Virus record (IMG/VR): IMGVR_UViG_3300046777_000773
Coordinates: 1 to 60,347 of that record
Reading direction: 5' to 3' (one strand)
Source: a virus
Length of the DNA: 60,347 bases
Shown here: piece after piece, positions 1-60,347 of the stretch
Position numbering within the stretch: the stretch's first letter is position 1
How the letters are laid out: every line of letters begins with the position of its first letter
Program-made: the position numbers and the translations under genes
Notes under the pieces: model-generated
Databases searched by the model: none
Seen by the model: the letters and a program-made list of their open reading frames with translations, nothing else
What the model was told of the DNA's origin: nothing

Positions 1-34
1 GCGTCAGTGGTACGGTTCCTCTGGTTCAACCTAA
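1..34 (+). CDS. 3' end of the major capsid gene (continues from the window end)
   Basis: Positions 1-5 (gcgtc) repeat the last five bases of the window. If that overlap is collapsed, the capsid reading frame that runs off the right edge continues here as QWYGSSGST and stops with TAA at 32-34, immediately before a strong terminator. The alternative, joining without overlap, gives a basic tail that reads through the terminator, which is far less plausible. The fragment completes a capsid protein of about 304 residues. Confidence 0.7.
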   Translation, partial: RQWYGSSGST

Positions 35-40
35 TGGGCT

Positions 41-59
41 GGGGACTTCGGTCCCCTTT
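41..59 (+). terminator. Rho-independent terminator with UUCG tetraloop
   Basis: A perfect 6-bp GC stem (GGGGAC/GTCCCC, 41-46 and 51-56) is closed by the extra-stable C(UUCG)G loop and followed by TTTCCTT. It lies just after the capsid stop codon and 24 bases before the next start. It probably reduces read-through from the very highly expressed capsid gene into the tail genes. Confidence 0.8.
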
Positions 60-82
60 CCTTCATTCTCAAGGAGAATCAG

Positions 83-526
83 ATGACTACTTTTAGCTTC
101 CCTGTCAACATCGCCAATCACGAACCGGCCTCCGGTAGTGCTGTCGATCTGAAGCAGGCGCGTGTTCCAGGCCGTTACTCTGTAGTCGTGAACACCAGCA
201 AGACCGGCACTGCGGCGGGTACTACTACCATTCCGCTGTTCGTGGCCCCGGCTGGTTCCAACTTCTACGAGTGCGTCCTTGACATCACGACCGCCTACGA
301 CAACGACGACACCAAGTTCACGATTGGCACCGCAGCGAACCCTGCTACCCTGTACGCGGCTACCACCGTGAACACCGCAGGTCGTCGCGCTTACGCTGGC
401 ACTGCCGCTCAAGTCTCCACCAACAGCCTCGTGCTGGCGGCGGACACCACGGTCCAGGCCATCGTGTCTATTACTACTTCGGCTGTGACGGCTGGTTCCG
501 TCATCGTCCACGTTGTGATTGGCTAA
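83..526 (+). CDS. Small virion protein downstream of the capsid gene
   Basis: A 147-residue protein rich in Thr, Ala and Val with alternating hydrophobic residues, which suggests a beta-rich fold. It has no Cys and no transmembrane segment. The start follows AAGGAG (about 70-75). It sits directly after the capsid gene and terminator and before the connector genes, where phages often encode head-decoration or head-closure proteins. I do not recognise a named family. A virion component is the best inference, from position and composition only. Confidence 0.65.
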   Translation: MTTFSFPVNIANHEPASGSAVDLKQARVPGRYSVVVNTSKTGTAAGTTTIPLFVAPAGSNFYECVLDITTAYDNDDTKFTIGTAANPATLYAATTVNTAGRRAYAGTAAQVSTNSLVLAADTTVQAIVSITTSAVTAGSVIVHVVIG

Positions 527-534
527 CAAGTGAC

Positions 535-564
535 GGCAGGCTCGCCCTTTGGGTTGGGTCTGCC
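535..564 (+). terminator. Possible weak intergenic hairpin terminator
   Basis: GGCAG and CTGCC pair around an inner CCC/GGG stem, followed by TCATTTGCTTT. It lies in the gap between two small virion genes. The stem is interrupted and the T tract is poor, so it may only attenuate transcription. Confidence 0.35.
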
Positions 565-586
565 TCATTTGCTTTAGGAGCTTCAC

Positions 587-901
587 ATGCCCGGCATTAA
601 GACTATTCGAGTTATTCCTTTCCAAGTGAGTACCTCGGCCACCACCACGAGCGATCCCATCGACCTCGACTATCGCTTTGACGGTTCGCCCACTCGCACC
701 TTCTGGATCCAGAAGAGCGCCGCCACAGGCCCGTCCATCTTCTTGGAAGCGGCGCCCTACGAGACCGGCCCCTGGATTCCTTTCGCTGAAATCTCTGCTG
801 CCGTGACTACCACACTTGTACAAGTCATCTTTGACGTGCCATATGTGCGTTCGTCCTATGCTGGCGGTGGTCCGCTCGTAACTATCTACGGAGTCGTCTG
901 A
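587..901 (+). CDS. Hypothetical virion-associated protein
   Basis: A 104-residue protein, beta-strand rich in appearance, with a WIQKSAATGPSIFLEAAPYE segment that resembles the loop-strand pattern of small structural proteins. The start is supported by TTAGGAG about 8 bases upstream. It is followed after 12 bases by the first connector gene, so it belongs to the structural operon. Family not recognised. Confidence 0.6.
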   Translation: MPGIKTIRVIPFQVSTSATTTSDPIDLDYRFDGSPTRTFWIQKSAATGPSIFLEAAPYETGPWIPFAEISAAVTTTLVQVIFDVPYVRSSYAGGGPLVTIYGVV

Positions 902-913
902 GGAGTAGCGCCA

Positions 914-1579
914 ATGGCAACCAGCGGCGTCGCCTCCTTCGATCCAACTTTCGATGACATACTTCAGGATGCGGCTGCCATGGTTGGTGGTGGTCCGCTT
1001 CTTGCTGACGAACTCATCAGCGCCCGCCGTGGTCTCGACTACCTTCTGACCGATCTTCAGAACCGGAACGTCCTTCTCCACAAAATTAAAACCACCGTGG
1101 TACCCGTCTCGGCTTCCGTCAGTTCGCTGACATTTGGGCCTGCAATCTCTGACGTCCTCACGGCTACTGTCCGCACCTCCACCACCGAAATCCTTATGGA
1201 CCGTGATGGCTACGAGCGTTGGGCCGAGATCCCCACCAAGTCCCAGACCGGGCGCCCGACGCGCTACTGGTGGGACCGGCGCCGCGATTCCAATACCATG
1301 AACTTGTGGCCGCTGCCAGACCAGACCTACGACATTGTACTGACAATCCAAAAGAACACCGAAGATACGCTGCGCGCCTTCGATAACATCGACGTGCCCC
1401 GGCGCTTCCTGCCCGCTGTCACTTATGGCCTTGCCTACTGGATTGGCATGCGACGCGGCACACGGGCAGATCCCACCCGGCTCGCTACAATCAAAGCTGA
1501 ATACGAGCGCATGGTGCGGGATGCAATGCGTGAAGACCGCGAACGTGGTCCTTTCCTTCTTAGGATTGGGAGGCGGTAA
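914..1579 (+). CDS. Head-tail connector/adaptor protein (tail tubular protein A-like)
   Basis: A 221-residue protein with the hallmark layout of phage head-tail adaptors. It has a helical N-terminus (LISARRGLDYLLTDLQNRN, about 33-51), a central beta region with RDGYERWAEIPTKSQTGRPT (about 97-116) and LWPLPD (about 130-135), and a helical C-terminus (RFLPAVTYGLAYWIGMRRG). In T7-like and P22-like phages such proteins form a ring below the portal. The stop overlaps the start of the next, similarly built gene (TAATG), indicating coupled translation of two neighbouring ring proteins. Confidence 0.65.
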   Translation: MATSGVASFDPTFDDILQDAAAMVGGGPLLADELISARRGLDYLLTDLQNRNVLLHKIKTTVVPVSASVSSLTFGPAISDVLTATVRTSTTEILMDRDGYERWAEIPTKSQTGRPTRYWWDRRRDSNTMNLWPLPDQTYDIVLTIQKNTEDTLRAFDNIDVPRRFLPAVTYGLAYWIGMRRGTRADPTRLATIKAEYERMVRDAMREDRERGPFLLRIGRR

Positions 1580-2232
1580 TGGGATACACCTATAGCACAT
1601 TGGTGGCCGATGTCCAAGCGAACATGGAAGAAGATTCCGCCGAGTTCGTCTCAGCCCTGCCCTCCATCATCGAGCGCGCCCAAGGTTATTTGCAGCGGCG
1701 CCTTGACCCCATCAATACGTTCCGGTTCACCGAAATATCTGTTAGCGCCTCCTCACGGACCTTGGCGCTCCCGTCTGATCTGCTCGTTCTCAAGTCCATC
1801 CAAGTTTGCGCCACTGGAGGCTGGACCACTCTGCTAGAGCAGAACAACGAGTTTCTGACGGCTTACTGGCCTGACTATACTTCCTGCGCGCCGACCAAGT
1901 ACTACGCGCCCAAAGACAATGCCACTCTGTTCTTGGCTCCGACGCCCCCTGCGAATACGACGGCCTTGATCGAATACATTCCGCAAGTTACTATCCTGAG
2001 TTCTGCTGCCCCTTCCAACTACTTCTCTGAGCGGGCGGACTCGGCTTTCTTCGCGGCGGCCATGATGTATGCCAATGCTTGGACCAAGAACGCCAATGCG
2101 ATGCAGATCTGGAAGGCTATTGCTGACGACGAACTCGCGACTCTGAACATCGAATACACACGGGCGCGGCGTTCCGACACTTCCAATCGCAACATGGGTT
2201 CGCCTGAGAACACTATCGCAGGGCAGCCCTAA
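1579..2232 (+). CDS. Second connector/adaptor-like structural protein
   Basis: A 217-residue protein that begins MGYTYSTLVADVQANME. It has helices around ALPSIIERAQGYLQRRLD (about 27-44), a beta region reading LALPSDLLVLKSIQV, and a helical C-terminal half (YANAWTKNANAMQIW). This is the pattern of gp6/adaptor-like proteins found next to tail tube A homologues. It overlaps both neighbours by one base, so it is part of a tightly coupled structural operon. The family assignment is by pattern and context. Confidence 0.6.
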   Translation: MGYTYSTLVADVQANMEEDSAEFVSALPSIIERAQGYLQRRLDPINTFRFTEISVSASSRTLALPSDLLVLKSIQVCATGGWTTLLEQNNEFLTAYWPDYTSCAPTKYYAPKDNATLFLAPTPPANTTALIEYIPQVTILSSAAPSNYFSERADSAFFAAAMMYANAWTKNANAMQIWKAIADDELATLNIEYTRARRSDTSNRNMGSPENTIAGQP

Positions 2233-2450
2233 TGTCAGTCATGGATATGTGGTCGGTCTGTGACCGATGTGGCTTCGACTACAAACGGCGTGACCTCCGT
2301 AAGGAAACTACCAACTTCGTGGTCTGCGAGTCCTGCTTCGACGGAAGCTTCGACAAGAAGAACCACCCACAGAACTACTCTGCCAAACCGCGTCGTGAAC
2401 TGAAGCTAGTTCCTGATGCCCGTCCTGACCAAACTAACTATGGGTCCTGA
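2232..2450 (+). CDS. Small zinc-ribbon protein, copy 1 of a tandem pair
   Basis: A 72-residue protein with CDRCG and VCESCFDG (two CxxC pairs about 20 residues apart), which should bind one zinc ion. The segment KNHPQNYSAKPRRE follows. Similar short proteins are common in phage structural clusters, with no established function known to me. The next gene encodes a clear paralogue. The start overlaps the upstream stop (TAATG). Confidence 0.65.
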   Translation: MSVMDMWSVCDRCGFDYKRRDLRKETTNFVVCESCFDGSFDKKNHPQNYSAKPRRELKLVPDARPDQTNYGS

Positions 2451-2452
2451 CA

Positions 2453-2764
2453 ATGGCTATGAACGTATGGTCTCTTTGCGATAGGTGTGGCCAGAAATAC
2501 TATCGGCGGCAACTCCACAAAGAGTCCACCAATCTAGTTGTCTGCACTGCCTGCTTCGACGGCGCCTACGATCTCAAGCGGCATCCTCAGAACAGGGGAC
2601 CTTATCCGCGCTTCGAATCCAAGAAAGTTCCAGACGGTCGACCGCAGGCTACCACAGATGCCTACCTAGCTAAAGAGGATACCGGGTTCTTGCTAACCGA
2701 AGACAATCTCAATATCGTGGTGACCCCGGTGCAGTGGAATCCCTCCATGAGTTCGCCGAGCTAG
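2453..2764 (+). CDS. Small zinc-ribbon protein, copy 2 of a tandem pair
   Basis: A 103-residue paralogue of the preceding gene, sharing VWSLCDRCG, TTNLVVC-type spacing, CFDG and HPQN. It carries a C-terminal extension of about 35 residues (ending VTPVQWNPSMSSPS) that copy 1 lacks. The four Cys residues are conserved. Tandem duplication followed by extension is the simplest reading. Role unknown; a zinc-stabilised minor virion or assembly protein is possible. Confidence 0.65.
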   Translation: MAMNVWSLCDRCGQKYYRRQLHKESTNLVVCTACFDGAYDLKRHPQNRGPYPRFESKKVPDGRPQATTDAYLAKEDTGFLLTEDNLNIVVTPVQWNPSMSSPS

Positions 2765-2768
2765 TGCC

Positions 2769-3029
2769 ATGGATTTGGCTGCGATGTGGAAAGTCCTCTC
2801 AGACGTATTGTTGCCGCTGGCTTTGGCGTGGGCTGCCTATCTGCACAGGGAACTAAAAGCAATGGACCAGAAGATCGACAAGCTCCACGATGATCACTTC
2901 CGCCACGTAGCCCAGGTCAACAAGGACTTTGCAACCCGTGAGGTAGTCAGCGAGCTTGAAAACAAACTCACAGTTGTGTTAAATAGAATCGACGATAAAG
3001 TCACACGCATCCTTCAGGAGCGCAAGTAA
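2769..3029 (+). CDS. Membrane-anchored coiled-coil protein
   Basis: An 86-residue protein with one N-terminal hydrophobic segment (about 9-25, VLLPLALAWAAYL) followed by a charged, coiled-coil-like helix (RELKAMDQKIDKLHD and ELENKLTVVLNRIDDK). Small proteins of this type sit in many phage tail clusters and may be minor virion proteins or lysis accessories. The stop overlaps the next start (TAATG). No family recognised. Confidence 0.55.
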   Translation: MDLAAMWKVLSDVLLPLALAWAAYLHRELKAMDQKIDKLHDDHFRHVAQVNKDFATREVVSELENKLTVVLNRIDDKVTRILQERK

Positions 3030-3589
3030 TGCCCTCTACCTATGATCCCCTTTTAAGGCTTGAGCTACAGGCGACCGGCGAGAACGCCACAACCTGGGGC
3101 ACTAAGACCAACAACAACCTCGAACTCATCGCGGCTGCCATTGCAGGCCAGACAACCCTCACGCTGTCCTCTGCTGACGTCTCGCTTACCGAAGCCAACG
3201 CTGCCACCGATCAGGCCCGCGCTGCTATCCTCGTGCTGAACGGCACCCTCATCAACGACGTCAACATCGTGGTGCCCGCTCAGTCCAAGACTTATGCCAT
3301 CCTACGCCAGACCTCGGGCGCCTTCAACATCACCGTCAAGAACCCCACCGGCACTGGCGCAGTCCTTCCCGCCTCTGGCACCGAGATTGTCGTCTGCACC
3401 ACCGCCACCTGTGTCGGTCTTGTAAACTCAGTTGCTTCCCAAGTAGCTTCTGTGTCCGCTCAAGTTTCTATTCTTGGCGTGCAAGTCAGCAACATAGCCA
3501 CATCAGTGTCGGCTTTGCAAACTCAGGTCGACGCTGTGTCGGCTGCTGTTAGCGTCATCAACGCCCTCAATATTCGCATCATCGAGTAA
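3029..3589 (+). CDS. Tail protein with C-terminal trimeric coiled-coil repeats
   Basis: A 186-residue protein. The N-terminal part (YDPLLRLELQATGENATTWG) resembles the opening of many phage tail proteins. The C-terminal 50 residues are heptad-like repeats (VSAQVSILGVQVSNIATSVS, LQTQVDAVSAAVS). The same VSALQxQVDAVSAA repeat recurs many times in the tail fibre at 45,354-47,681, so both likely trimerise in the same way. Probably a tail or fibre-attachment component. Confidence 0.55.
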   Translation: MPSTYDPLLRLELQATGENATTWGTKTNNNLELIAAAIAGQTTLTLSSADVSLTEANAATDQARAAILVLNGTLINDVNIVVPAQSKTYAILRQTSGAFNITVKNPTGTGAVLPASGTEIVVCTTATCVGLVNSVASQVASVSAQVSILGVQVSNIATSVSALQTQVDAVSAAVSVINALNIRIIE

Positions 3590-3591
3590 CC

Positions 3592-5448
3592 ATGTCGGCT
3601 TCGCTCCAAGATCAACGCCTCACAGAACTGAACTTCAAAGTCGGCGTCATCAAAGAGAACACCGAACTGGATGCGACCGGCCATTGGGTCGATGCCGACA
3701 AAATCCGTTTCCGCTTTGGGCGCCCCGAACTTATGGGCGGCTGGCAAAGCGTCATTGACCCCTCGCAGGCCAACAAGATCTCCGGCATCCCGCGCCTCCT
3801 AGATACGCTCCGCAATCGGCTTAGTCAGCAGGCAGCATTCATCGCCACTAACCAGGGTGCTTTTTCTAGCGAGTTGTCGACATTCTACAATATTACGCCC
3901 GTGGTGTCAACCCTTGCGACCTCGGACATTCTGTCAACGACGGCAGGCTCCAACAAGATTGTCGTGTCTGTTTCGGCGCACGGCCTCGTGGACGGCACCC
4001 TCGTAGAGATCGTCTCAGCGGCGGCCACCATCGGCGGCAACGTCGTCATCAACCCGGTGTCTTCTGTTTCGGCTATGTTCCCCGTGAGCGTGGTCGACGC
4101 TAACAGCTTCTCCATTCAAGTATCAACGACGGCTGCGGCAACCTCGGCAGCAACGGGCGGTGCCATCACTATCGGCTTTTGCTACAATGCTGGACCCGAA
4201 GACACCACACAGCAAAGCGGCTGGGGCACCGGCGCGTGGGGCGGGAACTTCGGCTGGAACCAAGCCGCAGGTGCAGTTCCGCTTCCGCTTCGTCTGTGGT
4301 CCGCTGATCTTTGGGGCACCGATTTGTTGGCCGTTCCTTCCAAAGGTCCGCTCATGTATTGGAATACGAGCGCCGGTATCACAGAACGCATGACCATTGT
4401 GACGACCGCGCCCTCCGTCAACCAGATCGTGCGGGTAGCCTCAGAAGCCCGGCACGTCCTGCTTTACGGTACCCACGACGTCAGTGGCTCCTATGATCCG
4501 CTCCTGATTAGGTGGTGCAGCCAAGAAGACTACACCGATTGGACACCGTCGGGCGTCAACAATGCAGGCGACTACGTGCTGCCAAGCCGTGGCTCCGAAA
4601 TCCGCGCCGTCAACCGGGTGCGTGACAAGACCGCCATCCTCACCGACAGTGATCTGTACATCCAGTCCTACATCGCAGGCAACGACGTCTTCGGCTTCGT
4701 GGCAGCAGGCGAACAGTGCGGTGTCATCGCCCGCAATGCAGCCATCGAATATCGCGGCGTCCTTTACTGGATGTCAAACAACGGGCAGTTCTACATGTAC
4801 GATGGGCGCGTGCAACCTCTTGCTTGCACTGTTCTTCGCTTCATCTACGATAACCTAGACGTCAACAATCTCGAAAAAATCTACGCGGGTGCCAATTCCA
4901 CCTTCGACGAGATTGTCTGGTTCTATCCGTCCTCCAGTTCTACGAACGGCGAGAACGACCGCTACGTTATCTACAACACCTCAGAGCGGCACTGGACCAT
5001 CGGCACCATGCCTCGCACGGTCTGGGAAGATAGCGGCACCTTCGAATATCCGCTCGCCCTCAACGACATCCCGTCCAACGTCTACTATCAAGAGTACGGC
5101 TACACTGCTGACACGTCGGCCCTGGCTGCCAATCTTGAGAGCGCCTACTTCGACACGCAAGACGGCAACACCATCATGTTCGCCAACAAGTTTGCTCCTG
5201 ACTTCGGCAACATCTCCGATAACACGCCCTATTCGGGAACCCTTAAGGTATCCTTAATAGCACGCAAGTACCCAGGCGGCGCCGTCACTACCAAGGGTCC
5301 CTTCGCCGTGACGGGCACGACCCAGAAAGTCTCGACCCGCCTGCGTGGCCGTGAGTTCGCTATCCAGATCCAGTCGTCGACCTCCTCCAATGTACCATGG
5401 CGCATGGGGCAGTTCCGTATGGCCATTGAACCGGACGGCCTACGATGA
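3592..5448 (+). CDS. Large tail protein (P22 gp10 / T7 gp12-like tail hub)
   Basis: A 618-residue protein with the WVDADKIRFRFGRPELMGGW motif near residues 32-51. This is typical of the beta-propeller tail proteins that cap the short tail (packaged-DNA stabilisation or tail tubular protein B families). A Ser/Thr/Val-rich insert lies at about 110-200, followed by repeated beta-strand blades such as ILTDSDLYIQSY and GVLYWMSNNGQFYMYDG. It follows the connector genes in the usual podovirus order. The exact family is inferred from pattern. Confidence 0.65.
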   Translation: MSASLQDQRLTELNFKVGVIKENTELDATGHWVDADKIRFRFGRPELMGGWQSVIDPSQANKISGIPRLLDTLRNRLSQQAAFIATNQGAFSSELSTFYNITPVVSTLATSDILSTTAGSNKIVVSVSAHGLVDGTLVEIVSAAATIGGNVVINPVSSVSAMFPVSVVDANSFSIQVSTTAAATSAATGGAITIGFCYNAGPEDTTQQSGWGTGAWGGNFGWNQAAGAVPLPLRLWSADLWGTDLLAVPSKGPLMYWNTSAGITERMTIVTTAPSVNQIVRVASEARHVLLYGTHDVSGSYDPLLIRWCSQEDYTDWTPSGVNNAGDYVLPSRGSEIRAVNRVRDKTAILTDSDLYIQSYIAGNDVFGFVAAGEQCGVIARNAAIEYRGVLYWMSNNGQFYMYDGRVQPLACTVLRFIYDNLDVNNLEKIYAGANSTFDEIVWFYPSSSSTNGENDRYVIYNTSERHWTIGTMPRTVWEDSGTFEYPLALNDIPSNVYYQEYGYTADTSALAANLESAYFDTQDGNTIMFANKFAPDFGNISDNTPYSGTLKVSLIARKYPGGAVTTKGPFAVTGTTQKVSTRLRGREFAIQIQSSTSSNVPWRMGQFRMAIEPDGLR

Positions 5449-5717
5449 CACGGCGCATTTCTTCGAGGTCCTTTCCCGACGCGCCTTCTGAGTGGGATGC
5501 TTCCTCCCGCGATGCGTGGAACTCGCTTATCAGGGTACTGGAGCAAAGCGATCTCTTCGATCAGGGGCGCCGCACCCGGCCTCTCTTCGTAGTCCAAGGC
5601 ACCATTAGCGCGGGCACGACCCTCGATGCGACCAATCCGTCTGTCACTGTCCTGACCCAAGTCGTTGGCAAGCTGCTCCAGGCTCTCCAGTCTAGCAACT
5701 TTGTTGACGTTCGGTAG
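5445..5717 (+). CDS. Hypothetical small structural-operon protein
   Basis: A 90-residue protein that overlaps the end of the tail-hub gene by four bases (ATGA), so translation is coupled. The N-terminus is rich in Arg and Ser, and the C-terminal half is amphipathic (VTVLTQVVGKLLQALQSS). No motif recognised. It is the last gene before a predicted promoter, so it ends a transcription sub-unit. Confidence 0.55.
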   Translation: MTRRISSRSFPDAPSEWDASSRDAWNSLIRVLEQSDLFDQGRRTRPLFVVQGTISAGTTLDATNPSVTVLTQVVGKLLQALQSSNFVDVR

Positions 5718-5719
5718 GG

Positions 5720-5748
5720 TTTATTTTCAACGCATTCCGTGCTATAAT
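5720..5748 (+). promoter_or_regulatory. Extended -10 promoter for the internal virion genes
   Basis: A perfect TATAAT at 5743-5748 is preceded by TGC, giving an extended -10. The -35 (TTTATT, 17-bp spacing) is weak. An AAGGA ribosome site and the ATG at 5768 follow. It would let the large internal and tail genes be expressed independently of the capsid transcript. Confidence 0.5.
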
Positions 5749-5767
5749 GCCGATAAGGAACGCCTAG

Positions 5768-8700
5768 ATGTCAGACAGCTTTTTCAATAACCCTATCGTA
5801 ATGTGGGACGGTCAAGGTAAGACGGCTTCGGATGAAGACACTGTCTACACGATGGGTGGCCTGGATAGCTTGCCTGACGATCAGGGCGACCAAGACGTAG
5901 CTGACTACCTAAGCCGGGCTATTCCAAACATCTCCTTCGACCAATTCACCGGGAGCCTGAACCAGCTTTCTCAGCTATTCCCCGGCGTCCAAGTAAAGCC
6001 TAACTATCAGCCGGGCCTGACCGACATTACCTATACGCGCGGCTACTATGGGACGGCCCCTGACGTTTCACCCGAAGAATATGGTACGAAGTCTGCCGGT
6101 CACCTCTTCTGGTCTCCTCAACGCTACCAGCTTCCCACGGTCGCCCAAACCACCACGACAACCTCGGCGACTTCATCGGGCGTCAGTGAAGAGCAGAACC
6201 TTGAGAACGCGCTTCAGGCTTTCCTTGAAAGCATGTCGTCTGTTGCGCCCGTAACGCCGGTCACTTCTGTTCGGCCCACGACGACCACTACGGCTATATT
6301 CCCGACGACCACTACCACGGCAGTAACGACGCTCACCGATTCGACTGTGACTGCGGTTACCACCACAACAGCAACCTTACCGACCACTACAACGGCAGTC
6401 ATCCCGACAACTACCACAGCAGTTGTAACGGCTTCCACTACTGCCCCCACGACTACTACTGCGACGGTTCCTACTACTGTTACTACTTCTTTGCCAACCA
6501 TGACGGACGACGAAGCATTCGTCAATAAGGTCTACCAAGATTTATTTGAACGTGACGCTGACGCAGGCGGGCTCGACTATTGGACTTCGCAACTTGAGTC
6601 TGGCAAGACCCGCGAGCAAATCATCAAGGACATCTACTCGGGCGCTCAAGGTGCAGACATCGGCGCGCTCCAAGATGAAAATCTGAACCAGTACATTGAA
6701 GACTACGAAGCTTCTCAAGTACCGGAAGCAGAACGCTCTTCGCTCAATCAAATCTACCAGCAGAACTTCGGGCGAGACATCGACAAGGGCGGGCTGGTCT
6801 ACTGGTCCAAAGAATATGACGCGGGCAAGACCCCCGAGCAAATTCGCCAAGCTATTCTTAACGGGGCTCAGGAAGCTGACCGCGCCTACATGCGTACCCG
6901 TTCCCTTGAAGGTTTTACGGCAGACCTGAACAATCAAGTTACGCAGCAGACTGCCACCATTAATACAACGCAAGATGAAGTCAAGGCACTCCGTGATCAA
7001 GCCCAACAAGAAATCAATGACAGCTATTATGTAACATCTGGTTACGAGGGTGCCCAAGAAACTGGTTACGGCATCACTGATCCATACAAGACGACGGTCG
7101 GCGAACAACTGCGTGCGAAGGAAGCTGAACTCACAAATGAACTACGGGACCTTCGCAACACCACTACCAAGCTGAACGACGCCGAGAAGAATTTCGCAGC
7201 CGAAAGCTACAAGGCTAACAACCCGGATGCGGCTGCCTCTAATCTTGATCCGTTCACGCATTTCCTGATCTATGGTCGCGGCGAACAGCCCAGCAATTTC
7301 GTCATGGATGCAGACGCTTACTACCTTGAGCGCAACCCTGACGTAGCCAACTCGGGCCTCGATCCTTACGAACACTATCTGCTTCGTGGCTTTACCGAAG
7401 GGCGTTCTGACGTATATGGCACACCCGAACAAGAGTATCTGCGTGCTTACCCGGATGTTGCTGCCGCTATCCGTGAAGGCCGTTACACATCCGCTGAAGA
7501 TCACTACAAGCGAGTAGGTGCTGCCGAGGGTCGTACCGCTGGTTACGGTCAAGTAGACAACGCCCTCAAGACTGCCACCAACGAATACCTCGAAGAACTC
7601 AAAACATCTTTGCGGCAACCGGGTATTATTGCTGGTCCTCCTCCCCTCTCCACAATCCGTGACAACTTCATCGAGAAGCTCGCTAAAGATTCACCCGGCA
7701 TCCTAAACGCCGTCTCCAAAACCTCTACGGCAATGGAGGGCGCTTCCAGCATTTACAAGGCGGCTGCCAACTCTGCATTGCTTTCGTCTACTTCGGATGC
7801 GTTTGTGCGGGCCGCTGGGTTTGCCAGTAAAGATGCCGCTATTGACGCTCTTATTAACCGCGCTGGCTACACTCCTACCCTAGCGGCAGACCTTGTCAAT
7901 AGTGCTGGTGCTGTTCCTGATGCGGCTGAAGCCCTACTCAACGTCTCAAAATTTGCAGGCAACGATGCTGCCTATGAAGAACTTCTGAGTTCAGTCGACC
8001 AATCTTCTAAGCTTCTGTCGGCCATCGACACTGGGACTATGGCAGATGTCCAAGAAGTTCTTGGGAGCATGCAGGAGTTTGCAGGGGCGGGCAAGGCTTT
8101 CTTCACGGATGCAACTAACGCAGTTGGTCAGTATCTGGGTGTCGAAGGTCTTGGTACCATGGTCGACGGTGCCCTTTCCAGCGGCGTTCCCTATGTCGGC
8201 TTGATTATGGATGCCTTCTCGGCAGACGATTATGACGAGTTTGCTTCCACCGCCGCCGATACCCTAGCAACGGCAGCCGTTACTCAAGCCGCTTCCTATG
8301 CTCTTGCTTCCCTTGGTATCCCTGGCGCCGGTCCTTTCATTGCTGCCGCCATTGCCTTGGATGCCGTCCTTGCAGAAGCTCTAGGCTACGACAGTTTCAT
8401 TCAGGATGCAATCTCTTGGGTCTCCGGTCCCATCGACAACTTCCTAGGCTGGGCTGGCGAAAACATCGGCGACATTTGGAGCGGCATCCAAGATTTCTTC
8501 AGTGATCTCTTTGCCGAGGGTGGGTTGGTTGACTTGCCAGGCGATTCCATGTATAATGCCAACACGCAAGGGGTTCTGCCTGATATCGAAGCTTATGCCC
8601 AGGGCGGGGTCATTCCGTTACCGGGCGGCGGCAAAATTGCCAAGGGACCCGGTGGCGGCCTCGATGACCTGATCCCCACCACGATTGACGGGCGACGGGC

Positions 8701-8890
8701 GGCGGCCCTCTCTGATGGCGAGTTCGTCATTCCCGCTGACGTGGTTTCCATGATGGGCGATGGCTCCACCAACGCAGGTTCGAAGCGCCTTTACGATCTG
8801 GTGCGTCAAGTCCGCCAAGCCAAGACCGGCACCTCCCGTCAAGCGGGTCCGCTACAGGTAGGCAAGATTCTCGAAAGGACTATGAAATGA
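5768..8890 (+). CDS. Large multidomain tail/virion protein with DUF4214-type repeats
   Basis: A 1040-residue protein. An N-terminal region is followed by a Thr-rich linker (about 120-240, runs of TTTTT). Two DUF4214-like units follow (AFVNKVYQDLFERDADAGGL and NQIYQQNFGRDIDKGGLVYW), then a charged coiled coil. Repeats of the form DPFTHFLIYGRGE / DPYEHYLLRGFTEGR come next, then a helical Ala-rich region. The C-terminus has Gly-rich QGGVIPLPGGGKIAKGPGGG and a DGEFVIPADVV motif common in marine podovirus structural proteins. It is likely an adhesion or ejection-associated virion protein. DUF4214 units occur in bacterial surface proteins, which hints at host-surface contact. Confidence 0.6.
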   Translation: MSDSFFNNPIVMWDGQGKTASDEDTVYTMGGLDSLPDDQGDQDVADYLSRAIPNISFDQFTGSLNQLSQLFPGVQVKPNYQPGLTDITYTRGYYGTAPDVSPEEYGTKSAGHLFWSPQRYQLPTVAQTTTTTSATSSGVSEEQNLENALQAFLESMSSVAPVTPVTSVRPTTTTTAIFPTTTTTAVTTLTDSTVTAVTTTTATLPTTTTAVIPTTTTAVVTASTTAPTTTTATVPTTVTTSLPTMTDDEAFVNKVYQDLFERDADAGGLDYWTSQLESGKTREQIIKDIYSGAQGADIGALQDENLNQYIEDYEASQVPEAERSSLNQIYQQNFGRDIDKGGLVYWSKEYDAGKTPEQIRQAILNGAQEADRAYMRTRSLEGFTADLNNQVTQQTATINTTQDEVKALRDQAQQEINDSYYVTSGYEGAQETGYGITDPYKTTVGEQLRAKEAELTNELRDLRNTTTKLNDAEKNFAAESYKANNPDAAASNLDPFTHFLIYGRGEQPSNFVMDADAYYLERNPDVANSGLDPYEHYLLRGFTEGRSDVYGTPEQEYLRAYPDVAAAIREGRYTSAEDHYKRVGAAEGRTAGYGQVDNALKTATNEYLEELKTSLRQPGIIAGPPPLSTIRDNFIEKLAKDSPGILNAVSKTSTAMEGASSIYKAAANSALLSSTSDAFVRAAGFASKDAAIDALINRAGYTPTLAADLVNSAGAVPDAAEALLNVSKFAGNDAAYEELLSSVDQSSKLLSAIDTGTMADVQEVLGSMQEFAGAGKAFFTDATNAVGQYLGVEGLGTMVDGALSSGVPYVGLIMDAFSADDYDEFASTAADTLATAAVTQAASYALASLGIPGAGPFIAAAIALDAVLAEALGYDSFIQDAISWVSGPIDNFLGWAGENIGDIWSGIQDFFSDLFAEGGLVDLPGDSMYNANTQGVLPDIEAYAQGGVIPLPGGGKIAKGPGGGLDDLIPTTIDGRRAAALSDGEFVIPADVVSMMGDGSTNAGSKRLYDLVRQVRQAKTGTSRQAGPLQVGKILERTMK

Positions 8891-9879
8891 GCGGCCTTCT
8901 TAGTACAATCTTCGGCATCGGTCCCCAGAAAAGTTCTTCTGGTACCACGCCCACCCTGCCTGGATCTACACAGGCCGCCGTAGACGAACTCATTGCGCGC
9001 ACCCGTGGCTTTGCTGCCGAACCCTACCAGCCTTACGTCGACGCCCAAGGCAATGTCATTCCCCGCGTCGCTGAGTTCACTCCCGATCAGCAGCGTGCCT
9101 TCGAGTCTGCCCGTGGCCTCGCATCCCAAGCCGGTGCCCTGAGCGCCCTTACGCCCGGCCTCGCCCAAGAAGGCATTGCAGCTACACGCGGTCTTGCTAC
9201 CACCCTGCCCGAGACTGACCTCTCCGGTTACATGTCGCCCTATACGCAGGCGGTCCTTGACCCGGCGATCCGCGACATCGAAGAGCGCGCTGCCAAGGAA
9301 CGTCTCCGTCTCGGCCAGCAATCTGCACGCACAGGTTCCTTCGGCGGCTCACGTCAGGCCATTGCGGAATCTGAACTAGAGCGCGGTACCCAGCGCAACA
9401 TCGCCGACGTGTCCGCCCAGCAACGCGCTGCTGCTTACAACCAAGCTCTCGATCAGTTCCGCAAAGACCAAGGGATGATCCCGCAGCTTTATGCGAACAT
9501 GCAGAGCCAACTTGGCACGGGCCTTACGCAGACGCAAGGGGCTTTCGGTTCGATGGTCAATCCGCTCCTTCAGACGGGCGGCCTCCAGCAAGCGCGTGAA
9601 CAGGCCAACCTCGATGTGCTGCGTCAGCAATACGAAGAAGAGCGTGACTTCCCGCTGCGTGGTATCACAGCCTTGCGCCAAACTCTGGGCATCAACCCGC
9701 AGATCCTTGGCCTCGGCACATCCACGCAATCTACGCAGCCGGGCGCCAACCCTCTCACAGCTTTGACGCAGGCTATCAGCGGCGGACCCAAGTTCCTTGA
9801 GAACCTGAAAGTTCTGGGCAAGGAGTTCGGGTTCTACGGGCCTTCTTCTTCGCAGTCGTCTTCGACTACGCAACGGTAA
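8887..9879 (+). CDS. Internal/tail structural protein
   Basis: A 330-residue protein, mostly helical and Gln/Ala/Arg rich, with YMSPYTQAVLDPAIRDIEER and RTGSFGGSRQAIAESELERG motifs. I associate these with podovirus structural proteins near the ejection genes. The N-terminus is small and Gly/Ser rich, the C-terminus Ser/Gln rich. The start overlaps the upstream stop by four bases (ATGA). It probably forms part of the tail or internal core. Function inferred from context. Confidence 0.55.
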   Translation: MSGLLSTIFGIGPQKSSSGTTPTLPGSTQAAVDELIARTRGFAAEPYQPYVDAQGNVIPRVAEFTPDQQRAFESARGLASQAGALSALTPGLAQEGIAATRGLATTLPETDLSGYMSPYTQAVLDPAIRDIEERAAKERLRLGQQSARTGSFGGSRQAIAESELERGTQRNIADVSAQQRAAAYNQALDQFRKDQGMIPQLYANMQSQLGTGLTQTQGAFGSMVNPLLQTGGLQQAREQANLDVLRQQYEEERDFPLRGITALRQTLGINPQILGLGTSTQSTQPGANPLTALTQAISGGPKFLENLKVLGKEFGFYGPSSSQSSSTTQR

Positions 9880-9900
9880 TTCAGTTAAGGAACCGTCCCC

Positions 9901-10800
9901 ATGGCTGAACCTTCCCAAGATCCCCTCGGTCCCCTCCGCGCATTGCTTCAGCAATTCACGGGCGGTGGTGGAATGGCTGCCCCTCGGCAAGGACCCGCTC
10001 CAGCGCCTGCACAGCAAGCTGCTCCCGCTCCGACGGTTCCCGCTGTTACGGCTGGATCTGCCAGTGCCACGCCTCCTCCTGAACGAACCCTCCTTGAAAG
10101 GTTGCGTGAGTCCGTAGCGGAGACTGCGACGCCGAGCATGAGTTCCGCTGATAGCTTGGCGGCATTTGCTGCGGGCATGGGCGGTCCTCGGCGCCAAGGC
10201 TTTGTACAAGATTTGCTCGCGGGCATCCAGGCTCAGAACCAATTCGAAGCTGGGCGGCGCGGCGAAATGCGTCAGTCCATCGAAGCTCAAGCTCGCCTCG
10301 CCGAACAAGAACGCAAAGCCGCAATGGAGAAGGCCAAGTTCGCTGAAGAAACTACGCCGGGCACTCTCACGGGCCGCCTTACCGAAGCACGTATCCGCCA
10401 AGCTGATGCTGCTGCTGCCCAAGCCGGTAGGCCAAATCTTCAAATCGTAGGTACGGACGAAGCCACCGGATATGCGATTGCTATGGACCCTAGAACCGGG
10501 GAAACACGCGTATTGTCTGGCGTTCGCCCCACTCGTTCTGAAATAGCAGCCAATGCCGCCGAAGAACGCATTCGTGGACGGGCTTTGTCAAATGCGGCTA
10601 GGGCTGTCGACGAAGAAATGAAATTGAATCCTACGCTTAATCGTGAAAATCGCATCCGCCAATTGTTCCCTGTCTACTTAGAGTTGGCTCGCAGCGAAGA
10701 AAGGGCTGCGTCAGGTGGTGGTGGTGGTAGTCGTTTACCCACTGCTCCTACTGAATCAAATCCTCCTCCGCAACGTATGCAATATCAGCCGCCCCGCTAA
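9901..10800 (+). CDS. Internal virion protein, Pro/Ala-rich N-terminus and coiled coil
   Basis: A 299-residue protein. Residues about 20-60 are a Pro/Ala linker. A helical region follows (AQNQFEAGRRGEMRQSIEAQ, then ARLAEQERKAAMEKAKFAEE), then a small beta segment (YAIAMDPRTGETRVL), more helix and a Pro-rich tail. The stop overlaps the start of the 1722-residue internal protein (TAATG). This helical composition next to a giant protein resembles podovirus internal-core sets (T7 gp14/15/16 logic), though no sequence homology was recognised. Confidence 0.5.
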   Translation: MAEPSQDPLGPLRALLQQFTGGGGMAAPRQGPAPAPAQQAAPAPTVPAVTAGSASATPPPERTLLERLRESVAETATPSMSSADSLAAFAAGMGGPRRQGFVQDLLAGIQAQNQFEAGRRGEMRQSIEAQARLAEQERKAAMEKAKFAEETTPGTLTGRLTEARIRQADAAAAQAGRPNLQIVGTDEATGYAIAMDPRTGETRVLSGVRPTRSEIAANAAEERIRGRALSNAARAVDEEMKLNPTLNRENRIRQLFPVYLELARSEERAASGGGGGSRLPTAPTESNPPPQRMQYQPPR

Positions 10801-13800
10801 TGAGTGGTAATTTTGAATTTGAACTGCCTGACGGGCGCGTAATTCTAGTAGAGGGTGCGCCCTCAGCAGAAGCCGCCAAAGAGTTCATGGATGCCCAGTG
10901 GCCTACATTGCGCCGCCAGACGCCTATCCGTGGTTTTGGTGGTAGTGCCAATGAACAATTCTGGAGCCAGCTTGCTGGATTGCCGGGCGCTGCTGAAGCC
11001 GTTGCTGCTGCGGTCAATGCCCCCGAAGCCCGTGACTATCTACGCAGTGTCAGCGAAGGTATCAATGTACCAAATGACCCGCGCACCCGTCCTCCCGAAC
11101 TAAGTGATCTTGTAAGCAGCCGTGCCGTCGCCGCTGTCAAAGCTTACGCAGGGCAAGCTGCCGGGTCAATCGCAGGCATGGTCCCCGGTGCTGTCGCTGG
11201 CGCTGGTGCTGGTTTTCTTGTAGGTGGTCCTGCCGGGGCGGCGGCTGGTGCGCGTATTGCAGCAGGCGGTCAAGCTGCCTTAAGCGGTGTCAGTGAACTT
11301 TATCGCGGCCTCGTTGATGAGGGCGTTGATCCCACCGTTGCAGGCCGCATTGCTATTCCAGTGGGCGCAGCCATCAGCCGTATCGAAAACCGCTATGTCG
11401 AACAGGCCCTTGCTCGCTCGCTTGGTGGTCAGGTATCACAGGACGCAATCGGTCGCCTTGCCCAACGAGTTGTAGGCGGACGTGCGGGTGGCATTCGTCA
11501 AACTGCCGTGGGCGGCGCTGCTTCTGAAATGGCCGGTGAAGCTCTCCGTGAAACAACGCGCGGCGTAGTAACTGGTGAAGCCAATCTACCCGAGCGTCTT
11601 TCGCGCGTAGCTGAAGCAGGCATCGTCGGTACGCTCGGCGGCGCAGGCGTCGGTGCAGCTACACGCATGGCAGGTGGTGCGCCGCCCTCTATTCCAGAAG
11701 GCCAACAAGCCACCCCCGCGCAACCTACAGTTGAACAGGAGCCCGCGCCTACAACCGAAGCCGCGCCCGCGCCGGAAGCTGTTGCACCCGAAGTTGCGCC
11801 TGCACCTGCACCCGCATCGACGCCCGAAGCCGTAGCGCCCACACCTACACCTACGCCCGCGACTGCTGTTCAGCCAGAAGTAACACAGGCCCCCGTCACG
11901 GAAGCTGCCGCTCCTGCACCCGAGGCTCCCCCTCAAACTACACGGGAAGCCGCACCCGCGACTGGTGAAACGGCGGGGCCCGGTATCATTGCCAATCGCC
12001 ATATCGGTAACGTCATTACAGAAATGACCGCCGACGGCTTTACGACAGCGAAGGGCAGCACCTACCAGATCAACGAACAAGGCCAAACTATCCGCACGAA
12101 GTTGTCGCCGGGCAGAGGCCAAGGTACTACTTACGAACCACACAATGCCCTCTATGTGACACCTCAAGATTCTCTTGACTTGCTGACAGATATGCAGGGT
12201 GGCGGCAAGTACCGCTTTGTCGTCAATACTCCCAACGGCCCGCAAGTGTTGGGTCCTGATGAAGTTATCGGAGATCGCCAAGCCGCTATTGCAGTATTCA
12301 ATCCAAGCGGCAGTTTCGATAGGTTCATCAACGCAGAAAAGACGCCTGCCGTTGGCTTGGCTCCAGTTGAATTGCGCTACGATACTGGCCAGACCGAAGC
12401 TGCACCCGCACCCGCACCCGAAGCCGCTGCACCCGCACCTGCGCCTCAGATTACGCCTGAGCAAGAGCAGGGACTCTGGAGGGGCTACAGCCTGAACGCC
12501 GGGCCGGAAGCGCAGAGCCCTATCGTCCAGGCTGCCCGTGATGTTGCGAGCCAGCGTCAACGCCCCTTCACGCGGCCTGAATTTGCTGAGTTCGCGAATG
12601 CTGTTGCAAGTGCCCCTACCCCCGACGCACAGCAGGCAGTGTTACAGAATTACAGCGCACTGCGCCAAGCTCCTACTGCCGACCAAGTCACTCCTGCTGA
12701 AGCCGTCGGTGCGCCGCGCGGTACGCCACAGATGACAGAGCCCGAACGGCAACAAATCAAGGAGCAGATTGACGAGCCTATCATCGGGTCCGTGTTAAAT
12801 TTCTTTGCTTCGCCCATCCTGACTTTGACTAGATTGTCGCGGGCATTCGCGCCGGTACGTACAGCCTTCATGAAATTTACAGCACTGGACAACTTCTATA
12901 AGACAGCGGCGGCAGCTTCTCACAAATCCTTGAACAGCCTAAGCGACGCTTCCAAGCAGAAAGTTATCTTGGGACTGGACAGAGCCCGCCGCGAACGCAA
13001 AGAAATAAACCAAGCAGATTATACTGCTGAAGAACTGAATGCTATCCGTGACTTCCGTTCGCACATGAATTTCATTTACAACAATGCCATTGAAGCGGTA
13101 GCACGCAAGTACTTTGACCCGGCGCTTGCGACTGATCCTGCTCAACGCACCAAGCTGCAAGCCCTGCAAGACAAGCATATGGGCAAGTTCCTTACTGAGA
13201 TTCCAGCGGCAGAACTCAACGCCGTATCGCCTGAAGGAAGCGCGCTTGTAGAAAAGTACAAGGCTGCTCGCGACCCGTTCTTCTTCCCGCAGCGCACATC
13301 AGGTTCCCACTTTGTTGCTGCTTACGAACGCTTGCCGAACGGCAAAAAGAAGTTGGTTGCCCTCTACGGTTACAATCCGTTACGCCCGTGGCAGCGCGCC
13401 CGTGGTTTTGAAAACCCTGAGACTACAGCGATCCGCAAGCTGCGTGAAGAATTTCCTGACGCTAACACCCACTACGTCATGACATCTGGCGTCAAGTTCA
13501 AAAACGACGAGCAGGCTTTCAACTTGAAGCGTGACGGGGATTTCATCAACAAGTACCTCGATAGCTTGCGGGATGTCAGCGGCAAGGAAGGTCGCGAGAT
13601 TATTGACCGCATGTCAGCAGAAATCAAGAAGGCTAACATAGACTCTTTGTTCAAGCCTTACAATGGTATCTTGCGTGCAGTTACACCCGAGAACGCCGTG
13701 GAGTATGCCAGCAACTATTTGCCTGCGTATTACTTGACGGCGGGTCGTCTCAACGCGCGGCTCTACAGCCAAGAAGATTTCGACCAAGCATTCAAGCCGC

Positions 13801-15968
13801 TACGCCCCGAGAACCGCGAACTATTTGAGGGTGTTCTGGCTAACGGAACCGCGCCCGTCGAAGCTTACGGTACGGCACAGACCTTCGTATTCTTTCAGTA
13901 TCTTGGGTTTGCCTTAGATACTGCGGCAGTTAGCGGCCTGCAAATTCCCACCTCAGTGGCGCCTCGCCTAGGACGCGATGGTGGTGTCGCACGTGGATCA
14001 AAGTATTTAACTGAGGCACTGGCCGACTCTCTTTTTGACAAGGCTATTTTCAGCGTCCTCAAGTCTGACCAAGCTTATGCCAAAGCCATCGCCGATAAGC
14101 AAATCCGCAAAGACGAAGCTGACGCTTTGAGGCGCGCTATCCAGCGGGGTGTCTTTGTTCCCACATCGGCTTTCCGTATGCAAGGTAGCGTTTCGGCTGC
14201 TGATGTGCGGGCTGCTGGTATAGCCGACAAGGACGCCGTCAAGTTTGCCAATGGCGTCAACACCGTCGTGGATCTAGCCGGGCGCCCTCTTGCAGCCATC
14301 GAAGAGTTCGGGCGCTCCAGCACATTCATGGCTGCCTATCGGATGGCGCGCGACAATCCAAGCGTAATCGAGCAAGCCAATCGCTATGACAATACCAACT
14401 ACAAGAACGCCGAAGATTATGCGGCAGGTGTAGTATTCGACACTTGGTACACGGGGTCTAGGCTAGACGATCCGGGTTTCCTTCGGCAATTCCCTATCCT
14501 TAATTTGGCTACGCAGTTCATGCGCCCGGTCTTTAAATTTACTGAGACGGTATTGCGCGATGCCACCAAAACTCTGAAAGCTATGGCAGCACGCGACTTG
14601 ACTATGGCTCGCATTGGTGCTATATCTGTGTTCGGCTCCCTAGCTCCGCTTGTTTTATTGGGCGGCATTTGGGCGCTTCCGTTTGCTGACCTTAGTCGCG
14701 AACTGCTTGAGCGCATGCTTAAGACGTTCTTTGACAATCCGTTGGATCTGCGCCTAGAACTGGACCGCGCGATGGGCGGTGGCTACCTGGGCGAGGCTGC
14801 AAACTATGGCTTGCCTTCCGCCTCTAATATCGCCAACCTCTCTAAGCGTATTGCCGTCGACCCGGTTCCCTCCGACACCCTGTTCAGTTGGAGTACGCTT
14901 GCGCTCTTTGGGCCGGGCGGCGATCTGCTCCAGCGCATTCCCAAAACGTATGAGCATTGGAAGCGCGGCGAATACTGGGAAGCTGCGGCTTCCTTCCCCT
15001 TCACTCCGCGCGTAGCTGGCAATGCGATCAAAGGCACGCAGCTTGCTGTTGCCGAAGAGCAATTCACTCAGGCCGGTACACGCTTCATAACGCCCGAACT
15101 GCTAGAGCGTGTGGACAGCAGGCTTGCTGTGCCTTCCAGCGTACGTCAGGCTCTCGGCTTCCCGGCTCCTGAACTAGCCAATGAGCGTGAGTTGTATCGT
15201 CGCCAAAAGGTCATCGACGACGCTACTGATGAAGCCACTAAGTCCATTAACATGGAACTGTCTCGGTTCTACTTGCGCGCTATAGAAGCCCAACGGAACG
15301 GCAACATGGATGAAGCTTACCGGCAGGTTGCTGCTTTGCAAAAGCGTTATGTAGAATTTATTGCCGAACAGCAATCAAAACCCCTCCATCTGCGGGTGAT
15401 TCCTAATATAGACTCGGCACGTGAGCGCGCTCGGCAAGACTTGTTTGGTCGCAGTAGTAATCAAATCCTTCTTGAGGAAACGCGCCGCCAAGCTCGCCCT
15501 GCCCTGCTGCCAATCCTCGAAGAGATGCGTTGGCGCGACCGTCCCGGCTTCGCCGAAGGCGGTGAGGTGCGAGGCGAAGAGAGGTTTCCAGTTAGGCAGC
15601 CATATGAAAGTGAACTGGAGTTTTTTGAAAAGAACCCGAATGTCACGGGTATGGCTGCCGAGGATGGCAAGGTAATCCTGAATCCCTATTCAGATCTATC
15701 GGAACAAGAACGGGAAGCAGTGGTTCTCAATGAACGGGCTAGGCTGGCGATTCGTGAAGGTCTCGTCCCGCCTCCTAACTTTGTGCTGACCCCTGAGCAA
15801 ATGGCAGTCTTTAGCCGTATCAACAATGGGCGCCCTTATGGCAATCCTCAAGTCATTAAGGAAACCTTAGCAGCCCGTATACTGTCAGGTGATCCGTCTG
15901 CTCAAAAGCCTACCCGCGCTCAATTAGAATACGTAGAAGAGTTGCGCCAGGCTCTTAGCGCGCCTTAA
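10800..15968 (+). CDS. Giant internal virion/ejection protein with LPD38-like region
   Basis: A 1722-residue protein, the largest in the window. It starts with a short DGRVILVEGAPSAEAAKEFM module. Next come Gly/Ala zipper segments at about 115-160 (AGSIAGMVPGAVAGAGAGFL), which could insert in membranes. A long Pro/Ala/Glu linker spans about 300-395. The helical C-terminal half contains AAIEEFGRSSTFMAAYRMAR and LNLATQFMRPVFKFTETVLR, which match my memory of the large polyvalent protein domain LPD38. It is probably ejected with DNA to form a trans-envelope conduit. Homology to LPD38 should be confirmed by HMM search. Confidence 0.6.
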   Translation: MSGNFEFELPDGRVILVEGAPSAEAAKEFMDAQWPTLRRQTPIRGFGGSANEQFWSQLAGLPGAAEAVAAAVNAPEARDYLRSVSEGINVPNDPRTRPPELSDLVSSRAVAAVKAYAGQAAGSIAGMVPGAVAGAGAGFLVGGPAGAAAGARIAAGGQAALSGVSELYRGLVDEGVDPTVAGRIAIPVGAAISRIENRYVEQALARSLGGQVSQDAIGRLAQRVVGGRAGGIRQTAVGGAASEMAGEALRETTRGVVTGEANLPERLSRVAEAGIVGTLGGAGVGAATRMAGGAPPSIPEGQQATPAQPTVEQEPAPTTEAAPAPEAVAPEVAPAPAPASTPEAVAPTPTPTPATAVQPEVTQAPVTEAAAPAPEAPPQTTREAAPATGETAGPGIIANRHIGNVITEMTADGFTTAKGSTYQINEQGQTIRTKLSPGRGQGTTYEPHNALYVTPQDSLDLLTDMQGGGKYRFVVNTPNGPQVLGPDEVIGDRQAAIAVFNPSGSFDRFINAEKTPAVGLAPVELRYDTGQTEAAPAPAPEAAAPAPAPQITPEQEQGLWRGYSLNAGPEAQSPIVQAARDVASQRQRPFTRPEFAEFANAVASAPTPDAQQAVLQNYSALRQAPTADQVTPAEAVGAPRGTPQMTEPERQQIKEQIDEPIIGSVLNFFASPILTLTRLSRAFAPVRTAFMKFTALDNFYKTAAAASHKSLNSLSDASKQKVILGLDRARRERKEINQADYTAEELNAIRDFRSHMNFIYNNAIEAVARKYFDPALATDPAQRTKLQALQDKHMGKFLTEIPAAELNAVSPEGSALVEKYKAARDPFFFPQRTSGSHFVAAYERLPNGKKKLVALYGYNPLRPWQRARGFENPETTAIRKLREEFPDANTHYVMTSGVKFKNDEQAFNLKRDGDFINKYLDSLRDVSGKEGREIIDRMSAEIKKANIDSLFKPYNGILRAVTPENAVEYASNYLPAYYLTAGRLNARLYSQEDFDQAFKPLRPENRELFEGVLANGTAPVEAYGTAQTFVFFQYLGFALDTAAVSGLQIPTSVAPRLGRDGGVARGSKYLTEALADSLFDKAIFSVLKSDQAYAKAIADKQIRKDEADALRRAIQRGVFVPTSAFRMQGSVSAADVRAAGIADKDAVKFANGVNTVVDLAGRPLAAIEEFGRSSTFMAAYRMARDNPSVIEQANRYDNTNYKNAEDYAAGVVFDTWYTGSRLDDPGFLRQFPILNLATQFMRPVFKFTETVLRDATKTLKAMAARDLTMARIGAISVFGSLAPLVLLGGIWALPFADLSRELLERMLKTFFDNPLDLRLELDRAMGGGYLGEAANYGLPSASNIANLSKRIAVDPVPSDTLFSWSTLALFGPGGDLLQRIPKTYEHWKRGEYWEAAASFPFTPRVAGNAIKGTQLAVAEEQFTQAGTRFITPELLERVDSRLAVPSSVRQALGFPAPELANERELYRRQKVIDDATDEATKSINMELSRFYLRAIEAQRNGNMDEAYRQVAALQKRYVEFIAEQQSKPLHLRVIPNIDSARERARQDLFGRSSNQILLEETRRQARPALLPILEEMRWRDRPGFAEGGEVRGEERFPVRQPYESELEFFEKNPNVTGMAAEDGKVILNPYSDLSEQEREAVVLNERARLAIREGLVPPPNFVLTPEQMAVFSRINNGRPYGNPQVIKETLAARILSGDPSAQKPTRAQLEYVEELRQALSAP

Positions 15969-15975
15969 TAAATTC

Positions 15976-16004
15976 TTGACAAGTTGCAAGCCTTCAGGTA
16001 TGCT
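15976..16004 (+). promoter_or_regulatory. Strong sigma70-type promoter for the glycosyltransferase operon
   Basis: A consensus -35 TTGACA (15,976-15,981), an exact 17-bp spacer and -10 TATGCT (15,999-16,004). Only six bases (GAGGGC) separate the -10 from the ATG at 16,011. Transcription should therefore begin at or next to the start codon, giving a leaderless message. Confidence 0.75.
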
Positions 16005-16010
16005 GAGGGC

Positions 16011-16781
16011 ATGTCTAAGTTTGCCTACTACATTGGCGTGGACCACCGAGAGCCGGACGCACTGCGAGTTACCGAGGCGTCTGTCCGTGCTTACGCCAGC
16101 AAGCCCATTGAAGTCAAGCACCTAGAACACATTGAACTGCGACGCCGACAACTATTTGATCGGCCCTGGCGCGTCAACGAAGACGGTACATATACTGACG
16201 AACGGGACGGCAAACCATTTAGCGTACAGTTCTCGCATACCCGCTTCCTGACTCCGGTCGTGGCCAAGCTCGACGGCGTCACTGACTGGGCGCTCTTCAC
16301 AGATTGCGATTGGCTGTGGCTCGACGACATTCACAAGCTGCTGCAAGAAGCTGACTCCTCTAAGACGGTCATGGTTGTACCACACCGCTTCGAGCCTGAC
16401 AAGTCCACAAAGATGGATGGCCAAGTACAATCGCGTTACAAGCGTAAAATGTGGTCAGCCCTGATGCTGTGGAATATGAAGTCCAACAAGCTGCCCACCG
16501 TCGAGATGGTGAACGAAGCCACCGGCAACCACCTCCACACCTTCGGCTGGCTGAACGATTCCGACATCGGCTACCTCTCTGAGTCGTGGCATTGGATTCC
16601 CAACTACAGCCCGACCACCGAAGCTGCCCAAGACTCTGAGATGCGGGGCAAGACCGTTCCCGTCAACGCAGTCCACTTCACCTTCGGGCCTCCTGTCGAC
16701 GGCATGATCGACCGCGAACCCACACCCTTTGACAATTTTTGGCATAACGAACTGACGGACGCTTACCACAATGCACGCTAA
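16011..16781 (+). CDS. GT-A fold glycosyltransferase
   Basis: A 256-residue protein. The opening FAYYIGVDHREPDALRVTEA matches glycosyltransferases that begin with a nucleotide-sugar binding Rossmann-like strand. TDCDWLWLDD (DxD at about 98-100) is the expected metal and nucleotide-diphosphate ligand, and HFTFGPP near the C-terminus resembles the conserved His region. I chose the ATG at 16,011 rather than an upstream TTG because the promoter -10 ends at 16,004. The gene overlaps the next one (11 bases), which carries a second GT domain, so both likely modify one glycan target. Acceptor and sugar cannot be read from sequence. Confidence 0.7.
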   Translation: MSKFAYYIGVDHREPDALRVTEASVRAYASKPIEVKHLEHIELRRRQLFDRPWRVNEDGTYTDERDGKPFSVQFSHTRFLTPVVAKLDGVTDWALFTDCDWLWLDDIHKLLQEADSSKTVMVVPHRFEPDKSTKMDGQVQSRYKRKMWSALMLWNMKSNKLPTVEMVNEATGNHLHTFGWLNDSDIGYLSESWHWIPNYSPTTEAAQDSEMRGKTVPVNAVHFTFGPPVDGMIDREPTPFDNFWHNELTDAYHNAR

Positions 16782-18915
16782 AATCGTAACGACCTTGGGG
16801 CCGGGCGGCTGGGAAACCTATGGTCGCCGCTTCGTCGAATCCTTCATCAAGTTCTGGCCCTCCGAAATGCGTCTCGAAGTGTGGCACCACGATGTCACGG
16901 GCGACTTCCCTGCCTACGACCGTGTCACCTTCCACGCTCTTGAGAAGACGGCCTCCTTCCAGAAGCTGAAAGCCAAGCTGGGCACCCAAGCCAAAGACGG
17001 GCCGACCCTCCAGTATTGCTTCAAGGCTGTGGCTCTTGCCTCTGCTGTAACGCCGGACCTCGACTGGATCGCCTTCATTGACGCCGACACCGAGACCATG
17101 CGGCACGTGGACAGCCAGCTTCTCGATCAGCTTTTCGATGACAAAGTCCACCTGACGTACCTCTATAGGCGTTCGGTTGCGGAAAGCGAAGGCTCGTGGT
17201 TTGCATTCAATGTGGCCACTGTCAAGGGCGCCTCACTACTGGCTGACTACTGGGGTCTCTACGATTCCTTCGAAGCATTCCACTACAAGAAGGCCCATGA
17301 CAACGCGATCCTCGATAGGCTGGTAGTTCTGCACAAGGCGCACGGGCTTCTCGTGAAGGACCTGTCTCCGGGCGCTCTCGGGCTGGACGCATTCCACCAG
17401 TCCCCGCTTGGTGCGTACATGATCCACTACAAGGGGCCGGACAAGCAGACCATCGCCAACCCGGCACTCGGCGCACCCGCCCGCTACGAAACGCTTTGTG
17501 AATTGCTGACTGCTTCCATCAAGGCAACCGGCAAAGCAAACATCGTCGAGGTCGGCACATGGAACGGCAGCCGCGCTATCCAGATGGCCGAAGCTGCCTT
17601 TGCTGCGGGCGCCACTCAAGTGTCCTATGTCGGCTTCGACACCTTCGAGGATGGCAACGACCGCACCCATGAGGGTCACACCAAACCCCATGCCAATTCG
17701 TGGATGGTAGGTAATCGCCTAAACAACTATAGCCGCATGATGTCGCGGAAGGGCTTGACTTTTGACTACACTCTGCTAAAGGGTAACACTCTCGAAACCC
17801 TGCCCCGAGCGGGCGAAGTAGTAAAGGAAGCCACGTTCGCCTACATCGACGGCGGCCATTCCTACGACACAACGAACTCGGACTACCAGCATCTGAAGCA
17901 CGTGCCGTTCGTAGTCTTCGATGATGTGATTGCCGAAGAGGAGGACGGAGCGCCCGAGGGTCCGCGCAAGGTGTGGCAGGAAGCCAAAGGGCAGAAGCGC
18001 CTCATCACCAGTGGCGACGGCTACGCGGGTCTGAAGCAAACCATTTCCTTTGGGGTGGTGGTACGCAAGGGCTACCAGATGCCGGAACTTCGGACCCGCA
18101 TCCAAGTGAAGCCTATCGACTCGGTCGACAAGGGCGAGCAGCTACAACACATTGCCGAGAACGCCAAGGCTTTGCAGAAGTGGATTGGCTGCTACCAAGC
18201 CCACAATAAGACGGCTATCTTCGTGAGTGCCGGGCCGACTGTGCCTCAGTTCCTCGAAGAAATCAAACGGAAGCAGGCTGCGGGCGCCACGATCTTCACA
18301 GTCAAGCATGCGTTTCCGATCCTCAAGAAGGCAGGCATCAATCCAGACTGGACAGTCATCTTAGATCCGCGTCCCATTGACGGCAAGTCCACGCACGGTA
18401 TTATCAGGACCGACTTGTTCGCTGATGCGAAGCCCCGCGATAAGTTCCTGTTTGCGACTATGACGCATCCGTCTGTCCGTACCTACCTTGAGGAGAAGGG
18501 CGCTGATCTATACGGCTGGCACGCTCATACGCAAGCTACCGTAGCAGCAAAGCCCGCAGCCTTCGACATGGGCACCGTGGTCATGGGTGGCACCTGCTCC
18601 GCAACCCGGATTCCGATGCTGGCTTTTGTGATGGGCTTCCGTCGCTATGAGTTCTACGGCTACGACTTCTTCTATCCCGAGGACACTAACCAGGGTGATG
18701 TGAAGCAGGCGCTGATGCGCGTGACTTTGGGCGCCGAGCAGAAGTCCTACCTGACCACAGGTGAACTGGTGGCTGCGATGCAGGATCTGGGGCAGTGGAA
18801 CAAGTGGCTGGTGGAGAACCGGATCTCGGTCACGTTCCACGGCGACGGCGCGGGCAAGACTATCTGGGAGCAGACTGTCAGCAACTACACCCCTCCAGAG
18901 GAGTATCCCTTCTGA
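16771..18915 (+). CDS. Three-domain glycan-modification protein: glycosyltransferase + methyltransferase + DUF115
   Basis: A 714-residue protein with three recognisable parts. Residues 1-230: GT-A-like domain with AFIDADTE (about 101-108). Residues about 235-425: class I SAM methyltransferase of the Methyltransf_24 type, with VEVGTWNGS (259-267) and FAYIDGGHSYD (356-366). Residues about 450-714: DUF115/MptE-like region with AIFVSAGPT (482-490), FTVKHAFPILKKAGINPDW and GGTCSATRIPMLAFVMGF. DUF115 proteins are known from flagellin and surface-glycan modification. The combination suggests building and methylating a glycan on a virion or host surface target. All motifs look intact. The fusion order is unusual to me. 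Confidence 0.7.
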   Translation: MHAKIVTTLGPGGWETYGRRFVESFIKFWPSEMRLEVWHHDVTGDFPAYDRVTFHALEKTASFQKLKAKLGTQAKDGPTLQYCFKAVALASAVTPDLDWIAFIDADTETMRHVDSQLLDQLFDDKVHLTYLYRRSVAESEGSWFAFNVATVKGASLLADYWGLYDSFEAFHYKKAHDNAILDRLVVLHKAHGLLVKDLSPGALGLDAFHQSPLGAYMIHYKGPDKQTIANPALGAPARYETLCELLTASIKATGKANIVEVGTWNGSRAIQMAEAAFAAGATQVSYVGFDTFEDGNDRTHEGHTKPHANSWMVGNRLNNYSRMMSRKGLTFDYTLLKGNTLETLPRAGEVVKEATFAYIDGGHSYDTTNSDYQHLKHVPFVVFDDVIAEEEDGAPEGPRKVWQEAKGQKRLITSGDGYAGLKQTISFGVVVRKGYQMPELRTRIQVKPIDSVDKGEQLQHIAENAKALQKWIGCYQAHNKTAIFVSAGPTVPQFLEEIKRKQAAGATIFTVKHAFPILKKAGINPDWTVILDPRPIDGKSTHGIIRTDLFADAKPRDKFLFATMTHPSVRTYLEEKGADLYGWHAHTQATVAAKPAAFDMGTVVMGGTCSATRIPMLAFVMGFRRYEFYGYDFFYPEDTNQGDVKQALMRVTLGAEQKSYLTTGELVAAMQDLGQWNKWLVENRISVTFHGDGAGKTIWEQTVSNYTPPEEYPF

Positions 18916-19085
18916 TGCCGTTAGCTGTAATGCTGATGCTGGTGCAGTTGGGCTGCGCTATGCAACCGTTTCAAACGCCGCGCGGGGAGGGTTTTGTAGT
19001 GTGGGTCTGCCCTCCCGTCTATGATGATGGCTCTAAGCTGCCGGACGAACTACCCGTTCCAACGCCACCACGGCGGCCTACCTGA
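18915..19085 (+). CDS. Small lipoprotein, possible Rz1-like outer-membrane spanin
   Basis: A 56-residue protein with a hydrophobic signal (PLAVMLMLVQLGC) ending in a lipobox-like LVQLGC, so Cys 14 would be lipidated. The mature part is short and Pro-rich at the C-terminus (ELPVPTPPRRPT), as in Rz1-type o-spanins. The start overlaps the upstream stop (TGATG). No adjacent i-spanin is evident, but the lysis genes lie in the convergent block nearby. The gene overlaps the end of the leftward gene at 19,078 tail-to-tail. Confidence 0.5.
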   Translation: MPLAVMLMLVQLGCAMQPFQTPRGEGFVVWVCPPVYDDGSKLPDELPVPTPPRRPT

Positions 19086-19329
19086 ATCGTTTTGCGATGT
19101 TGGCTGCGGAGGCGGGTTGCTTTGAGAATTGCTTGCCCGCTTTCGTGGCTTTCTTTTTGGCAGCGGACGAAGCAGCATACGTACTAGCTGGCATAGCCTT
19201 GATCGCAGCTTCTGGAAGGTATCTCTCACCTGTAGCCTCCGGTCCCTGAGTTGACGGCTTACCAGACTTGGTTCGCCATTTCTGTTTTGTCCAATCTACT
19301 AGCGATTGTTGAGTTTTCTTAAGTGCCAT
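19078..19329 (-). CDS. C-terminal half of a split DUF5872-like basic protein
   Basis: An 83-residue basic protein. It has WTKQKWRTKSGKPSTQGPEA, TGERYLPEAAIKAM and a KKATKAGKQFSKQP tail, which I recognise as the second half of the DUF5872-type proteins of phages and giant viruses. The first half (GGKGGRPGQWSARKAAMLAK) is encoded at 19,761-19,943. The two are separated by an HNH endonuclease gene whose stop overlaps this start by 11 bases. The halves may still act together. A DNA- or virion-associated role is inferred from charge and location. Confidence 0.65.
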   Translation of the reverse strand: MALKKTQQSLVDWTKQKWRTKSGKPSTQGPEATGERYLPEAAIKAMPASTYAASSAAKKKATKAGKQFSKQPASAANIAKRFR

Positions 19330-19783
19330 CGCCGTAGTTTCCTTTTGTTTCTAGGTATTCAGCGGCCCTACGCAAGATTGTAGGACTGTCTTGAAGCATC
19401 CCTATGGCGCGATTGCATTTCTTGCATAGGATTCCTCTGAATTCCCCTGTCTTATGATTGTGATCAATCGCACTATCCATTTGGCTTATGGTTTCGTAGC
19501 AGACTAAACACTTACCCTCTTGAGCTTCATAAGCGGTTACAAATTCAGCGGGCGTAATGTTATACCTAGCACAGCGTTTAACTAATGTCCAAGCATCACG
19601 CCCGCGATATTCTTTAACGCGATCCTGATTATCGGCGCACCATTTTTTATGGGTCGAATAGTGGCAAGTTTTGCACCACGATTTAAGGAGGTGCTTCATG
19701 TTACCACCTCGTGAACGAAACTCCGTTAACGGCTTTTCGATTTCACATTTGGTGCATTGTTTAACTGCGGTAGCCGCCGCCAC
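19319..19783 (-). CDS. EndoVII-type HNH homing endonuclease (inserted)
   Basis: A 154-residue protein with an N-terminal CTKCEIEKPLTEF and CKTCHY zinc-knuckle pair. The endonuclease VII core follows: CLVCYE ... IDHNHKTGEFRGILCKKCN, then GMLQDSPTILRRAAEYLE. His/Asn catalytic residues and both CxxC zinc pairs are present, so it looks active. Its codons are visibly AT-richer than the neighbours. The gene overlaps the 3' end of one half and the 5' end of the other half of a DUF5872-like gene, the classic footprint of a free-standing homing endonuclease. The start is read as GTG. Confidence 0.75.
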   Translation of the reverse strand: MAAATAVKQCTKCEIEKPLTEFRSRGGNMKHLLKSWCKTCHYSTHKKWCADNQDRVKEYRGRDAWTLVKRCARYNITPAEFVTAYEAQEGKCLVCYETISQMDSAIDHNHKTGEFRGILCKKCNRAIGMLQDSPTILRRAAEYLETKGNYGDGT

Positions 19784-19943
19784 GAGCTTTATATTCCTTA
19801 GCTAACATAGCCGCTTTTCTGGCGCTCCACTGCCCCGGACGCCCACCTTTCCCGCCAGCTTTGATCTCTTCAAAGAGAGACTTCCGCATGCCGGGTTTGG
19901 TGTAGACGCCCGCTTCGTTTACGCGTGAAGGCGTTTTAGCCAC
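19761..19943 (-). CDS. N-terminal half of a split DUF5872-like protein
   Basis: A 60-residue protein. GVYTKPGMRKSLFEEIKAGG followed by GGRPGQWSARKAAMLAKEY and ARGGGY matches the first domain of DUF5872-type proteins. Uninterrupted relatives, as I remember them, continue directly into a KKTxxSLxxWTKxxW segment, here found at 19,329 after the endonuclease gene. The start is GTG, overlapping the preceding stop. The half ends in RS just after the conserved GGGY. Confidence 0.65.
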   Translation of the reverse strand: MAKTPSRVNEAGVYTKPGMRKSLFEEIKAGGKGGRPGQWSARKAAMLAKEYKARGGGYRS

Positions 19944-20088
19944 GCTTCATCAGGCAACCGCCCGCCTTCTTACACGCCGCTGGATTGGGGCAGCCCTTGC
20001 AGGGGACCATGCCGCCCTTCTGCATCTTCACGGCCTTCTTCTTGGCGGGCGGTTGACTTACTTGCTTACTGAAGTTGGAGCGCATCAT
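19936..20088 (-). CDS. Small basic Cys-rich KGG-motif protein
   Basis: A 50-residue protein not longer than 60 codons but well supported. GGAGGA lies 9 bases before the ATG, and its stop overlaps the next start. The sequence has KKKAVKMQKGGMVPCKGC followed by AACKKAGGC, so four Cys residues in a possible zinc knuckle. It shares the KGGMV motif with the three larger basic proteins upstream. A second ATG three bases in is an equally possible start. Confidence 0.6.
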   Translation of the reverse strand: MMRSNFSKQVSQPPAKKKAVKMQKGGMVPCKGCPNPAACKKAGGCLMKRG

Positions 20089-20093
20089 AACCA

Positions 20094-20267
20094 CTACTTC
20101 CTCCGCTCATATTGTTTGGACTGTTCTATCATCTTGGCGTATTCTTCGGGAGCTTCCCGCTGCATGGTAGTCTGCATCAAGGTAACCATCTTGATTAATT
20201 CTTGTAGACCCTGAAGCTGCTCTTCAGTGGGCTTACTGAATGGGCGATCCTTGGGAGCTTTAGCCAT
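20094..20267 (-). CDS. Small helical protein in the basic-protein cluster
   Basis: A 57-residue protein that starts MAKAPKDRPFSKPTEEQLQG and continues as an amphipathic, Met/Gln/Glu-rich helix ending in KQYERRK. The start overlaps the upstream stop by one base (TAATG), which supports real, coupled translation. No family recognised. Its location between KGG-motif proteins suggests it is co-produced with them late in infection. Confidence 0.55.
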   Translation of the reverse strand: MAKAPKDRPFSKPTEEQLQGLQELIKMVTLMQTTMQREAPEEYAKMIEQSKQYERRK

Positions 20268-20947
20268 TACTTCTTGCGTCCTTTCGCCATCGGCTTTGCA
20301 GCCACACGACCGCCCGCCTTCTTCATGACCGGCTTGCCCATCGGCTTCGCTGCCACCTTGCCACCGGCCTTCTTGGCTACCGGCTTGGCTGCAACCTTAC
20401 CACCCGCTGCCTTCTTGACGACGCCGCCCTTCTTCATGATAGCGCCGGGCATGCCACCAATGTTTGGCCTAGCTCCTGTTGCACTACCCGGCATACCCGG
20501 ACGCGGCACCGGATTCATGCCGCCAGGGCCAATGGGTTGGGCATCAACTGTAAATGGATTGGGGGTGCGCCCGCCGCCAATAGGACGCCCCTGTCCGCCA
20601 GTTCCTATCGGAGAGCCGTCGGGGTTGCGACCCGGAAGCGGGTTTACTGGCGAGTAAATTTTAGGATCGTAATCAACGGCACCGCCACCGCGCGTAAATA
20701 TAGGTTGGCCAGTAGTCGGAAGCGGCATTGGACGCCCTTGACCGCCAGTTCCTGCGGGGGCACCGCCCGGCATCCGGTCAACCGTAAATGGATTGGGGGT
20801 GCGACCGGGAAGCGGCATTGGACGTCCGGGCCGTGCGGGCTGTGGCACCGGGCTAGGCAGCGGTTGTGGTCTTTGCATGCGTTGACGTTCGGCATTATCA
20901 TAAGCCGCTTGCTGCTCAGGAGTTAGATTAACGGGACGACTTACCAT
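20267..20947 (-). CDS. Pro/Gly-rich protein with histone H1-like basic tail
   Basis: A 226-residue protein. The N-terminal two thirds are low-complexity repeats of PLPGRTPNPFTVD and GTGGQGRP. The C-terminal 70 residues are Lys/Ala-rich (VAAKPVAKKAGGKVAAKP), very like the tails of H1-like bacterial histones, and contain MKKGGVVKK. The repeats at 20,540-20,830 are also direct repeats in DNA. It could bind DNA or be a virion scaffold filler. Family not recognised; the role is inferred from composition. Confidence 0.55.
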   Translation of the reverse strand: MVSRPVNLTPEQQAAYDNAERQRMQRPQPLPSPVPQPARPGRPMPLPGRTPNPFTVDRMPGGAPAGTGGQGRPMPLPTTGQPIFTRGGGAVDYDPKIYSPVNPLPGRNPDGSPIGTGGQGRPIGGGRTPNPFTVDAQPIGPGGMNPVPRPGMPGSATGARPNIGGMPGAIMKKGGVVKKAAGGKVAAKPVAKKAGGKVAAKPMGKPVMKKAGGRVAAKPMAKGRKK

Positions 20948-20948
20948 G

Positions 20949-21977
20949 TTACTTACCTTTCATCTTAGATAGAGTCTGTGCAAAGCGGGCGCGTTGGCCC
21001 AGCTTACCGGGAGCCTTGGCGGCAGTCGCCAGCTTCTTGGCGGGGATCTTGGCACCGGCCTTGACGCCGAGTTGGGCACGCAATGCACCCGGCTTCTTGA
21101 TGGCCTGCTGAATGAACTTCTTGTTGGTGACTCCACCCTTGGCCATCTTCTTTACGGGAGCCTTGGGTTTCACCATGCCGCCTTTCTTGTAGCCATTGTC
21201 TTCAACGCGGGTAGGATCACGCTGTTGACCAATGCGGGCACCTTCTCTTTCTAGCGCCTTCTCAAAAACTCGTTGAGACCGCTGCGCCGATGCGACGCGA
21301 CCCCTGCGCGCAGTTTCAGTTTCCGCTGCTTCTCTTGCTAGGCGTTCGGGACCACCAGCACCAGGGCCTCGCGTTACCTTTTTAAGATTCAGCATTGCCT
21401 GCTCTGATCGCAAACTGGCGGGCTTATTTTCTTCTTCCATTTCTTTGGCGGCACGAAGCGCCTTTAAGTATTGGTTGTATGTTAGACCAACAGGCCCACG
21501 CTCTTCGGGGCGGTCAGAGTTGTCAACTTCGCCACCCTGAGCATACTTCCGTATCCGGCCACCCTTCTTGTAGTCTTCGGACTCCATCTCGTCATCTTCC
21601 ATCATGGAGCCGTCGGGCATCTTGTGCTTGCCTTTGCCGCCGACTTTGATTTCGATTTCGACCATGCCGCCGCCTTCGTACTTCTTCACGGGACCGCCTT
21701 TCTTGAGGCGTGTGGGTTCCTTTTGCTTCTCGCGGACACGGTTCATGTATTCGAAGTTGTGCGGCGCCATCATGTCTTCGCTACCAACAACGTAGTCAGT
21801 GTCATTGCTACGCTGGAAGGGCACACGCGCCAAGGGGTCCATGGGCCGACGCTCGTTTAGGATTTCGTCTTCGGTCTTGCCACGAGGCATGCGCCTTGGC
21901 GCTGTCCGTGCAGGCGGGGTAGGAGGAAGCGGGAGCGGCTCGCCCCTGCGTTTCGGTTCTTGTGCCATTACTTGCAC
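20949..21977 (-). CDS. KKGG-motif basic protein, large
   Basis: A 342-residue protein with repeated short basic motifs: TRLKKGGPVKKYEGGGMVEI, EDYKKGGRIRKYAQGGEV, YKKGGMVKPKAPVKKMAKGG. A charged helical centre lies between them, and the C-terminus is Lys/Ala-rich (KPGALRAQLGVKAGAKIPAK). The KKGG and YxxGG segments are familiar from marine phage virion proteins. It overlaps the next upstream gene by 10 bases. It may be packaged with DNA. There is no catalytic motif. Confidence 0.55.
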   Translation of the reverse strand: MQVMAQEPKRRGEPLPLPPTPPARTAPRRMPRGKTEDEILNERRPMDPLARVPFQRSNDTDYVVGSEDMMAPHNFEYMNRVREKQKEPTRLKKGGPVKKYEGGGMVEIEIKVGGKGKHKMPDGSMMEDDEMESEDYKKGGRIRKYAQGGEVDNSDRPEERGPVGLTYNQYLKALRAAKEMEEENKPASLRSEQAMLNLKKVTRGPGAGGPERLAREAAETETARRGRVASAQRSQRVFEKALEREGARIGQQRDPTRVEDNGYKKGGMVKPKAPVKKMAKGGVTNKKFIQQAIKKPGALRAQLGVKAGAKIPAKKLATAAKAPGKLGQRARFAQTLSKMKGK

Positions 21978-22660
21978 CCCTTCGCCATGCCACCCTTGGC
22001 ATACATCGCACGACCACCACCCATCATCTTCTTGGGCTTGGAAGTCATGCCACCCTTCATCATCTTCTTGGGCGCGACCTTACCGCCCGACTTCATCTTC
22101 TTGGCTTTCACCATACCACCCTTTTGATAGGCAATGCCCATGCGGTCTGCAATGCGCTTCTCAGTTTCAGTTACCGGCTTCTCGCCCCGTGTCAGGCGCA
22201 GCACAATCTCGTTCAGGTCTTCAGCCGCAGAACGGGAAGCTGCACGGGGACGATTGCTTTCAGATGCCCGACGATTTAGATTGGCACGCATTTCACTCGT
22301 AGTTTCTTCGTACGGCTGAGGCGGCAAATCAGGTAACTCAGTAGGTGAAGGAGCCGCTCGTTGAGGAGCCGGTGCGGAGCGCCGACCAGCAAGACGTTCG
22401 CCGACGGGCTGATTGGTGATTGCGGAACCACGGTTGCGGCGGCGTTCCATCAGCATACGTTCTTCTTCGTCGAACCGGGGCGCAGCCTCCTCGGCCATGC
22501 GAGCGCGGTCTTCCTGGCGACGCTGACCACCACCGGGTGCGGGCGGACCTTGCGTCGAAGGTCTACGCTGGAACATGCGCCGAAGCGCAGCGCCAACAGG
22601 CTCATTGGAAATTCCTGATCTGGCTTCCCCGCCCTCTTGGAACTTGGCTACGCGTTTCAT
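21968..22660 (-). CDS. KKGG-motif basic protein with Arg-rich centre
   Basis: A 230-residue protein that opens MKRVAKFQEGGEARSGISNE. Its centre is disordered and Arg/Pro/Gln-rich, with a duplicated ISNEPVGAALRR / ITNQPVGERLAGRR motif. The tail is Lys/Met/Gly-rich (KGGMVKAKKMKSGGKVAPKK). It shares the KGGMVK tail with neighbours. The overlap with the preceding gene is four bases. Likely a virion-associated, nucleic-acid-binding protein; function unproven. Confidence 0.55.
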   Translation of the reverse strand: MKRVAKFQEGGEARSGISNEPVGAALRRMFQRRPSTQGPPAPGGGQRRQEDRARMAEEAAPRFDEEERMLMERRRNRGSAITNQPVGERLAGRRSAPAPQRAAPSPTELPDLPPQPYEETTSEMRANLNRRASESNRPRAASRSAAEDLNEIVLRLTRGEKPVTETEKRIADRMGIAYQKGGMVKAKKMKSGGKVAPKKMMKGGMTSKPKKMMGGGRAMYAKGGMAKGCK

Positions 22661-23196
22661 TTCTTACGTCCTTTCTTGGAAGATACTTTGCCGCCACGGC
22701 GCAGGTTAGCGCGATCCATTTTAGGTGGCTTGGTTACGTCAATTTCTTCGGGCACAAACTTCATGCGAGGGCGGGTCTTGCGGACCTGCTGTGCAGTCTC
22801 TTCGGGCTGCGAAGGGTAGTTTGTCTGGGGAGCAACACGCTCGATCTCGCGGAGACGTGGCTTCTCAGGATCGTAGACGCCTGTGCTTTCGCTTTCACTT
22901 TCGCGTTCCTTGTCAGCCTTGGCACGCGCCTTGGCTTTCATTTCCTTGGCGAACTGCTGCTCATAGCTGACACCCGGCTCAACGAGATAGTTGGTAAACT
23001 CATTGATGGAGCCGCCCGCCGCGAACTTCTTGGGCTTGCCCGCTTGGCGCAGGGCGATGGCCACGGCTTGCTTGACGGCGGCCTTCTTATTGGGAGGCTT
23101 CGAAGTACCGATACGCCCTGACTTCGAGTAGTCGTCGACCAGGGTACGGATGTTCGAGCTTATGGTCTTTTGGGACTTGCCCTTCTTGAGTGGCAT
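22657..23196 (-). CDS. DUF6496-like basic protein (MPLKKGKSQKTIS family)
   Basis: A 179-residue protein. MPLKKGKSQKTISSNIRTLV followed by KKAAVKQAVAIALRQAGKPK is the short domain I know from many phages as DUF6496. It is extended here with a charged region and an RRGGKVSSKKGRKK tail. The start was moved to the ATG at 23,196, which has AGAGGATC upstream and the family-typical N-terminus. Position between lysozyme and KKGG proteins is common in related phages. Function unknown. Confidence 0.6.
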   Translation of the reverse strand: MPLKKGKSQKTISSNIRTLVDDYSKSGRIGTSKPPNKKAAVKQAVAIALRQAGKPKKFAAGGSINEFTNYLVEPGVSYEQQFAKEMKAKARAKADKERESESESTGVYDPEKPRLREIERVAPQTNYPSQPEETAQQVRKTRPRMKFVPEEIDVTKPPKMDRANLRRGGKVSSKKGRKK

Positions 23197-23207
23197 ATCA
23201 AGATCCT

Positions 23208-23666
23208 CTAATTGAGAAGCAAGCACTCGGCCTGCCTCCGACGTACGAGACCCGGTAGAACACGGCCACCGCCTTTGGTCCACTTCATGAGTTCATCTTG
23301 GGCGCCTTCCCAATCCTGCTCATCAATGCGGCGACGCAGCGTACTGGAACGGTAACGAGGGACACCCAGATTGTAGGCGAAGTCAGTGATGGCACCGAGT
23401 ACCTTGGGGTTGGCAGCTAAATGGGGAGAGGCGCGCAGCACACCAGCCATGTAGGTAGAGACCAGTTCGCCGACTAGCCATTCTTCGGCGGTCTCTTTGG
23501 TGATAGGCGGATCATCCATTGTGACCTTGGTGCCGTCGGGCTTGTTGACTGTGCCGTAGCCAATGGTCGGGTAGCCTGCCGGGCAGATGTAAGGCGTGAG
23601 CCGCAAACCTTCGAAGGTCCGACACAATTGGGCAGCTACCTCGGTGGCTTCAGCGATTGCGCTCAT
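23208..23666 (-). CDS. GH24 lysozyme (endolysin)
   Basis: A 152-residue muramidase that cleaves the MurNAc-GlcNAc bond of peptidoglycan. FEGLRLTPYICPAGYPTIGY (about 19-38) carries the catalytic Glu and Thr. The usual catalytic Asp position is Cys (ICPAG), a known variant in this family. ALGAITDFAYNLG-like and LPGLVRRRQAE segments near the C-terminus also fit GH24. There is no signal peptide, so release should depend on the adjacent holin. The start at 23,666 overlaps the holin gene by 17 bases. Confidence 0.85.
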   Translation of the reverse strand: MSAIAEATEVAAQLCRTFEGLRLTPYICPAGYPTIGYGTVNKPDGTKVTMDDPPITKETAEEWLVGELVSTYMAGVLRASPHLAANPKVLGAITDFAYNLGVPRYRSSTLRRRIDEQDWEGAQDELMKWTKGGGRVLPGLVRRRQAECLLLN

Positions 23667-24117
23667 AGACGCGACCCACAAACCAGAAGCTAATGACCAT
23701 GTTGAAGACAGCTAGGTCCTCGGAGTTCCACATGTTGACCAGCACATCTTTCCAGTCACCGCCCTGCTGAATAGCAATCATGTAGGCAGCGATCTTGACG
23801 GCGGCATAAAGACCCAAGAAAGCGTAGGTGACAGTAGGCCGGACCAGCGCAGAAAACGCAGCCACAAACTTACCAGCAGCCTTGGAGGTGGACGACTGTT
23901 CCTTAAAGGCTTCAGCCATCGTATCCATTTCGGCCATGGTCATAGTAGCTTCGGTCTGACGCATAGCTATTTCGCCACGGACCCGAGCAAACTCCATCTC
24001 AGCATTGAGCATGGCCAATTCATGACGGCGCTCATTGCCCTTGTCGAACATCTTGAAGACTTCTGGTGCGAGCCGGAGAACACCCCCGAATACACCGCCA
24101 AGTAAAGTCTCGATCAC
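23650..24117 (-). CDS. 3TM holin (GTA-holin-like)
   Basis: A 155-residue protein. It has an N-terminal hydrophobic stretch (LLGGVFGGVLRLAPEVF), a charged helix (RRHELAMLNAEMEFARVRGE) and two later membrane segments (about 95-117, VRPTVTYAFLGLYAAVKIAA; about 135-150, LAVFNMVISFWFVGRVYE). This is the layout of the three-TM holins found in gene-transfer agents and many alphaproteobacterial phages. It lies directly upstream of, and overlaps, the lysozyme gene, as expected for a lysis cassette. Confidence 0.7.
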   Translation of the reverse strand: MIETLLGGVFGGVLRLAPEVFKMFDKGNERRHELAMLNAEMEFARVRGEIAMRQTEATMTMAEMDTMAEAFKEQSSTSKAAGKFVAAFSALVRPTVTYAFLGLYAAVKIAAYMIAIQQGGDWKDVLVNMWNSEDLAVFNMVISFWFVGRVYERNR

Positions 24118-24118
24118 G

Positions 24119-24583
24119 CTAGTTCTCCAATACGAAAGTCAAATTCTGGTGGCGCGGATAAGTCACAGTGCGCTCGCCCTCTGGACACTTGTAGGTGATG
24201 GTGGCCAACAGAGTGGCTCGACCGGGTGCAATGGTTTCTTTGTCAGCAATATCAAGTAGATAGGTGAACGTGTCGATCTCGGGTCCGGCTGGTCCAGTGA
24301 AGCGTGTCATGCTGGGGGTGGCTTCGTGGATGACGCTGGCACTGTCGCGGATCGTAACCTTGAAGTCTTGGACGGAGCAGTCATCGCGCTTCTTGATGCG
24401 GGCCACAGTCACAGCCACCGGACTACCGATCTTGGTATCTGCAATGCGGAAATGCTCGGGCGCCCAGACCACGATATCGTTAGTGAAGAAGCCAAATTTT
24501 TCACCTGCCGTGTAGCCACCCACCGCCAAAGCAAATGCAGCCGTAAAGAACTGGACAACTGGCGTAAGCTTGGGTAGCTCCAT
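24119..24583 (-). CDS. Membrane-anchored protein with beta-rich exterior domain
   Basis: A 154-residue protein with one N-terminal membrane segment (about 9-25, VVQFFTAAFALAVGGYTAGE). A beta-rich domain of about 120 residues (VAVTVARIKKRDDCSVQDFK and later strands) has two Cys (DDC and YKC) and could face the periplasm. It is next to the holin, so a lysis accessory or envelope protein is plausible. Family not recognised. Confidence 0.5.
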   Translation of the reverse strand: MELPKLTPVVQFFTAAFALAVGGYTAGEKFGFFTNDIVVWAPEHFRIADTKIGSPVAVTVARIKKRDDCSVQDFKVTIRDSASVIHEATPSMTRFTGPAGPEIDTFTYLLDIADKETIAPGRATLLATITYKCPEGERTVTYPRHQNLTFVLEN

Positions 24584-24592
24584 GGCACGGCC

Positions 24593-24847
24593 TTAGCAGT
24601 TCCAGGCCCGCAGGCTTTTGTTGATGCGGGAGTTCGGATCGTTGGCCGTCTTAGCGGAAGTAAGCTTCTTCTTCATCCCTTTCATTCGGGCACAGAAGGA
24701 GTCGCGTCGTGGGCCACCCTCTGGTTGAGGAGGCTTGAGGCCGGGCTTGCCGGGGTTCGCTCGGTTGTAGGAGGCACGGCCTTTAGCATTGAGCCCACCG
24801 GACGGGGACTTGCCTTCGGCCCGTTGCCATGCTGGGGTCTTGGCCAT
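24593..24847 (-). CDS. DUF6321-like small basic protein, first gene of the lysis block
   Basis: An 84-residue protein. MAKTPAWQRAEGKSPSGGLN, AKGRASYNRANPGKPGLKPP, RRDSFCARMKGMKKKLT and a terminal LRAWNC form the pattern I associate with DUF6321, a conserved small protein of marine phages of unknown function. The ATG lies only six bases (GGAGGC) after a perfect -10 hexamer, so its mRNA is probably leaderless or nearly so. Being promoter-proximal it should be strongly made. Confidence 0.6.
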   Translation of the reverse strand: MAKTPAWQRAEGKSPSGGLNAKGRASYNRANPGKPGLKPPQPEGGPRRDSFCARMKGMKKKLTSAKTANDPNSRINKSLRAWNC

Positions 24848-24853
24848 GCCTCC

Positions 24854-24882
24854 ATTATACTATAGTTAGCTTAATCTTTCAA
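24854..24882 (-). promoter_or_regulatory. Strong leftward promoter for lysis/basic-protein genes
   Basis: On the minus strand, TTGAAA (24,882-24,877), a 17-bp spacer and TATAAT (24,859-24,854) form a near-consensus sigma70 promoter. The -10 is followed by six bases and the ATG at 24,847, the same spacing as at the glycosyltransferase promoter. It overlaps the 3' end of the phosphoesterase gene. Confidence 0.8.
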
Positions 24883-25642
24883 GACTGATGGACTCGACAT
24901 CGAACTCGCCGGGCGCGTAGAAGTGCAGCAGATGGACGCCATTCCACCACAGCTTCTTGGCAGCCTTGGCGTAGGCGAACTCGCCGTTGGGGTCCACGAA
25001 GCAGCCTGCCACCAGAGCGTGAAGCTTAGTGCCTTCGGCCTTGGTGCGGGTGGCGGTCGACAGCAGATGCGAGTGGCCGCAGACGCAGGAAGTGTGCTGA
25101 GACTTGAGCAGGTTGTTGGCATGGTGATCACCACCCTGGGGCCGACCCATGACACCTGAGACGAAGTAGTGCTGGAAGACTGCGCCGTAGATCTCAGCAG
25201 GCTTGAGGAACTTGTGGAAGTTGATCTTAACGGAAGACCTGTAGGTCTTGATGAGTTGCTGGACAGTCAGGGGGAAGTCCGATGTCAGGAGCCGGTTGTC
25301 GGAAGCCATCCACTTGTTGTAGCGTTCTTCGTGGTTGCCTTCGATGAACTCCACATCGGCGCCCCCGCATGCGTAAGCAATCGAAACAATCTTGTCGAGA
25401 GCATAGAAGCCAGCTTCGATGTCTTTCGAAAGGGACCGCTGATACCAGTGCGGTGAGTTCATGTCATGGGTGCAAAGCGACTCGAAGTCCCACAGGTCAC
25501 CGATGTGAACGACCTTGTCGAGCTTGATGTCCCGCCCTACCAAGAGAGCCAGCAGGTTGTCGAAGCGGCTGAGGTTGTCGCCCGGCATAGCATGCGTGTC
25601 GGGGATCAGGAGGACGGTGCGAGGCTGGAACTTATTCGCCAT
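24866..25642 (-). CDS. Calcineurin-like metallophosphoesterase
   Basis: A 258-residue protein with all expected metal motifs in order: LIPDTHAMPG (DxH, about 15), HIGDLWD (GDxxD, about 46), EGNHEERY (GNHE, about 102) and CGHSHLL (GHxH, about 189). Such enzymes hydrolyse phosphodiesters or phosphomonoesters with two metal ions. Phage members are found near replication genes, and substrates are usually unknown. The ATG at 25,642 was chosen because the upstream extension is Arg/Ser low-complexity and overlaps the preceding gene. It overlaps the upstream gene end by 11 bases. Confidence 0.8.
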   Translation of the reverse strand: MANKFQPRTVLLIPDTHAMPGDNLSRFDNLLALLVGRDIKLDKVVHIGDLWDFESLCTHDMNSPHWYQRSLSKDIEAGFYALDKIVSIAYACGGADVEFIEGNHEERYNKWMASDNRLLTSDFPLTVQQLIKTYRSSVKINFHKFLKPAEIYGAVFQHYFVSGVMGRPQGGDHHANNLLKSQHTSCVCGHSHLLSTATRTKAEGTKLHALVAGCFVDPNGEFAYAKAAKKLWWNGVHLLHFYAPGEFDVESISLERLS

Positions 25643-26006
25643 TGGCTTGGGCCTTCGTGTTGTCGGTGATGAACTTGCTGGTGTAGCCCGCGAGGGGCCG
25701 GTCGTCGAGGAGCCACGGGCCGCTGAACGCATCGAGCAGGATGCACATGTTGGCAGCGACGTGGGCTAGATGAGGGAGGCCCGTCTCGGGATCGTTGTTC
25801 TGACCGTCCCACCAAGCCGTCAGGTGGCGCATCGCCGCATCGTAGTAGGTGGAGGAGGAGACCGGGTCGGTGCGCCAGTTCATGGGGCCATACTTGGCTG
25901 CACCCTTCGTCATGACTTCTCCGATGGCCAGCATAGCGAGGGGCGGAACCTTACTGAGGCCGGGCTTCGCCAGACCGTATTGCGTCTTGGGGTTAGCGTC
26001 CATCAT
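25632..26006 (-). CDS. dATP/dGTP diphosphohydrolase-like protein (DUF5664 family)
   Basis: A 124-residue helical protein with KYGPMNWRTD, YYDAAMRHLTAWWDGQNNDP and ETGLPHLAHVAANMCILLDA. These match the MazG-like family once called DUF5664, now dATP/dGTP diphosphohydrolase N-terminal. It likely hydrolyses purine dNTPs. Relatives occur in phages with 2-aminoadenine DNA, but no purZ gene is seen here, so that link is not supported. The start ATGATG overlaps the upstream stop (ATGA). Confidence 0.7.
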   Translation of the reverse strand: MMDANPKTQYGLAKPGLSKVPPLAMLAIGEVMTKGAAKYGPMNWRTDPVSSSTYYDAAMRHLTAWWDGQNNDPETGLPHLAHVAANMCILLDAFSGPWLLDDRPLAGYTSKFITDNTKAQANGE

Positions 26007-26188
26007 AGACCCCAGATGAAAGCGAGAATGGAGACTACTCCGCTGACAATCGTGATGTGCATAGCAGCGGCGCCCAGGTAGTCGACCCAAGTATATTCGC
26101 GGGTGTAATGATCTACGTACTGGGCAGCGACTACGGCAATGACGGCAGCCAAGATGGTAACGGTGCAAGCGATTTGGGTGAGGATCAT
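26003..26188 (-). CDS. Small two-TM membrane protein
   Basis: A 61-residue protein with two hydrophobic helices (ILTQIACTVTILAAVIAVVA and AAAMHITIVSGVVSILAFIW) separated by a short polar loop (QYVDHYTREYTWVD). The start follows CAGGAG. It could be an early membrane protein, or an alternative or anti-holin, but it is far from the lysis cassette and sits between dUTPase and nucleotide-hydrolase genes. Function unassigned. Confidence 0.55.
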   Translation of the reverse strand: MILTQIACTVTILAAVIAVVAAQYVDHYTREYTWVDYLGAAAMHITIVSGVVSILAFIWGL

Positions 26189-26189
26189 G

Positions 26190-26648
26190 TCAGACTCCTG
26201 TTGAGCCGAGACCGGAGGCCCCGCGTTCTGTGGTTGTGAGGTCGTCGATTTCCACAACTTCGAGTTGGGGGAGGGGCAGGACCATGAGTTGGGCGATACG
26301 CATGCCCGGCTCGATCATGAAGATGTCTTCGGACGGCCACTGCGGGGAGAAGGGATGGCGGGCCAAGATCACTTTGAGTTCGCCACGGTAGTCTTCGTCG
26401 ATCACGCCCGGTGCATTCAAGACTTGCAGGCCCTGCTTGTGGGCGAGGCCAGAGCGCGAGCAAACTAGGCCGACGTGACCGGGGGGAAGCTCGATGGCAA
26501 TGCCGGTGCCAATGGTGCGGCGGGTCCGCATGTCGTCAACCCATGCACGTTCGTCGGCGTAGAGGTCAAAGCAAGCAGCCCCGGCAGTGGCGCGGGTGGG
26601 GAGGATTGCGGTGCTGGAGAGCCGCTTGAACTTTAGAGTCCTAACCAT
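26190..26648 (-). CDS. dut: dUTPase
   Basis: A 152-residue trimeric-type dUTP nucleotidohydrolase, converting dUTP to dUMP and pyrophosphate and so feeding ThyX while keeping uracil out of DNA. Motifs in order: AACFDLYA (I), SRSGLAHKQG (II), LNAPGVIDEDYRGELKV (III), GMRIAQLMVLP (IV) and RGASGLGSTG (V). Motif V often has Phe where Leu is found here. The second ATG (26,648) is preferred for its AAGGA spacing. All catalytic motifs look intact. Confidence 0.9.
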   Translation of the reverse strand: MVRTLKFKRLSSTAILPTRATAGAACFDLYADERAWVDDMRTRRTIGTGIAIELPPGHVGLVCSRSGLAHKQGLQVLNAPGVIDEDYRGELKVILARHPFSPQWPSEDIFMIEPGMRIAQLMVLPLPQLEVVEIDDLTTTERGASGLGSTGV

Positions 26649-27088
26649 TGGCATTCCTTATACTTGGTACGAGGTATCTCGTCAAGCTTATATATGCTCA
26701 ATGGCTTCTTATGTGAAGATGTTTTCGCGTTCTTATAGATCTGTAAGTAAGATAATTCCGCGTTCGGATAAAGGGCCTTGACGATGGGACCGTAGAACTC
26801 AAGGAGTTTCTTGCGGGCCGGGCGCATCCACGACAATTTGATTTCGACTATGCACAGATGATCGTCCGCCAACCAGACCAAAGCATCAGGTTGACAGACG
26901 CCACTTCGCTTGGGCGTTTTGTAGTAGAGCCAAGGCGAAACTTCGATGCGAGGATATAGGGCGACGAGGCGCTTGTGTACTGCCCGCTCGAAAGAGATGC
27001 CCGCCTGTTGGGCCTTGGTTCGTTTCTGTTTAGGGAACTGTGGTACGTAGTCAGCGTGACGTGCAACAACAGGCGAGCCGAGTTTCAT
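26633..27088 (-). CDS. PD-(D/E)XK-type nuclease, resolvase-like
   Basis: A 151-residue protein. GISFERAVHKRLVALYPRIE (helix with Glu) precedes CQPDALVWLADDHLCIVEIK, which supplies the D...ExK metal site of the PD-(D/E)XK fold. It is followed by a helix (RKKLLEFYGPIVKALYP). This small size and layout fit Holliday-junction resolvase-like or phage recombination nucleases. The start at 27,088 overlaps the upstream stop (ATGA). Its place between dUTPase and polymerase genes supports a DNA-metabolism role. Confidence 0.65.
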   Translation of the reverse strand: MKLGSPVVARHADYVPQFPKQKRTKAQQAGISFERAVHKRLVALYPRIEVSPWLYYKTPKRSGVCQPDALVWLADDHLCIVEIKLSWMRPARKKLLEFYGPIVKALYPNAELSYLQIYKNAKTSSHKKPLSIYKLDEIPRTKYKECQWLGL

Positions 27089-27411
27089 AGTCCCCCGTTG
27101 TGGAGCTTCTTGAAGAAAGTTGAATCGAGGATCTTGATGGCCAGCGCAAACTGCGAAGCGTGGATGGGCGTGGCGAACACGTGGTTCTCGGAGTAGTCGG
27201 GGTCGGCCACTTCGGGGTTGGAGACTGCCGCGCAGCACACGAAGTACTGGACGTTCGCGAGGTTGTCGTGCAGGAACTTGGTCAGTTCTTTGATGGACTC
27301 AATGACTTCGAGTTGCTCGGGCGAGAACTCAGTGCTGATGGTTTCGCCTTCCGGCAGGGGATGCGGATCAGGAGAGACGATCTTGAACGGCACGATGTTG
27401 TCAGTCGACAC
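27085..27411 (-). CDS. Hypothetical early protein
   Basis: A protein of about 108 residues that begins at a GTG with AGGAG eight bases upstream (a GTG nine bases earlier is possible). The middle is helical (FSPEQLEVIESIKELTKFLH). A segment with YFVCCAAVSNP and HASQFALAIKILDSTFF follows. No family recognised. It is coupled to the downstream nuclease through ATGA and lies in the replication block. Confidence 0.5.
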   Translation of the reverse strand: MSTDNIVPFKIVSPDPHPLPEGETISTEFSPEQLEVIESIKELTKFLHDNLANVQYFVCCAAVSNPEVADPDYSENHVFATPIHASQFALAIKILDSTFFKKLHNGGL

Positions 27412-27607
27412 AATAACCACTCCTAGCTTTGCCCGCAGGCTGTGTGATGTTGGTACGGATTACCCAGATATTGGTTCCGTTTGACGGGTCGATGGCCTTC
27501 TCTAGCCAAACCTTTACGATGTAGCCACGCTTACGCCACCAGTTACGGATGTCAGCCATGAGCTTGTAGTTAGCTGCACGGTCACTCAGGTAGTCATGCT
27601 TTGCCAT
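27401..27607 (-). CDS. Small hypothetical protein downstream of DNA polymerase
   Basis: A 68-residue protein with an Arg/Trp-rich middle (LMADIRNWWRKRGYIVKVWL) and an alternating strand (GTNIWVIRTNI), suggesting a small helix-strand DNA-binding fold. It overlaps the end of the polymerase gene by 14 bases. Similar short proteins are common after phage polymerases. No function known to me. Confidence 0.5.
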   Translation of the reverse strand: MAKHDYLSDRAANYKLMADIRNWWRKRGYIVKVWLEKAIDPSNGTNIWVIRTNITQPAGKARSGYCVD

Positions 27608-29015
27608 TCGGTCTCCACTTCTTCAGGCCACCTTCGCCCTTGCCCCAATTATACCCGACTTCTACGTCGAAAGGAATAATTATTTCACGGGTCACGCCCT
27701 TGATATCAGTCACCGGGAACGGAAACGTCAGGCACTCCAGTACCTGCGGCAGAAGCTCGGCAGCCTTCTCGATCTTCACTTGGCCTAGCACAGCATCGTG
27801 AAGGTTCAGCAGGATCTGGACGTCGCCTTTGCCTTCGAAACGTTCCCAGATATTGTAGATGCCGATGTTCATGAGGACACCGACGCAGTGCTGTGGCACA
27901 AAGGCAATAGCTTCGCGGAGCGTGGCGTCGTCCCAACGGCGGGACCAGAAGGTGCGGCGGATGCCGAAGGGCGTGACCAGATAGCCTTTGGTTTGGAGTT
28001 GATTGGCGACCCATGCGTGCCAGTCGCTGATGCCGGGGAACCGCTTAAAGTACTGGGCTTGGAAAGCTTCAGCAACGGCGGTCTCGACCTTCATCTGCTG
28101 TGCCAGGGTGAACGGTTTTCCATAATAGTTACTGCCATGGGCGCCCCTCTTCGTAATGTCACGATACGAATAACCACGGTAGTATTCGCGTTCAGCAAGC
28201 TCGCGTTCGGGCGGGAAACCAAAGACCATGGAAGCAACCATTGTGTGGGAGTCTCCACCTTCCACTGCGGCGATATAATTTTCATCACCCGAAAGATACG
28301 CAACAATACGAGCTTCCGCCCCTTGTTGATCCGAATAGAAAAGTAGGTATCCGGGATCGGCAACGAAACAGGTGCGCGCTTCCTTTGGTATGTTCTGAAG
28401 GTTACTCCCAATGCGGAAAGGATGTTCACTAGACGATAGTCTGAACGTCTCAGTCCCTGCAATATTAAACGCCGCATGGAAACGGTTACTCGGCGAAAGC
28501 TTCTTGGAGAGGAACTCAATTTGCTTTTCGAGATCGCGGATGCGGAGGATGTGGTTGGCGAAGAAGGCACCGCGCGGGTATTCGCGGGCGATGCGTTCAA
28601 GGATTTCGCGGTCGGTGCCAACTTTGGTTTCTCCTTTCTTGGACTTGGTCTGCTCAGGAATGGCGAGCATTTCGTAGAACAAAACCATAAGCTGGGGTGT
28701 AGAGTTGTGGTTGACGGTCGTGCCCCACAGCTTCTCGCAGACGTAGTCGAAGTTCGCTTGCACCTTATCAGCACGGGCGCGCAAGCCAGCAACCAAGGTG
28801 TCGCGCCGGGCCGTGTCGATCTGGACGCCGCGCCGCATCATGGTCATGATCGGACCCAGCATCAGTTCGCTGTAGCCATAGGTGACCTTGGCCCAGTCAG
28901 GCAGCAGACCCTCATCGTAGATTTCTTTGAGGGCCATCGTCTGCATGGTGTCGAGCGAGTTGTAGATGATCTCCTGATTCTCAGGAGTTGGGGTCAAATC
29001 CGTCAAGATCCGCAT
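27594..29015 (-). CDS. DNA polymerase family A, polymerase domain (split gene, C-terminal part)
   Basis: A 473-residue polymerase moiety. It shows thumb (LGPIMTMMRRGVQIDTAR), motif A (YSDQQGAEARIVAYLSGDEN), the O-helix motif B (RDITKRGAHGSNYYGKPF) and motif C (LLNLHDAVLGQV). The catalytic Asp residues in A and C are present. Motif C reads HDA rather than the usual HDE. There is no exonuclease domain here; that lies in the separate gene at 29,340-30,284. It starts with AAAGGAGA upstream, inside the end of the intervening gene. The pair should assemble or act together as the replicative polymerase. Confidence 0.85.
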   Translation of the reverse strand: MRILTDLTPTPENQEIIYNSLDTMQTMALKEIYDEGLLPDWAKVTYGYSELMLGPIMTMMRRGVQIDTARRDTLVAGLRARADKVQANFDYVCEKLWGTTVNHNSTPQLMVLFYEMLAIPEQTKSKKGETKVGTDREILERIAREYPRGAFFANHILRIRDLEKQIEFLSKKLSPSNRFHAAFNIAGTETFRLSSSEHPFRIGSNLQNIPKEARTCFVADPGYLLFYSDQQGAEARIVAYLSGDENYIAAVEGGDSHTMVASMVFGFPPERELAEREYYRGYSYRDITKRGAHGSNYYGKPFTLAQQMKVETAVAEAFQAQYFKRFPGISDWHAWVANQLQTKGYLVTPFGIRRTFWSRRWDDATLREAIAFVPQHCVGVLMNIGIYNIWERFEGKGDVQILLNLHDAVLGQVKIEKAAELLPQVLECLTFPFPVTDIKGVTREIIIPFDVEVGYNWGKGEGGLKKWRPNGKA

Positions 29016-29307
29016 GCGTATCTCCTTTGAGGAACGTGTTCCGCATACGCGATAAGATGTGGAGTGTCAAGGGAGGGCCGTCATATGATTTGGCAAAACG
29101 CCGAACACGCGACGGGTCTAGGTCAGCAGCCAGACATACCTCGTCGAAGTTCTGGGCGGTGGTACCGAACTCTGCGGTAAGCCATGCGTGAGCCTGCCGC
29201 TTATTGACGTGGGCTGCTGGTGTCTTAGGCTCAGAGGTGGCGTCTATGAGTGCTTGGATAATTACGCTTGCCCATAGACGCCGTACTGCTGCATCATCAT
29301 CATTCAT
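28981..29307 (-). CDS. Small protein inserted between the two DNA polymerase halves
   Basis: A 108-residue protein with a helical N-terminus (VRRLWASVIIQALIDATSEP), KRQAHAWLTAEFGTTAQNFD and EVCLAADLDPSRVRRFAKS. I know this W...A...AR.WL...F..VC..AGLDP pattern from many phages; it looks like a small DNA-binding helix bundle, not a nuclease. It overlaps the polymerase start by 35 bases and is preceded by 32 noncoding bases after the exonuclease gene. It interrupts what is normally one polymerase gene. Confidence 0.6.
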   Translation of the reverse strand: MNDDDAAVRRLWASVIIQALIDATSEPKTPAAHVNKRQAHAWLTAEFGTTAQNFDEVCLAADLDPSRVRRFAKSYDGPPLTLHILSRMRNTFLKGDTHADLDGFDPNS

Positions 29308-29339
29308 ACTGTAGGAACTTGTAGATAACTACCGACACT

Positions 29340-30284
29340 TTAGTCAATTGAACCTGCCTTATTAAAGTCCTTCTTGGCCTTGGTCCGAAGATGCTTCCAT
29401 GCGCGAGTCGGAATGTGTAGCGAAGCCAGGAAGCCCAGCGACTTTTCCCATTCGGGTTGCCACGCATGGTGCCGAAGCATCGTATCGAATATGTGGCCTT
29501 TGGGTCTTATGCCATAAGCGTTAAGGTATGTCAAGTCATATGTTGCATTATGGAAACCCCATGCGAGGTCGGTGCGCTGGGCCAGGAACCAAAGCCACAT
29601 CCAGATGTCACGCTCATCTTGCTCGGACCAGATGTGCTGGAAGGCGCGGTCCTCCAAGTGTACGTAGAGGCAACGATCTGAAGAGGTAGCCAGCGAGAAC
29701 TCCGTAATGCGGCAGGACTTATTTGTTTCGACGTCGAACACAATCTCGTTGCCGATGTAGCGGGTCGAGAACTCATAGAGGTCAGCGACCGTGTCGGGCA
29801 GGTGGATGGTGCGAGGCCGGTCCTTGTAGCGCGTCTGGACTTTACGCATTGCCGAAGCCACGACGGGACGCTCGGCCCATGCCATGCGCGCATAGATGGT
29901 AGGCGAGTAGGTGGGCACCACTTGCAGGCCGGGCACGAAGGGACTGTCGACGTGGGTGCCGCGATAGGTGTCCAGCTTCACCTCACCCGTCAGGCAGTAC
30001 ATAGCGTGGGCGCCCATGGTCAGGGCCATGTCGTAGCCTTCGAGACTTTTGTGTAGGGCTTCGCGGTCAGCGCGGGCAAGTGCAGTCAAGTCGCCACCTA
30101 CCTTGCCGCCTACGAAAAGCGTGGGCCACTTCGCAGTGTAGGCACGGTGCGCCGTGAAGATGGAGTGGGGCCGAAGCCCCGAGACTTGCATCAACTCCTG
30201 CGTGACCTTCCATTCCCACTCAGAGAGCGGACCGCCCTGCGCGGCGTCGACGGAAGGCCAATCAATTACTAGGGCGATCTTCAA
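29340..30284 (-). CDS. DNA polymerase family A, N-terminal and 3'-5' exonuclease part (split gene)
   Basis: A 314-residue protein. The first about 150 residues have a uracil-glycosylase-like look (MTMGAHAMYCLTGE, VVPTYSPTIYAR) often fused to phage polymerases. Residues about 165-300 carry exonuclease motifs: IVFDVETN (Exo I), WGFHNATYDLTYLN (Exo II) and FDTMLRHHAWQPEWEKSLGF (Exo III-like, with a YxxxD-type helix not clear). It ends in NKAGSID, just before the point where the polymerase domain would follow. The start codon is TTG. Confidence 0.75.
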   Translation of the reverse strand: MKIALVIDWPSVDAAQGGPLSEWEWKVTQELMQVSGLRPHSIFTAHRAYTAKWPTLFVGGKVGGDLTALARADREALHKSLEGYDMALTMGAHAMYCLTGEVKLDTYRGTHVDSPFVPGLQVVPTYSPTIYARMAWAERPVVASAMRKVQTRYKDRPRTIHLPDTVADLYEFSTRYIGNEIVFDVETNKSCRITEFSLATSSDRCLYVHLEDRAFQHIWSEQDERDIWMWLWFLAQRTDLAWGFHNATYDLTYLNAYGIRPKGHIFDTMLRHHAWQPEWEKSLGFLASLHIPTRAWKHLRTKAKKDFNKAGSID

Positions 30285-30363
30285 GGGGCAATTCCAGTTG
30301 ACGAGGGTCTTTGGGTGGAGGCTCAGGCAATGGCCGTTGCGTAGGCACGGTAGCGCGGCACAT
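30262..30363 (-). CDS. Tiny Pro-rich coupled reading frame
   Basis: A 33-residue frame that starts within the upstream stop (TGATG) and ends inside the start of the exonuclease gene. It bridges the otherwise noncoding gap between them. The peptide is Pro/Arg-rich (RPLPEPPPKDPRQLELPLED). Coupling suggests it may be translated and help re-initiation on the polymerase gene, but it could be a chance frame. Confidence 0.35.
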   Translation of the reverse strand: MCRATVPTQRPLPEPPPKDPRQLELPLEDRPSN

Positions 30364-30614
30364 CAAGACTTCTCTGTGTCGTGGGTGGCAAGGTCGAGGG
30401 GTTTGACGCCATAGTATTCGAGCAGTTCGTTGACGGCGCCCAGAATCTTCAGGTTGTCGCCGATGTCTTGCCAGTTATGGGGACCGCCTCCGGCAGCGAG
30501 ATGCTTGTGAGCTTGGCGGATGCACCAGATAGCAGTGTCGCCTGTGTTGCGAAGCATAGCAATCATGAACTGGTCAGCCATGTCATCGTCGATGGTGATT
30601 GTTAGGCCCTTCAT
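30363..30614 (-). CDS. Hypothetical early protein
   Basis: An 83-residue, mainly helical protein starting MKGLTITIDDDMADQFMIAM. It has GDTAIWCIRQAHKHL and a C-terminal GVKPLDLATHDTEKS. The opening resembles the small antitoxin or CopG-like N-terminal strand-helix, but no clear ribbon-helix-helix is evident. It is one base from the SleB gene in an early operon. Confidence 0.5.
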   Translation of the reverse strand: MKGLTITIDDDMADQFMIAMLRNTGDTAIWCIRQAHKHLAAGGGPHNWQDIGDNLKILGAVNELLEYYGVKPLDLATHDTEKS

Positions 30615-30615
30615 G

Positions 30616-31149
30616 TTAGCGTTCCTTGTAGAAGATGTGGTTGTCTATGCGCGTAGTCCGCTTGAGGTGGCGCCACCCTACCATGGATGTGTCGTGGAAG
30701 TAAAGGGCACCCTTGGTGAGGTCAGGGAAATTTGACATGGCCAGCTTGGCAGACTCCTTTGCTTGCAGCCATTCGTTGACATTCGATGGGGGCAGGTGGC
30801 TGCGCGGGGTGCAGACCCAGGAGAACTGGCAGGTGCGCCCGTTGCGCTGGAAGACTACGTCGCAAATGTCAGCAGGGAAGCGGCGGTCGTTGGCCCTATT
30901 GAGGATCACTTGGCCGACGGCGATCTGCCCTGAGAGGGACTGGCCTCGTGCTTCCCAGTAGATGGCGCGGGTCATGCAGTTCAGGTAGCGGTCGCGGTTG
31001 TTCACGTCGGTCCAGATGTGTTCGACTGGGCTGGGCGGGACGGCGATGGCGGGGAGCGGTTGCCCCCACACCAACACCGCCAGCAGCAGGACCGGCCAGT
31101 AAATCAGGATGTCACGGCCCAGGCGTAGCCGCTGCATGAGACTACTCAT
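30616..31149 (-). CDS. SleB-type cell-wall hydrolase
   Basis: A 177-residue protein with an N-terminal signal or anchor segment (about 13-30, ILIYWPVLLLAVLVWGQPLP), then a Hydrolase_2 (SleB) domain. The domain shows CMTRAIYWEARGQSLSGQIA (catalytic Glu in YWEARG), VGQVILNRANDRRFPADIC and CQFSWVC. SleB enzymes are lytic transglycosylases or amidases acting on peptidoglycan. This is a second lytic enzyme, separate from the lysozyme cassette and located among early genes, so a role in superinfection or envelope remodelling is possible. The start overlaps the upstream stop. Confidence 0.8.
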   Translation of the reverse strand: MSSLMQRLRLGRDILIYWPVLLLAVLVWGQPLPAIAVPPSPVEHIWTDVNNRDRYLNCMTRAIYWEARGQSLSGQIAVGQVILNRANDRRFPADICDVVFQRNGRTCQFSWVCTPRSHLPPSNVNEWLQAKESAKLAMSNFPDLTKGALYFHDTSMVGWRHLKRTTRIDNHIFYKER

Positions 31150-31450
31150 CACAACCCAGCATGTCTGCTTTACTGGGGCGCGTCGCAAAGAAGCCGTCGT
31201 ATTGAGGATACTCCATGTGGAACTTGCGTGCGTAATAAGGCGCCCAGTCATTTGACAATTTGAAGTGGCCTCTCGTGCTTTCGACGGGCGTGTCCCACCG
31301 AATGAAGTGGAAGATGCCGGGTGCGCTGTAGCGTTTACGTCCTCTGGATATGGCCTCGAAGGTATACTTCACGAACATCTCCCACACTTCAGGATTTTCT
31401 GCGTGAAATGTTTCGAAGCTACGCTTAACTTTAATTGGCGTGTCAGTCAT
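31142..31450 (-). CDS. Conserved phage protein of unknown function
   Basis: A 102-residue protein. FHAENPEVWEMFVKYTFEAI, RGRKRYSAPGIFHFIRWDTP, DWAPYYARKFHMEYP and GFFATRPSKAD form a pattern I have seen in many unrelated phages. It is rich in aromatic and basic residues and looks like a single helical domain. No function is established to my knowledge. The start follows AAGGAGAAT and overlaps the preceding gene by four bases. Confidence 0.65.
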   Translation of the reverse strand: MTDTPIKVKRSFETFHAENPEVWEMFVKYTFEAISRGRKRYSAPGIFHFIRWDTPVESTRGHFKLSNDWAPYYARKFHMEYPQYDGFFATRPSKADMLGCDE

Positions 31451-31635
31451 TGAGATTCTCCTTTGGGTTTGTGGCAGGCGGGTTGGCTAGTGAAGACTGC
31501 GATGGGAGCGCCGGGTTTGCCCCACCATTTGGCGGCTGCGTCGTGGATGGCAGGAGTGAGGGCACGAGGGCAAGTGGCGGCGTCAGCGCAATCAGCATGG
31601 AACGGACAGAACGTCATGTCGCGGAAGTGTATCAT
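31447..31635 (-). CDS. Small Cys/His-rich protein
   Basis: A 62-residue protein. CPFHADCADAATCPRAL and a later CHKP supply four Cys plus His, suggesting zinc binding. AIHDAAAKWWGKPGAPIAVF is helical. AGGAGAA precedes the start. It overlaps the upstream gene by 44 bases in another frame. Function unknown. Confidence 0.55.
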   Translation of the reverse strand: MIHFRDMTFCPFHADCADAATCPRALTPAIHDAAAKWWGKPGAPIAVFTSQPACHKPKGESQ

Positions 31636-31834
31636 TGGGTTCTCCTAATGTGGGAAGGTCGCAGGGTTTAGCTATGATTACAGAAGCCGTCGGCCCTATT
31701 ACCGCTTCCCGCTCTTGCCGTATCTTAGATATTTCTTGAAGGGCTTCTTCGGCATCGGCCTTGGTTGGGAAAGGGAACATGTGGAAGGCACCCACGTTGA
31801 CGAGATACCACCAGCCGCTGATGTTCTTAATCAT
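31592..31834 (-). CDS. Small hypothetical protein
   Basis: An 80-residue protein from the ATG with GGAGGGGAAG upstream. A strand-rich start (ISGWWYLVNVGAFHMFPFPT) is followed by a helix (KADAEEALQEISKIRQEREA), a pattern of small SPOR- or DUF-like alpha/beta proteins. The C-terminal 25 residues overlap the next gene and may be unstructured. No family assigned. Confidence 0.5.
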   Translation of the reverse strand: MIKNISGWWYLVNVGAFHMFPFPTKADAEEALQEISKIRQEREAVIGPTASVIIAKPCDLPTLGEPNDTLPRHDVLSVPC

Positions 31835-32180
31835 CTTCCCCTCCTGCCAGGGCGTCATTGATGAAGTCCGACACTTGGTACAGTTCCAAATGACCAAAAT
31901 CTAAATCGACAATCATATCGTCAAGCTTTCGCAGCGCTGCTTCCAGTTTTGCGATGCGGTTGAGGAGGAGGCGGCGGTTAGGAAGGACACGTTCAGGGGC
32001 GATGTCTGGAAAGACTGAACGCCAGATGGATAGTTCTTCCTCGGCTTCGGCAAGGCGTTTGCGGAGGGCGTCATAGGTTACTTCGGGCATGGGTTCTCCT
32101 GCGTTGGCAAGGGCTTCGAGGGCGCGTTGACGGACTTCGTGGGAGGGCACAGTGTCGGTAGCATGAGCGTCGATTATCAT
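31827..32180 (-). CDS. Coiled-coil hypothetical protein
   Basis: A 117-residue protein with a long helix (YDALRKRLAEAEEELSIWRS) and a second (RLLLNRIAKLEAALRKLDDM), predicted to form a coiled coil, and an acidic end (AGGEDD). The start ATGA overlaps the upstream stop. It is probably an oligomeric early accessory protein. Not recognised. Confidence 0.55.
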   Translation of the reverse strand: MIIDAHATDTVPSHEVRQRALEALANAGEPMPEVTYDALRKRLAEAEEELSIWRSVFPDIAPERVLPNRRLLLNRIAKLEAALRKLDDMIVDLDFGHLELYQVSDFINDALAGGEDD

Positions 32181-32506
32181 GGCTCTTCCCATTCAATTTT
32201 GACGGTGGCGACTTTAAATATGGAAGAATTTTCAGCGTCTTCCTTGGTCTCATAAATAGTTTCCCCTGTACGATCATCACGATAGATATTGATCCACCCC
32301 TCGCGCTGGGTTTTGCGGTTGCGGATTTCCGGTGATCCGAATACTGGCTCACCATTTTGGTGGTAATATCCAATCCCGCTATGACTTGAGTCTTCGTACT
32401 GTACGACCGTCAGTTTTTCTCCAAGATATATGTAATCTTGGGAAAGAATCCGCGCAGGATTACCATCATACACGGTTTCGATGGGTTTGGTCCAGTCGAT
32501 GGTCAT
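32177..32506 (-). CDS. Hypothetical protein, beta-rich
   Basis: A 109-residue protein. The N-terminus (DWTKPIETVYDGNPARILSQ) resembles a repeated motif found in many phage and plasmid hypothetical proteins (DWSKPIxTxxGxPARVL). It is rich in strands, with NIYRDDRTGETIYETKEDAE at the centre. No catalytic motif seen. It overlaps both neighbours by four bases. Confidence 0.55.
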   Translation of the reverse strand: MTIDWTKPIETVYDGNPARILSQDYIYLGEKLTVVQYEDSSHSGIGYYHQNGEPVFGSPEIRNRKTQREGWINIYRDDRTGETIYETKEDAENSSIFKVATVKIEWEEP

Positions 32507-32733
32507 GTGTTGACTCCCAGCTTGCGAAGGTTGCGACGGATATCTGAATAGTCGTTCAGGGCAGCGCGGTAATCAGAAGCCGAACAGCTAAAGAAATGGA
32601 AGTGAGCTTTGTCGTTGACGTAGTACGTCAGCTTGATGTGCTTGCCTCCACGTCGCACTTCCCACTTGATATTGAACTTCTCAAGCAGGCGCACCGCTGG
32701 GGCTAGGTTCTCTCTTACTTTGCGCTGTAACAT
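32503..32733 (-). CDS. Small HicA/dsRBD-like protein
   Basis: A 76-residue protein. LLEKFNIKWEVRRGGKHIKL followed by strands (HFHFFSCSASDY) and a final helix (NDYSDIRRNLRKLGV) resembles the alpha-beta-beta-beta-alpha layout of HicA-type mRNA interferases, including the GGKHIK strand. No HicB partner is adjacent, so an RNA-binding phage protein is as likely as a toxin. AGGAGGATCTC precedes the start. Confidence 0.45.
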   Translation of the reverse strand: MLQRKVRENLAPAVRLLEKFNIKWEVRRGGKHIKLTYYVNDKAHFHFFSCSASDYRAALNDYSDIRRNLRKLGVNT

Positions 32734-32744
32734 GAGATCCTCCT

Positions 32745-32780
32745 AAGAAAGAAAGGGGAGCAGACCCTCGCCCACTCCCC
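32745..32780 (-). terminator. Leftward intra-operon terminator
   Basis: Read on the minus strand, GGGGAG (32,780-32,775) and CTCCCC (32,760-32,755) form a stem followed by TTTCTTTCTT. It lies between the SSB-like gene and the HicA-like gene, so the SSB-like message can end here while part of the transcripts reads on. Confidence 0.65.
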
Positions 32781-32788
32781 TCGACAGA

Positions 32789-33247
32789 CTAGGCTGCCTT
32801 CTTGTTGGTGGTATACCAGTCGACAGAGTAGTAACGAGAGACCGTCAGACGCGGCGTGTTCAGCGCAGTGCCATCACGGTTCTCAGTTTCGTGACCGACA
32901 GTCACCACCACTTCGCTACCCGGCAGGATGTCAAGCGCATCGCGGATGGAGTTACCAACCGTGTCCACATTGATGCGAGACAGACGCTCCTGCACGATAG
33001 GCAGAGACTTCTCCGAGATCCAGAACGTGTCACGGAGGCGGCACTTGGAGAGTTCGACGCCAGTCATATCGTTGCTGTGCATCGGCTCGTTCATGGTGTA
33101 GGTAAGCTCAAGACCCTGCGTACCAGAGTTGGCCTTGACAATCTTCACGGACTGGACCGTGACGAGATAGTCACCAACGGGCGCCTGACGAAAGGCAGGA
33201 CGCTCAGAGGCGGTGGTTGCTACGACGGTGTCGAAAAGGTCAGCCAT
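32789..33247 (-). CDS. Single-stranded DNA-binding-like protein (DUF669-type)
   Basis: A 152-residue beta-rich protein. APVGDYLVTVQSVKIVKANS, GTQGLELTYTMNEP and an internal DTFWISEKSLPIVQERLS helix resemble the DUF669/SSB-like proteins that accompany Sak4 recombinases in phages. It probably binds ssDNA during replication and recombination. The C-terminus ends in TNKKAA rather than the acidic tip of bacterial SSB. It has its own predicted promoter (33,294-33,322) and terminator, implying higher expression than the rest of the operon. Confidence 0.6.
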   Translation of the reverse strand: MADLFDTVVATTASERPAFRQAPVGDYLVTVQSVKIVKANSGTQGLELTYTMNEPMHSNDMTGVELSKCRLRDTFWISEKSLPIVQERLSRINVDTVGNSIRDALDILPGSEVVVTVGHETENRDGTALNTPRLTVSRYYSVDWYTTNKKAA

Positions 33248-33293
33248 TGGCTGTGTTCTCCATAAGGGTTGTGTTCACTAAGGAACAGGGCAG

Positions 33294-33322
33294 CGTATAC
33301 ATCCGGGCCACCACCCTGTCAA
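33294..33322 (-). promoter_or_regulatory. Leftward promoter for the SSB-like gene
   Basis: On the minus strand, consensus TTGACA (33,322-33,317), a 17-bp spacer and TATACG (33,299-33,294). It sits in the 89-base gap upstream of the SSB-like gene, about 50 bases before its ATG. Confidence 0.6.
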
Positions 33323-33336
33323 GCATGCCCGGAAAA

Positions 33337-34140
33337 TTATTTTCCTGCGACCAAGCGATCCACCATCGAGGCAAGGTCGTAGGGTTCGGTTGCCTTGATG
33401 AGGGTCGGCGCGGAGGTGCGAAGCGAAGCCTTGTCAGTGGCCGCCGTCTTGATGGAACGGTTGCCAGCACGGTCCACTTCCAGATGCCAGATGTCCGAGA
33501 AGTAGGTCTGCATCTTCTTCGAGAACTTGACGCCCACACCGACCGGAACGTCACGCGCCTTGCCGATGATCTTGCCCTGGTCGTCAGTGTCTCCGGTCTG
33601 CATGATGTGCGTCAGCATGATGACCGTGGCACCCATCTTGTTGCCAGTCAGGTGGTCGAGGATAGCGCCGTAGTACTTGCCTGCCACGTTGTAGAGGGAG
33701 CGCCCGTCACGCTTGGCTTCGGGGTCCTCTTGTGCAGCGAGCAACAGGAGTTCACCGAGGAAGGTGCCGCTGTCAATGACGACAACATCCTTCGCAGTCC
33801 ATGAGGTGCAGGGTCCGAGGTCTTCGCCGCCTTCCACCTTCCAATGCTCAAGCATCTTGCAGAACCGACGCATTGCATCGAGTGCTTGCTTGCTGGCGCT
33901 GCCCGTTCCGGCGAACAGGTTGGTGCCCGAGATCTTCGCCGCCGCGTAGGTGCTGACGTAAACGTCGGCTGCATTGTCGCGCAGATACGAGCCAATGACA
34001 CGCGTGTTCTGGTCGAAGTCGTGGATCATGATCCGGTAGCCTGCGTTCGCAAGCTGGGCGAGTGAGCCGGTCTTGCCGGAGGCAGCTTCGCCGCAGAGCA
34101 GGATGCGCGGGGGCAGTTTTGTTTCGCTAAATTTGGGCAT
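33337..34140 (-). CDS. Sak4-like RecA-fold recombinase ATPase
   Basis: A 267-residue protein with Walker A GEAASGKT (about 14-21), FDQNTRV (about 43), Walker B DVVVIDSG (about 116) and GATVIMLTHIMQ (sensor-type strand). The minimal RecA core without the L1/L2 extensions matches Sak4/AAA_24 phage recombination ATPases, which anneal or exchange ssDNA with an SSB-like partner. Gene order (nuclease, Sak4, SSB-like) supports this. The start at 34,140 overlaps the upstream gene by 14 bases. Confidence 0.75.
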   Translation of the reverse strand: MPKFSETKLPPRILLCGEAASGKTGSLAQLANAGYRIMIHDFDQNTRVIGSYLRDNAADVYVSTYAAAKISGTNLFAGTGSASKQALDAMRRFCKMLEHWKVEGGEDLGPCTSWTAKDVVVIDSGTFLGELLLLAAQEDPEAKRDGRSLYNVAGKYYGAILDHLTGNKMGATVIMLTHIMQTGDTDDQGKIIGKARDVPVGVGVKFSKKMQTYFSDIWHLEVDRAGNRSIKTAATDKASLRTSAPTLIKATEPYDLASMVDRLVAGK

Positions 34141-35023
34141 CGAAAAGGGACTCCGTGATTGAGGGTGTTGTTGGTATGTTGCGGGGATCAGCGGCCCACT
34201 GGCTACAGAATCTTGCGGCAGCGCAGTGATCCATGCAGCGAGTAGCTTCACCCGGACGATGTTCTACATGAAAAGCTACAGAAGTGGAAGCGAATTGTGC
34301 AGCCTCTTCTGGATTATCGAACAGCCTGACGGCACGCACGTTGCCGCGCTTCATGACTGCCCACTTGGCAGGCTTCGCCCAGATGTCTCGCTCGGAACAA
34401 GAGGGAGGTTCGGCTAGCTGGTGAAGGCGGACACGCTCTTCGATGAAGGCGTCGATGGTGTCGTCGTCCCAGACAGGAATGTCGATCTTGTAGCCGGGCG
34501 CAGGAGGGTAACCTGCTGTGGTGCGGGCCTTCCTCTCGCTGAAGTCACGGATGAACACATCGACATGGATCTGGTTGATGACGAGACCCTTCTCCTTTTG
34601 AAGCATGCGCTTGTAGATGTTGGTCTGCTGCACCCACTCCTCGGGGATCTTGCCGTCAGCTACCTTGTAGGCTTTGCAGTTCTTGAGGTCGCGCAAGATG
34701 CCAGGACCGATGAGGACGCCGTCGAACTGACCCTTGATCTTCCAGCCTAGGTAGTGGGTGTAGATAGTCTTCTCGGTCAGCAATTGCAGGTTGCCCGAGG
34801 CTGCCCGTTCTGCGACGACGTGCATAGCTTGACCGTGCAGTGCAGCAAGACGCTGGCTAACATCGACTTCGATCTCATCATCATGCTTCTCTAGCAGGTA
34901 TCGCATCTGAGGCGGGGACAGAAGTCCCGTCACTGAGATGTGGGCATCACCCTTGCTGTAGGTATCGTTCTCTACGGCGGTGACGAATACCTCTGAGACG
35001 TTGTACTTGTTGGTCAGGATCAT
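34127..35023 (-). CDS. Cas4/RecB-like PD-(D/E)XK exonuclease with Cys cluster
   Basis: A 298-residue nuclease. LHGQAMHVV supplies the metal-binding His. GQFDGVLIGPGILRDLKNCK contains the D...DxK core, and EEWVQQTNIYKRML is the QxxxY helix of RecB-family nucleases. Four Cys (CSERDIW, CMDHC, ARFC) near residues 208-285 fit the Fe-S cluster of Cas4/AddB types. Likely a 5'-3' or processing exonuclease producing ssDNA for the adjacent Sak4 protein. No CRISPR genes are present, so a Cas1-partner role is unlikely. Confidence 0.75.
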   Translation of the reverse strand: MILTNKYNVSEVFVTAVENDTYSKGDAHISVTGLLSPPQMRYLLEKHDDEIEVDVSQRLAALHGQAMHVVAERAASGNLQLLTEKTIYTHYLGWKIKGQFDGVLIGPGILRDLKNCKAYKVADGKIPEEWVQQTNIYKRMLQKEKGLVINQIHVDVFIRDFSERKARTTAGYPPAPGYKIDIPVWDDDTIDAFIEERVRLHQLAEPPSCSERDIWAKPAKWAVMKRGNVRAVRLFDNPEEAAQFASTSVAFHVEHRPGEATRCMDHCAAARFCSQWAADPRNIPTTPSITESLFDAQI

Positions 35024-35307
35024 AGCACAGTGTCCAGTATGTCTGGCGCCGCCGAGGGCGCGGGTTTCTTTTTGCGTGAGGCGTTGGCCTTCTTCATCTT
35101 GGTCGCAGCCTCCGCTATCGCGGCATCATCGGCGCGTGCCTTCCGGTTCCGCACATTGATCTTGCTGATCTCCTCGATGACCTGTTCCAGATTGGCAGGC
35201 GTCATTTCTTCGGGGTCACGGGCAAAGACCTGGGCGCGGGTCAGCTTCTCTAAAGGAAGAGCAACGCCCCCATCAGCAGCATCGCGTGTATCAGTTTCAT
35301 TTGCCAT
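35020..35307 (-). CDS. Early protein with basic C-terminus
   Basis: A 95-residue protein from the ATG at 35,307 (GGAGAGG upstream). The middle is LTRAQVFARDPEEMTPANLE and VIEEISKINVRNRKARAD. The tail is Lys-rich (KMKKANASRKKKPAPSAAP). It overlaps the nuclease gene by four bases and may be an accessory to it. No family known. Confidence 0.5.
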   Translation of the reverse strand: MANETDTRDAADGGVALPLEKLTRAQVFARDPEEMTPANLEQVIEEISKINVRNRKARADDAAIAEAATKMKKANASRKKKPAPSAAPDILDTVL

Positions 35308-35554
35308 AGACCTCTCCATGTATCCTGTCATATTCGCGGTGCAGTAAGCCGAGCCAATCACCAAGCGTATCGAGCAAGGCAATGCCCCCCAATTTGTCGA
35401 AGTCTTTGAGGATGACAACCTCCCCTTCGACTGCGTCCATGTCCAAGATCAAGTATCCAACGGGTGTGCTATGCTTGACTTGCTTCTTGCGTTCTTTCGG
35501 GTCGCCATAATCGAGACCGGCTAGCCGGTGTGTTCTGAATGAAACATCATCCAT
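35297..35554 (-). CDS. Small hypothetical protein
   Basis: An 85-residue alpha/beta protein: VGYLILDMDAVEGEVVILKD then LLDTLGDWLGLLHREYDRI. It begins inside the stop of the preceding short gene (overlap of eight bases) and ends overlapping the next start. No recognised domain. Confidence 0.5.
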   Translation of the reverse strand: MDDVSFRTHRLAGLDYGDPKERKKQVKHSTPVGYLILDMDAVEGEVVILKDFDKLGGIALLDTLGDWLGLLHREYDRIHGEVYGK

Positions 35555-35714
35555 GTGATGATCCTTTGCGTATAGGTTTGGTGGCCCGCCATATCCAATG
35601 ATGGGCCTTTCTTATGTTGGTGGTCTCGTGGACTACCTGATTGTCAGGAAGCCTGACTTCGACGCGCCCATCCGAGGACCGACGCACCATCAGGTAGCCA
35701 CGATAGACCTTCAT
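35547..35714 (-). CDS. Short basic protein, translationally coupled
   Basis: A 55-residue protein, MKVYRGYLMVRRSSDGRVEV then RLPDNQVVHETTNI and a WIWRATKPIRK end. The ATG overlaps the stop of the upstream gene (ATGA) and its own stop overlaps the next gene. It therefore fills an otherwise empty 157-base gap and is very probably real. Function unknown. Confidence 0.6.
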   Translation of the reverse strand: MKVYRGYLMVRRSSDGRVEVRLPDNQVVHETTNIRKAHHWIWRATKPIRKGSSHG

Positions 35715-35962
35715 TTCGTGACGCCAAGAAACCTGAAGTGTTCGATCAGCTTGAGCAGTTCGTGATGCGCCAGTTCCAGCTTCCCGTTCAGATCATGGTG
35801 CTTGGCCCAGCTTTCGGAGCAGCTAGGCAGGCTTTCTTGAAGGCGCTCAAGGTCGTCATTGATCATGGCACCAACGGTGGCCGCGTCCTGCATAGCCTCC
35901 TCGATAGCCCACTCCTGCTCCGACATGTTGACGTAGTCAGGTTCGCCGCGAATCGTATCCAT
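35711..35962 (-). CDS. Hypothetical helical early protein
   Basis: An 83-residue protein from the ATG at 35,962, preceded by AAGGAGGATAT. Acidic N-terminus (YVNMSEQEWAIEEAMQDAAT) and helical C-terminus (LNGKLELAHHELLKLIEHFR). The start overlaps the upstream stop by one base. Not recognised. Confidence 0.55.
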   Translation of the reverse strand: MDTIRGEPDYVNMSEQEWAIEEAMQDAATVGAMINDDLERLQESLPSCSESWAKHHDLNGKLELAHHELLKLIEHFRFLGVTK

Positions 35963-36201
35963 CAGATGATATCCTCCTTGTAACGGTAAGCCTCGCAGGC
36001 TGCGAGAACATTCAGAATGCCCTTGGCTGTAGCACAATGCTTGCTCGTCGCCAAGCGGTAGGTAAGGTAGGTGCCGGACTTGGCAAGCTCGTCATAGTCC
36101 CGCGCCATCTCCTCAAGTAACCCCATGATCTGCCCCTCCAGCTTGAGGAAGGGATGCTTCTGGAGGTCGGTTGCCCGACCAGTCCTCATGCTAAACGCCA
36201 T
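35962..36201 (-). CDS. Hypothetical helical early protein
   Basis: A 79-residue protein with two helices (LEGQIMGLLEEMARDYDELA and KHCATAKGILNVLAACEAYR). I use the ATG at 36,201; an upstream TTG would add ten residues. It is part of the leftward early operon and has no recognised motif. Confidence 0.5.
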   Translation of the reverse strand: MAFSMRTGRATDLQKHPFLKLEGQIMGLLEEMARDYDELAKSGTYLTYRLATSKHCATAKGILNVLAACEAYRYKEDII

Positions 36202-36238
36202 AGCTTGCGCCCCCACCGAATGTAGATCCAACCCAAAG

Positions 36239-36258
36239 CCCCCCGCCTGATACGGGGG
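36239..36258 (-). terminator. Possible hairpin/attenuator
   Basis: On the minus strand CCCCC and GGGGG pair around a nine-base loop, followed by GCTTTGGG. It lies in the 82-base gap between two early genes. The short pyrimidine run makes strong termination doubtful. Confidence 0.3.
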
Positions 36259-36283
36259 AACCAGTAGAACGGACGCTGGGCCA

Positions 36284-36649
36284 TCACGATACCCGCATCA
36301 TGCGAATGCCGTCAGACTCACGGCGCAAGTGAACGCGCAAGTCAGGGGCGTGGTAGCGCATGCCGTTCACAACCTTGGCCGCCTCGGCTACGCCCATGGC
36401 AGGGTTGGCATGGGGCACCAGCTTTTCCTGACCCACTTCAAGGGACCGGATGATGGCTGTCAGGTTGTCACGGGTGGCCGAGTAGCGGGGCGTGTAGTCA
36501 GGCGCCAGAACCTCGGGCGTCTTGATGTCAGGCTTCTTCAGTTCGGCCTTGGGCTTGCGCGGCTTGGGTGCGGTAGCTTCCAGCTTGGCGAGGTCGGTCA
36601 AGGGGATACGCAGCTTGAGGCGGCCCAGCGAAATTGACAGGTGCTTCAT
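36284..36649 (-). CDS. Hypothetical early protein, Lys/Pro-rich centre
   Basis: A 121-residue protein from the ATG at 36,649 with AAGGAAG upstream. It begins MKHLSISLGRLKLRIPLTDL, continues with a Lys/Pro region (KPRKPKAELKKPDIKTPEVL), and ends with RYSATRDNLTAIIRSLEVGQ and basic segments. It may bind nucleic acid. No family recognised. Confidence 0.5.
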   Translation of the reverse strand: MKHLSISLGRLKLRIPLTDLAKLEATAPKPRKPKAELKKPDIKTPEVLAPDYTPRYSATRDNLTAIIRSLEVGQEKLVPHANPAMGVAEAAKVVNGMRYHAPDLRVHLRRESDGIRMMRVS

Positions 36650-36663
36650 GATCGGCTTCCTTC

Positions 36664-36774
36664 TCAGGCGTTGATAGCGTCGACGACAATGAGCGTCATC
36701 GAAACCCACAGCAGCAGGTTCAGGGAAATGAGGGTGGCCAGGATTGCCTTTTCCATGATAGGGTTTTCGAACAT
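36664..36774 (-). CDS. Single-TM micropeptide, first gene of the leftward early block
   Basis: A 36-residue peptide, MFENPIMEK followed by one hydrophobic helix (AILATLISLNLLLWVSMTLI). CAAGGAGATC lies upstream of the ATG. A longer frame to 36,867 exists, but the ribosome site favours the short form. Promoter-proximal small membrane peptides in phages often target host membrane functions, though nothing specific can be said here. Confidence 0.5.
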   Translation of the reverse strand: MFENPIMEKAILATLISLNLLLWVSMTLIVVDAINA

Positions 36775-36862
36775 TAGATGATCTCCTTGCTTGCGCCGCT
36801 TGATTGCGACAACACCTACATAGCCCAGTCGCAAGAGGATTGAAAGATAATTTTGGTTAAGC

Positions 36863-36891
36863 ATCACATTTCAAATAGTTACAGGTTGCAA
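36863..36891 (-). promoter_or_regulatory. Candidate promoter of the leftward early block
   Basis: On the minus strand, TTGCAA (36,891-36,886), a 17-bp spacer and TGTGAT (36,868-36,863) lie about 90 bases before the first early gene. The -10 is imperfect. The repeat module at 37.0-37.26 kb lies just upstream and could carry additional promoters. Confidence 0.4.
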
Positions 36892-37002
36892 TTAAAGCTA
36901 CCTCTCAGGATCAAGGTGGTGCGCGGGAGCGCCCAAGGGGGTTGCATTTCCAGCCGGTTTGTTTTAAAATGAAGGTTCCTTCCACCCTTCCGTGGTCCGT
37001 CC

Positions 37003-37286
37003 ATATACTTTACAAACGACAATCAAATAAGACCCTCACCAGACCCTCACCAGAGACTTTCCTTATGGCATCAGCAACAAATGCAAAAGGTGAGAAAGTG
37101 AGAGTGGTGAGGGACCATCTTCCCCTATTGAAAAGAGATATATAATATATAAAAGAACCCGAAACGGCGCTCACCATTCTCACCTGGGTGGATTCTCCTT
37201 ACATATCAATGACTTGCCCGGTGATGGTTTACAAACGACACTCACCAACCCTCACGGGCGCGGGGTATTTAGCATTTGTAAAGTAT
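37003..37286. repeat. Mirrored repeat module 1 (GGTGAG half-sites around AT-rich core)
   Basis: No gene lies in 36,868-37,576. This part holds CTCACC at 37,035 and 37,046; direct half-sites GGTGAG, AGTGAG, GGTGAG at 37,089, 37,097 and 37,106; and an AT-rich core with TATATAATATATAAAAG near 37,138-37,155. CTCACC follows at 37,170 and 37,179 and again at 37,241. ACTTTACAAA-type motifs flank it (about 37,008 and, inverted, 37,276). The last GGTGAG and first CTCACC are about 59 bases apart, the same as in module 2. Candidate replication origin or divergent operator-promoter. Confidence 0.75.
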
Positions 37287-37306
37287 CTGGCCCAGGCAAA
37301 AAGAAA

Positions 37307-37345
37307 CCCCGCCGGAAGCCTAAGCCGCCAGACGGGGTCCCCGCG
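37307..37345 (-). terminator. Leftward terminator 2 (backup)
   Basis: On the minus strand a CCCCG...CGGGG hairpin (37,337-37,333 with 37,311-37,307) is followed by TTTCTTTTT. It lies beyond terminator 1 and would stop leftward transcripts before repeat module 1. A 32-base direct repeat (37,277 and 37,426, about 28 matches) links the two terminators. Confidence 0.6.
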
Positions 37346-37446
37346 AAGCATTGCTGCCACGCCTTGTGGTGGTTTCTATGTAGCAGCGTGCGCCCCACAA
37401 TGCAACCCCCGGATTCCTTAAATTGTGTAAAGTACCTGGCGCGGGT

Positions 37447-37481
37447 AAAAAGAAACCGGGCGCCCTTTCGAGCAACCCGGT
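37447..37481 (-). terminator. Leftward terminator 1 of the small cassette
   Basis: On the minus strand ACCGGG (37,481) and CCCGGT (37,460) form a stem with a 15-base loop, followed by TTTCTTTTT. It lies about 100 bases after the last gene of the 39.5-37.6 kb leftward cassette. Confidence 0.7.
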
Positions 37482-37576
37482 CTAAGTTTACAAGGGGAAT
37501 GTGCCGCCGAGGGGATAGTCAGAAAGCAAAGGAGGAACCCCGGCGACCCTCACTATATAGCAGAGGCGCGCTTCCT

Positions 37577-37759
37577 TCACAAGGGGGTTGTGTGCCATTT
37601 TATTTTGTGCGCCGCATGCACGTCGACACTGGCCTTGTAAATGAGCCACGTTACAATACGCAACAAGTCATCTGGGTCTGGCGGCAGGGCGCTGCGCTGT
37701 AGATACTCATGCAGGATGGCGCTTGCGTCCGCCTTACTCATGCCCTCTGGCAGTAACAT
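37577..37759 (-). CDS. Small hypothetical protein, end of the control-region cassette
   Basis: A 60-residue protein starting MLLPEGMSKADASAILHEYL, with LPPDPDDLLRIVTWLIYKAS. Helical. Its ribosome site lies in a 19-base leader (TTACAAATGTAAAGGAATC-like) that is repeated before the neighbouring gene. No function recognised. Confidence 0.5.
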   Translation of the reverse strand: MLLPEGMSKADASAILHEYLQRSALPPDPDDLLRIVTWLIYKASVDVHAAHKIKWHTTPL

Positions 37760-37761
37760 GG

Positions 37762-38004
37762 TCAGGATTCCTTTACATTTGTTACGGATTCTAGCTCGGG
37801 CAGATCGACATAATAATGGTATTCGATTTCATCTGCTTCGCAGCCCGGCACGTAGTGCCAGCCCTTGATGTATTTGTTGGCGGCGCGGTCATGGGCTACG
37901 TCCTTCGCGGCCTCCTCGCTGGACGCCCACACGTCGACGCACGCTGTGTAAAGCTTGGTTATGGTGCGTTCTATTTGCACCTTGTAAAGCTTCGATTCTG
38001 TCAT
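37762..38004 (-). CDS. Hypothetical protein of the control-region cassette
   Basis: An 80-residue protein. KLYKVQIERTITKLYTACVD then VWASSEEAAKDVAHDRAANK and acidic EADEIEYHYYVDLPELES resemble small two-strand-one-helix proteins seen in many mobile elements. The ATG at 38,004 is preferred over an upstream TTG. The leader before it is nearly identical to that of the next gene. Confidence 0.5.
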   Translation of the reverse strand: MTESKLYKVQIERTITKLYTACVDVWASSEEAAKDVAHDRAANKYIKGWHYVPGCEADEIEYHYYVDLPELESVTNVKES

Positions 38005-38040
38005 AGCCAAGATTCCTTTACATTTGTTAAGGGTTGCGGG

Positions 38041-38352
38041 TTACCATACGCCAAGAGCTTCTAGGTTCTGGCGGTCTCTATCCATAGCAATGCGGAGATC
38101 GCGTGGCAATACGTCAAAGAAAGCCACGATTTCCTTGTGAACCGCGCGCTGTTCTGGCGTCATGAATAGCAGCGCAGCAAGGCTTGCCTTGTAGGGATTG
38201 CAGGCAAGCATTGCGCCCTGCCATGCGGCATAGGCTAGGGTGTTGCTTGGCGGGGCTTGCGCTAACAGCCTGCTTTTGCGCTGGCCTTTTTTGACAAGCG
38301 CATCACGCAGGGCTTGCGCGGCATTGTCGGAAAGCTTGGCGGTGATGGTCAT
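38041..38352 (-). CDS. Hypothetical protein of the control-region cassette
   Basis: A 103-residue helical protein (KLSDNAAQALRDALVKKGQR; MTPEQRAVHKEIVAFFDVLP; RDLRIAMDRDRQNLEALGVW). Basic N-terminal half and no obvious domain. It might regulate from this location, but no helix-turn-helix is evident to me. Confidence 0.5.
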   Translation of the reverse strand: MTITAKLSDNAAQALRDALVKKGQRKSRLLAQAPPSNTLAYAAWQGAMLACNPYKASLAALLFMTPEQRAVHKEIVAFFDVLPRDLRIAMDRDRQNLEALGVW

Positions 38353-38355
38353 GGT

Positions 38356-38550
38356 TTATTGCTCCCAAGGGAAGGATGTTTTACCGCGCGCGATTGCGTG
38401 GCGGGCATAGGCTTGATCGCGTAGGCGTGTCAGTTTTTCGATAGCGCGCTTGTCACCATACCGGATTGCATCGCGCAAAGCATGGGCATGGCGTTGTGCG
38501 GTGGCAAGGTGGCGTGCGGCAAGGCGCGTATTGCGGATGATTTCAGACAT
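38356..38550 (-). CDS. Small basic helical protein
   Basis: A 64-residue protein from the ATG at 38,550 (AAAGGAGCC upstream). It is very rich in Arg, Ala and His: LAARHLATAQRHAHALRDAI and KLTRLRDQAYARHAIARGK. It is probably a helical hairpin binding nucleic acid. Not recognised. Confidence 0.5.
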   Translation of the reverse strand: MSEIIRNTRLAARHLATAQRHAHALRDAIRYGDKRAIEKLTRLRDQAYARHAIARGKTSFPWEQ

Positions 38551-38551
38551 A

Positions 38552-39232
38552 TTAGGCTCCTTTCGCAATGGCGGCGGCGGCGCGCTTGCTGGCGCCATGG
38601 GCAGGGAAGCCGACAATTACAGCCCTGTCCCTTACCGCGCAAAGCTTGCAGGACATGCATGTGACGTCGTCGCGATAGGTAGCCGGGCATGTGACTACCC
38701 TGCGGCCCTCTGGCGTGACGGTATCAGCGCGTTGCCCTTCTGGTGCATCTAGCACAACCACAACAGGACCAATATCAAGCGCCGCCAGCGTATCGGCATG
38801 GTCTAGCGTGTTGGCGCTTAGGTTTACCGTGAAACCCATGTTGTTTGCGTAGGCGATAAGAGTAGCGTTGTCGGCATGGGCGGGGGGCTTGTGCGTGTAG
38901 GTGAAGCCGCGGCGCCCGATGTTGGCTTCAATGAGCTTGCACATAGCTTGGCGGTTTATGGTATCGCCCTCGCCCGGCAAATCGCCCGCTTGGTTGTGGC
39001 GCCATAGCGTTCCCTCTGGCAGGGCAGCGATGCTATCGCAAAGGGCTTCCAATGTTCCGCCCGCCTTGCCTTCTGTTACTTTGCGCCAATGGATTGCCAA
39101 TGGCCCGCCGGATGCGTAGCACCCCTTGGCAGAAAGCGGGCAGGATGGCGGGCACGTGGTCGCGCTTGTCGTGGTGACAGGGATAGGCCCTGTTTTCACG
39201 TTTCGGCTTTTGGGCGTGAAATGGTAATACAT
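38552..39232 (-). CDS. Cys-rich phage protein (DUF7227-like)
   Basis: A 226-residue protein. NVKTGPIPVTTTSATTCPPS followed by CPLSAKGCYA, a centre with LWRHNQAGDLPGEGDTINRQ, FTYTHKPPAHADN and NLSANTLDHAD, and C-terminal CPATYRDDVTCMSCKLCAV. I recall this family from phages and plasmids as DUF7227. The paired Cys clusters at both ends suggest a metal or Fe-S site, and the alternating strand-helix pattern resembles a TIM-barrel-like fold. It is the largest gene of the cassette. Function unknown. Confidence 0.6.
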   Translation of the reverse strand: MYYHFTPKSRNVKTGPIPVTTTSATTCPPSCPLSAKGCYASGGPLAIHWRKVTEGKAGGTLEALCDSIAALPEGTLWRHNQAGDLPGEGDTINRQAMCKLIEANIGRRGFTYTHKPPAHADNATLIAYANNMGFTVNLSANTLDHADTLAALDIGPVVVVLDAPEGQRADTVTPEGRRVVTCPATYRDDVTCMSCKLCAVRDRAVIVGFPAHGASKRAAAAIAKGA

Positions 39233-39247
39233 AGGTGTGGGGTCCTT

Positions 39248-39451
39248 TCAGATGCTTTCCAATTCACGGGTTAAATCGGCAATGTGCAAGCGCAATTCCA
39301 TGCGGCGTGCGTCTAGGGCGGCTTCGGCGGCTTCGCGTGTCTTGAACCATTGGCGGGGTGGGGAACCCATGGTGTAGTCTGAAATATAGCCTGGGGGTTC
39401 ATACCATACGCCACCATGTGAGCATCCATAAAGACGGCCTTTGTTTGTCAT
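39248..39451 (-). CDS. Small hypothetical protein, first gene of the cassette
   Basis: A 67-residue protein from the ATG at 39,451 (AAAGGAAACC upstream). MTNKGRLYGCSHGGVWYEPP then a helix WFKTREAAEAALDARRMELR. Similar short strand-helix proteins are common in phages. No function recognised. Confidence 0.5.
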   Translation of the reverse strand: MTNKGRLYGCSHGGVWYEPPGYISDYTMGSPPRQWFKTREAAEAALDARRMELRLHIADLTRELESI

Positions 39452-40028
39452 AGCGTGGTTTCCTTTGGAGTGGCGTGATTGCCTGAGACACAATAGAGCA
39501 TCAAAGGGAAGGGATTGGAAGCCCCTTTCGATTAAATTGTGATAAGTAATTTTGGGTAAATGTTGTGAGGGGTTAATAAGTAGGAAGCTATCTATTGCCT
39601 GCTATTTTAGGGGAAGCTAATATAAAGGTATGTGCATAGGTTTGTGGAAATTAGGACCGATCCGGACCTATCTCCCGCACGCATAGCTCCCGCCAAGCCA
39701 TGCGCGTAACGCATACCTCACATAAGTGTGACATATTTACAACACATGGCCCACCCCGCGAAAGAAACATAACAAAAGTAAACTATTATCGCATGCAGGA
39801 TTTGTGCCAGACGCGCACGCGGGCAATACCCGAGTCGCGGAGTCGGGAATGTAATGTTATAACGTAACGGCGCGGGGTGTTTGCAAACCGTTAATTAATT
39901 TATGGCAATTTCCTGGCGCGGGGGGTAGCCCGGGGCGGGGGCGGAAAAATGTGGCCGGTCAGGGTCTTTGTCAGTATGCCCCTACCAAAATCGCGCGTAT
40001 TTTTAGACTTGCCACATTTTCGCCACAA
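39452..40028. other. Noncoding control region between cassette and the 40.0-kb gene
   Basis: I see no gene in these 577 bases. Features: an imperfect 20-bp palindrome at 39,651-39,670 (TTAGGACCGATCCGGACCTA); a GTTATAAC palindrome near 39,857; TTAATTAATTTAT next to a very G-rich run at about 39,917-39,944 (G6, G4, G5); and an inverted repeat AAAATGTGGC (39,946) / GCCACATTTT (40,011). AT-rich and G-rich patches side by side, with palindromes, are typical of origins and operator regions. Nothing here proves either. Confidence 0.5.
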
Positions 40029-40229
40029 TCACCCTAGGCTATCCGCCCACTCCTGAAGCCGATCCCGCTCCTCCGGCGCTGGCAACTCAGGCAACTCGCT
40101 TTGACCCTTAATGCCCAGGCGCCCCTCGACCACCTTCAGACGCACCTTCAGATCCCAGACCATCCGGTGTAAGTCCATCGCCACATTCAATGCGACCATC
40201 TGCCTAACCTCTTCTTTACCTACTGGCAT
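40029..40229 (-). CDS. Small coiled-coil protein
   Basis: A 66-residue protein from the ATG at 40,229 (AGGGAAGT directly upstream; an ATG 15 bases earlier is possible). VRQMVALNVAMDLHRMVWDL and KVRLKVVEGRLGIKGQSELP form a helix-turn pattern, ending in ERDRLQEWADSLG. It is the only gene between the noncoding region and repeat module 2. Function unknown. Confidence 0.5.
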   Translation of the reverse strand: MPVGKEEVRQMVALNVAMDLHRMVWDLKVRLKVVEGRLGIKGQSELPELPAPEERDRLQEWADSLG

Positions 40230-40268
40230 ACTTCCCTGTACCATGGCCGGACCCGCACGTCAACCCCG

Positions 40269-40569
40269 GGCTAGATACTTTACAAAAGTAAAGCATTCAC
40301 CTATACCCGGCGCTGGTGAGTTTCCATTTGTAAAGTTCACCAGATTCTCACCACTAAAAGCTCAATGTTTTCAAGCGGATAGCTCAAAAGTGAGAATGGT
40401 GAGCGTGGTGAGGGTACCCTTTCTATAAGAAAAGAAGGTATATAATATATATAAAAGAGGTCGAAAACACGCTCACCTCTCTCACCTCTCACTTGCCCAA
40501 TGATTTCAATGACTTAGCTGGCGCCCGTTGGTGAGGGCCTCTTGGGGACTTCTCACCTCTCACCTCACT
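40269..40569. repeat. Mirrored repeat module 2 (GGTGAG half-sites around AT-rich core)
   Basis: No gene lies in 40,230-40,992. Here AGTGAG, GGTGAG, GGTGAG start at 40,389, 40,398 and 40,407, exactly 9 bases apart. An AT-rich core (TATATAATATATATAAAAG, about 40,439-40,457) follows, then CTCACC at 40,472 and 40,481 and CTCACT at 40,488. More CTCACC/CTCACT lie at 40,552-40,569 and a GGTGAG at 40,530. TACTTTACAAA (about 40,276) and its inverse (about 40,327) precede it. The architecture matches module 1. Confidence 0.75.
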
Positions 40570-40670
40570 TGCCCGATGCGCGCACTTTTGGCAGGGTAGA
40601 CTTCTGTATAGCACAAGTCAAGCTGAAAATCAAGCCCTCGTTTCCCGACGGGTCCCGCGCAGACGCGCCC

Positions 40671-40699
40671 TTGACATTGCCGGGCAGCGATGCTATATT
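40671..40699 (+). promoter_or_regulatory. Strong rightward promoter
   Basis: Consensus TTGACA (40,671-40,676), a 17-bp spacer and TATATT (40,694-40,699) preceded by TGC (extended -10). It opens the rightward nucleotide-metabolism block. The first about 230 bases downstream carry no convincing gene and end in a terminator. Confidence 0.8.
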
Positions 40700-40705
40700 C
40701 CCCTT

Positions 40706-40935
40706 GCTGGTCCGGTCTCGTCCAAGCACACGGGGTGACTGGTCCGGCACAAACTCTTGGTTACGATTGGGAAGGGAACCTTTCGTCGCGGCGCCGCAGC
40801 CAAGGGGGACTACCTAAGAAGGACACTAAGTCCTCGTTCGACTACAAACTAGAATGTCATTGTACGCCTACATTGTTCCTTGCTCCTAGCCCCCAGGGTC
40901 CCTGCTCGCGACAGGACAAACCCTGGGGGTTCTTT
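40706..40935 (+). ncRNA. Predicted noncoding RNA or structured leader
   Basis: A strong promoter and a strong terminator bracket about 230 bases without a supported gene; the open frame across it has no ribosome site and runs through the terminator. The stretch holds a duplicated CTGGTCCGG (about 40,707 and 40,739), an AGGAC-ACTAA-GTCCT hairpin (about 40,821-40,835) and the terminator hairpin. It could be a regulatory small RNA, a host-sponge RNA or an attenuated leader. It does not fold as a tRNA by eye. Confidence 0.5.
40890..40935 (+). terminator. Rho-independent terminator after the noncoding segment
   Basis: CCCCCAGGG (40,890-40,898) pairs perfectly with CCCTGGGGG (40,921-40,929). The loop contains a second small hairpin (CCTG/CAGG), and TTCTTT follows. 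A new promoter begins within two bases of the T tract. Confidence 0.8.
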
Positions 40936-40936
40936 A

Positions 40937-40965
40937 TTGACAGGCCCCGTGCCTTTTGGTACAAA
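40937..40965 (+). promoter_or_regulatory. Promoter for the small genes before thyX
   Basis: Consensus TTGACA (40,937-40,942), a 17-bp spacer and TACAAA (40,960-40,965). It lies directly after the terminator and 27 bases before the GTG at 40,993. Confidence 0.65.
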
Positions 40966-40992
40966 GGCCATCCACACGCAAGGAGCAAACCC

Positions 40993-41190
40993 GTGGACAA
41001 AACCTATGATCGCTTCGACTTCGAGCAATCCATCATGCAGTGTTGGGGCGTAGTCGACGACCTCAAAGCTTTCCACAAAGCCAACGCCCCTCTCGACACC
41101 TACGAGGCTCTGGCCAAAGTCTACCAACAACATTTTGAACACCTCTGGGCTATCTTCGAATACCTTCTTGAAGAGGGCAAGTTGGTATGA
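40993..41190 (+). CDS. Small conserved phage protein
   Basis: A 65-residue protein from the GTG at 40,993, preceded by AGGAG. YDRFDFEQSIMQCWGVVDDL then YEALAKVYQQHFEHLWAIFE. This helical pattern is one I recall from several podoviruses, without known function. The next gene overlaps its stop by four bases. Confidence 0.6.
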   Translation: MDKTYDRFDFEQSIMQCWGVVDDLKAFHKANAPLDTYEALAKVYQQHFEHLWAIFEYLLEEGKLV

Positions 41191-41396
41191 GCGATTCCAT
41201 GGAACTGACCCATCAGGACCTCGTCGAAGCCTTTGACCGGGTTATACAGCAACTCAAGGTCATCGACAGCTCCAAAATCTTCACGACCCTTAACGTGGGC
41301 ATGTTCGACATCGAAGACGCCGTCCGGGTCCTAACCGGCTTCAAAGGCAAACTCATCGTCGACGCCCATACGAAAGGTATCCTCGAATGGAAGTAA
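41187..41396 (+). CDS. Small hypothetical protein upstream of thyX
   Basis: A 69-residue protein: SMELTHQDLVEAFDRVIQQL, TLNVGMFDIEDAVRVLTGFK and a final GILEWK. Its last codons (TGGAAGTAA) overlap an ATGGAAGTA that was the ancestral thyX start, now a remnant. It is therefore the original neighbour of thyX. Function not recognised. Confidence 0.55.
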   Translation: MSDSMELTHQDLVEAFDRVIQQLKVIDSSKIFTTLNVGMFDIEDAVRVLTGFKGKLIVDAHTKGILEWK

Positions 41397-41443
41397 CCTA
41401 CCTCAACCACATGGGCACCGACCTCTTGCAATTTACCATCTAA
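41387..41443 (+). pseudogene. Orphaned 5' end of thyX
   Basis: An 18-codon frame reading MEVTYLNHMGTDLLQFTI then stop. Its first 12 residues match the start of the intact ThyX (MEVVYLNHMGDD) at ten positions, while the DNA differs at many silent sites. It marks the original thyX start, displaced by the inserted HNH gene. The tail now doubles as the -35 region of the HNH promoter. Confidence 0.75.
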
Positions 41444-41454
41444 GGTGGTAAACT
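41426..41454 (+). promoter_or_regulatory. Promoter of the inserted HNH gene
   Basis: TTGCAA (41,426-41,431), a 17-bp spacer and TAAACT (41,449-41,454), followed by AAGGAGG and the ATG at 41,480. The inserted unit thus brings its own expression signals. Confidence 0.5.
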
Positions 41455-41479
41455 GTTCCTTAGTTATAAGGAGGTCTAT

Positions 41480-41926
41480 ATGATCTGTAAAGGTTGTCTG
41501 CAAGACAAACACGAAGAATCTTTTGTTTTGCGTAAGGATAGGTCAGGGCGGCGCCGTCCATATTGCAATGACTGCCGCAATAACGTAGAACGCGCCCGAT
41601 ACGAGAACCATAGACGGCTACAACCTTTTAAATTGCGTTGTAGTCGGGCACGGGCTAGGGCTAAGTTTTTAAAGGTTCCCTTTGACTTAACCCCGGCGTA
41701 TTTGGAAAGTATTTGGACAGGGCAGTGTCCTGTATTAAAGTGCCCAATCCATTGGAGTACTGACCGTAAAAATGAGTACGCGGCAGAGCTTGATAGGCAC
41801 GTTCCTAGCTTAGGATATGTTAAAGGTAACGTAACCTTTTTAGCTAGAAAGGCTAATAGACTGAAGAACAATTCTACTGTAGAAGAACTGACCAACCTTC
41901 TGGAATGGATGAAACAATGGAAGTAG
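41480..41926 (+). CDS. Homing-type HNH endonuclease inserted at the thyX start
   Basis: A 148-residue protein. The N-terminus has CKGCLQDKHEESF and YCNDCRNN (two CxxC, zinc). The C-terminal core CPVLKCPIHWST followed by AELDRHVPSLGYVKGNVTFL and ARKANRLKNN matches the phage HNH/endonuclease pattern in which D-R-x-x-P-S-x-GY-V-x-GNV replaces the canonical H-N-H spacing. It is clearly AT-richer than flanking genes. Its final codons overlap the functional thyX start. It may be an active homing enzyme; the exact catalytic residues need structural modelling. Confidence 0.7.
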   Translation: MICKGCLQDKHEESFVLRKDRSGRRRPYCNDCRNNVERARYENHRRLQPFKLRCSRARARAKFLKVPFDLTPAYLESIWTGQCPVLKCPIHWSTDRKNEYAAELDRHVPSLGYVKGNVTFLARKANRLKNNSTVEELTNLLEWMKQWK

Positions 41927-42555
41927 TGTATCTTAATCATATGGGTGATGACCGTATGGTCGTCAATGCGGCCCGTGTGTCCTTTGGCAAGCGCACCATG
42001 GAGTTCCGCCTGGGCAAGGACGATCGCCTCATTAAGTACTTGGCGCGTCACAACCATACGCTGCCCTTCGCCCATCCGCAAGTGCAGTTCCACTTCAAGG
42101 CGCCTCTGTTCGTGGCCCGGCAACTGGCCAAGCACCAAGTAGGCTTTGTGTGGTCCGAGATCAGCCGTCGCTATGTGAAGGACGAGCCCGAACTATACTG
42201 GCCCAATAAGTGGCGCAAGGCAGCGGCAGACATCAAGCAGGGCAGCAGCCAGGAGGAGTTCACAGATCCCTTCGGCTCGGCTCTGCGTGCCCATACGACG
42301 GCCCGTGCGCTGGTGTGGGACTATAGGCGTCTGGTGCAGGATGGCATGTGCCCCGAACAGGCCCGGATGATTTTGCCGCAAAATATGTACACTGAGTGGC
42401 ATTGGACGGGTTCCCTTTTGGGCTGGAGTCGTGTATGGAACCTCCGTGTCAAGTTTGATGCCCAGGCCGAGACAAGAGAGGTAGTAGAAATGATTGGTCC
42501 GATTATGGAGAAGCTATTCCCTTACAGTTGGAAATCATTAACCAACTCGGACTAG
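41917..42555 (+). CDS. thyX: Flavin-dependent thymidylate synthase
   Basis: A 212-residue ThyX that makes dTMP from dUMP using FAD, methylene-tetrahydrofolate and NADPH. ARLS-like VNAARVSFGKR (about 14-24) and VARQLAKHQVGFVWSEISRR (about 59-78) are present. The usual RHRx7S signature is altered to KHQ with one extra residue before SRRY, a variant I associate with phage ThyX. The start was set at 41,917 by comparison with the upstream remnant. The first 12 or so codons are AT-rich like the HNH gene, the rest GC-rich, so the 5' end was probably replaced during insertion. Confidence 0.85.
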   Translation: MEVVYLNHMGDDRMVVNAARVSFGKRTMEFRLGKDDRLIKYLARHNHTLPFAHPQVQFHFKAPLFVARQLAKHQVGFVWSEISRRYVKDEPELYWPNKWRKAAADIKQGSSQEEFTDPFGSALRAHTTARALVWDYRRLVQDGMCPEQARMILPQNMYTEWHWTGSLLGWSRVWNLRVKFDAQAETREVVEMIGPIMEKLFPYSWKSLTNSD

Positions 42556-42581
42556 AAAATCCCAACAACCTCTGCTATACT
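42553..42581 (+). promoter_or_regulatory. Extended -10 promoter of nrdJ
   Basis: TAGAAA (42,553-42,558), a 17-bp spacer and TATACT (42,576-42,581) preceded by TGC. It overlaps the thyX stop and lies 27 bases before the nrdJ ATG. Confidence 0.5.
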
Positions 42582-42608
42582 GGTTATTCACCCCCAATAG
42601 GAGCTAAT

Positions 42609-44636
42609 ATGCGTAATTCGCCTGAATTGCGTACGCCTTCAGTGCGTGCTGCAACCATTACCCGTCGCACCTACTCTCGCCCTCTGGAAGGCGGCGGCTT
42701 TGAAAGCTGGGACGACATCGTCGGTCGCGTCATCAGCCACCAGCGTTGGCTCTGGCAGCGTGCCCTCGGCGACCAGCCCCTCAGCAAGGCGCAAGAGAAC
42801 GAACTCGAAGAACTGCGTGAAGTGCTGCTGAAGCGTAGCGGTTCTGTGTCCGGGCGTACCCTGTGGCTGGGTGGCACTGAGGTGGCCAAGCGCCGTGAAG
42901 CCTCAATGTTCAACTGTGCCTTCACCAAGATCGAGACCGTCCATGACGTCGTTGATGCCTTCTGGCTCCTGCTACAAGGGTGTGGCGTGGGGTTCGAACC
43001 CATTGTCGGTACGCTCAACGGCTTTACTGCGCCGATGGAAATCGAGGTGGTCCGGTCACAGCGTCATCTACTGGAACAGAAGAAAGGACGCGAAACCAAT
43101 GTCGAAACTCATACCCAAGAGAACGGCAAGGAAGTCTGGACAATTACTGTGGGTGATAGCGCAGAGGCGTGGGCCAAGTCGGTGGGTAAGATGCTCGCTG
43201 GTAAGCGGAAGGCTGACGTTCTACGACTTGACTTCTCGCAAATTCGTCCCAGCGGCCAGCGTCTTAAAGGCTATGGGTGGATTTCGTCGGGTGATGAGAC
43301 TTTTGCACCGGCAATGCAGCGTATCGCAGAAATTCTCAACGCTCGCGCTGGTCATCTCCTTTCCCGAATCGACATCCTCGACGTCCTCAACCACCTCGGT
43401 ACAACCCTCTCCTCACGCCGCTCGGCTGAAATTGCGCTCGTTCCTTATGGCGATGCCGAATGGGTAGACTTCGCTAAAGCCAAGAAGGACTTCTGGGTCC
43501 ACAATAACTTCCACCGCCAGCAGTCCAACAATTCCGTAGCCTTCCACTCGAAGCCCTCACGCGACGACATCGCGGGTCTGTTCGACATGATGCAGGAAGC
43601 GGGCGGTTCCGAGCCGGGCTTCATCAACTTCGTCGAGGGTAAGCGTCGCGGTCCCTGGATGTCGGGCGTGAACCCGTGCGCTGAGATCCTGCTGCCCAAC
43701 AAAGGCTTCTGTAATCTGGTCGAAATCAACTTGTCGCACTTCAACGGTCGGGATGCCATCAAGCTGTGGCGCACGGCTGAGTTGTTGGCTCGCGCCAATT
43801 ACCGTCAGACTTGCGTGAATTTGGTGGATGGCGTCCTTCAGCGCGCATGGCATGAGAACAATGAGTTCCTCCGGCTGTGCGGTGTGGGCGTGACGGGCGT
43901 TGCCGAATGGGAACCGGCGAGCGATCCTGACGTGTGGCGTATGCTGCGCGACAAGGTGAAGCGGGCTGCCAACAAAATGGCCGACGAACTGGGTCTGCCG
44001 CGTCCCAAGGCGGTCACTACGGTCAAGCCGTCGGGCACCCTGTCCAAGATTATGGACACTACTGAGGGCGTTCATAAGCCGCTGGGCCGCTACATCTTCA
44101 ACAATGTGCGTTTCAGCAAGCATGACCCCTTTGTGAACGAGCTTATTGCCGCTAATTTCCGCGTCTTCGAGGACCCGTCTAGCCCGGATGCGGTGCTGGT
44201 GACGTTCCCGGTGGCCTATCCTCGGGTCAAGATGGACGAAGTTGACGGTAAGTTCGTGAACTTGGAGCCTGCTACGGTCCAGTTGGCCCGCTACAAGACC
44301 ATGATGGACAACTATGTGGACCATAACTGCTCGGTCACCATCAGCTACAGCCCCGAAGAAGCCCCGGCAATCGTGGATTGGCTTCACGAGAACTGGGATT
44401 CCTACGTCGGCGTGAGCTTCTTGTACCGGACGGACCCCACCAAGACGGCCAAGGACCTAGGTTACCTGTATTTGCCCCAGGAAGTGGTCACTAAAGAGGC
44501 GTATGACGCCTACGTAGCCACCCTGAAGCCCCTCAACGGGCAGGAAATCGGTACTCAGGAGCTTGTGGAGGCCGCTGATGACTACGAAATCGACGCTGGC
44601 ACGGAATGTGCAACCGGCGCCTGTCCCGTTCGCTAA
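42609..44636 (+). CDS. nrdJ: Class II (B12-dependent) ribonucleotide reductase
   Basis: A 675-residue monomeric adenosylcobalamin-dependent ribonucleoside-triphosphate reductase, supplying dNTPs regardless of oxygen. Active-site Cys residues lie in SMFNCAF (about 97), NPCAEILLPNKGFCNLVE (about 358 and 369) and the C-terminal redox pair CATGACPVR. GCGVGFEP and TVKPSGTLSKIMDTTEGVH are also typical. The ATG at 42,609 has AGGAG upstream; an upstream in-frame ATG is rejected because it lies before the promoter. The C-terminal 59 bases overlap a DUF1289 gene in another frame. All catalytic residues look present. Confidence 0.9.
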   Translation: MRNSPELRTPSVRAATITRRTYSRPLEGGGFESWDDIVGRVISHQRWLWQRALGDQPLSKAQENELEELREVLLKRSGSVSGRTLWLGGTEVAKRREASMFNCAFTKIETVHDVVDAFWLLLQGCGVGFEPIVGTLNGFTAPMEIEVVRSQRHLLEQKKGRETNVETHTQENGKEVWTITVGDSAEAWAKSVGKMLAGKRKADVLRLDFSQIRPSGQRLKGYGWISSGDETFAPAMQRIAEILNARAGHLLSRIDILDVLNHLGTTLSSRRSAEIALVPYGDAEWVDFAKAKKDFWVHNNFHRQQSNNSVAFHSKPSRDDIAGLFDMMQEAGGSEPGFINFVEGKRRGPWMSGVNPCAEILLPNKGFCNLVEINLSHFNGRDAIKLWRTAELLARANYRQTCVNLVDGVLQRAWHENNEFLRLCGVGVTGVAEWEPASDPDVWRMLRDKVKRAANKMADELGLPRPKAVTTVKPSGTLSKIMDTTEGVHKPLGRYIFNNVRFSKHDPFVNELIAANFRVFEDPSSPDAVLVTFPVAYPRVKMDEVDGKFVNLEPATVQLARYKTMMDNYVDHNCSVTISYSPEEAPAIVDWLHENWDSYVGVSFLYRTDPTKTAKDLGYLYLPQEVVTKEAYDAYVATLKPLNGQEIGTQELVEAADDYEIDAGTECATGACPVR

Positions 44637-44805
44637 GATAAGGAGTCCGTGTCGTGGAATATGCCATCTTATTGGGGGTGCCTATGACCGCCGCTGTGGT
44701 GGTTGCCTCCGTACTACTGAGGAAATTGAAAACTGGAGCCGATATTCTGATGAAGAACGGCAAGGTATCCTCCGGTTACTACCACTAAGGGCCATTGAGG
44801 CTTGA
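44578..44805 (+). CDS. DUF1289 small Cys-rich protein, overlapping nrdJ
   Basis: A 75-residue protein. IRSPCRGICHL, RRCGGCLRTTEEIENW and YSDEERQGIL are diagnostic of DUF1289 (predicted Fe-S or zinc proteins), with all four Cys. The best start is the ATG at 44,578, preceded by GGAGG at 6-base spacing, which lies inside nrdJ in a different frame. Its first about 19 residues therefore read through the sequence coding for the catalytic tail of the reductase. A redox helper for the reductase is an attractive but unproven idea. Confidence 0.7.
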   Translation: MTTKSTLARNVQPAPVPFAKIRSPCRGICHLIGGAYDRRCGGCLRTTEEIENWSRYSDEERQGILRLLPLRAIEA

Positions 44806-44830
44806 CTTTAAGGAGCCAGTGGGGTAATAT
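44802..44830 (+). promoter_or_regulatory. Sigma70-type promoter for two small acidic genes
   Basis: TTGACT (44,802-44,807), a 17-bp spacer and TAATAT (44,825-44,830). The DUF1289 stop codon overlaps the -35. It precedes the ATG at 44,861 by 30 bases. Confidence 0.65.
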
Positions 44831-44860
44831 CCTGCTGGCTTCTTCTATTTGGGGGTACCC

Positions 44861-45028
44861 ATGAAGTACACGGTTACATATGACGACGGGGTCTGGGTAT
44901 TTACCCTAGAATCCACTGATCCGGCGTCAGACTACTACGAAGAGTGGGAAATTACCGACGAAGCTGAGGCCAAAACCATAGCCGCAGAACTAATTGACGA
45001 AATTACAGAAGTAGATGACGATGAATAA
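44861..45028 (+). CDS. Small acidic protein
   Basis: A 55-residue protein (MKYTVTYDDGVWVFTLESTD; then EEWEITDEAEAKTIAAELID; ending EVDDDE). It is highly acidic, with a strand-strand-helix pattern. It is first after a clear promoter and overlaps the next gene. Small acidic phage proteins often mimic DNA or inhibit host enzymes, but nothing specific supports that here. Confidence 0.6.
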   Translation: MKYTVTYDDGVWVFTLESTDPASDYYEEWEITDEAEAKTIAAELIDEITEVDDDE

Positions 45029-45266
45029 CACCACTTCAGAGGCTATCGAACAATTCCAAGACATGGTGGATCTGGACCGGAAGGTCGCTAGCGTCATCTC
45101 TAAGGTGCTGGCCCGGTCGCCCCATGCGGTTCTGATTGCCTGGGAAGAAGACGGCGGGGTCAAGGCTACTAGCGTCCCCTTCTCGGCCTGCCTCGTCAAG
45201 GGCATGGTAGATACCCTCTTTGATATGGTCTTCGAACCAGCGGACGATGATGAACCCCCTGAATAG
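45015..45266 (+). CDS. Small hypothetical protein
   Basis: An 83-residue protein; the start may be either of two ATGs six bases apart. VDLDRKVASVISKVLARSPH, AVLIAWEEDGGVKATSVPFS and an acidic C-terminus (EPADDDEPPE). It overlaps the upstream gene by 14 bases. No family recognised. Confidence 0.55.
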   Translation: MTMNNTTSEAIEQFQDMVDLDRKVASVISKVLARSPHAVLIAWEEDGGVKATSVPFSACLVKGMVDTLFDMVFEPADDDEPPE

Positions 45267-45291
45267 CCTTACCTTTGCGTGTTGGAACGGG

Positions 45292-45320
45292 TGGATTTTC
45301 CTCCGCAAGTGTGCTATACT
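45292..45320 (+). promoter_or_regulatory. Extended -10 promoter of the tail fibre operon
   Basis: TATACT (45,315-45,320) preceded by TGTGC gives an extended -10; the -35 (TGGATT) is weak. AAAGAGGTAAGC then leads to the GTG at 45,354. Confidence 0.45.
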
Positions 45321-45353
45321 TGCCACTAAGTTCCTTCAAATAAAGAGGTAAGC

Positions 45354-47681
45354 GTGGCTACGGCACAGAAAATTTCGCAGCTTACCACGGCAGGTCCATT
45401 GACCGGCGCCGAACTTGTGCCTGTTGTCCAGAACTCCGGTACCCTCCAAACCACCGTATCTGCCCTCAAAGCCTACACTATTGTATCCATTACGCCTGAA
45501 ATCTCGGCCCTTAATACGCGTGTCGACCAAGTCTCTGCGCTAATATCTTCTAATGCTGTTGCCATCGCATCATTGTCTGCCCAAGTGTCGGGGGCTTTGG
45601 TGGCGGTGGCTTCCCTCAGTGCAGCAGTATCCACGCTTACTATCCGCGTCGATGATGTTTCTGCCATAGCTACCTCCATCGGAGCCGTCGTCTCCACTTT
45701 TGACACTCGCATCTCAGATGTGTCGGCGGCAGTCGTCTCTGTCAATGAAGTAGTGTCTGCTCTCGATATTCGTGTAAGCGATGTATCAGCGGCAGTAGTG
45801 TCTGTCAACAATGTGGTCTCGGCTTTAGAGGTTCGCGTCAGCAGCGTATCAGCCGTAGCCTCTGCCAACACAGCAGCCATAGCCAACGTATCTGCTCTAG
45901 TATCGGCGGTAGATGTCAGGGTTGCAGCCGTCTCAGCCTCGGTTTCTGCCCTTAACGTACAGATGGTGCAGGCCCTTGCCTCCATTTCAGCTATCAATTC
46001 TGTACTTGCTACCATCGACACATCGGCTATCACCGGCTTAGAAGTCCGCGTTTCTACCCTTGAAATCCGGGTCACCGACGTATCGGCCTCAGTATCGGCG
46101 CTCCAAGTCCAGCTTAACGCCGTATCTGCTCTGACGTCCGTCAATGCCGCTGCCATCACCTCCATCAATGCAGTCGTCTCGACCAAAGTCAATCGCGTCG
46201 GCGACTACATGGACAGCGTCCAGTACATCGAGTTCGACACCTCCACTGTCATTGCGACTTCAGTTGGGCGCCTGTCTTGGGACATTGATTATGGTACTCT
46301 CGACATCGGTCTTTCTGGTGGTAATGCTAACGTACTCGTCGGCCAGCGTCAAGTAGCCTACGTCTACAACAACACAGCGGCTACTATCGAAAAGGGCAAG
46401 GTTGTCGAAGTCACAGGGGCTTCAGGTCAGCGCCTCACCGTCAAGTTAGCCCAGGCCAACAGCGACGCCAACAGTGCCACTATTCTCGGCATCATGCTTG
46501 AGACGGTCTCTGTAAACAATTCTGGTTACGTAGGCACCAACGGCATTATTCGCAACGTCGACACAGGTGCCTTCACTGATGGTCAGATTGTTTACTTGTC
46601 TCCGGTCTCGGCGGGTGAACTTACCGCTACTAAGCCCGTCGCCCCGCAGCACCTAGTCCTTATCGGCTACGTGGTCAAGGGCGGTTCGGTCGGTGCAGGT
46701 TCCATCTACGTCAATACCCAAAACGGCTACGAACTGGGTGAACTGCACGACGTCAAAGTCTCCTCCAGCCTTTCCATCGCCAACAATGAAGTCCTCGCAT
46801 ACAATACCAGCGCAGGTGTCTGGACCAACTCCACCGTCCTAATCGAGACCCAGGCTTCCATTTCGGTTCTCCAGATTCAAGTCGATGCAGTATCCGCAGC
46901 AACCTCTGTAAACGCCGCTCATATTGCTGCCGTCAGCGCCTCAGTCAGCGCCCTCCAAATCCAAGTGGATGCTGTCTCGGTTGCTACCTCAGTCAATGCT
47001 GCTGCTATCACTTCTGTTAATGCAGTAATCTCGGCTCTCGACACTCGGGTCGGTGCAGTCTCTGCGGCCACTTCCGTAAACGCTGTAGCCATTGCTGCCG
47101 TTGCCGCTTCGGTCTCCGTTCTCCAAATCCAAGTCGACGCAGTCTCAGCAGCTACTTCTGTCAATGCAGTAGCTATTGCAGCCGTCTCCGCAGTCGTAAG
47201 CACCCTCCAAATCCAAGTCAATGAGGTATCGGCGGCAGTCTCAGCAGCTTTAGTATCGGTAAGTCAGCGGGTCCTCAAGGCTGGTGATACGATGTCTGGC
47301 GAACTGAACATGGCTGACAATCTGGTTACGCGGCCCAAGTTCAAGGACTACGCACTCCAAGTCGTTACACGGGCCAGTGCTTCTGCTACCACCACGCTCG
47401 ACCTGACCGAAGGTAACTTCTTTGCTATTCGTGCAGCAGGCAGTACTACCTTTGTGTTCGCCAATCCTCCGGTCTCCTCTGCCAATGGTCCGGCTGGTGG
47501 GGGCTTCATCTTAGAACTTCAGAATGGCGGGGCAGCTACAGTCACTTGGCCTGCGGCAGTTGATTGGCCGGGTGGTACAGCGCCTACGCTCACATCCAGC
47601 GGCTATGACGTATTCGTCTTCATCACTGACGATGGTGGTACTGTCTGGCGCGGTGTTCAATCCATGAAAGATAGCAAGTAG
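45354..47681 (+). CDS. Tail fibre with long trimeric coiled-coil repeats
   Basis: A 775-residue protein starting at GTG. After a short attachment region (KISQLTTAGPLTGAELVPVV), residues about 45-280 and 505-640 are degenerate heptad/hendecad repeats (VSALQIQVDAVSAATSVNA). These flank a beta-rich, chaperone- or lectin-like insert (about 290-500, YVYNNTAATIEKGKVVEVTG). The C-terminal about 115 residues (TTLDLTEGNFFAIRAAGSTT to VWRGVQSMKDSK) form a domain repeated in the next gene. A trimeric fibre shaft with receptor-binding tip is the likely form. Confidence 0.7.
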   Translation: MATAQKISQLTTAGPLTGAELVPVVQNSGTLQTTVSALKAYTIVSITPEISALNTRVDQVSALISSNAVAIASLSAQVSGALVAVASLSAAVSTLTIRVDDVSAIATSIGAVVSTFDTRISDVSAAVVSVNEVVSALDIRVSDVSAAVVSVNNVVSALEVRVSSVSAVASANTAAIANVSALVSAVDVRVAAVSASVSALNVQMVQALASISAINSVLATIDTSAITGLEVRVSTLEIRVTDVSASVSALQVQLNAVSALTSVNAAAITSINAVVSTKVNRVGDYMDSVQYIEFDTSTVIATSVGRLSWDIDYGTLDIGLSGGNANVLVGQRQVAYVYNNTAATIEKGKVVEVTGASGQRLTVKLAQANSDANSATILGIMLETVSVNNSGYVGTNGIIRNVDTGAFTDGQIVYLSPVSAGELTATKPVAPQHLVLIGYVVKGGSVGAGSIYVNTQNGYELGELHDVKVSSSLSIANNEVLAYNTSAGVWTNSTVLIETQASISVLQIQVDAVSAATSVNAAHIAAVSASVSALQIQVDAVSVATSVNAAAITSVNAVISALDTRVGAVSAATSVNAVAIAAVAASVSVLQIQVDAVSAATSVNAVAIAAVSAVVSTLQIQVNEVSAAVSAALVSVSQRVLKAGDTMSGELNMADNLVTRPKFKDYALQVVTRASASATTTLDLTEGNFFAIRAAGSTTFVFANPPVSSANGPAGGGFILELQNGGAATVTWPAAVDWPGGTAPTLTSSGYDVFVFITDDGGTVWRGVQSMKDSK

Positions 47682-47689
47682 GGAATCCC

Positions 47690-48163
47690 ATGGCAACCTA
47701 TAAAATCAGCGGCCTTACATCTGCTACAGCGGTTTCGGCCACCGACCTCTTCGAAATCTCCAAGGTATCGGTCTCCGCCTACGGCTCTCGCCAAGTTACC
47801 GGCGCCCTGCTTCGCACCTATGCCCTGACCGAAATCTCGGGCTACACCCTTGCGCGGACTTCGCTTGCCAACGTCTCTGCGACCACGACCCTCGATCTCG
47901 CCAGCGCCAACTTCTTCTCGGCTCAAGTCAGCGGCAGCACCACCTGGGTCTTCGCCAACCCGCCCACCAGCACCGTTGCCGCAGGCTTTATCCTTGAGCT
48001 TACCAATGGTGGCGGCTATACCAACACATGGCCGTCAGCAGTCAAGTGGCCTAACGGTACTGCTCCCACGATCACAACCAGCGGCACCGACGTCTTCACG
48101 TTCATCACCGATGATGGCGGCGTCATTTGGCGCGGTGTCCAATCCATGCAGGACTCCAAGTAA
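47690..48163 (+). CDS. Short tail protein sharing the fibre C-terminal domain
   Basis: A 157-residue protein. The N-terminus KISGLTSATAVSATDLFEIS mirrors the start of the preceding fibre. The C-terminal about 110 residues (TTLDLASANFFSAQVSGSTT to GVIWRGVQSMQDSK) parallel the fibre tip. It thus looks like the fibre with its shaft deleted, probably by duplication. It may be an alternative or co-assembling tip protein. Its stop overlaps the next start (TAATG). Confidence 0.65.
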   Translation: MATYKISGLTSATAVSATDLFEISKVSVSAYGSRQVTGALLRTYALTEISGYTLARTSLANVSATTTLDLASANFFSAQVSGSTTWVFANPPTSTVAAGFILELTNGGGYTNTWPSAVKWPNGTAPTITTSGTDVFTFITDDGGVIWRGVQSMQDSK

Positions 48164-50169
48164 TGCTCCTCGTCGAAAAGCTCCTCGGCTCTTCTTCTGC
48201 CGTCGCCGCCAACTACATCGAAGACGTCTTCTCGACGTATCTGTATACGGGTAACGGCGGGACGCAGACGATCACAAATGGGATTGATCTAAGCACCAAG
48301 GGCGGATTAGTCTGGGTCAAGTCACGTGGCTCTGCCGTAGATAATGTTGTTTATGATACCGCTAGAGGTGTGGGGACTTCAGCAACCGGCGGAGCAAATC
48401 AACTAGTAACAAATACCGCTAACGGAACATCTAATGGTAGCTCTGGTGTAGGTGCTAGAGATTATTTAAGTGCCTTTAACTCAGATGGGTTTACCGTGGT
48501 ATACGGTAGTGGCAGTGCCACAGGCCAAGTTATGAATGATGGTACCATTAACTTTACCTCTTGGACTTTCCGCAAGCAGGCGAAGTTTTTTGATGTTGTG
48601 ACTTGGACCGGCGACGGCACAACCCCGCGTGTCATTTCTCATAACTTAGGCTCTGTCCCCGGCTGCATTATCGCTAAGCGCACTGATTTGGCGGGGGATT
48701 GGTATGTCTATCACCGCCGCTTAAATGGTGGCACGAATCCAGAACAATACTGGACATTGCTCAATACAACTGGCGCAACACAAGGCCCCGGCAGCATCTG
48801 GGGAACAACCGCGCCAACCTCCACCGGATTCAATGTCGGCTCTGCACTAAACACCCTTCCCGGCTCTGGCATCACACCAACCTATGTGGCTTACGTCTTT
48901 GCCCATGATGCAGGCGGCTTTGGCGCTACCGGCACGGACAATGTGATTAGCTGCGGGTCGTTTACGACTAACGGCAGCGGCAATGCGACGGTGAACTTAG
49001 GATATGAGCCGCAATTTGTCTTAATGAAAACTACATCAGGAACAGGAAATTGGTTCTTGTTTGACAGCATGAGAGGCATGACAACAAGTTCCAGTCCTTA
49101 TTTGTTTGCAGACACCAGTAATGCCGAAGCGACGAACTCGCTGTTTACGGTTCAGCCCACAGCTACTGGTTTTGATGTCAAGTTTGGCTCGCTTTCTGGG
49201 ACGCTAATCTACATCGCCATCCGCCGTGGCCCGATGAAGACGCCGACTACGGGGACGAGTGTGTTTAGTCCGATTGCGTCAAGTGCTGCGACAGGAACCA
49301 CGCTGACAACCGGCTTCCCAGTTGACGCGCAAATCTTCAGCTTACGCACCGGAACTACCAACAAAAACAACACTTATGACAGGTTGCGGGGCGTTAGTTC
49401 CACAACAACCGAATCTGGCGTTCGCCTCATTACCAGTTCAACGGCAGCAGAAACCGCCGCTGGTAATGAAACTAGGCTTTGGGATAACACCAGCTTTCAG
49501 ATGCCATCTACGTTTGGAGGTGCCAGCACAGTCTTCTGGAACTTCCGCCGCGCCCCTGGCTTCTTTGATGTGGTGTGTTATACGGGGAATGGAGTAAGCA
49601 ATAGAATAGTGCCACACAATCTTGGCGTGGCTTTTGAATTGGCTTTTATTAAAAAAAGATCAGCAACGGAAAATTGGGCCGCGTGGTGTACAGATTATTC
49701 CATGTTTGGGTTAAACTCTTCAAATGCGGCGTCGTCTGGTTATCCACTTAACAGCAAAGAAACAGGCATTGATGTAACCAATATTGTTGGGCCGCTTTCA
49801 TCTCCGAATGGTTGTAATACATCAAGTGCAACCTACGTCGCCTACCTCTTCGCCACAGTCGCAGGCGTATCCAAGGTCTTCAGTTATACGGGCAACGGTT
49901 CAAACCAAACAATCAATTGTGGCTTCACGGGCGGAGCGCGCTTTGTCCTTATTAAAAGAACAGACTCTACAGGGAACTGGACCGTTTTTGATAGCGCGCG
50001 TGGGATTGTGGCGGGCAATGATCCCTACCTCCTCCTCAATTCAACCGCCGCCGAAGTTACTACCCTTGATGTTGTTGATACGGACAGTAGCGGCTTCATC
50101 GTAAATCAAGAAGTTAACACCAATCTTAACGTAAACAATGCCACCTACATCGGGCTGGCCATAGCGTAA
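48163..50169 (+). CDS. Receptor-binding-type tail protein with repeated beta domains
   Basis: A 668-residue protein with three related blocks: TFRKQAKFFDVVTWTGDGTT, FRRAPGFFDVVCYTGNGVSN and VFSYTGNGSNQTINCGF. Each is followed by a PxFVLxKxxxxxxNWxxFDSxRG-type strand pattern (for example KTTSGTGNWFLFDSMRGM). This resembles DUF7483-like repeats of aquatic phage tail proteins. Base composition is uneven and more AT-rich in stretches than the neighbours, as expected for an exchanged host-range gene. Start at the ATG overlapping the upstream stop. Confidence 0.65.
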   Translation: MLLVEKLLGSSSAVAANYIEDVFSTYLYTGNGGTQTITNGIDLSTKGGLVWVKSRGSAVDNVVYDTARGVGTSATGGANQLVTNTANGTSNGSSGVGARDYLSAFNSDGFTVVYGSGSATGQVMNDGTINFTSWTFRKQAKFFDVVTWTGDGTTPRVISHNLGSVPGCIIAKRTDLAGDWYVYHRRLNGGTNPEQYWTLLNTTGATQGPGSIWGTTAPTSTGFNVGSALNTLPGSGITPTYVAYVFAHDAGGFGATGTDNVISCGSFTTNGSGNATVNLGYEPQFVLMKTTSGTGNWFLFDSMRGMTTSSSPYLFADTSNAEATNSLFTVQPTATGFDVKFGSLSGTLIYIAIRRGPMKTPTTGTSVFSPIASSAATGTTLTTGFPVDAQIFSLRTGTTNKNNTYDRLRGVSSTTTESGVRLITSSTAAETAAGNETRLWDNTSFQMPSTFGGASTVFWNFRRAPGFFDVVCYTGNGVSNRIVPHNLGVAFELAFIKKRSATENWAAWCTDYSMFGLNSSNAASSGYPLNSKETGIDVTNIVGPLSSPNGCNTSSATYVAYLFATVAGVSKVFSYTGNGSNQTINCGFTGGARFVLIKRTDSTGNWTVFDSARGIVAGNDPYLLLNSTAAEVTTLDVVDTDSSGFIVNQEVNTNLNVNNATYIGLAIA

Positions 50170-50178
50170 GAGGACATC

Positions 50179-50619
50179 ATGGAAATTCGCATTCAAGCTA
50201 CGGGAGCAGTTGTGACGGAGCAAGAGTTCCGTTCCATGTTCCCCAACACCAGCCTTCCCGTTCCCTTAACGGAGGCAGCTATCAACGGTCTCGGCGGCGA
50301 CATCGTCTTCGAAGGCCCCCAACCCGTCGCTACTCGCTACCAGACTGTAGTCCGTCAAGGCGTCATCCAGCTAGGCGACAAGTGGTACACCAACTATGTA
50401 GCGGTCGACCTGTCCCCGGAAGCTTGCACAGCCCTTGACGAGCAGCAAGCATCTGCTGTCCGTGCTGACCGCAACGCCCGCCTTGCAGCCTGCGACTGGA
50501 CTCAAGTAGCCGATGCCCCTGTCGACAAGACCGTGTGGGCTACCTACCGTCAAGAGCTTCGGGACATCTCCTCTCAGCCGGGCTTCCCTTGGGAAATTAC
50601 TTGGCCGACCAGTCCGTAG
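50179..50619 (+). CDS. Tail fibre assembly chaperone
   Basis: A 146-residue protein. The C-terminal part VRADRNARLAACDWTQVADA, TVWATYRQELRDISSQPGFP and WEITWPTSP is the signature of the phage tail assembly chaperone family (Phage_tail_APC, P2/lambda Tfa-like tails). It usually sits after the fibre gene it helps fold, exactly as here. The N-terminal part varies with the partner fibre. Confidence 0.75.
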   Translation: MEIRIQATGAVVTEQEFRSMFPNTSLPVPLTEAAINGLGGDIVFEGPQPVATRYQTVVRQGVIQLGDKWYTNYVAVDLSPEACTALDEQQASAVRADRNARLAACDWTQVADAPVDKTVWATYRQELRDISSQPGFPWEITWPTSP

Positions 50620-50666
50620 TGAGATTAGGTGAGAATCTTGACACACCCTCACCTTCAATGTATGGT
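50618..50666 (+). promoter_or_regulatory. Promoter of the AAA+ helicase gene with embedded GGTGAG operator sites
   Basis: Consensus TTGACA (50,638-50,643), a 17-bp spacer and TATGGT (50,661-50,666). AGTGAG (50,618) and GGTGAG (50,628) lie just upstream, and CTCACC (50,648-50,653) sits in the spacer. These are the half-sites that build the two modules at 37 and 40 kb. A protein bound here would touch RNA polymerase directly, so this is probably a regulated promoter. Confidence 0.7.
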
Positions 50667-50692
50667 AGGCTTCTTCACAAGGAGTCTCGTGC

Positions 50693-52165
50693 ATGTCAGA
50701 AAAAGTCAACCGCGTTCAGCTTTTGAACGACGCTAAAGCCCAGCTTACACCGTGGACTACCGAGGACGGTCGTCTCTTCTTGGACTACACTGACCTCGGC
50801 ACGCGGCGTACCATGGCCATCACCTCACAAGGCAATTGTGATTTCCGTGGTTGGTTCTCAGCTTTCTGCGTCGACCAAATCAACCTCGTGCCCAATGGGG
50901 ACCTCATCAACTCTGCCCAAACCTACTTCGCGCATTGGACACGCACCCGTGGCCCGAAGCTCAAGGACTTCATTCGCGTAGGCGGCAAGATCGGCGAACT
51001 CTACATCGACACGGGCAATGACGCTAACGACGCTTGGCGCATCACTCCCGAAGGCATTGATCTTGTAAAGGGCGGCCCTACCCATATCCGCATGTTGCGT
51101 GGCGCCGGTATGTTGCCTCTGGCAGACCCTGACTTCTCAGCCCCGCCTTGCGAGTTCCCCAAGCTTCTCCGCAAGTACATCGCCTCCGATGACGACACCC
51201 TGATGCTTCTGACCGCTTGGGTCTTGGGTTGCCTCCGTCCCGAAGGTCCCTATCCTGTCCTGACCATCTCAGGCGAACAAGGCTCTGGTAAGTCTACCGT
51301 CCTCCGGCTGCTGCGTCGTATCATGGACCCGCACGCCCTCGATATGCGTACCCCGCCCGAAGACCAGCGTGACCTGCAAGCCATGGTTCGCAACTCCTTC
51401 GTGCTTGCCTTCGACAACGTCTCCTTCATTTCCAACAAGATGTCGGATGCGCTGTGCGTCATCAGCACCGGCACCGGCGCTCAGGGCGGGCGTGCCCTCT
51501 ACACCAACGCCGAAGAGTCCGCAGTCCGCGTGTGTAGGCCCGTGGCCATGAACGGCATCCCCGACGTCGTCGAGCGCGGTGACTTGGTGGACCGCTCCAT
51601 CCACGTGCATCTGCCCCGCATCGACTCGCATCTGCGTCGTGACGATTCCGAGTTCTGGACCTGCTTCCATGCTGACCATCCGCGCCTTCTTGGCTCGCTT
51701 ATGAATGCAGCATTGAAAGCTATGCAGAACTATGGTAATGTAGTCTTGGCTGAAAAGCCGCGCATGTCTGCGTTTGCAGTGTGGGCCGTCGCCGCCGAAC
51801 AGGCATTTGGATGGGAGCCCGGTCGCCTTATGGAAGTCTATAAGAACAACCGTTCGGCAGCCGAATCTCAGATGCTGGAGTTCAATGGCATGGCTTCCGC
51901 GCTGCTTCGTATGATGGCAAAACAGAAGGAATTTTCAGGAACCTATTCGGACCTGATTGGACAGTTGGAGATGAATGTAGGCCCGCGCGAGCGTTTGCCC
52001 CAGACTTCACATAGCGTTGCCGCTGAACTCAAGCGTATCCGTCCCGCTCTTGAGCGTCAGGGTTTGCGCTTCTTCAATGCTGGGCGCTCGGGGGCTTCTG
52101 ACCAGAAGGGTCGTTCACGCATCTCCATCGTGCGCCAGGATGATGATGAGCCTGCGGTTACATGA
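50693..52165 (+). CDS. AAA+ ATPase, probable replicative helicase (D5/SF3-like)
   Basis: A 490-residue protein. The C-terminal half has Walker A ISGEQGSGKSTVLRLL (about 193-208) and Walker B SFVLAFDNVSF (about 237-247). Sensor/arginine-finger-type segments follow: STGTGAQGGRALYTNAEESA and VERGDLVDRSIHVHLPRI. This is the layout of D5-like phage and viral helicases. The N-terminal part (about 1-130) may bind DNA but lacks clear primase motifs. It is the only replicative helicase candidate in the window, located among late genes but with its own promoter. AAGGAG precedes the ATG. Confidence 0.65.
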   Translation: MSEKVNRVQLLNDAKAQLTPWTTEDGRLFLDYTDLGTRRTMAITSQGNCDFRGWFSAFCVDQINLVPNGDLINSAQTYFAHWTRTRGPKLKDFIRVGGKIGELYIDTGNDANDAWRITPEGIDLVKGGPTHIRMLRGAGMLPLADPDFSAPPCEFPKLLRKYIASDDDTLMLLTAWVLGCLRPEGPYPVLTISGEQGSGKSTVLRLLRRIMDPHALDMRTPPEDQRDLQAMVRNSFVLAFDNVSFISNKMSDALCVISTGTGAQGGRALYTNAEESAVRVCRPVAMNGIPDVVERGDLVDRSIHVHLPRIDSHLRRDDSEFWTCFHADHPRLLGSLMNAALKAMQNYGNVVLAEKPRMSAFAVWAVAAEQAFGWEPGRLMEVYKNNRSAAESQMLEFNGMASALLRMMAKQKEFSGTYSDLIGQLEMNVGPRERLPQTSHSVAAELKRIRPALERQGLRFFNAGRSGASDQKGRSRISIVRQDDDEPAVT

Positions 52166-52878
52166 CAGACGAGCCCTACGTTCCCAAAGTCTCCACTAAA
52201 AAGAAGCCCGCTTACTACGAAACAGCCAAGAAGCGGCTCAAGGAACGTATGGGCAATCCACCCTCACAGGGTGACCGGATCGCCAAGTACAAACGCGAAC
52301 TGCGTGAACTGAACATCCACAAGCCGGGTCACGGCATTCGCGCAGAAAACGTCAAGGCGATCCGAAACCTCAAAGAACACCTACGCGAAACTTGGCAGGC
52401 GTCTTGGGACAAGATCAACAAGATCAAGCGCCTGACCCCCAAGCAAGTCGAGTTCGCCCGCCAATACGCTCTGAATGGGCGCACCAACAAATGCGGTGCC
52501 ATGCGTCTAGCGGGCTACGATTCAGCCAATCCAGCGGTCCTCCTGTCGATGGCTAACAAGAATCTATCGCTTCCCAACTTCAATGACCTAGTTACAGCCT
52601 TCGAGATCGAGGAGAAAGCCCGTATGAAAATCAACGTCGAAGACGTCGTCAAGTGGTTCAACGACATCGCCACCCAGGCTATGGCATCGGGCGACTTCAC
52701 CAATGCTAACCGCGCCATGGAAAACCTTGCCAAGTACCTGGGCATGTTCGTCGAAAAGAAAGAAATCACTCACCGCACTATCCACTCCAAAGAAGAACTG
52801 GATACCCGCATCAGCGAACTGACCGCGATCCTCAAAGAAGCAGAGCCTGACATTGAGCGAAAACTCCGCATCCACTAA
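52162..52878 (+). CDS. Terminase small subunit
   Basis: A 238-residue protein. A basic N-terminus (KKKPAYYETAKKRLKERMG) precedes a helix-turn-helix-like core (LTPKQVEFARQYALNGRTNK then MRLAGYDS) typical of Terminase_2 small subunits. A C-terminal oligomerisation region (VEDVVKWFNDIATQAMASGD to YLGMFVEKKEIT) follows. It recognises phage DNA and loads the large subunit. Immediate linkage to the large subunit (26-base overlap) supports the call. Confidence 0.75.
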   Translation: MTDEPYVPKVSTKKKPAYYETAKKRLKERMGNPPSQGDRIAKYKRELRELNIHKPGHGIRAENVKAIRNLKEHLRETWQASWDKINKIKRLTPKQVEFARQYALNGRTNKCGAMRLAGYDSANPAVLLSMANKNLSLPNFNDLVTAFEIEEKARMKINVEDVVKWFNDIATQAMASGDFTNANRAMENLAKYLGMFVEKKEITHRTIHSKEELDTRISELTAILKEAEPDIERKLRIH

Positions 52879-54406
52879 AGAAGACAAGCTCCTTCAACTA
52901 AAGGCCGAACTGGCTGACGCCCTCCACCAGAAAGCAGTACTGGAGGCGCAAGAGGACTTCTACGTTTTCGTCAAGCTACTAGCGCCCCTTATGTTGGACG
53001 GGAACGACTATCGGGACGGGCGCCACATCGAAGCTATCGCCGCTACCCTTCAGGAAGTAGACCGTGGCCTCGTCGACCGCCTGATGCTGGCCCTACCACC
53101 CGGCTCCATGAAGTCCGTCCTCCTGATGCTCTTCACGGCTTGGTGTATGGGCCGTCACCCGACATGGCGCTTCATGTGGATCTCGCACACCACCGACAAA
53201 GCCGTCGAATGTTCTGGCCGAATCCGCGACTTGGTGCGCTCATCTGAGTATCAAGAGATTTTTCCGGGCGTCCACATCCGCGACGACATGTCTGGCGTCA
53301 CCGGCTGGAAGCTGACCACAGGCGGGTCGTTCATGCCAGCGGGTGCGGGCAAGTCCATCGCCGGTTACCGCTTCAACTTGGGCATCCTCGACGACCCCCT
53401 CTCCGAACAGACCGCCAAGTCCGACACCGAGCGCGAGCGCGTCAACAACTGGTATGGCCCCGGCTTCCGTTCCCGTAAACTGCCCGACTCCCGGATTGTG
53501 CTGGTGAATACGCGCTGGCACGTGCGCGACCTTTCCGGCTTCCTCCTCGATAAGGCTGCCCGCAATCCCCGCGTCGATCAGTGGGAAGTGATCTCCATCC
53601 CGGCCATCCTCGACAAGCCCGCAGCCGACTACCTGATGCTGCCCGAGAACGAGTCCTATTGGCCAGAGTTCATCACCATGGATGACCTGATCGCTACCCG
53701 CGAAGGCTTGTCGCGTGCTGACTGGGGCGCCCTGTATATGCAGACCCCGACCGGCGAGGATGGCAACGTTTTCAATAAGGACGACTTCCAAGACTGGGAT
53801 GAAGACGACCCGCCTGAATGCGACGAAATCATCCAGACCCTGGACACGGCGTTCTCCACCAAAGCTAAAGCGGACTACTCGGTCATTCAGACCTGGGGTA
53901 TCTTCCACCTGACGTTCACGGACGAGAAAGGCTTTGAATATCAAGAGCCTAACGCCATCCTCCTCAACCAAGTCCGTGGTCGATGGTCGTTCCCTCAACT
54001 CCGGGCAGCCGCCAAAGAGCAATACAACATGTTCAAGCCTGACCGAATGATTATCGAAAATAAGGCATCGGGTCAGTCCCTTATTCAGGACTTGAGGCTT
54101 AACAAGTTGCCCGTATTGCCTTTTCAGCCAGATCGTGATAAAGTGGCCCGTGCCCATGCCGTAAGTGGTATCGTGGAGCGGCAGCGCGTCTGGCTTCCCT
54201 TGAAGAAGAAGTTTGCTGCTGAACTCCTGCAAGAAGCCCTCGAATTTCCAAAGGGCGCCCACGATGACGCTGTCGACTCTATGGTCATGGCCCTCCTCTA
54301 CTTGAGGCGCCGCTATGAACTCACCCAAGAGACGGTCAGCCAACCTGAAACCAACGCCCGTCGTCGATCTTTCAAAAGCTATTGGAGCCAAATGACCCAT
54401 GTCTGA
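52853..54406 (+). CDS. Terminase large subunit
   Basis: A 517-residue DNA-packaging motor. ATPase: Walker A ALPPGSMKS (about 81-89), Walker B LGILDDPLSE (about 178-187) and VLVNTRWH (coupling motif, about 218). Nuclease: QTLDTAFSTKAKADYSV, IIENKASGQSLIQDL and GAHDDAVDSMVMALL provide the RNase H-like acidic residues. The start codon is TTG inside the small-subunit gene. Both domains look complete. Confidence 0.9.
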   Translation: MSENSASTKEDKLLQLKAELADALHQKAVLEAQEDFYVFVKLLAPLMLDGNDYRDGRHIEAIAATLQEVDRGLVDRLMLALPPGSMKSVLLMLFTAWCMGRHPTWRFMWISHTTDKAVECSGRIRDLVRSSEYQEIFPGVHIRDDMSGVTGWKLTTGGSFMPAGAGKSIAGYRFNLGILDDPLSEQTAKSDTERERVNNWYGPGFRSRKLPDSRIVLVNTRWHVRDLSGFLLDKAARNPRVDQWEVISIPAILDKPAADYLMLPENESYWPEFITMDDLIATREGLSRADWGALYMQTPTGEDGNVFNKDDFQDWDEDDPPECDEIIQTLDTAFSTKAKADYSVIQTWGIFHLTFTDEKGFEYQEPNAILLNQVRGRWSFPQLRAAAKEQYNMFKPDRMIIENKASGQSLIQDLRLNKLPVLPFQPDRDKVARAHAVSGIVERQRVWLPLKKKFAAELLQEALEFPKGAHDDAVDSMVMALLYLRRRYELTQETVSQPETNARRRSFKSYWSQMTHV

Positions 54407-56735
54407 AAACCTCGATACCACGCCCGATATGGAATTTGAGTTCTCCGAAGAGACCCTTGAGCTAGACGCGCCCGAGGAGATCGTCGAAGTCGACATGTCC
54501 TTTGGCGCCAATCTTGCCCTAGCCATCGAAGACGCCATCCTAAATGACATCGGCTCCGCTCGTCAAGACGCCCTCCAGAACATCAAGAACTCCCGCCAAC
54601 AGTGGGAAGAGAAGATCAAGCAGGGCATCAAGTACCTTGGCCTCAACACCGAAGGCGAAGGCAATGTAGACGTCGAAGGCGCTTGCACCGCAGTCCACCC
54701 GCTCCTGATCGAGAACGTCGTCAAGTTCCAAGCCAAAGCCATCCAAGAGTTGTGGCCCGCCAAGGGTCCCGTCCGCACCAAGATCCGTGGCTATGTAGAC
54801 ATTCCCCGCGAGCAGATCGCCCAGCGCGTCCGCACCTACATGAACTATCAGCTTACTGAGCAGGTGCCCGGCTTCTACAGCGACCTTGAGCGCAACTTGT
54901 TCCGCGTGGGCTTCATGGGCACGGGCATCCGCAAGGCTGGCTGGAATGGCTCTACCCAGACGCCCGACCCCACCATCATCTACGCTGAGAACTTCTACGT
55001 CGAACCCTCGGTCACGCACCTGAAGGACGCCGAAGAATACATCGAAGTGATGGAACTGTCCCCGCGCAAGATGGACAACCTGATCGCCTCCGATACCTTC
55101 CGCGCGATAGCCGAGAACGACTCAGAAGAAGTCCTCGACACCAACGAAATCACTGAAGCCATCGCCAATGCCCAAGGCTTCGACATGTCCCTTGAGCGCA
55201 AGGGTTTCTCGGTCGGCGAGTCCCACTGCTACCTCGACCTAGACGGCGCTGACCATCTGCTGCCCGAAGGTGGCATGGCGCCCTACATCGTCCACTTCAA
55301 CACCAAGACTGGCAACGTCTACTCGATCCGGCGCAACTGGCGCGAGGGCGACCCGTCCATGACGAAGCGCCTCTGGTACACCATCGACCAATTCATTCCC
55401 GCGTTCGGCATCTACGGCTTAGGCTACGTCCATCTGATCGGCGACCTTGCCGCAGCTTCTAGCGCCGCCCTCCGTGCCTTGGTCGACTCAGGTCAGTACG
55501 CCAACTGGACAGCGGGCTTCAAATCCCAAGACGCCAAGTTCTCCGACTCCGACACCCCGCTTGGTTTCGGTGAGTTCCGTGACGTGAACCTGAGCCCCGA
55601 AGAACTCCAGAAGGCGTTCCTCCCGCTCCCCACCAAAGAACCCTCCCAAACTTTGTTCTCGCTCCTCCGTTACATGGTGGACTCGGGCCAGAAGTTCGCG
55701 GACTCTGCTGACGAGGTCGTGGCCAATAGCACCAACTACGGCCCGGCTGCAACTACCCTAGCTTTGCTTGAAGCTTCGCAGCGGTTCTACTCCTCGATCC
55801 ACAAGCGCCTTCACCAGTCGCAGGGCGAGTTCCTGAAGCTGATTGGGGAACTGAACTTTGAGAACCTGCCGGACCTAGTCAACTTTGTGGTAGGCGCCGA
55901 GAACCAATACGTCCAGCGCACGGACTTCAATCCGCAAGTCGTCGACGTCATTCCGGCCTCTGACCCCAATGCCCTCACCGAGTCGCAGCGGGTGGCCAAG
56001 GCACAGATCGAACTGAATACGGCCCAGCAGTTCCCGCAACTTCACAACATGGAAGAAGCCTTGCGGCGTTACTACGCGGCTCTGGGTGTAGAGGGTATCG
56101 ACAAACTTCTCGTGAACCCGGAAGCCGAAGCAGTCAGCGCGGACCCCCTCACGGAAGTCCAGGCAGCTATGCGCGGCAAGCCCATCAAAGCACAACTGGG
56201 TCAGAACCACGCGGCTCACATCGCCGTCAAGACTGCCTTCCTCCAAGCGCCTCAGATGCAGGGCGTCAACGATCCCACGGTCGCCATGGGTCAGCAGCTT
56301 TTGAATGCCAACATTGCTGAACACAAGGTCCTGATGTTCGTGGCCCAAGCTATGCAACTGGCACAGCAGATGGGTATGCCTATCGAAGATGAAAACGTGC
56401 AGGCGCAGATCGCCACGCAGCTTATTCAGATCTCTAACGAAAGCAACCCGCAGCAACAGCAGGCCAACATCGAGCAGCAGATGATCCAGCTACAGGCCGC
56501 TGAACTCGAAATGGCCGGTCAGCGCATCCAGTCGCAGGATGTACGCGAAGCGGCCAAGATCGCCCAGAAGAACCGGGAACTTGACCTCAAAGAGACGGAC
56601 ATGCTGCTCAAGGCGCAAAACTCCCAGAAGCGTAACCAGATCGACGCCTCTGCGAAAATACTTGACAACTCTGCAAAATTAGCGGATATTCAAGCCCAAA
56701 GACTTGCTGAGAGGGCTAACGCACCTACTACATGA
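54399..56735 (+). CDS. Portal protein
   Basis: A 778-residue protein following the large terminase with an eight-base overlap. Characteristic portal features: acidic N-terminus, an early helical region (DALQNIKNSRQQWEEKIKQG), ACTAVHPLLIENVVKFQAKA, a wing/stem region with NLFRVGFMGTGIRKAGW and FIPAFGIYGLGYVHLIGDLA, and a long Gln-rich C-terminal helix (NESNPQQQQANIEQQMIQLQ) as in podoviral barrels. It forms the dodecameric DNA channel. The long C-terminus suggests a barrel inside the capsid. Confidence 0.8.
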   Translation: MSENLDTTPDMEFEFSEETLELDAPEEIVEVDMSFGANLALAIEDAILNDIGSARQDALQNIKNSRQQWEEKIKQGIKYLGLNTEGEGNVDVEGACTAVHPLLIENVVKFQAKAIQELWPAKGPVRTKIRGYVDIPREQIAQRVRTYMNYQLTEQVPGFYSDLERNLFRVGFMGTGIRKAGWNGSTQTPDPTIIYAENFYVEPSVTHLKDAEEYIEVMELSPRKMDNLIASDTFRAIAENDSEEVLDTNEITEAIANAQGFDMSLERKGFSVGESHCYLDLDGADHLLPEGGMAPYIVHFNTKTGNVYSIRRNWREGDPSMTKRLWYTIDQFIPAFGIYGLGYVHLIGDLAAASSAALRALVDSGQYANWTAGFKSQDAKFSDSDTPLGFGEFRDVNLSPEELQKAFLPLPTKEPSQTLFSLLRYMVDSGQKFADSADEVVANSTNYGPAATTLALLEASQRFYSSIHKRLHQSQGEFLKLIGELNFENLPDLVNFVVGAENQYVQRTDFNPQVVDVIPASDPNALTESQRVAKAQIELNTAQQFPQLHNMEEALRRYYAALGVEGIDKLLVNPEAEAVSADPLTEVQAAMRGKPIKAQLGQNHAAHIAVKTAFLQAPQMQGVNDPTVAMGQQLLNANIAEHKVLMFVAQAMQLAQQMGMPIEDENVQAQIATQLIQISNESNPQQQQANIEQQMIQLQAAELEMAGQRIQSQDVREAAKIAQKNRELDLKETDMLLKAQNSQKRNQIDASAKILDNSAKLADIQAQRLAERANAPTT

Positions 56736-56923
56736 AGTTACTATCGGACTACGTTGCAGAAGTACAGAAGCGTATAGACCGCGAAAAAGATTCTTTGGCT
56801 AGGGGGTCAGCGACCTCCTACGATGAATACGCTCGCATATGCGGCGTTATAACCGGCTTGGGTCTTGCCGTCAACATCTTAAAAGACCTCTTCCAATCGA
56901 CACCATTTGAGGAAAGGGACTAA
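56732..56923 (+). CDS. Small protein between portal and GroES-like genes
   Basis: A 63-residue helical protein (LLSDYVAEVQKRIDREKDSL, then YARICGVITGLGLAVNILKD). It overlaps both neighbours (ATGA and TAATG types), indicating tight coupling. Small proteins in this position are common; one possibility is a portal or scaffold accessory. No named family known. Confidence 0.55.
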   Translation: MKLLSDYVAEVQKRIDREKDSLARGSATSYDEYARICGVITGLGLAVNILKDLFQSTPFEERD

Positions 56924-57339
56924 TGCTTACCACCCGCGCGCCTCTCGACGGGGCCATCTCTAATGACCAGTGGATCTCGGCGGACGAAGTTCCAGACCCG
57001 ACGCCACTGCCACGGATTCCCGGTGTGGGGATTCTTGTCCGGCCTGTGCCCATTCGGCGCAAGACTGCGGGCGGTATCCTCCTTCCCGACACGTTCCGTG
57101 AAGACCGTGAATACCTCAACACTGTGGGTCGCGTCCTTGCTTTGGGCGAACTCGCGTTCGTGGATGAAGATATATACCGAAAGGGTCCTTGGGTCAAGCC
57201 CGGCGACCACATCGTATATTCCAAGCTTGCTGGCCAGAAGATCTTTTGGAAGGGCGTGAAGCTCCTCCTCATCAAAGCTTCCAGCATCGAGCTTGTAGTC
57301 GACACCCCCGAATACCTCGACTCAAATTTCAAGGAATAA
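56923..57339 (+). CDS. GroES-like co-chaperonin
   Basis: A 138-residue protein with the Cpn10 fold signature: GVGILVRPVPIRRKTAGGIL, LPDTFREDREYLNTVGRVLA, WVKPGDHIVYSKLAGQKIFW and KLLLIKASSIELVV. Such phage co-chaperonins (compare T4 gp31 in role) cap host GroEL so that the capsid protein fits and folds. Its place three genes upstream of scaffold and capsid supports this. The mobile loop would be around ETF-like RKTAGGILLPD. The N-terminal 35 residues are an extension relative to bacterial GroES. Confidence 0.8.
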   Translation: MLTTRAPLDGAISNDQWISADEVPDPTPLPRIPGVGILVRPVPIRRKTAGGILLPDTFREDREYLNTVGRVLALGELAFVDEDIYRKGPWVKPGDHIVYSKLAGQKIFWKGVKLLLIKASSIELVVDTPEYLDSNFKE

Positions 57340-57342
57340 CCC

Positions 57343-58344
57343 ATGTCCGAATCCGGCTATCAAGAACTCGATCTTGACAATCCTGGCAAATCACCTCCCG
57401 AAGCAGAAGCGTCCGACATCGAGATCGTTGAAGAGACGCCCGCTCAAGAAGCTCCTGAAGCGGTTCCCGAAACTCCCGCTGACGCTCGGCAAGCCACAGT
57501 TTCCGAAGACGATGATTCCGACGAGAGCGATAGTGCATCTGACGAATCTCCCTCCGAACGCAAGAAGCTAACACGAAGCCAGCGCCTCAAGAACCAGCGG
57601 GATGCTTATGCCAGACAATTGGCCGAAGCGCAAGCTCGCATGCAGGCTCTTGAGAGTCGTGCGCGTAAAGCTGAAGCTCAAGCCAACGAAGGCGCTGCTA
57701 TCGGTTTCGATCTCTACATCAAGCAACTCGATACCTCGATGCAGGCTCTGCGCCGGGACTTCGATGCTGCCTATGATGCTGGCGACCGTGACAAGATCTT
57801 TGAGATCCAGCAACAAATCGCTACCATCACGGCGGCCAAGGCGCAAGCTGAAAAGGATCGTAGGGACATCCCTACCAAGACAGCCGCGCCCACAAAAGAA
57901 GTACGGAAGCCGCTTCCCGCTTCACCCCAAGAACCGCCCAAGCGAACCCCCAGCCCGGCAGCAGTCGAGTGGTACGAGCGCAACAAAGACTGGTTCAACA
58001 AGGATGCAGTCCTTACGGCCAGTGCCCGCGTGATCGACCAGCAAATGGTTCGTGATGGCTTTGCGCCTGACGACCCGGACTACTTCGAGGAACTGGACAA
58101 GCGCCTCCAGAAGGAGTTCCCCCAGAAGTTTGGTCGCCCGCCAGGACGCCCGCCCGCCAACAACCCTACCATCCAGAACCGCTCGGCCCCGGCCCCGGCG
58201 CCCGGCAAAATCCGCGTGACCATCACTCAGGCTGACCGGGACATGGCAAATCATCTCGGCATCTCAGTGGAGCAGTACGCCCGTGAGAAAGCCAAGACTG
58301 AACGTGCCGCCCAGACCACCAGCCAATACACGGAGATTCTGTAA
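57343..58344 (+). CDS. Capsid scaffolding protein
   Basis: A 333-residue, highly charged, low-complexity protein. The N-terminus is acidic (ASDIEIVEETPAQEAPEAVP, DDDSDESDSASDESPSE). A central coiled coil follows (AQARMQALESRARKAEAQAN), then a Lys/Pro linker. The C-terminal segment (YEEL-like DYFEELDKRLQKEFPQKFGR) resembles the capsid-binding ends of phage scaffolds. Its location just before decoration and capsid genes is the standard one. Confidence 0.7.
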   Translation: MSESGYQELDLDNPGKSPPEAEASDIEIVEETPAQEAPEAVPETPADARQATVSEDDDSDESDSASDESPSERKKLTRSQRLKNQRDAYARQLAEAQARMQALESRARKAEAQANEGAAIGFDLYIKQLDTSMQALRRDFDAAYDAGDRDKIFEIQQQIATITAAKAQAEKDRRDIPTKTAAPTKEVRKPLPASPQEPPKRTPSPAAVEWYERNKDWFNKDAVLTASARVIDQQMVRDGFAPDDPDYFEELDKRLQKEFPQKFGRPPGRPPANNPTIQNRSAPAPAPGKIRVTITQADRDMANHLGISVEQYAREKAKTERAAQTTSQYTEIL

Positions 58345-58835
58345 TGAAAAACAAAATGTTCGCGGCCCCCAACAACGCCGTCGATGAAGCACTTGAAAAT
58401 TCATTAGATATGGAGTATACTCCTCCTAATGCGCTAGAAATCCCCCCGATGCCCGACGCAGATGCGTTCGTCTATAGATGGATTCGCTTCCGGGTTGGGG
58501 ACCAAGATGACTTTAATAGCATCTCCCAGCGCATGAGGGAAGGGTGGTCATTCGTCCCCATCGAGGAAGTTCCTGATGGTTACGTTTTCCCCGGACTCGA
58601 AAGTAAGATTTCTGCTTTGGCAGGCGCGGCAATCAACGGCGACCTCGTGTTCGCAAAGCTGCCTCGACGGAAAGCGGAAGCCATCCAGAAGTGGGCCGAA
58701 GACAGGGCCATTCAAGCGGAGCAGGCTTTCGATCTGAAGACAATCAGCTATGAAGACGGTTCGGGCCGTACCCAACGCTTTGCCAATGAAGGTTCAAAAC
58801 GCTTTTCCAGAGGGCGACGTCCCTCGTTTGGATAA
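58344..58835 (+). CDS. Conserved head-cluster protein
   Basis: A 163-residue protein. FVYRWIRFRVGDQDDFNSIS, QRMREGWSFVPIEEVPDGYV and FPGLESKISALAGAAINGDL, followed by KLPRRKAEAIQKW. I have seen this arrangement between scaffold and capsid genes of several podoviruses. It looks like a small alpha/beta head-assembly protein. Function unknown. Start overlaps the scaffold stop (TAATG). Confidence 0.6.
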   Translation: MKNKMFAAPNNAVDEALENSLDMEYTPPNALEIPPMPDADAFVYRWIRFRVGDQDDFNSISQRMREGWSFVPIEEVPDGYVFPGLESKISALAGAAINGDLVFAKLPRRKAEAIQKWAEDRAIQAEQAFDLKTISYEDGSGRTQRFANEGSKRFSRGRRPSFG

Positions 58836-58854
58836 CACATAAAGGAGGATAAAG

Positions 58855-59445
58855 GTGGCACAGTCTTTTGCCCCGTTCGGTCTCCGCGCTATTGCTGCCC
58901 TCGGCACGCATGGCAACGAAGTCCGCGCTTATCCGCTCCCCAATGGCGCTAACTGCCCTGACCTCGGTAAGGGGTCTCCGGTAAAGCTGTCGGGTGGCGT
59001 TATTACGTCTGCTGGTACAGGTGGCGGCCCGCTTCTGGGTGTTGCTGCTGGCTTCGCTTGGATCGACCCGACCACGAAGCAACCCCAGCTTAAGAACTCA
59101 ATCCCCGCAGATACGTCTTCGGCTGGCCTGTACGACGGTTCCGACCGCCCGACCGCCTATGTCGTGGACAATCCGTTCGCGCTCTTCATGATTCAGGCTG
59201 ACGCTTCCGTTACGGCGGGCGACCTCGGTCTCAACTTTGATGTGACTGCGGCGGGCGGCGATGTCAACTCGGTGTACGGTACGTCCCAGTATGCACTGGA
59301 TGCGTCCACTCGTACCTCTGCGGTTGGCACTGCTGTGAAGCTTGTGGGTCTGGCCAACATTGTCGACAACAACTGGGGCGATCCGTACCCGGTCCTGATC
59401 GTCAAGCTGAATGGTCCGATCCTCCAGCAGGTTTCTGCGGCTTAA
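58855..59445 (+). CDS. Probable capsid decoration protein
   Basis: A 196-residue protein starting at GTG, with AAAGGAGGATAAAG upstream. AQSFAPFGLRAIAALGTHGN, YPLPNGANCPDLGKGSPVKL, a Gly-rich loop (TSAGTGGGPLLGVAAGFAWI) and further strands. Beta-rich composition and position directly before the major capsid gene suggest a decoration or minor capsid protein. No HMM was available to name the family. Confidence 0.6.
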   Translation: MAQSFAPFGLRAIAALGTHGNEVRAYPLPNGANCPDLGKGSPVKLSGGVITSAGTGGGPLLGVAAGFAWIDPTTKQPQLKNSIPADTSSAGLYDGSDRPTAYVVDNPFALFMIQADASVTAGDLGLNFDVTAAGGDVNSVYGTSQYALDASTRTSAVGTAVKLVGLANIVDNNWGDPYPVLIVKLNGPILQQVSAA

Positions 59446-59461
59446 TAGGGGGACATAGCAA

Positions 59462-60347
59462 ATGACTATTTTGACTCGCGCACAGTTTGCGAAGCAGCTT
59501 GTTCCCGGCCTCAATGCCATCTTCGGTACGGCTTATAAGAGCATCGACAACGAACACACTCCGCTGTTCGACGTTGAGCGTTCCGACCGTTCGTTCGAAG
59601 AAGAAGTGTTGATGACGGGTTTTGGTACGGCCCCGGTCAAGTCGGAAGGCGATCAGGTGTTCTTCGACACCGCGTCTGAAGCTTGGACGAGCCGCTACAC
59701 CCACGAAACCGTTGCCATGGCTTTCGCCATCACCGAAGAAGCTATCGAGGATAACCTCTATGGCACGACCGGCAAGATGAAGGCGAATGCGATGGGCCGC
59801 GCTATGGCGAACGCCAAGCAGGTGAAGGCCGCTAACGTCTTCAACAACGGCTTCTCCACCAGCGCCCTGTATGCTGGCGGCGACGGCAAGCCTCTCTTCG
59901 CTACGGACCACCCCACGCTGGCGGCTGGTACGCAGTCCAACAAGGTTAGCTCGGACTTGTCCGAAACTGCCCTTGAAGCGGCCCTTATCAACATCTCGTT
60001 GACCAAGGATGACCGTGGCCTGCTGATTGGCGCCCGCGCTGTGAGCCTGCACATTCCGCCGCAGCTTCAGTTCGTTGCTCACCGTATCCTGTTCTCGGAC
60101 CTCCGCGTCGGTACGGCTGACAATGACACGAACGCTATGAAGGACATGGGCCTGTTCTCGAAGGGCTACACCGTCAACCATCGCTTCACGGACACCAACG
60201 GTTGGTTCATTCGCACTGACGTGCCGAACGGTACCAAGATGTTTGTCCGTGCTCCGCTGGCTACCAAGGACGATGTGGACTTCCTGACCGGCAACATGCG
60301 CTACAAGGCTCGCGAGCGTTACAGCTTTGGCTGGTCTGATTGGCGTC
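59462..60347 (+). CDS. Major capsid protein (truncated by the window edge)
   Basis: The first 295 residues of the capsid protein. MTILTRAQFAKQLVPGLNAI, EEEVLMTGFGTAPVKSEGDQ, ETVAMAFAITEEAIEDNLYG, KPLFATDHPT and GNMRYKARERYSFGWSDWR match the Mu gpT-like / HK97-fold head proteins of many phages. A strong GGGGG ribosome site precedes the ATG. The frame is open at the edge and is completed by QWYGSSGST at positions 5-31 if the ends are joined with the 5-base overlap, giving about 304 residues. Confidence 0.85.
   Translation, partial: MTILTRAQFAKQLVPGLNAIFGTAYKSIDNEHTPLFDVERSDRSFEEEVLMTGFGTAPVKSEGDQVFFDTASEAWTSRYTHETVAMAFAITEEAIEDNLYGTTGKMKANAMGRAMANAKQVKAANVFNNGFSTSALYAGGDGKPLFATDHPTLAAGTQSNKVSSDLSETALEAALINISLTKDDRGLLIGARAVSLHIPPQLQFVAHRILFSDLRVGTADNDTNAMKDMGLFSKGYTVNHRFTDTNGWFIRTDVPNGTKMFVRAPLATKDDVDFLTGNMRYKARERYSFGWSDWR

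Follow-up and report, generated by a model that had tools for sequence, protein, structure and literature searches.

Directly upstream of thyX in the virus genome analysed here lies a gene for an endonuclease, and ahead of that gene a short frame repeats the first residues of ThyX. This layout raises the question of why the start of one gene is present twice, which of the two copies is the original and how the nuclease gene is connected with the duplication. The window (the whole stretch of DNA that was analysed) is a complete IMG/VR virus record of 60,347 bases. A preliminary description of the locus had proposed a homing-type insertion that carried a replacement thyX 5′ end and rebuilt the overlapping stop/start junction. 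Uninterrupted relatives support this proposal, with some refinements: the insertion point lies inside coding sequence, after codon ~13, and not at an intergenic junction, and the architecture is a recurring trait of the nuclease family. From the sequence comparisons reported below, the locus very probably harbours a mobile homing-endonuclease element that consists of a leader, an HNH/endonuclease VII-type nuclease and a replacement thyX 5′ end, and that inserts inside thyX after the MG-x-D-L codons.

The two thyX starts of the window

The features of the locus are listed in Table 1. The ATG of the orphan frame (41387-41389) lies inside the stop of the upstream gene, whose TAA overlaps this original thyX start, and the frame runs for 18 codons (MEVTYLNHMGTDLLQFTI) to a stop at 41441-41443. 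The true ThyX start reads MEVVYLNHMGDD... (MEVVYLNHMGDDRM...) and runs on into the remaining thyX. Both stop/start overlaps, that of the upstream gene with the first copy and that of the nuclease gene with the second, were found as previously described.

Table 1. Annotated features of the thyX locus in the window (positions of the whole stretch).
Feature	Position	Strand	Remarks
Resident upstream gene	41187..41396	+	69 aa; no family matches; ends GAATGGAAGTAA
Orphan original thyX 5′ end, codons 1-13 (MEVTYLNHMGTDL)	41387..41425	+	34/39 to L002 and L013
Insert start, read as tail LQFTI and stop on the orphan frame	41426..41443	+	Relatives instead continue TVVNAARVSF
Insert, 530 nt: leader, HNH gene and replacement thyX 5′ end	41426..41955	+	Junctions set by relatives
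9-bp hairpin TTTACCATC-TAA-GGTGGTAAA	41432..41452	+	Orphan stop codon in loop
6-bp hairpin TCCTTA-GTTA-TAAGGA	41457..41472	+	Covers HNH Shine-Dalgarno (AAGGAGG)
HNH/endonuclease-VII-type endonuclease, 148 aa	41480..41926	+	Ends CAATGGAAGTAG
Rebuilt overlap (ATGGAAGTAG): HNH stop within second thyX start	41917..41926	+	
Replacement thyX 5′ end, foreign, AT-rich	41917..41955	+	36/39 to L022; GC 38.5%
Predicted functional thyX, 212 aa	41917..42555	+	Pfam Thy1 PF02511 3e-40; relatives at about 70-86%

A ThyX scan of viral contigs yielded 26 loci, and the 22 closest ones with the thyX 5′ end covered were compared with the window. The 5′ end is uninterrupted in all 22 (about 70-86% protein identity), and eight of them (L002-L008, L022) keep the overlap ATGGAAGTAA between upstream gene and thyX; the first copy of the window is therefore the resident thyX start. 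Homologues of the upstream gene lie directly 5′ of intact thyX at 84% (L028, contig of L022) and 58% (L029, contig of L004). The gene now read from the second start is, by sequence, a hybrid of a replacement start and the resident 3′ portion, and its intact frame suggests that it is functional. In thyX DNA, the window shares only ~75% identity with its closest relatives that have an empty site, so that its breakpoints are less sharp than those of phage Belfort described below.

The two starts agree in 10 of 12 residues, the same count as reported before, and in 26 of 39 bases over 13 codons, with silent differences in five of the eight degenerate shared codons. Their alignment scores 55, and shuffling the upstream region 200 times gave at most 33, which excludes chance similarity. 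In agreement with the earlier remark that the downstream copy is AT-rich like the HNH gene, GC content is 38.5% in the replacement copy and 44.5% in the HNH gene, compared to 53.8% in the orphan, 56.7% in the rest of thyX and 55.8% in the genome; the 36 nt of thyX following the replacement end have 58.3%. The replacement copy shares an identical run of at most 35 nt with L022, followed by ~75% identity, although a run of this length has a codon-shuffle P of 0.016 only. The replacement segment is a diverged thyX allele of natural, L022-like type and need not be a new creation.

Recurrence and empty sites in other phages

In sequenced phages, the nuclease is most closely related to gp9 of Streptomyces phage Belfort and to gp24 of Targaryen, each of which is encoded directly 5′ of thyX and behind an unannotated orphan thyX start (...VLDKGYVRYIKHMGDDL, then V and a stop, in Belfort; MTKIDVLDQGYVRLVDHMGSDL, then G and a stop, in Targaryen). 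Environmental carriers with an orphan are L047, L048, L049 (plus three near-identical contigs), L054, L055, L215, L216 and L218; altogether, an orphan thyX start precedes the nuclease gene in ~ten phages, besides that of the window, that encode a member of this nuclease family. The orphans break mostly at MG-x-D-(L), a few codons earlier in L215, and continue in unrelated tails (V, G, YY or LGSLCYN before the stop). They were found at eight of nine distinct core-clade HNH loci and at one of 74 surveyed thyX loci without the nuclease (Fisher 2e-9); six other loci of the 74 reach the nominal shuffle threshold, but without the arrangement. Taken singly, the orphans of L047 and L048 are short or weak: that of L047 failed one shuffle test and beat the shuffles in two others, and that of L048 is recognized by position and frame. 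No orphan is visible in the more distant HNH relatives that adjoin thyX (L053, L058, L060, L064, L220, L223), where it has perhaps decayed.

In each of the eight carriers with inspected junctions, the end of the nuclease frame falls within the replacement thyX start, and HNH stop and thyX start overlap, besides in the window, in Belfort, Targaryen, L047, L048, L049, L054 and L055. A candidate older third thyX remnant before the Belfort HNH gene (ATGGGCAACGATTTG) is more simply explained as part of a stem. As a separate observation, L064 contains a second ThyX-like fragment (7-54; DAKLINYLAKHNHSTP) at the locus edge, ~2.3 kb upstream of the nuclease gene.

Compared with the window, the other carriers are 38-54% identical in ThyX and 42-61% in the HNH protein, while the closest thyX relatives of the window (81-86%) are without HNH. 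This pattern indicates horizontal gain of the nuclease.

Empty sites were found for three other lineages. At the thyX locus, SparkleGoddess corresponds to Belfort without the insert: the Belfort orphan matches it in 58/60 positions and the left flank in 591/600 (98.5%), while Belfort thyX matches in 39/60 positions before the junction and 399/400 after it (Fisher 2e-19). Targaryen compares in the same way with the empty phage Warpy (orphan 58/60, left flank 588/600 or 98%, thyX 43/60 before and 383/400 after the junction). For L049 and the empty L163, the values are 37/39 for the orphan, 26/39 for the second copy and 85% for the remaining thyX. In these alignments, the insert splits the resident thyX of Belfort, Targaryen and L049 with no detectable loss, and the 5′ end that it supplies is foreign. 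The best matches obtained in the empty-site search for L047 and L055 were too diverged for such a comparison.

The Targaryen replacement matches thyX of Paradiddles (L046), which is without the nuclease there, in 56/60 positions before the junction and 265/400 after it. L022 (3001-3047) is the counterpart of Paradiddles for the window, with a replacement-like thyX 5′ end and no nuclease. Alleles of this type may be either the source of replacement ends or scars after nuclease loss, in which case they would be possible resistance alleles.

Across eight pairs of orphan and replacement, 64 of 87 degenerate shared codons carry silent changes. The Gly wobble base of ATGGGN differs in 7/7 pairs and the Asp wobble base in 4/7, and GAC CTT in the orphan is often GAT TTG in the replacement. 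Such divergence would fit a target that is destroyed with the protein unchanged. Selection for recoding may have contributed, but a donor from another phage would look diverged too.

Nuclease, leader and variant loci

The nuclease of the window matches PHROG 3322 ('endonuclease', 1.5e-28) and PHROG 1035 ('endonuclease VII', 2e-21), which places it by sequence in the HNH/endonuclease VII class. The family alignment contains an N-terminal CxxC...CxxC pair and the stretch YLESIWT..CP...LDR..P..GYVKGNV...R.AN..K, with LDR..P..GYVKGNV...R.AN..K as conserved core. Pfam domains were detected neither in the HNH nor in the upstream gene, and a PDB profile search gave no matches. The AlphaFold (AF2) model of the 148-aa protein has a pLDDT of 92; its best PDB fold matches are weak (Hpy99I, E 0.02; PacI, E 0.03; large rmsd), and fold matches to predicted phage structures go down to 1.7e-10. 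The weak PDB matches might point to beta-beta-alpha metal enzymes, as PacI and Hpy99I. A GTDB genome scan found no HNH homologue; a scan of close relatives with the single HNH sequence found none either, and the family alignment was needed. The full ThyX N-terminus downstream and the lack of Rfam matches place the nuclease outside an intron or intein. Its presence is sporadic, at one site with empty alleles in close relatives. The window also encodes a second endonuclease VII-type protein (19319-19783, minus strand), whose gene is AT-rich (45.6% GC) and not closely related to that at the thyX locus.

The leader of the window folds with -18.9 kcal/mol versus -9.6 kcal/mol for shuffles (z -3.7). 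A stem over the ribosome-binding site has been reported in T-even homing endonuclease genes, mobE among them (PMC2988022), and by analogy to the T4/Aeh1 precedent, the hairpin at the Shine-Dalgarno sequence may control translation of the HNH gene. The leader hairpins are not conserved among carriers; folding was better than in shuffles in the window and Targaryen only. An element-borne sigma-70 promoter was considered and rejected for the window, as convincing candidates (10/12 matches) occur in Targaryen and L047 only.

Several loci carry variants of the arrangement. In two mirror cases, L057 (268-1275) and L219 (469-1342), a nuclease gene of the same family overlaps the 3′ end of thyX and is followed by an orphan thyX C-terminus (YWSGSLDAFASMC... 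and SGSLDAFASMC..., respectively). L253 (2354-2805) shows the scheme at a gene for a family A DNA polymerase (DNA_pol_A_exo1, 1.6e-16), where the nuclease continues in frame from the resident start MPEFIAPLKPLL and the intact gene begins with a diverged version, MPEFITPLKPLV.

LAGLIDADG genes are located at the thyX start, overlapping or adjoining it, in many phages of Streptomyces (L035-L037, L039-L041), including Kenrey, Gilson, Sushi23, Braelyn and Anedea, which makes the 5′ end of thyX a hotspot for two nuclease families. They share with the element an endonuclease gene overlapping or abutting the thyX start, and differ by having no orphan thyX start within 900 nt, except in L157. There (1218-1990), an orphan-like piece, KHMGSD followed by RDG and a stop, lies upstream of the LAGLIDADG gene before thyX; it is the only convincing one among the 74 loci and possibly reflects the same strategy used by a different nuclease family. 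Kenrey and Gilson have a small gene at the place expected for the beginning of thyX, and it is this gene whose start overlaps the upstream stop. A third kind of nuclease gene, endonuclease VII-like HNH, is located just 5′ of thyX in Daubenski (L038, 1341-1823), with no orphan.

Proposed mechanism, alternative explanations and known systems

A homing cycle of the following kind could account for the arrangement. In a co-infecting phage, the nuclease would cleave uninterrupted thyX at MGxDL, the putative target being intact thyX DNA of the L002 type around CACATGGG....GACC. Repair of the break would use the orphan as homology arm on the left and the 3′ part of thyX on the right, and would thereby copy the element into the recipient. 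The insertion leaves the resident 5′ end upstream as orphan, and ThyX would be made from the replacement start joined to the resident 3′ portion. Silent divergence would make the replacement immune to cleavage, preserve a working gene and reduce the risk that recombination between the copies removes the element.

The strongest competitor to such a homing element is illegitimate or unequal recombination between a donor with an intergenic HNH gene 5′ of thyX and a recipient inside thyX, leaving a partial duplication to which the nuclease is incidental. The second copy as a natural allele, L022-like in the window and close to Paradiddles in Targaryen, is what such an exchange would leave; the break at the same codons in ~ten unrelated carriers, the association of orphans with the HNH family and the otherwise undisturbed flanks make it unlikely. 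We consider it very unlikely that the resident thyX 5′ end was simply duplicated in tandem, then received the HNH gene and diverged by drift. Both copies do encode nearly the same peptide, but identity of the second copy to the empty phage is 65-72% before and 96-100% after the junction in Belfort and Targaryen, and this step identifies it as a foreign tract and not as a product of drift.

Two further explanations deserve hardly any credence. HNH genes often reside in introns and the insert does lie inside coding sequence, as would be expected of a group I intron or intein that is removed by splicing to connect the first copy with thyX. Yet Rfam detected no intron core, the HNH frame ends inside thyX, and the second copy restores the full N-terminus, which makes splicing of copy 1 to codon 14 unneeded. 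Just as improbable is an orphan that has nothing to do with the insertion and represents a conserved leader peptide or micro-gene, the latter a possibility already named in the preliminary description: the start codon is kept and the frame ends in a hairpin loop, but in all relatives thyX starts at this ATG, and the tails in other carriers are unrelated.

Beyond the homing element of the window, we see an even chance that natural 'home-and-rescue' elements form a general class in phages (at thyX 5′, thyX 3′ and DNA polymerase 5′), in which silent divergence of the replacement end would be under selection against self-cleavage and recombination loss and the orphan would be a homology arm. Short unannotated frames ahead of thyX are accounted for by the arrangement, which may also be the reason for the Paradiddles/L022 alleles. 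It suggests that a selfish nuclease can live in a needed gene without intron or intein by bringing a replacement for the part it breaks.

The closest precedent is provided by the mORFs in atp6, atp9, cox2 and nad3 of fungal mitochondria (Allomyces, Rhizopus, Mortierella, Glomus), which carry replacement C-termini; the copies differ mostly at synonymous sites, and the native end is retained and matches an uninvaded relative (PMC3630166). The thyX element likewise combines a free endonuclease gene in coding sequence with a foreign replacement end and a displaced native end that matches uninvaded relatives. The mORFs are C-terminal, of LAGLIDADG or GIY-YIG type and mitochondrial (PMC3630166), whereas the thyX element is N-terminal, of HNH/EndoVII type, in a bacteriophage and with overlapping frames; the window replaces a 5′ end, and C-terminal replacement is seen in the mirror cases. 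A strategy previously known for a few fungal mitochondrial genes recurs in bacterial viruses. We found no phage report of the arrangement in the literature searched, in which subscription journals were little covered.

With the T-even free-standing endonucleases SegB, SegF, SegG and MobE, the element shares a position adjoining a nucleotide-metabolism gene, a ribosome-binding-site hairpin and the expected co-conversion of flanks (PMC2988022). As reviewed, those enzymes have a cut site separate from the insertion, co-converted flanks and no replacement gene end (PMC2988022). Unlike them, the thyX element is located inside its target coding sequence and brings a replacement gene end.

Phages offer donors, empty sites, nucleases and crosses (Belfort/SparkleGoddess and Targaryen/Warpy, which infect laboratory Streptomyces), so that it becomes directly testable in nature how silent recoding affects the persistence of a drive and the formation of resistance alleles. 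Home-and-rescue drives carry a recoded rescue. The synthetic drive HomeR (PMC7968924) has in common with the thyX element a nuclease aimed at an important gene, whereas the latter is natural, resides in phages, would spread by recombination during co-infection and has a diverged natural allele as its rescue.
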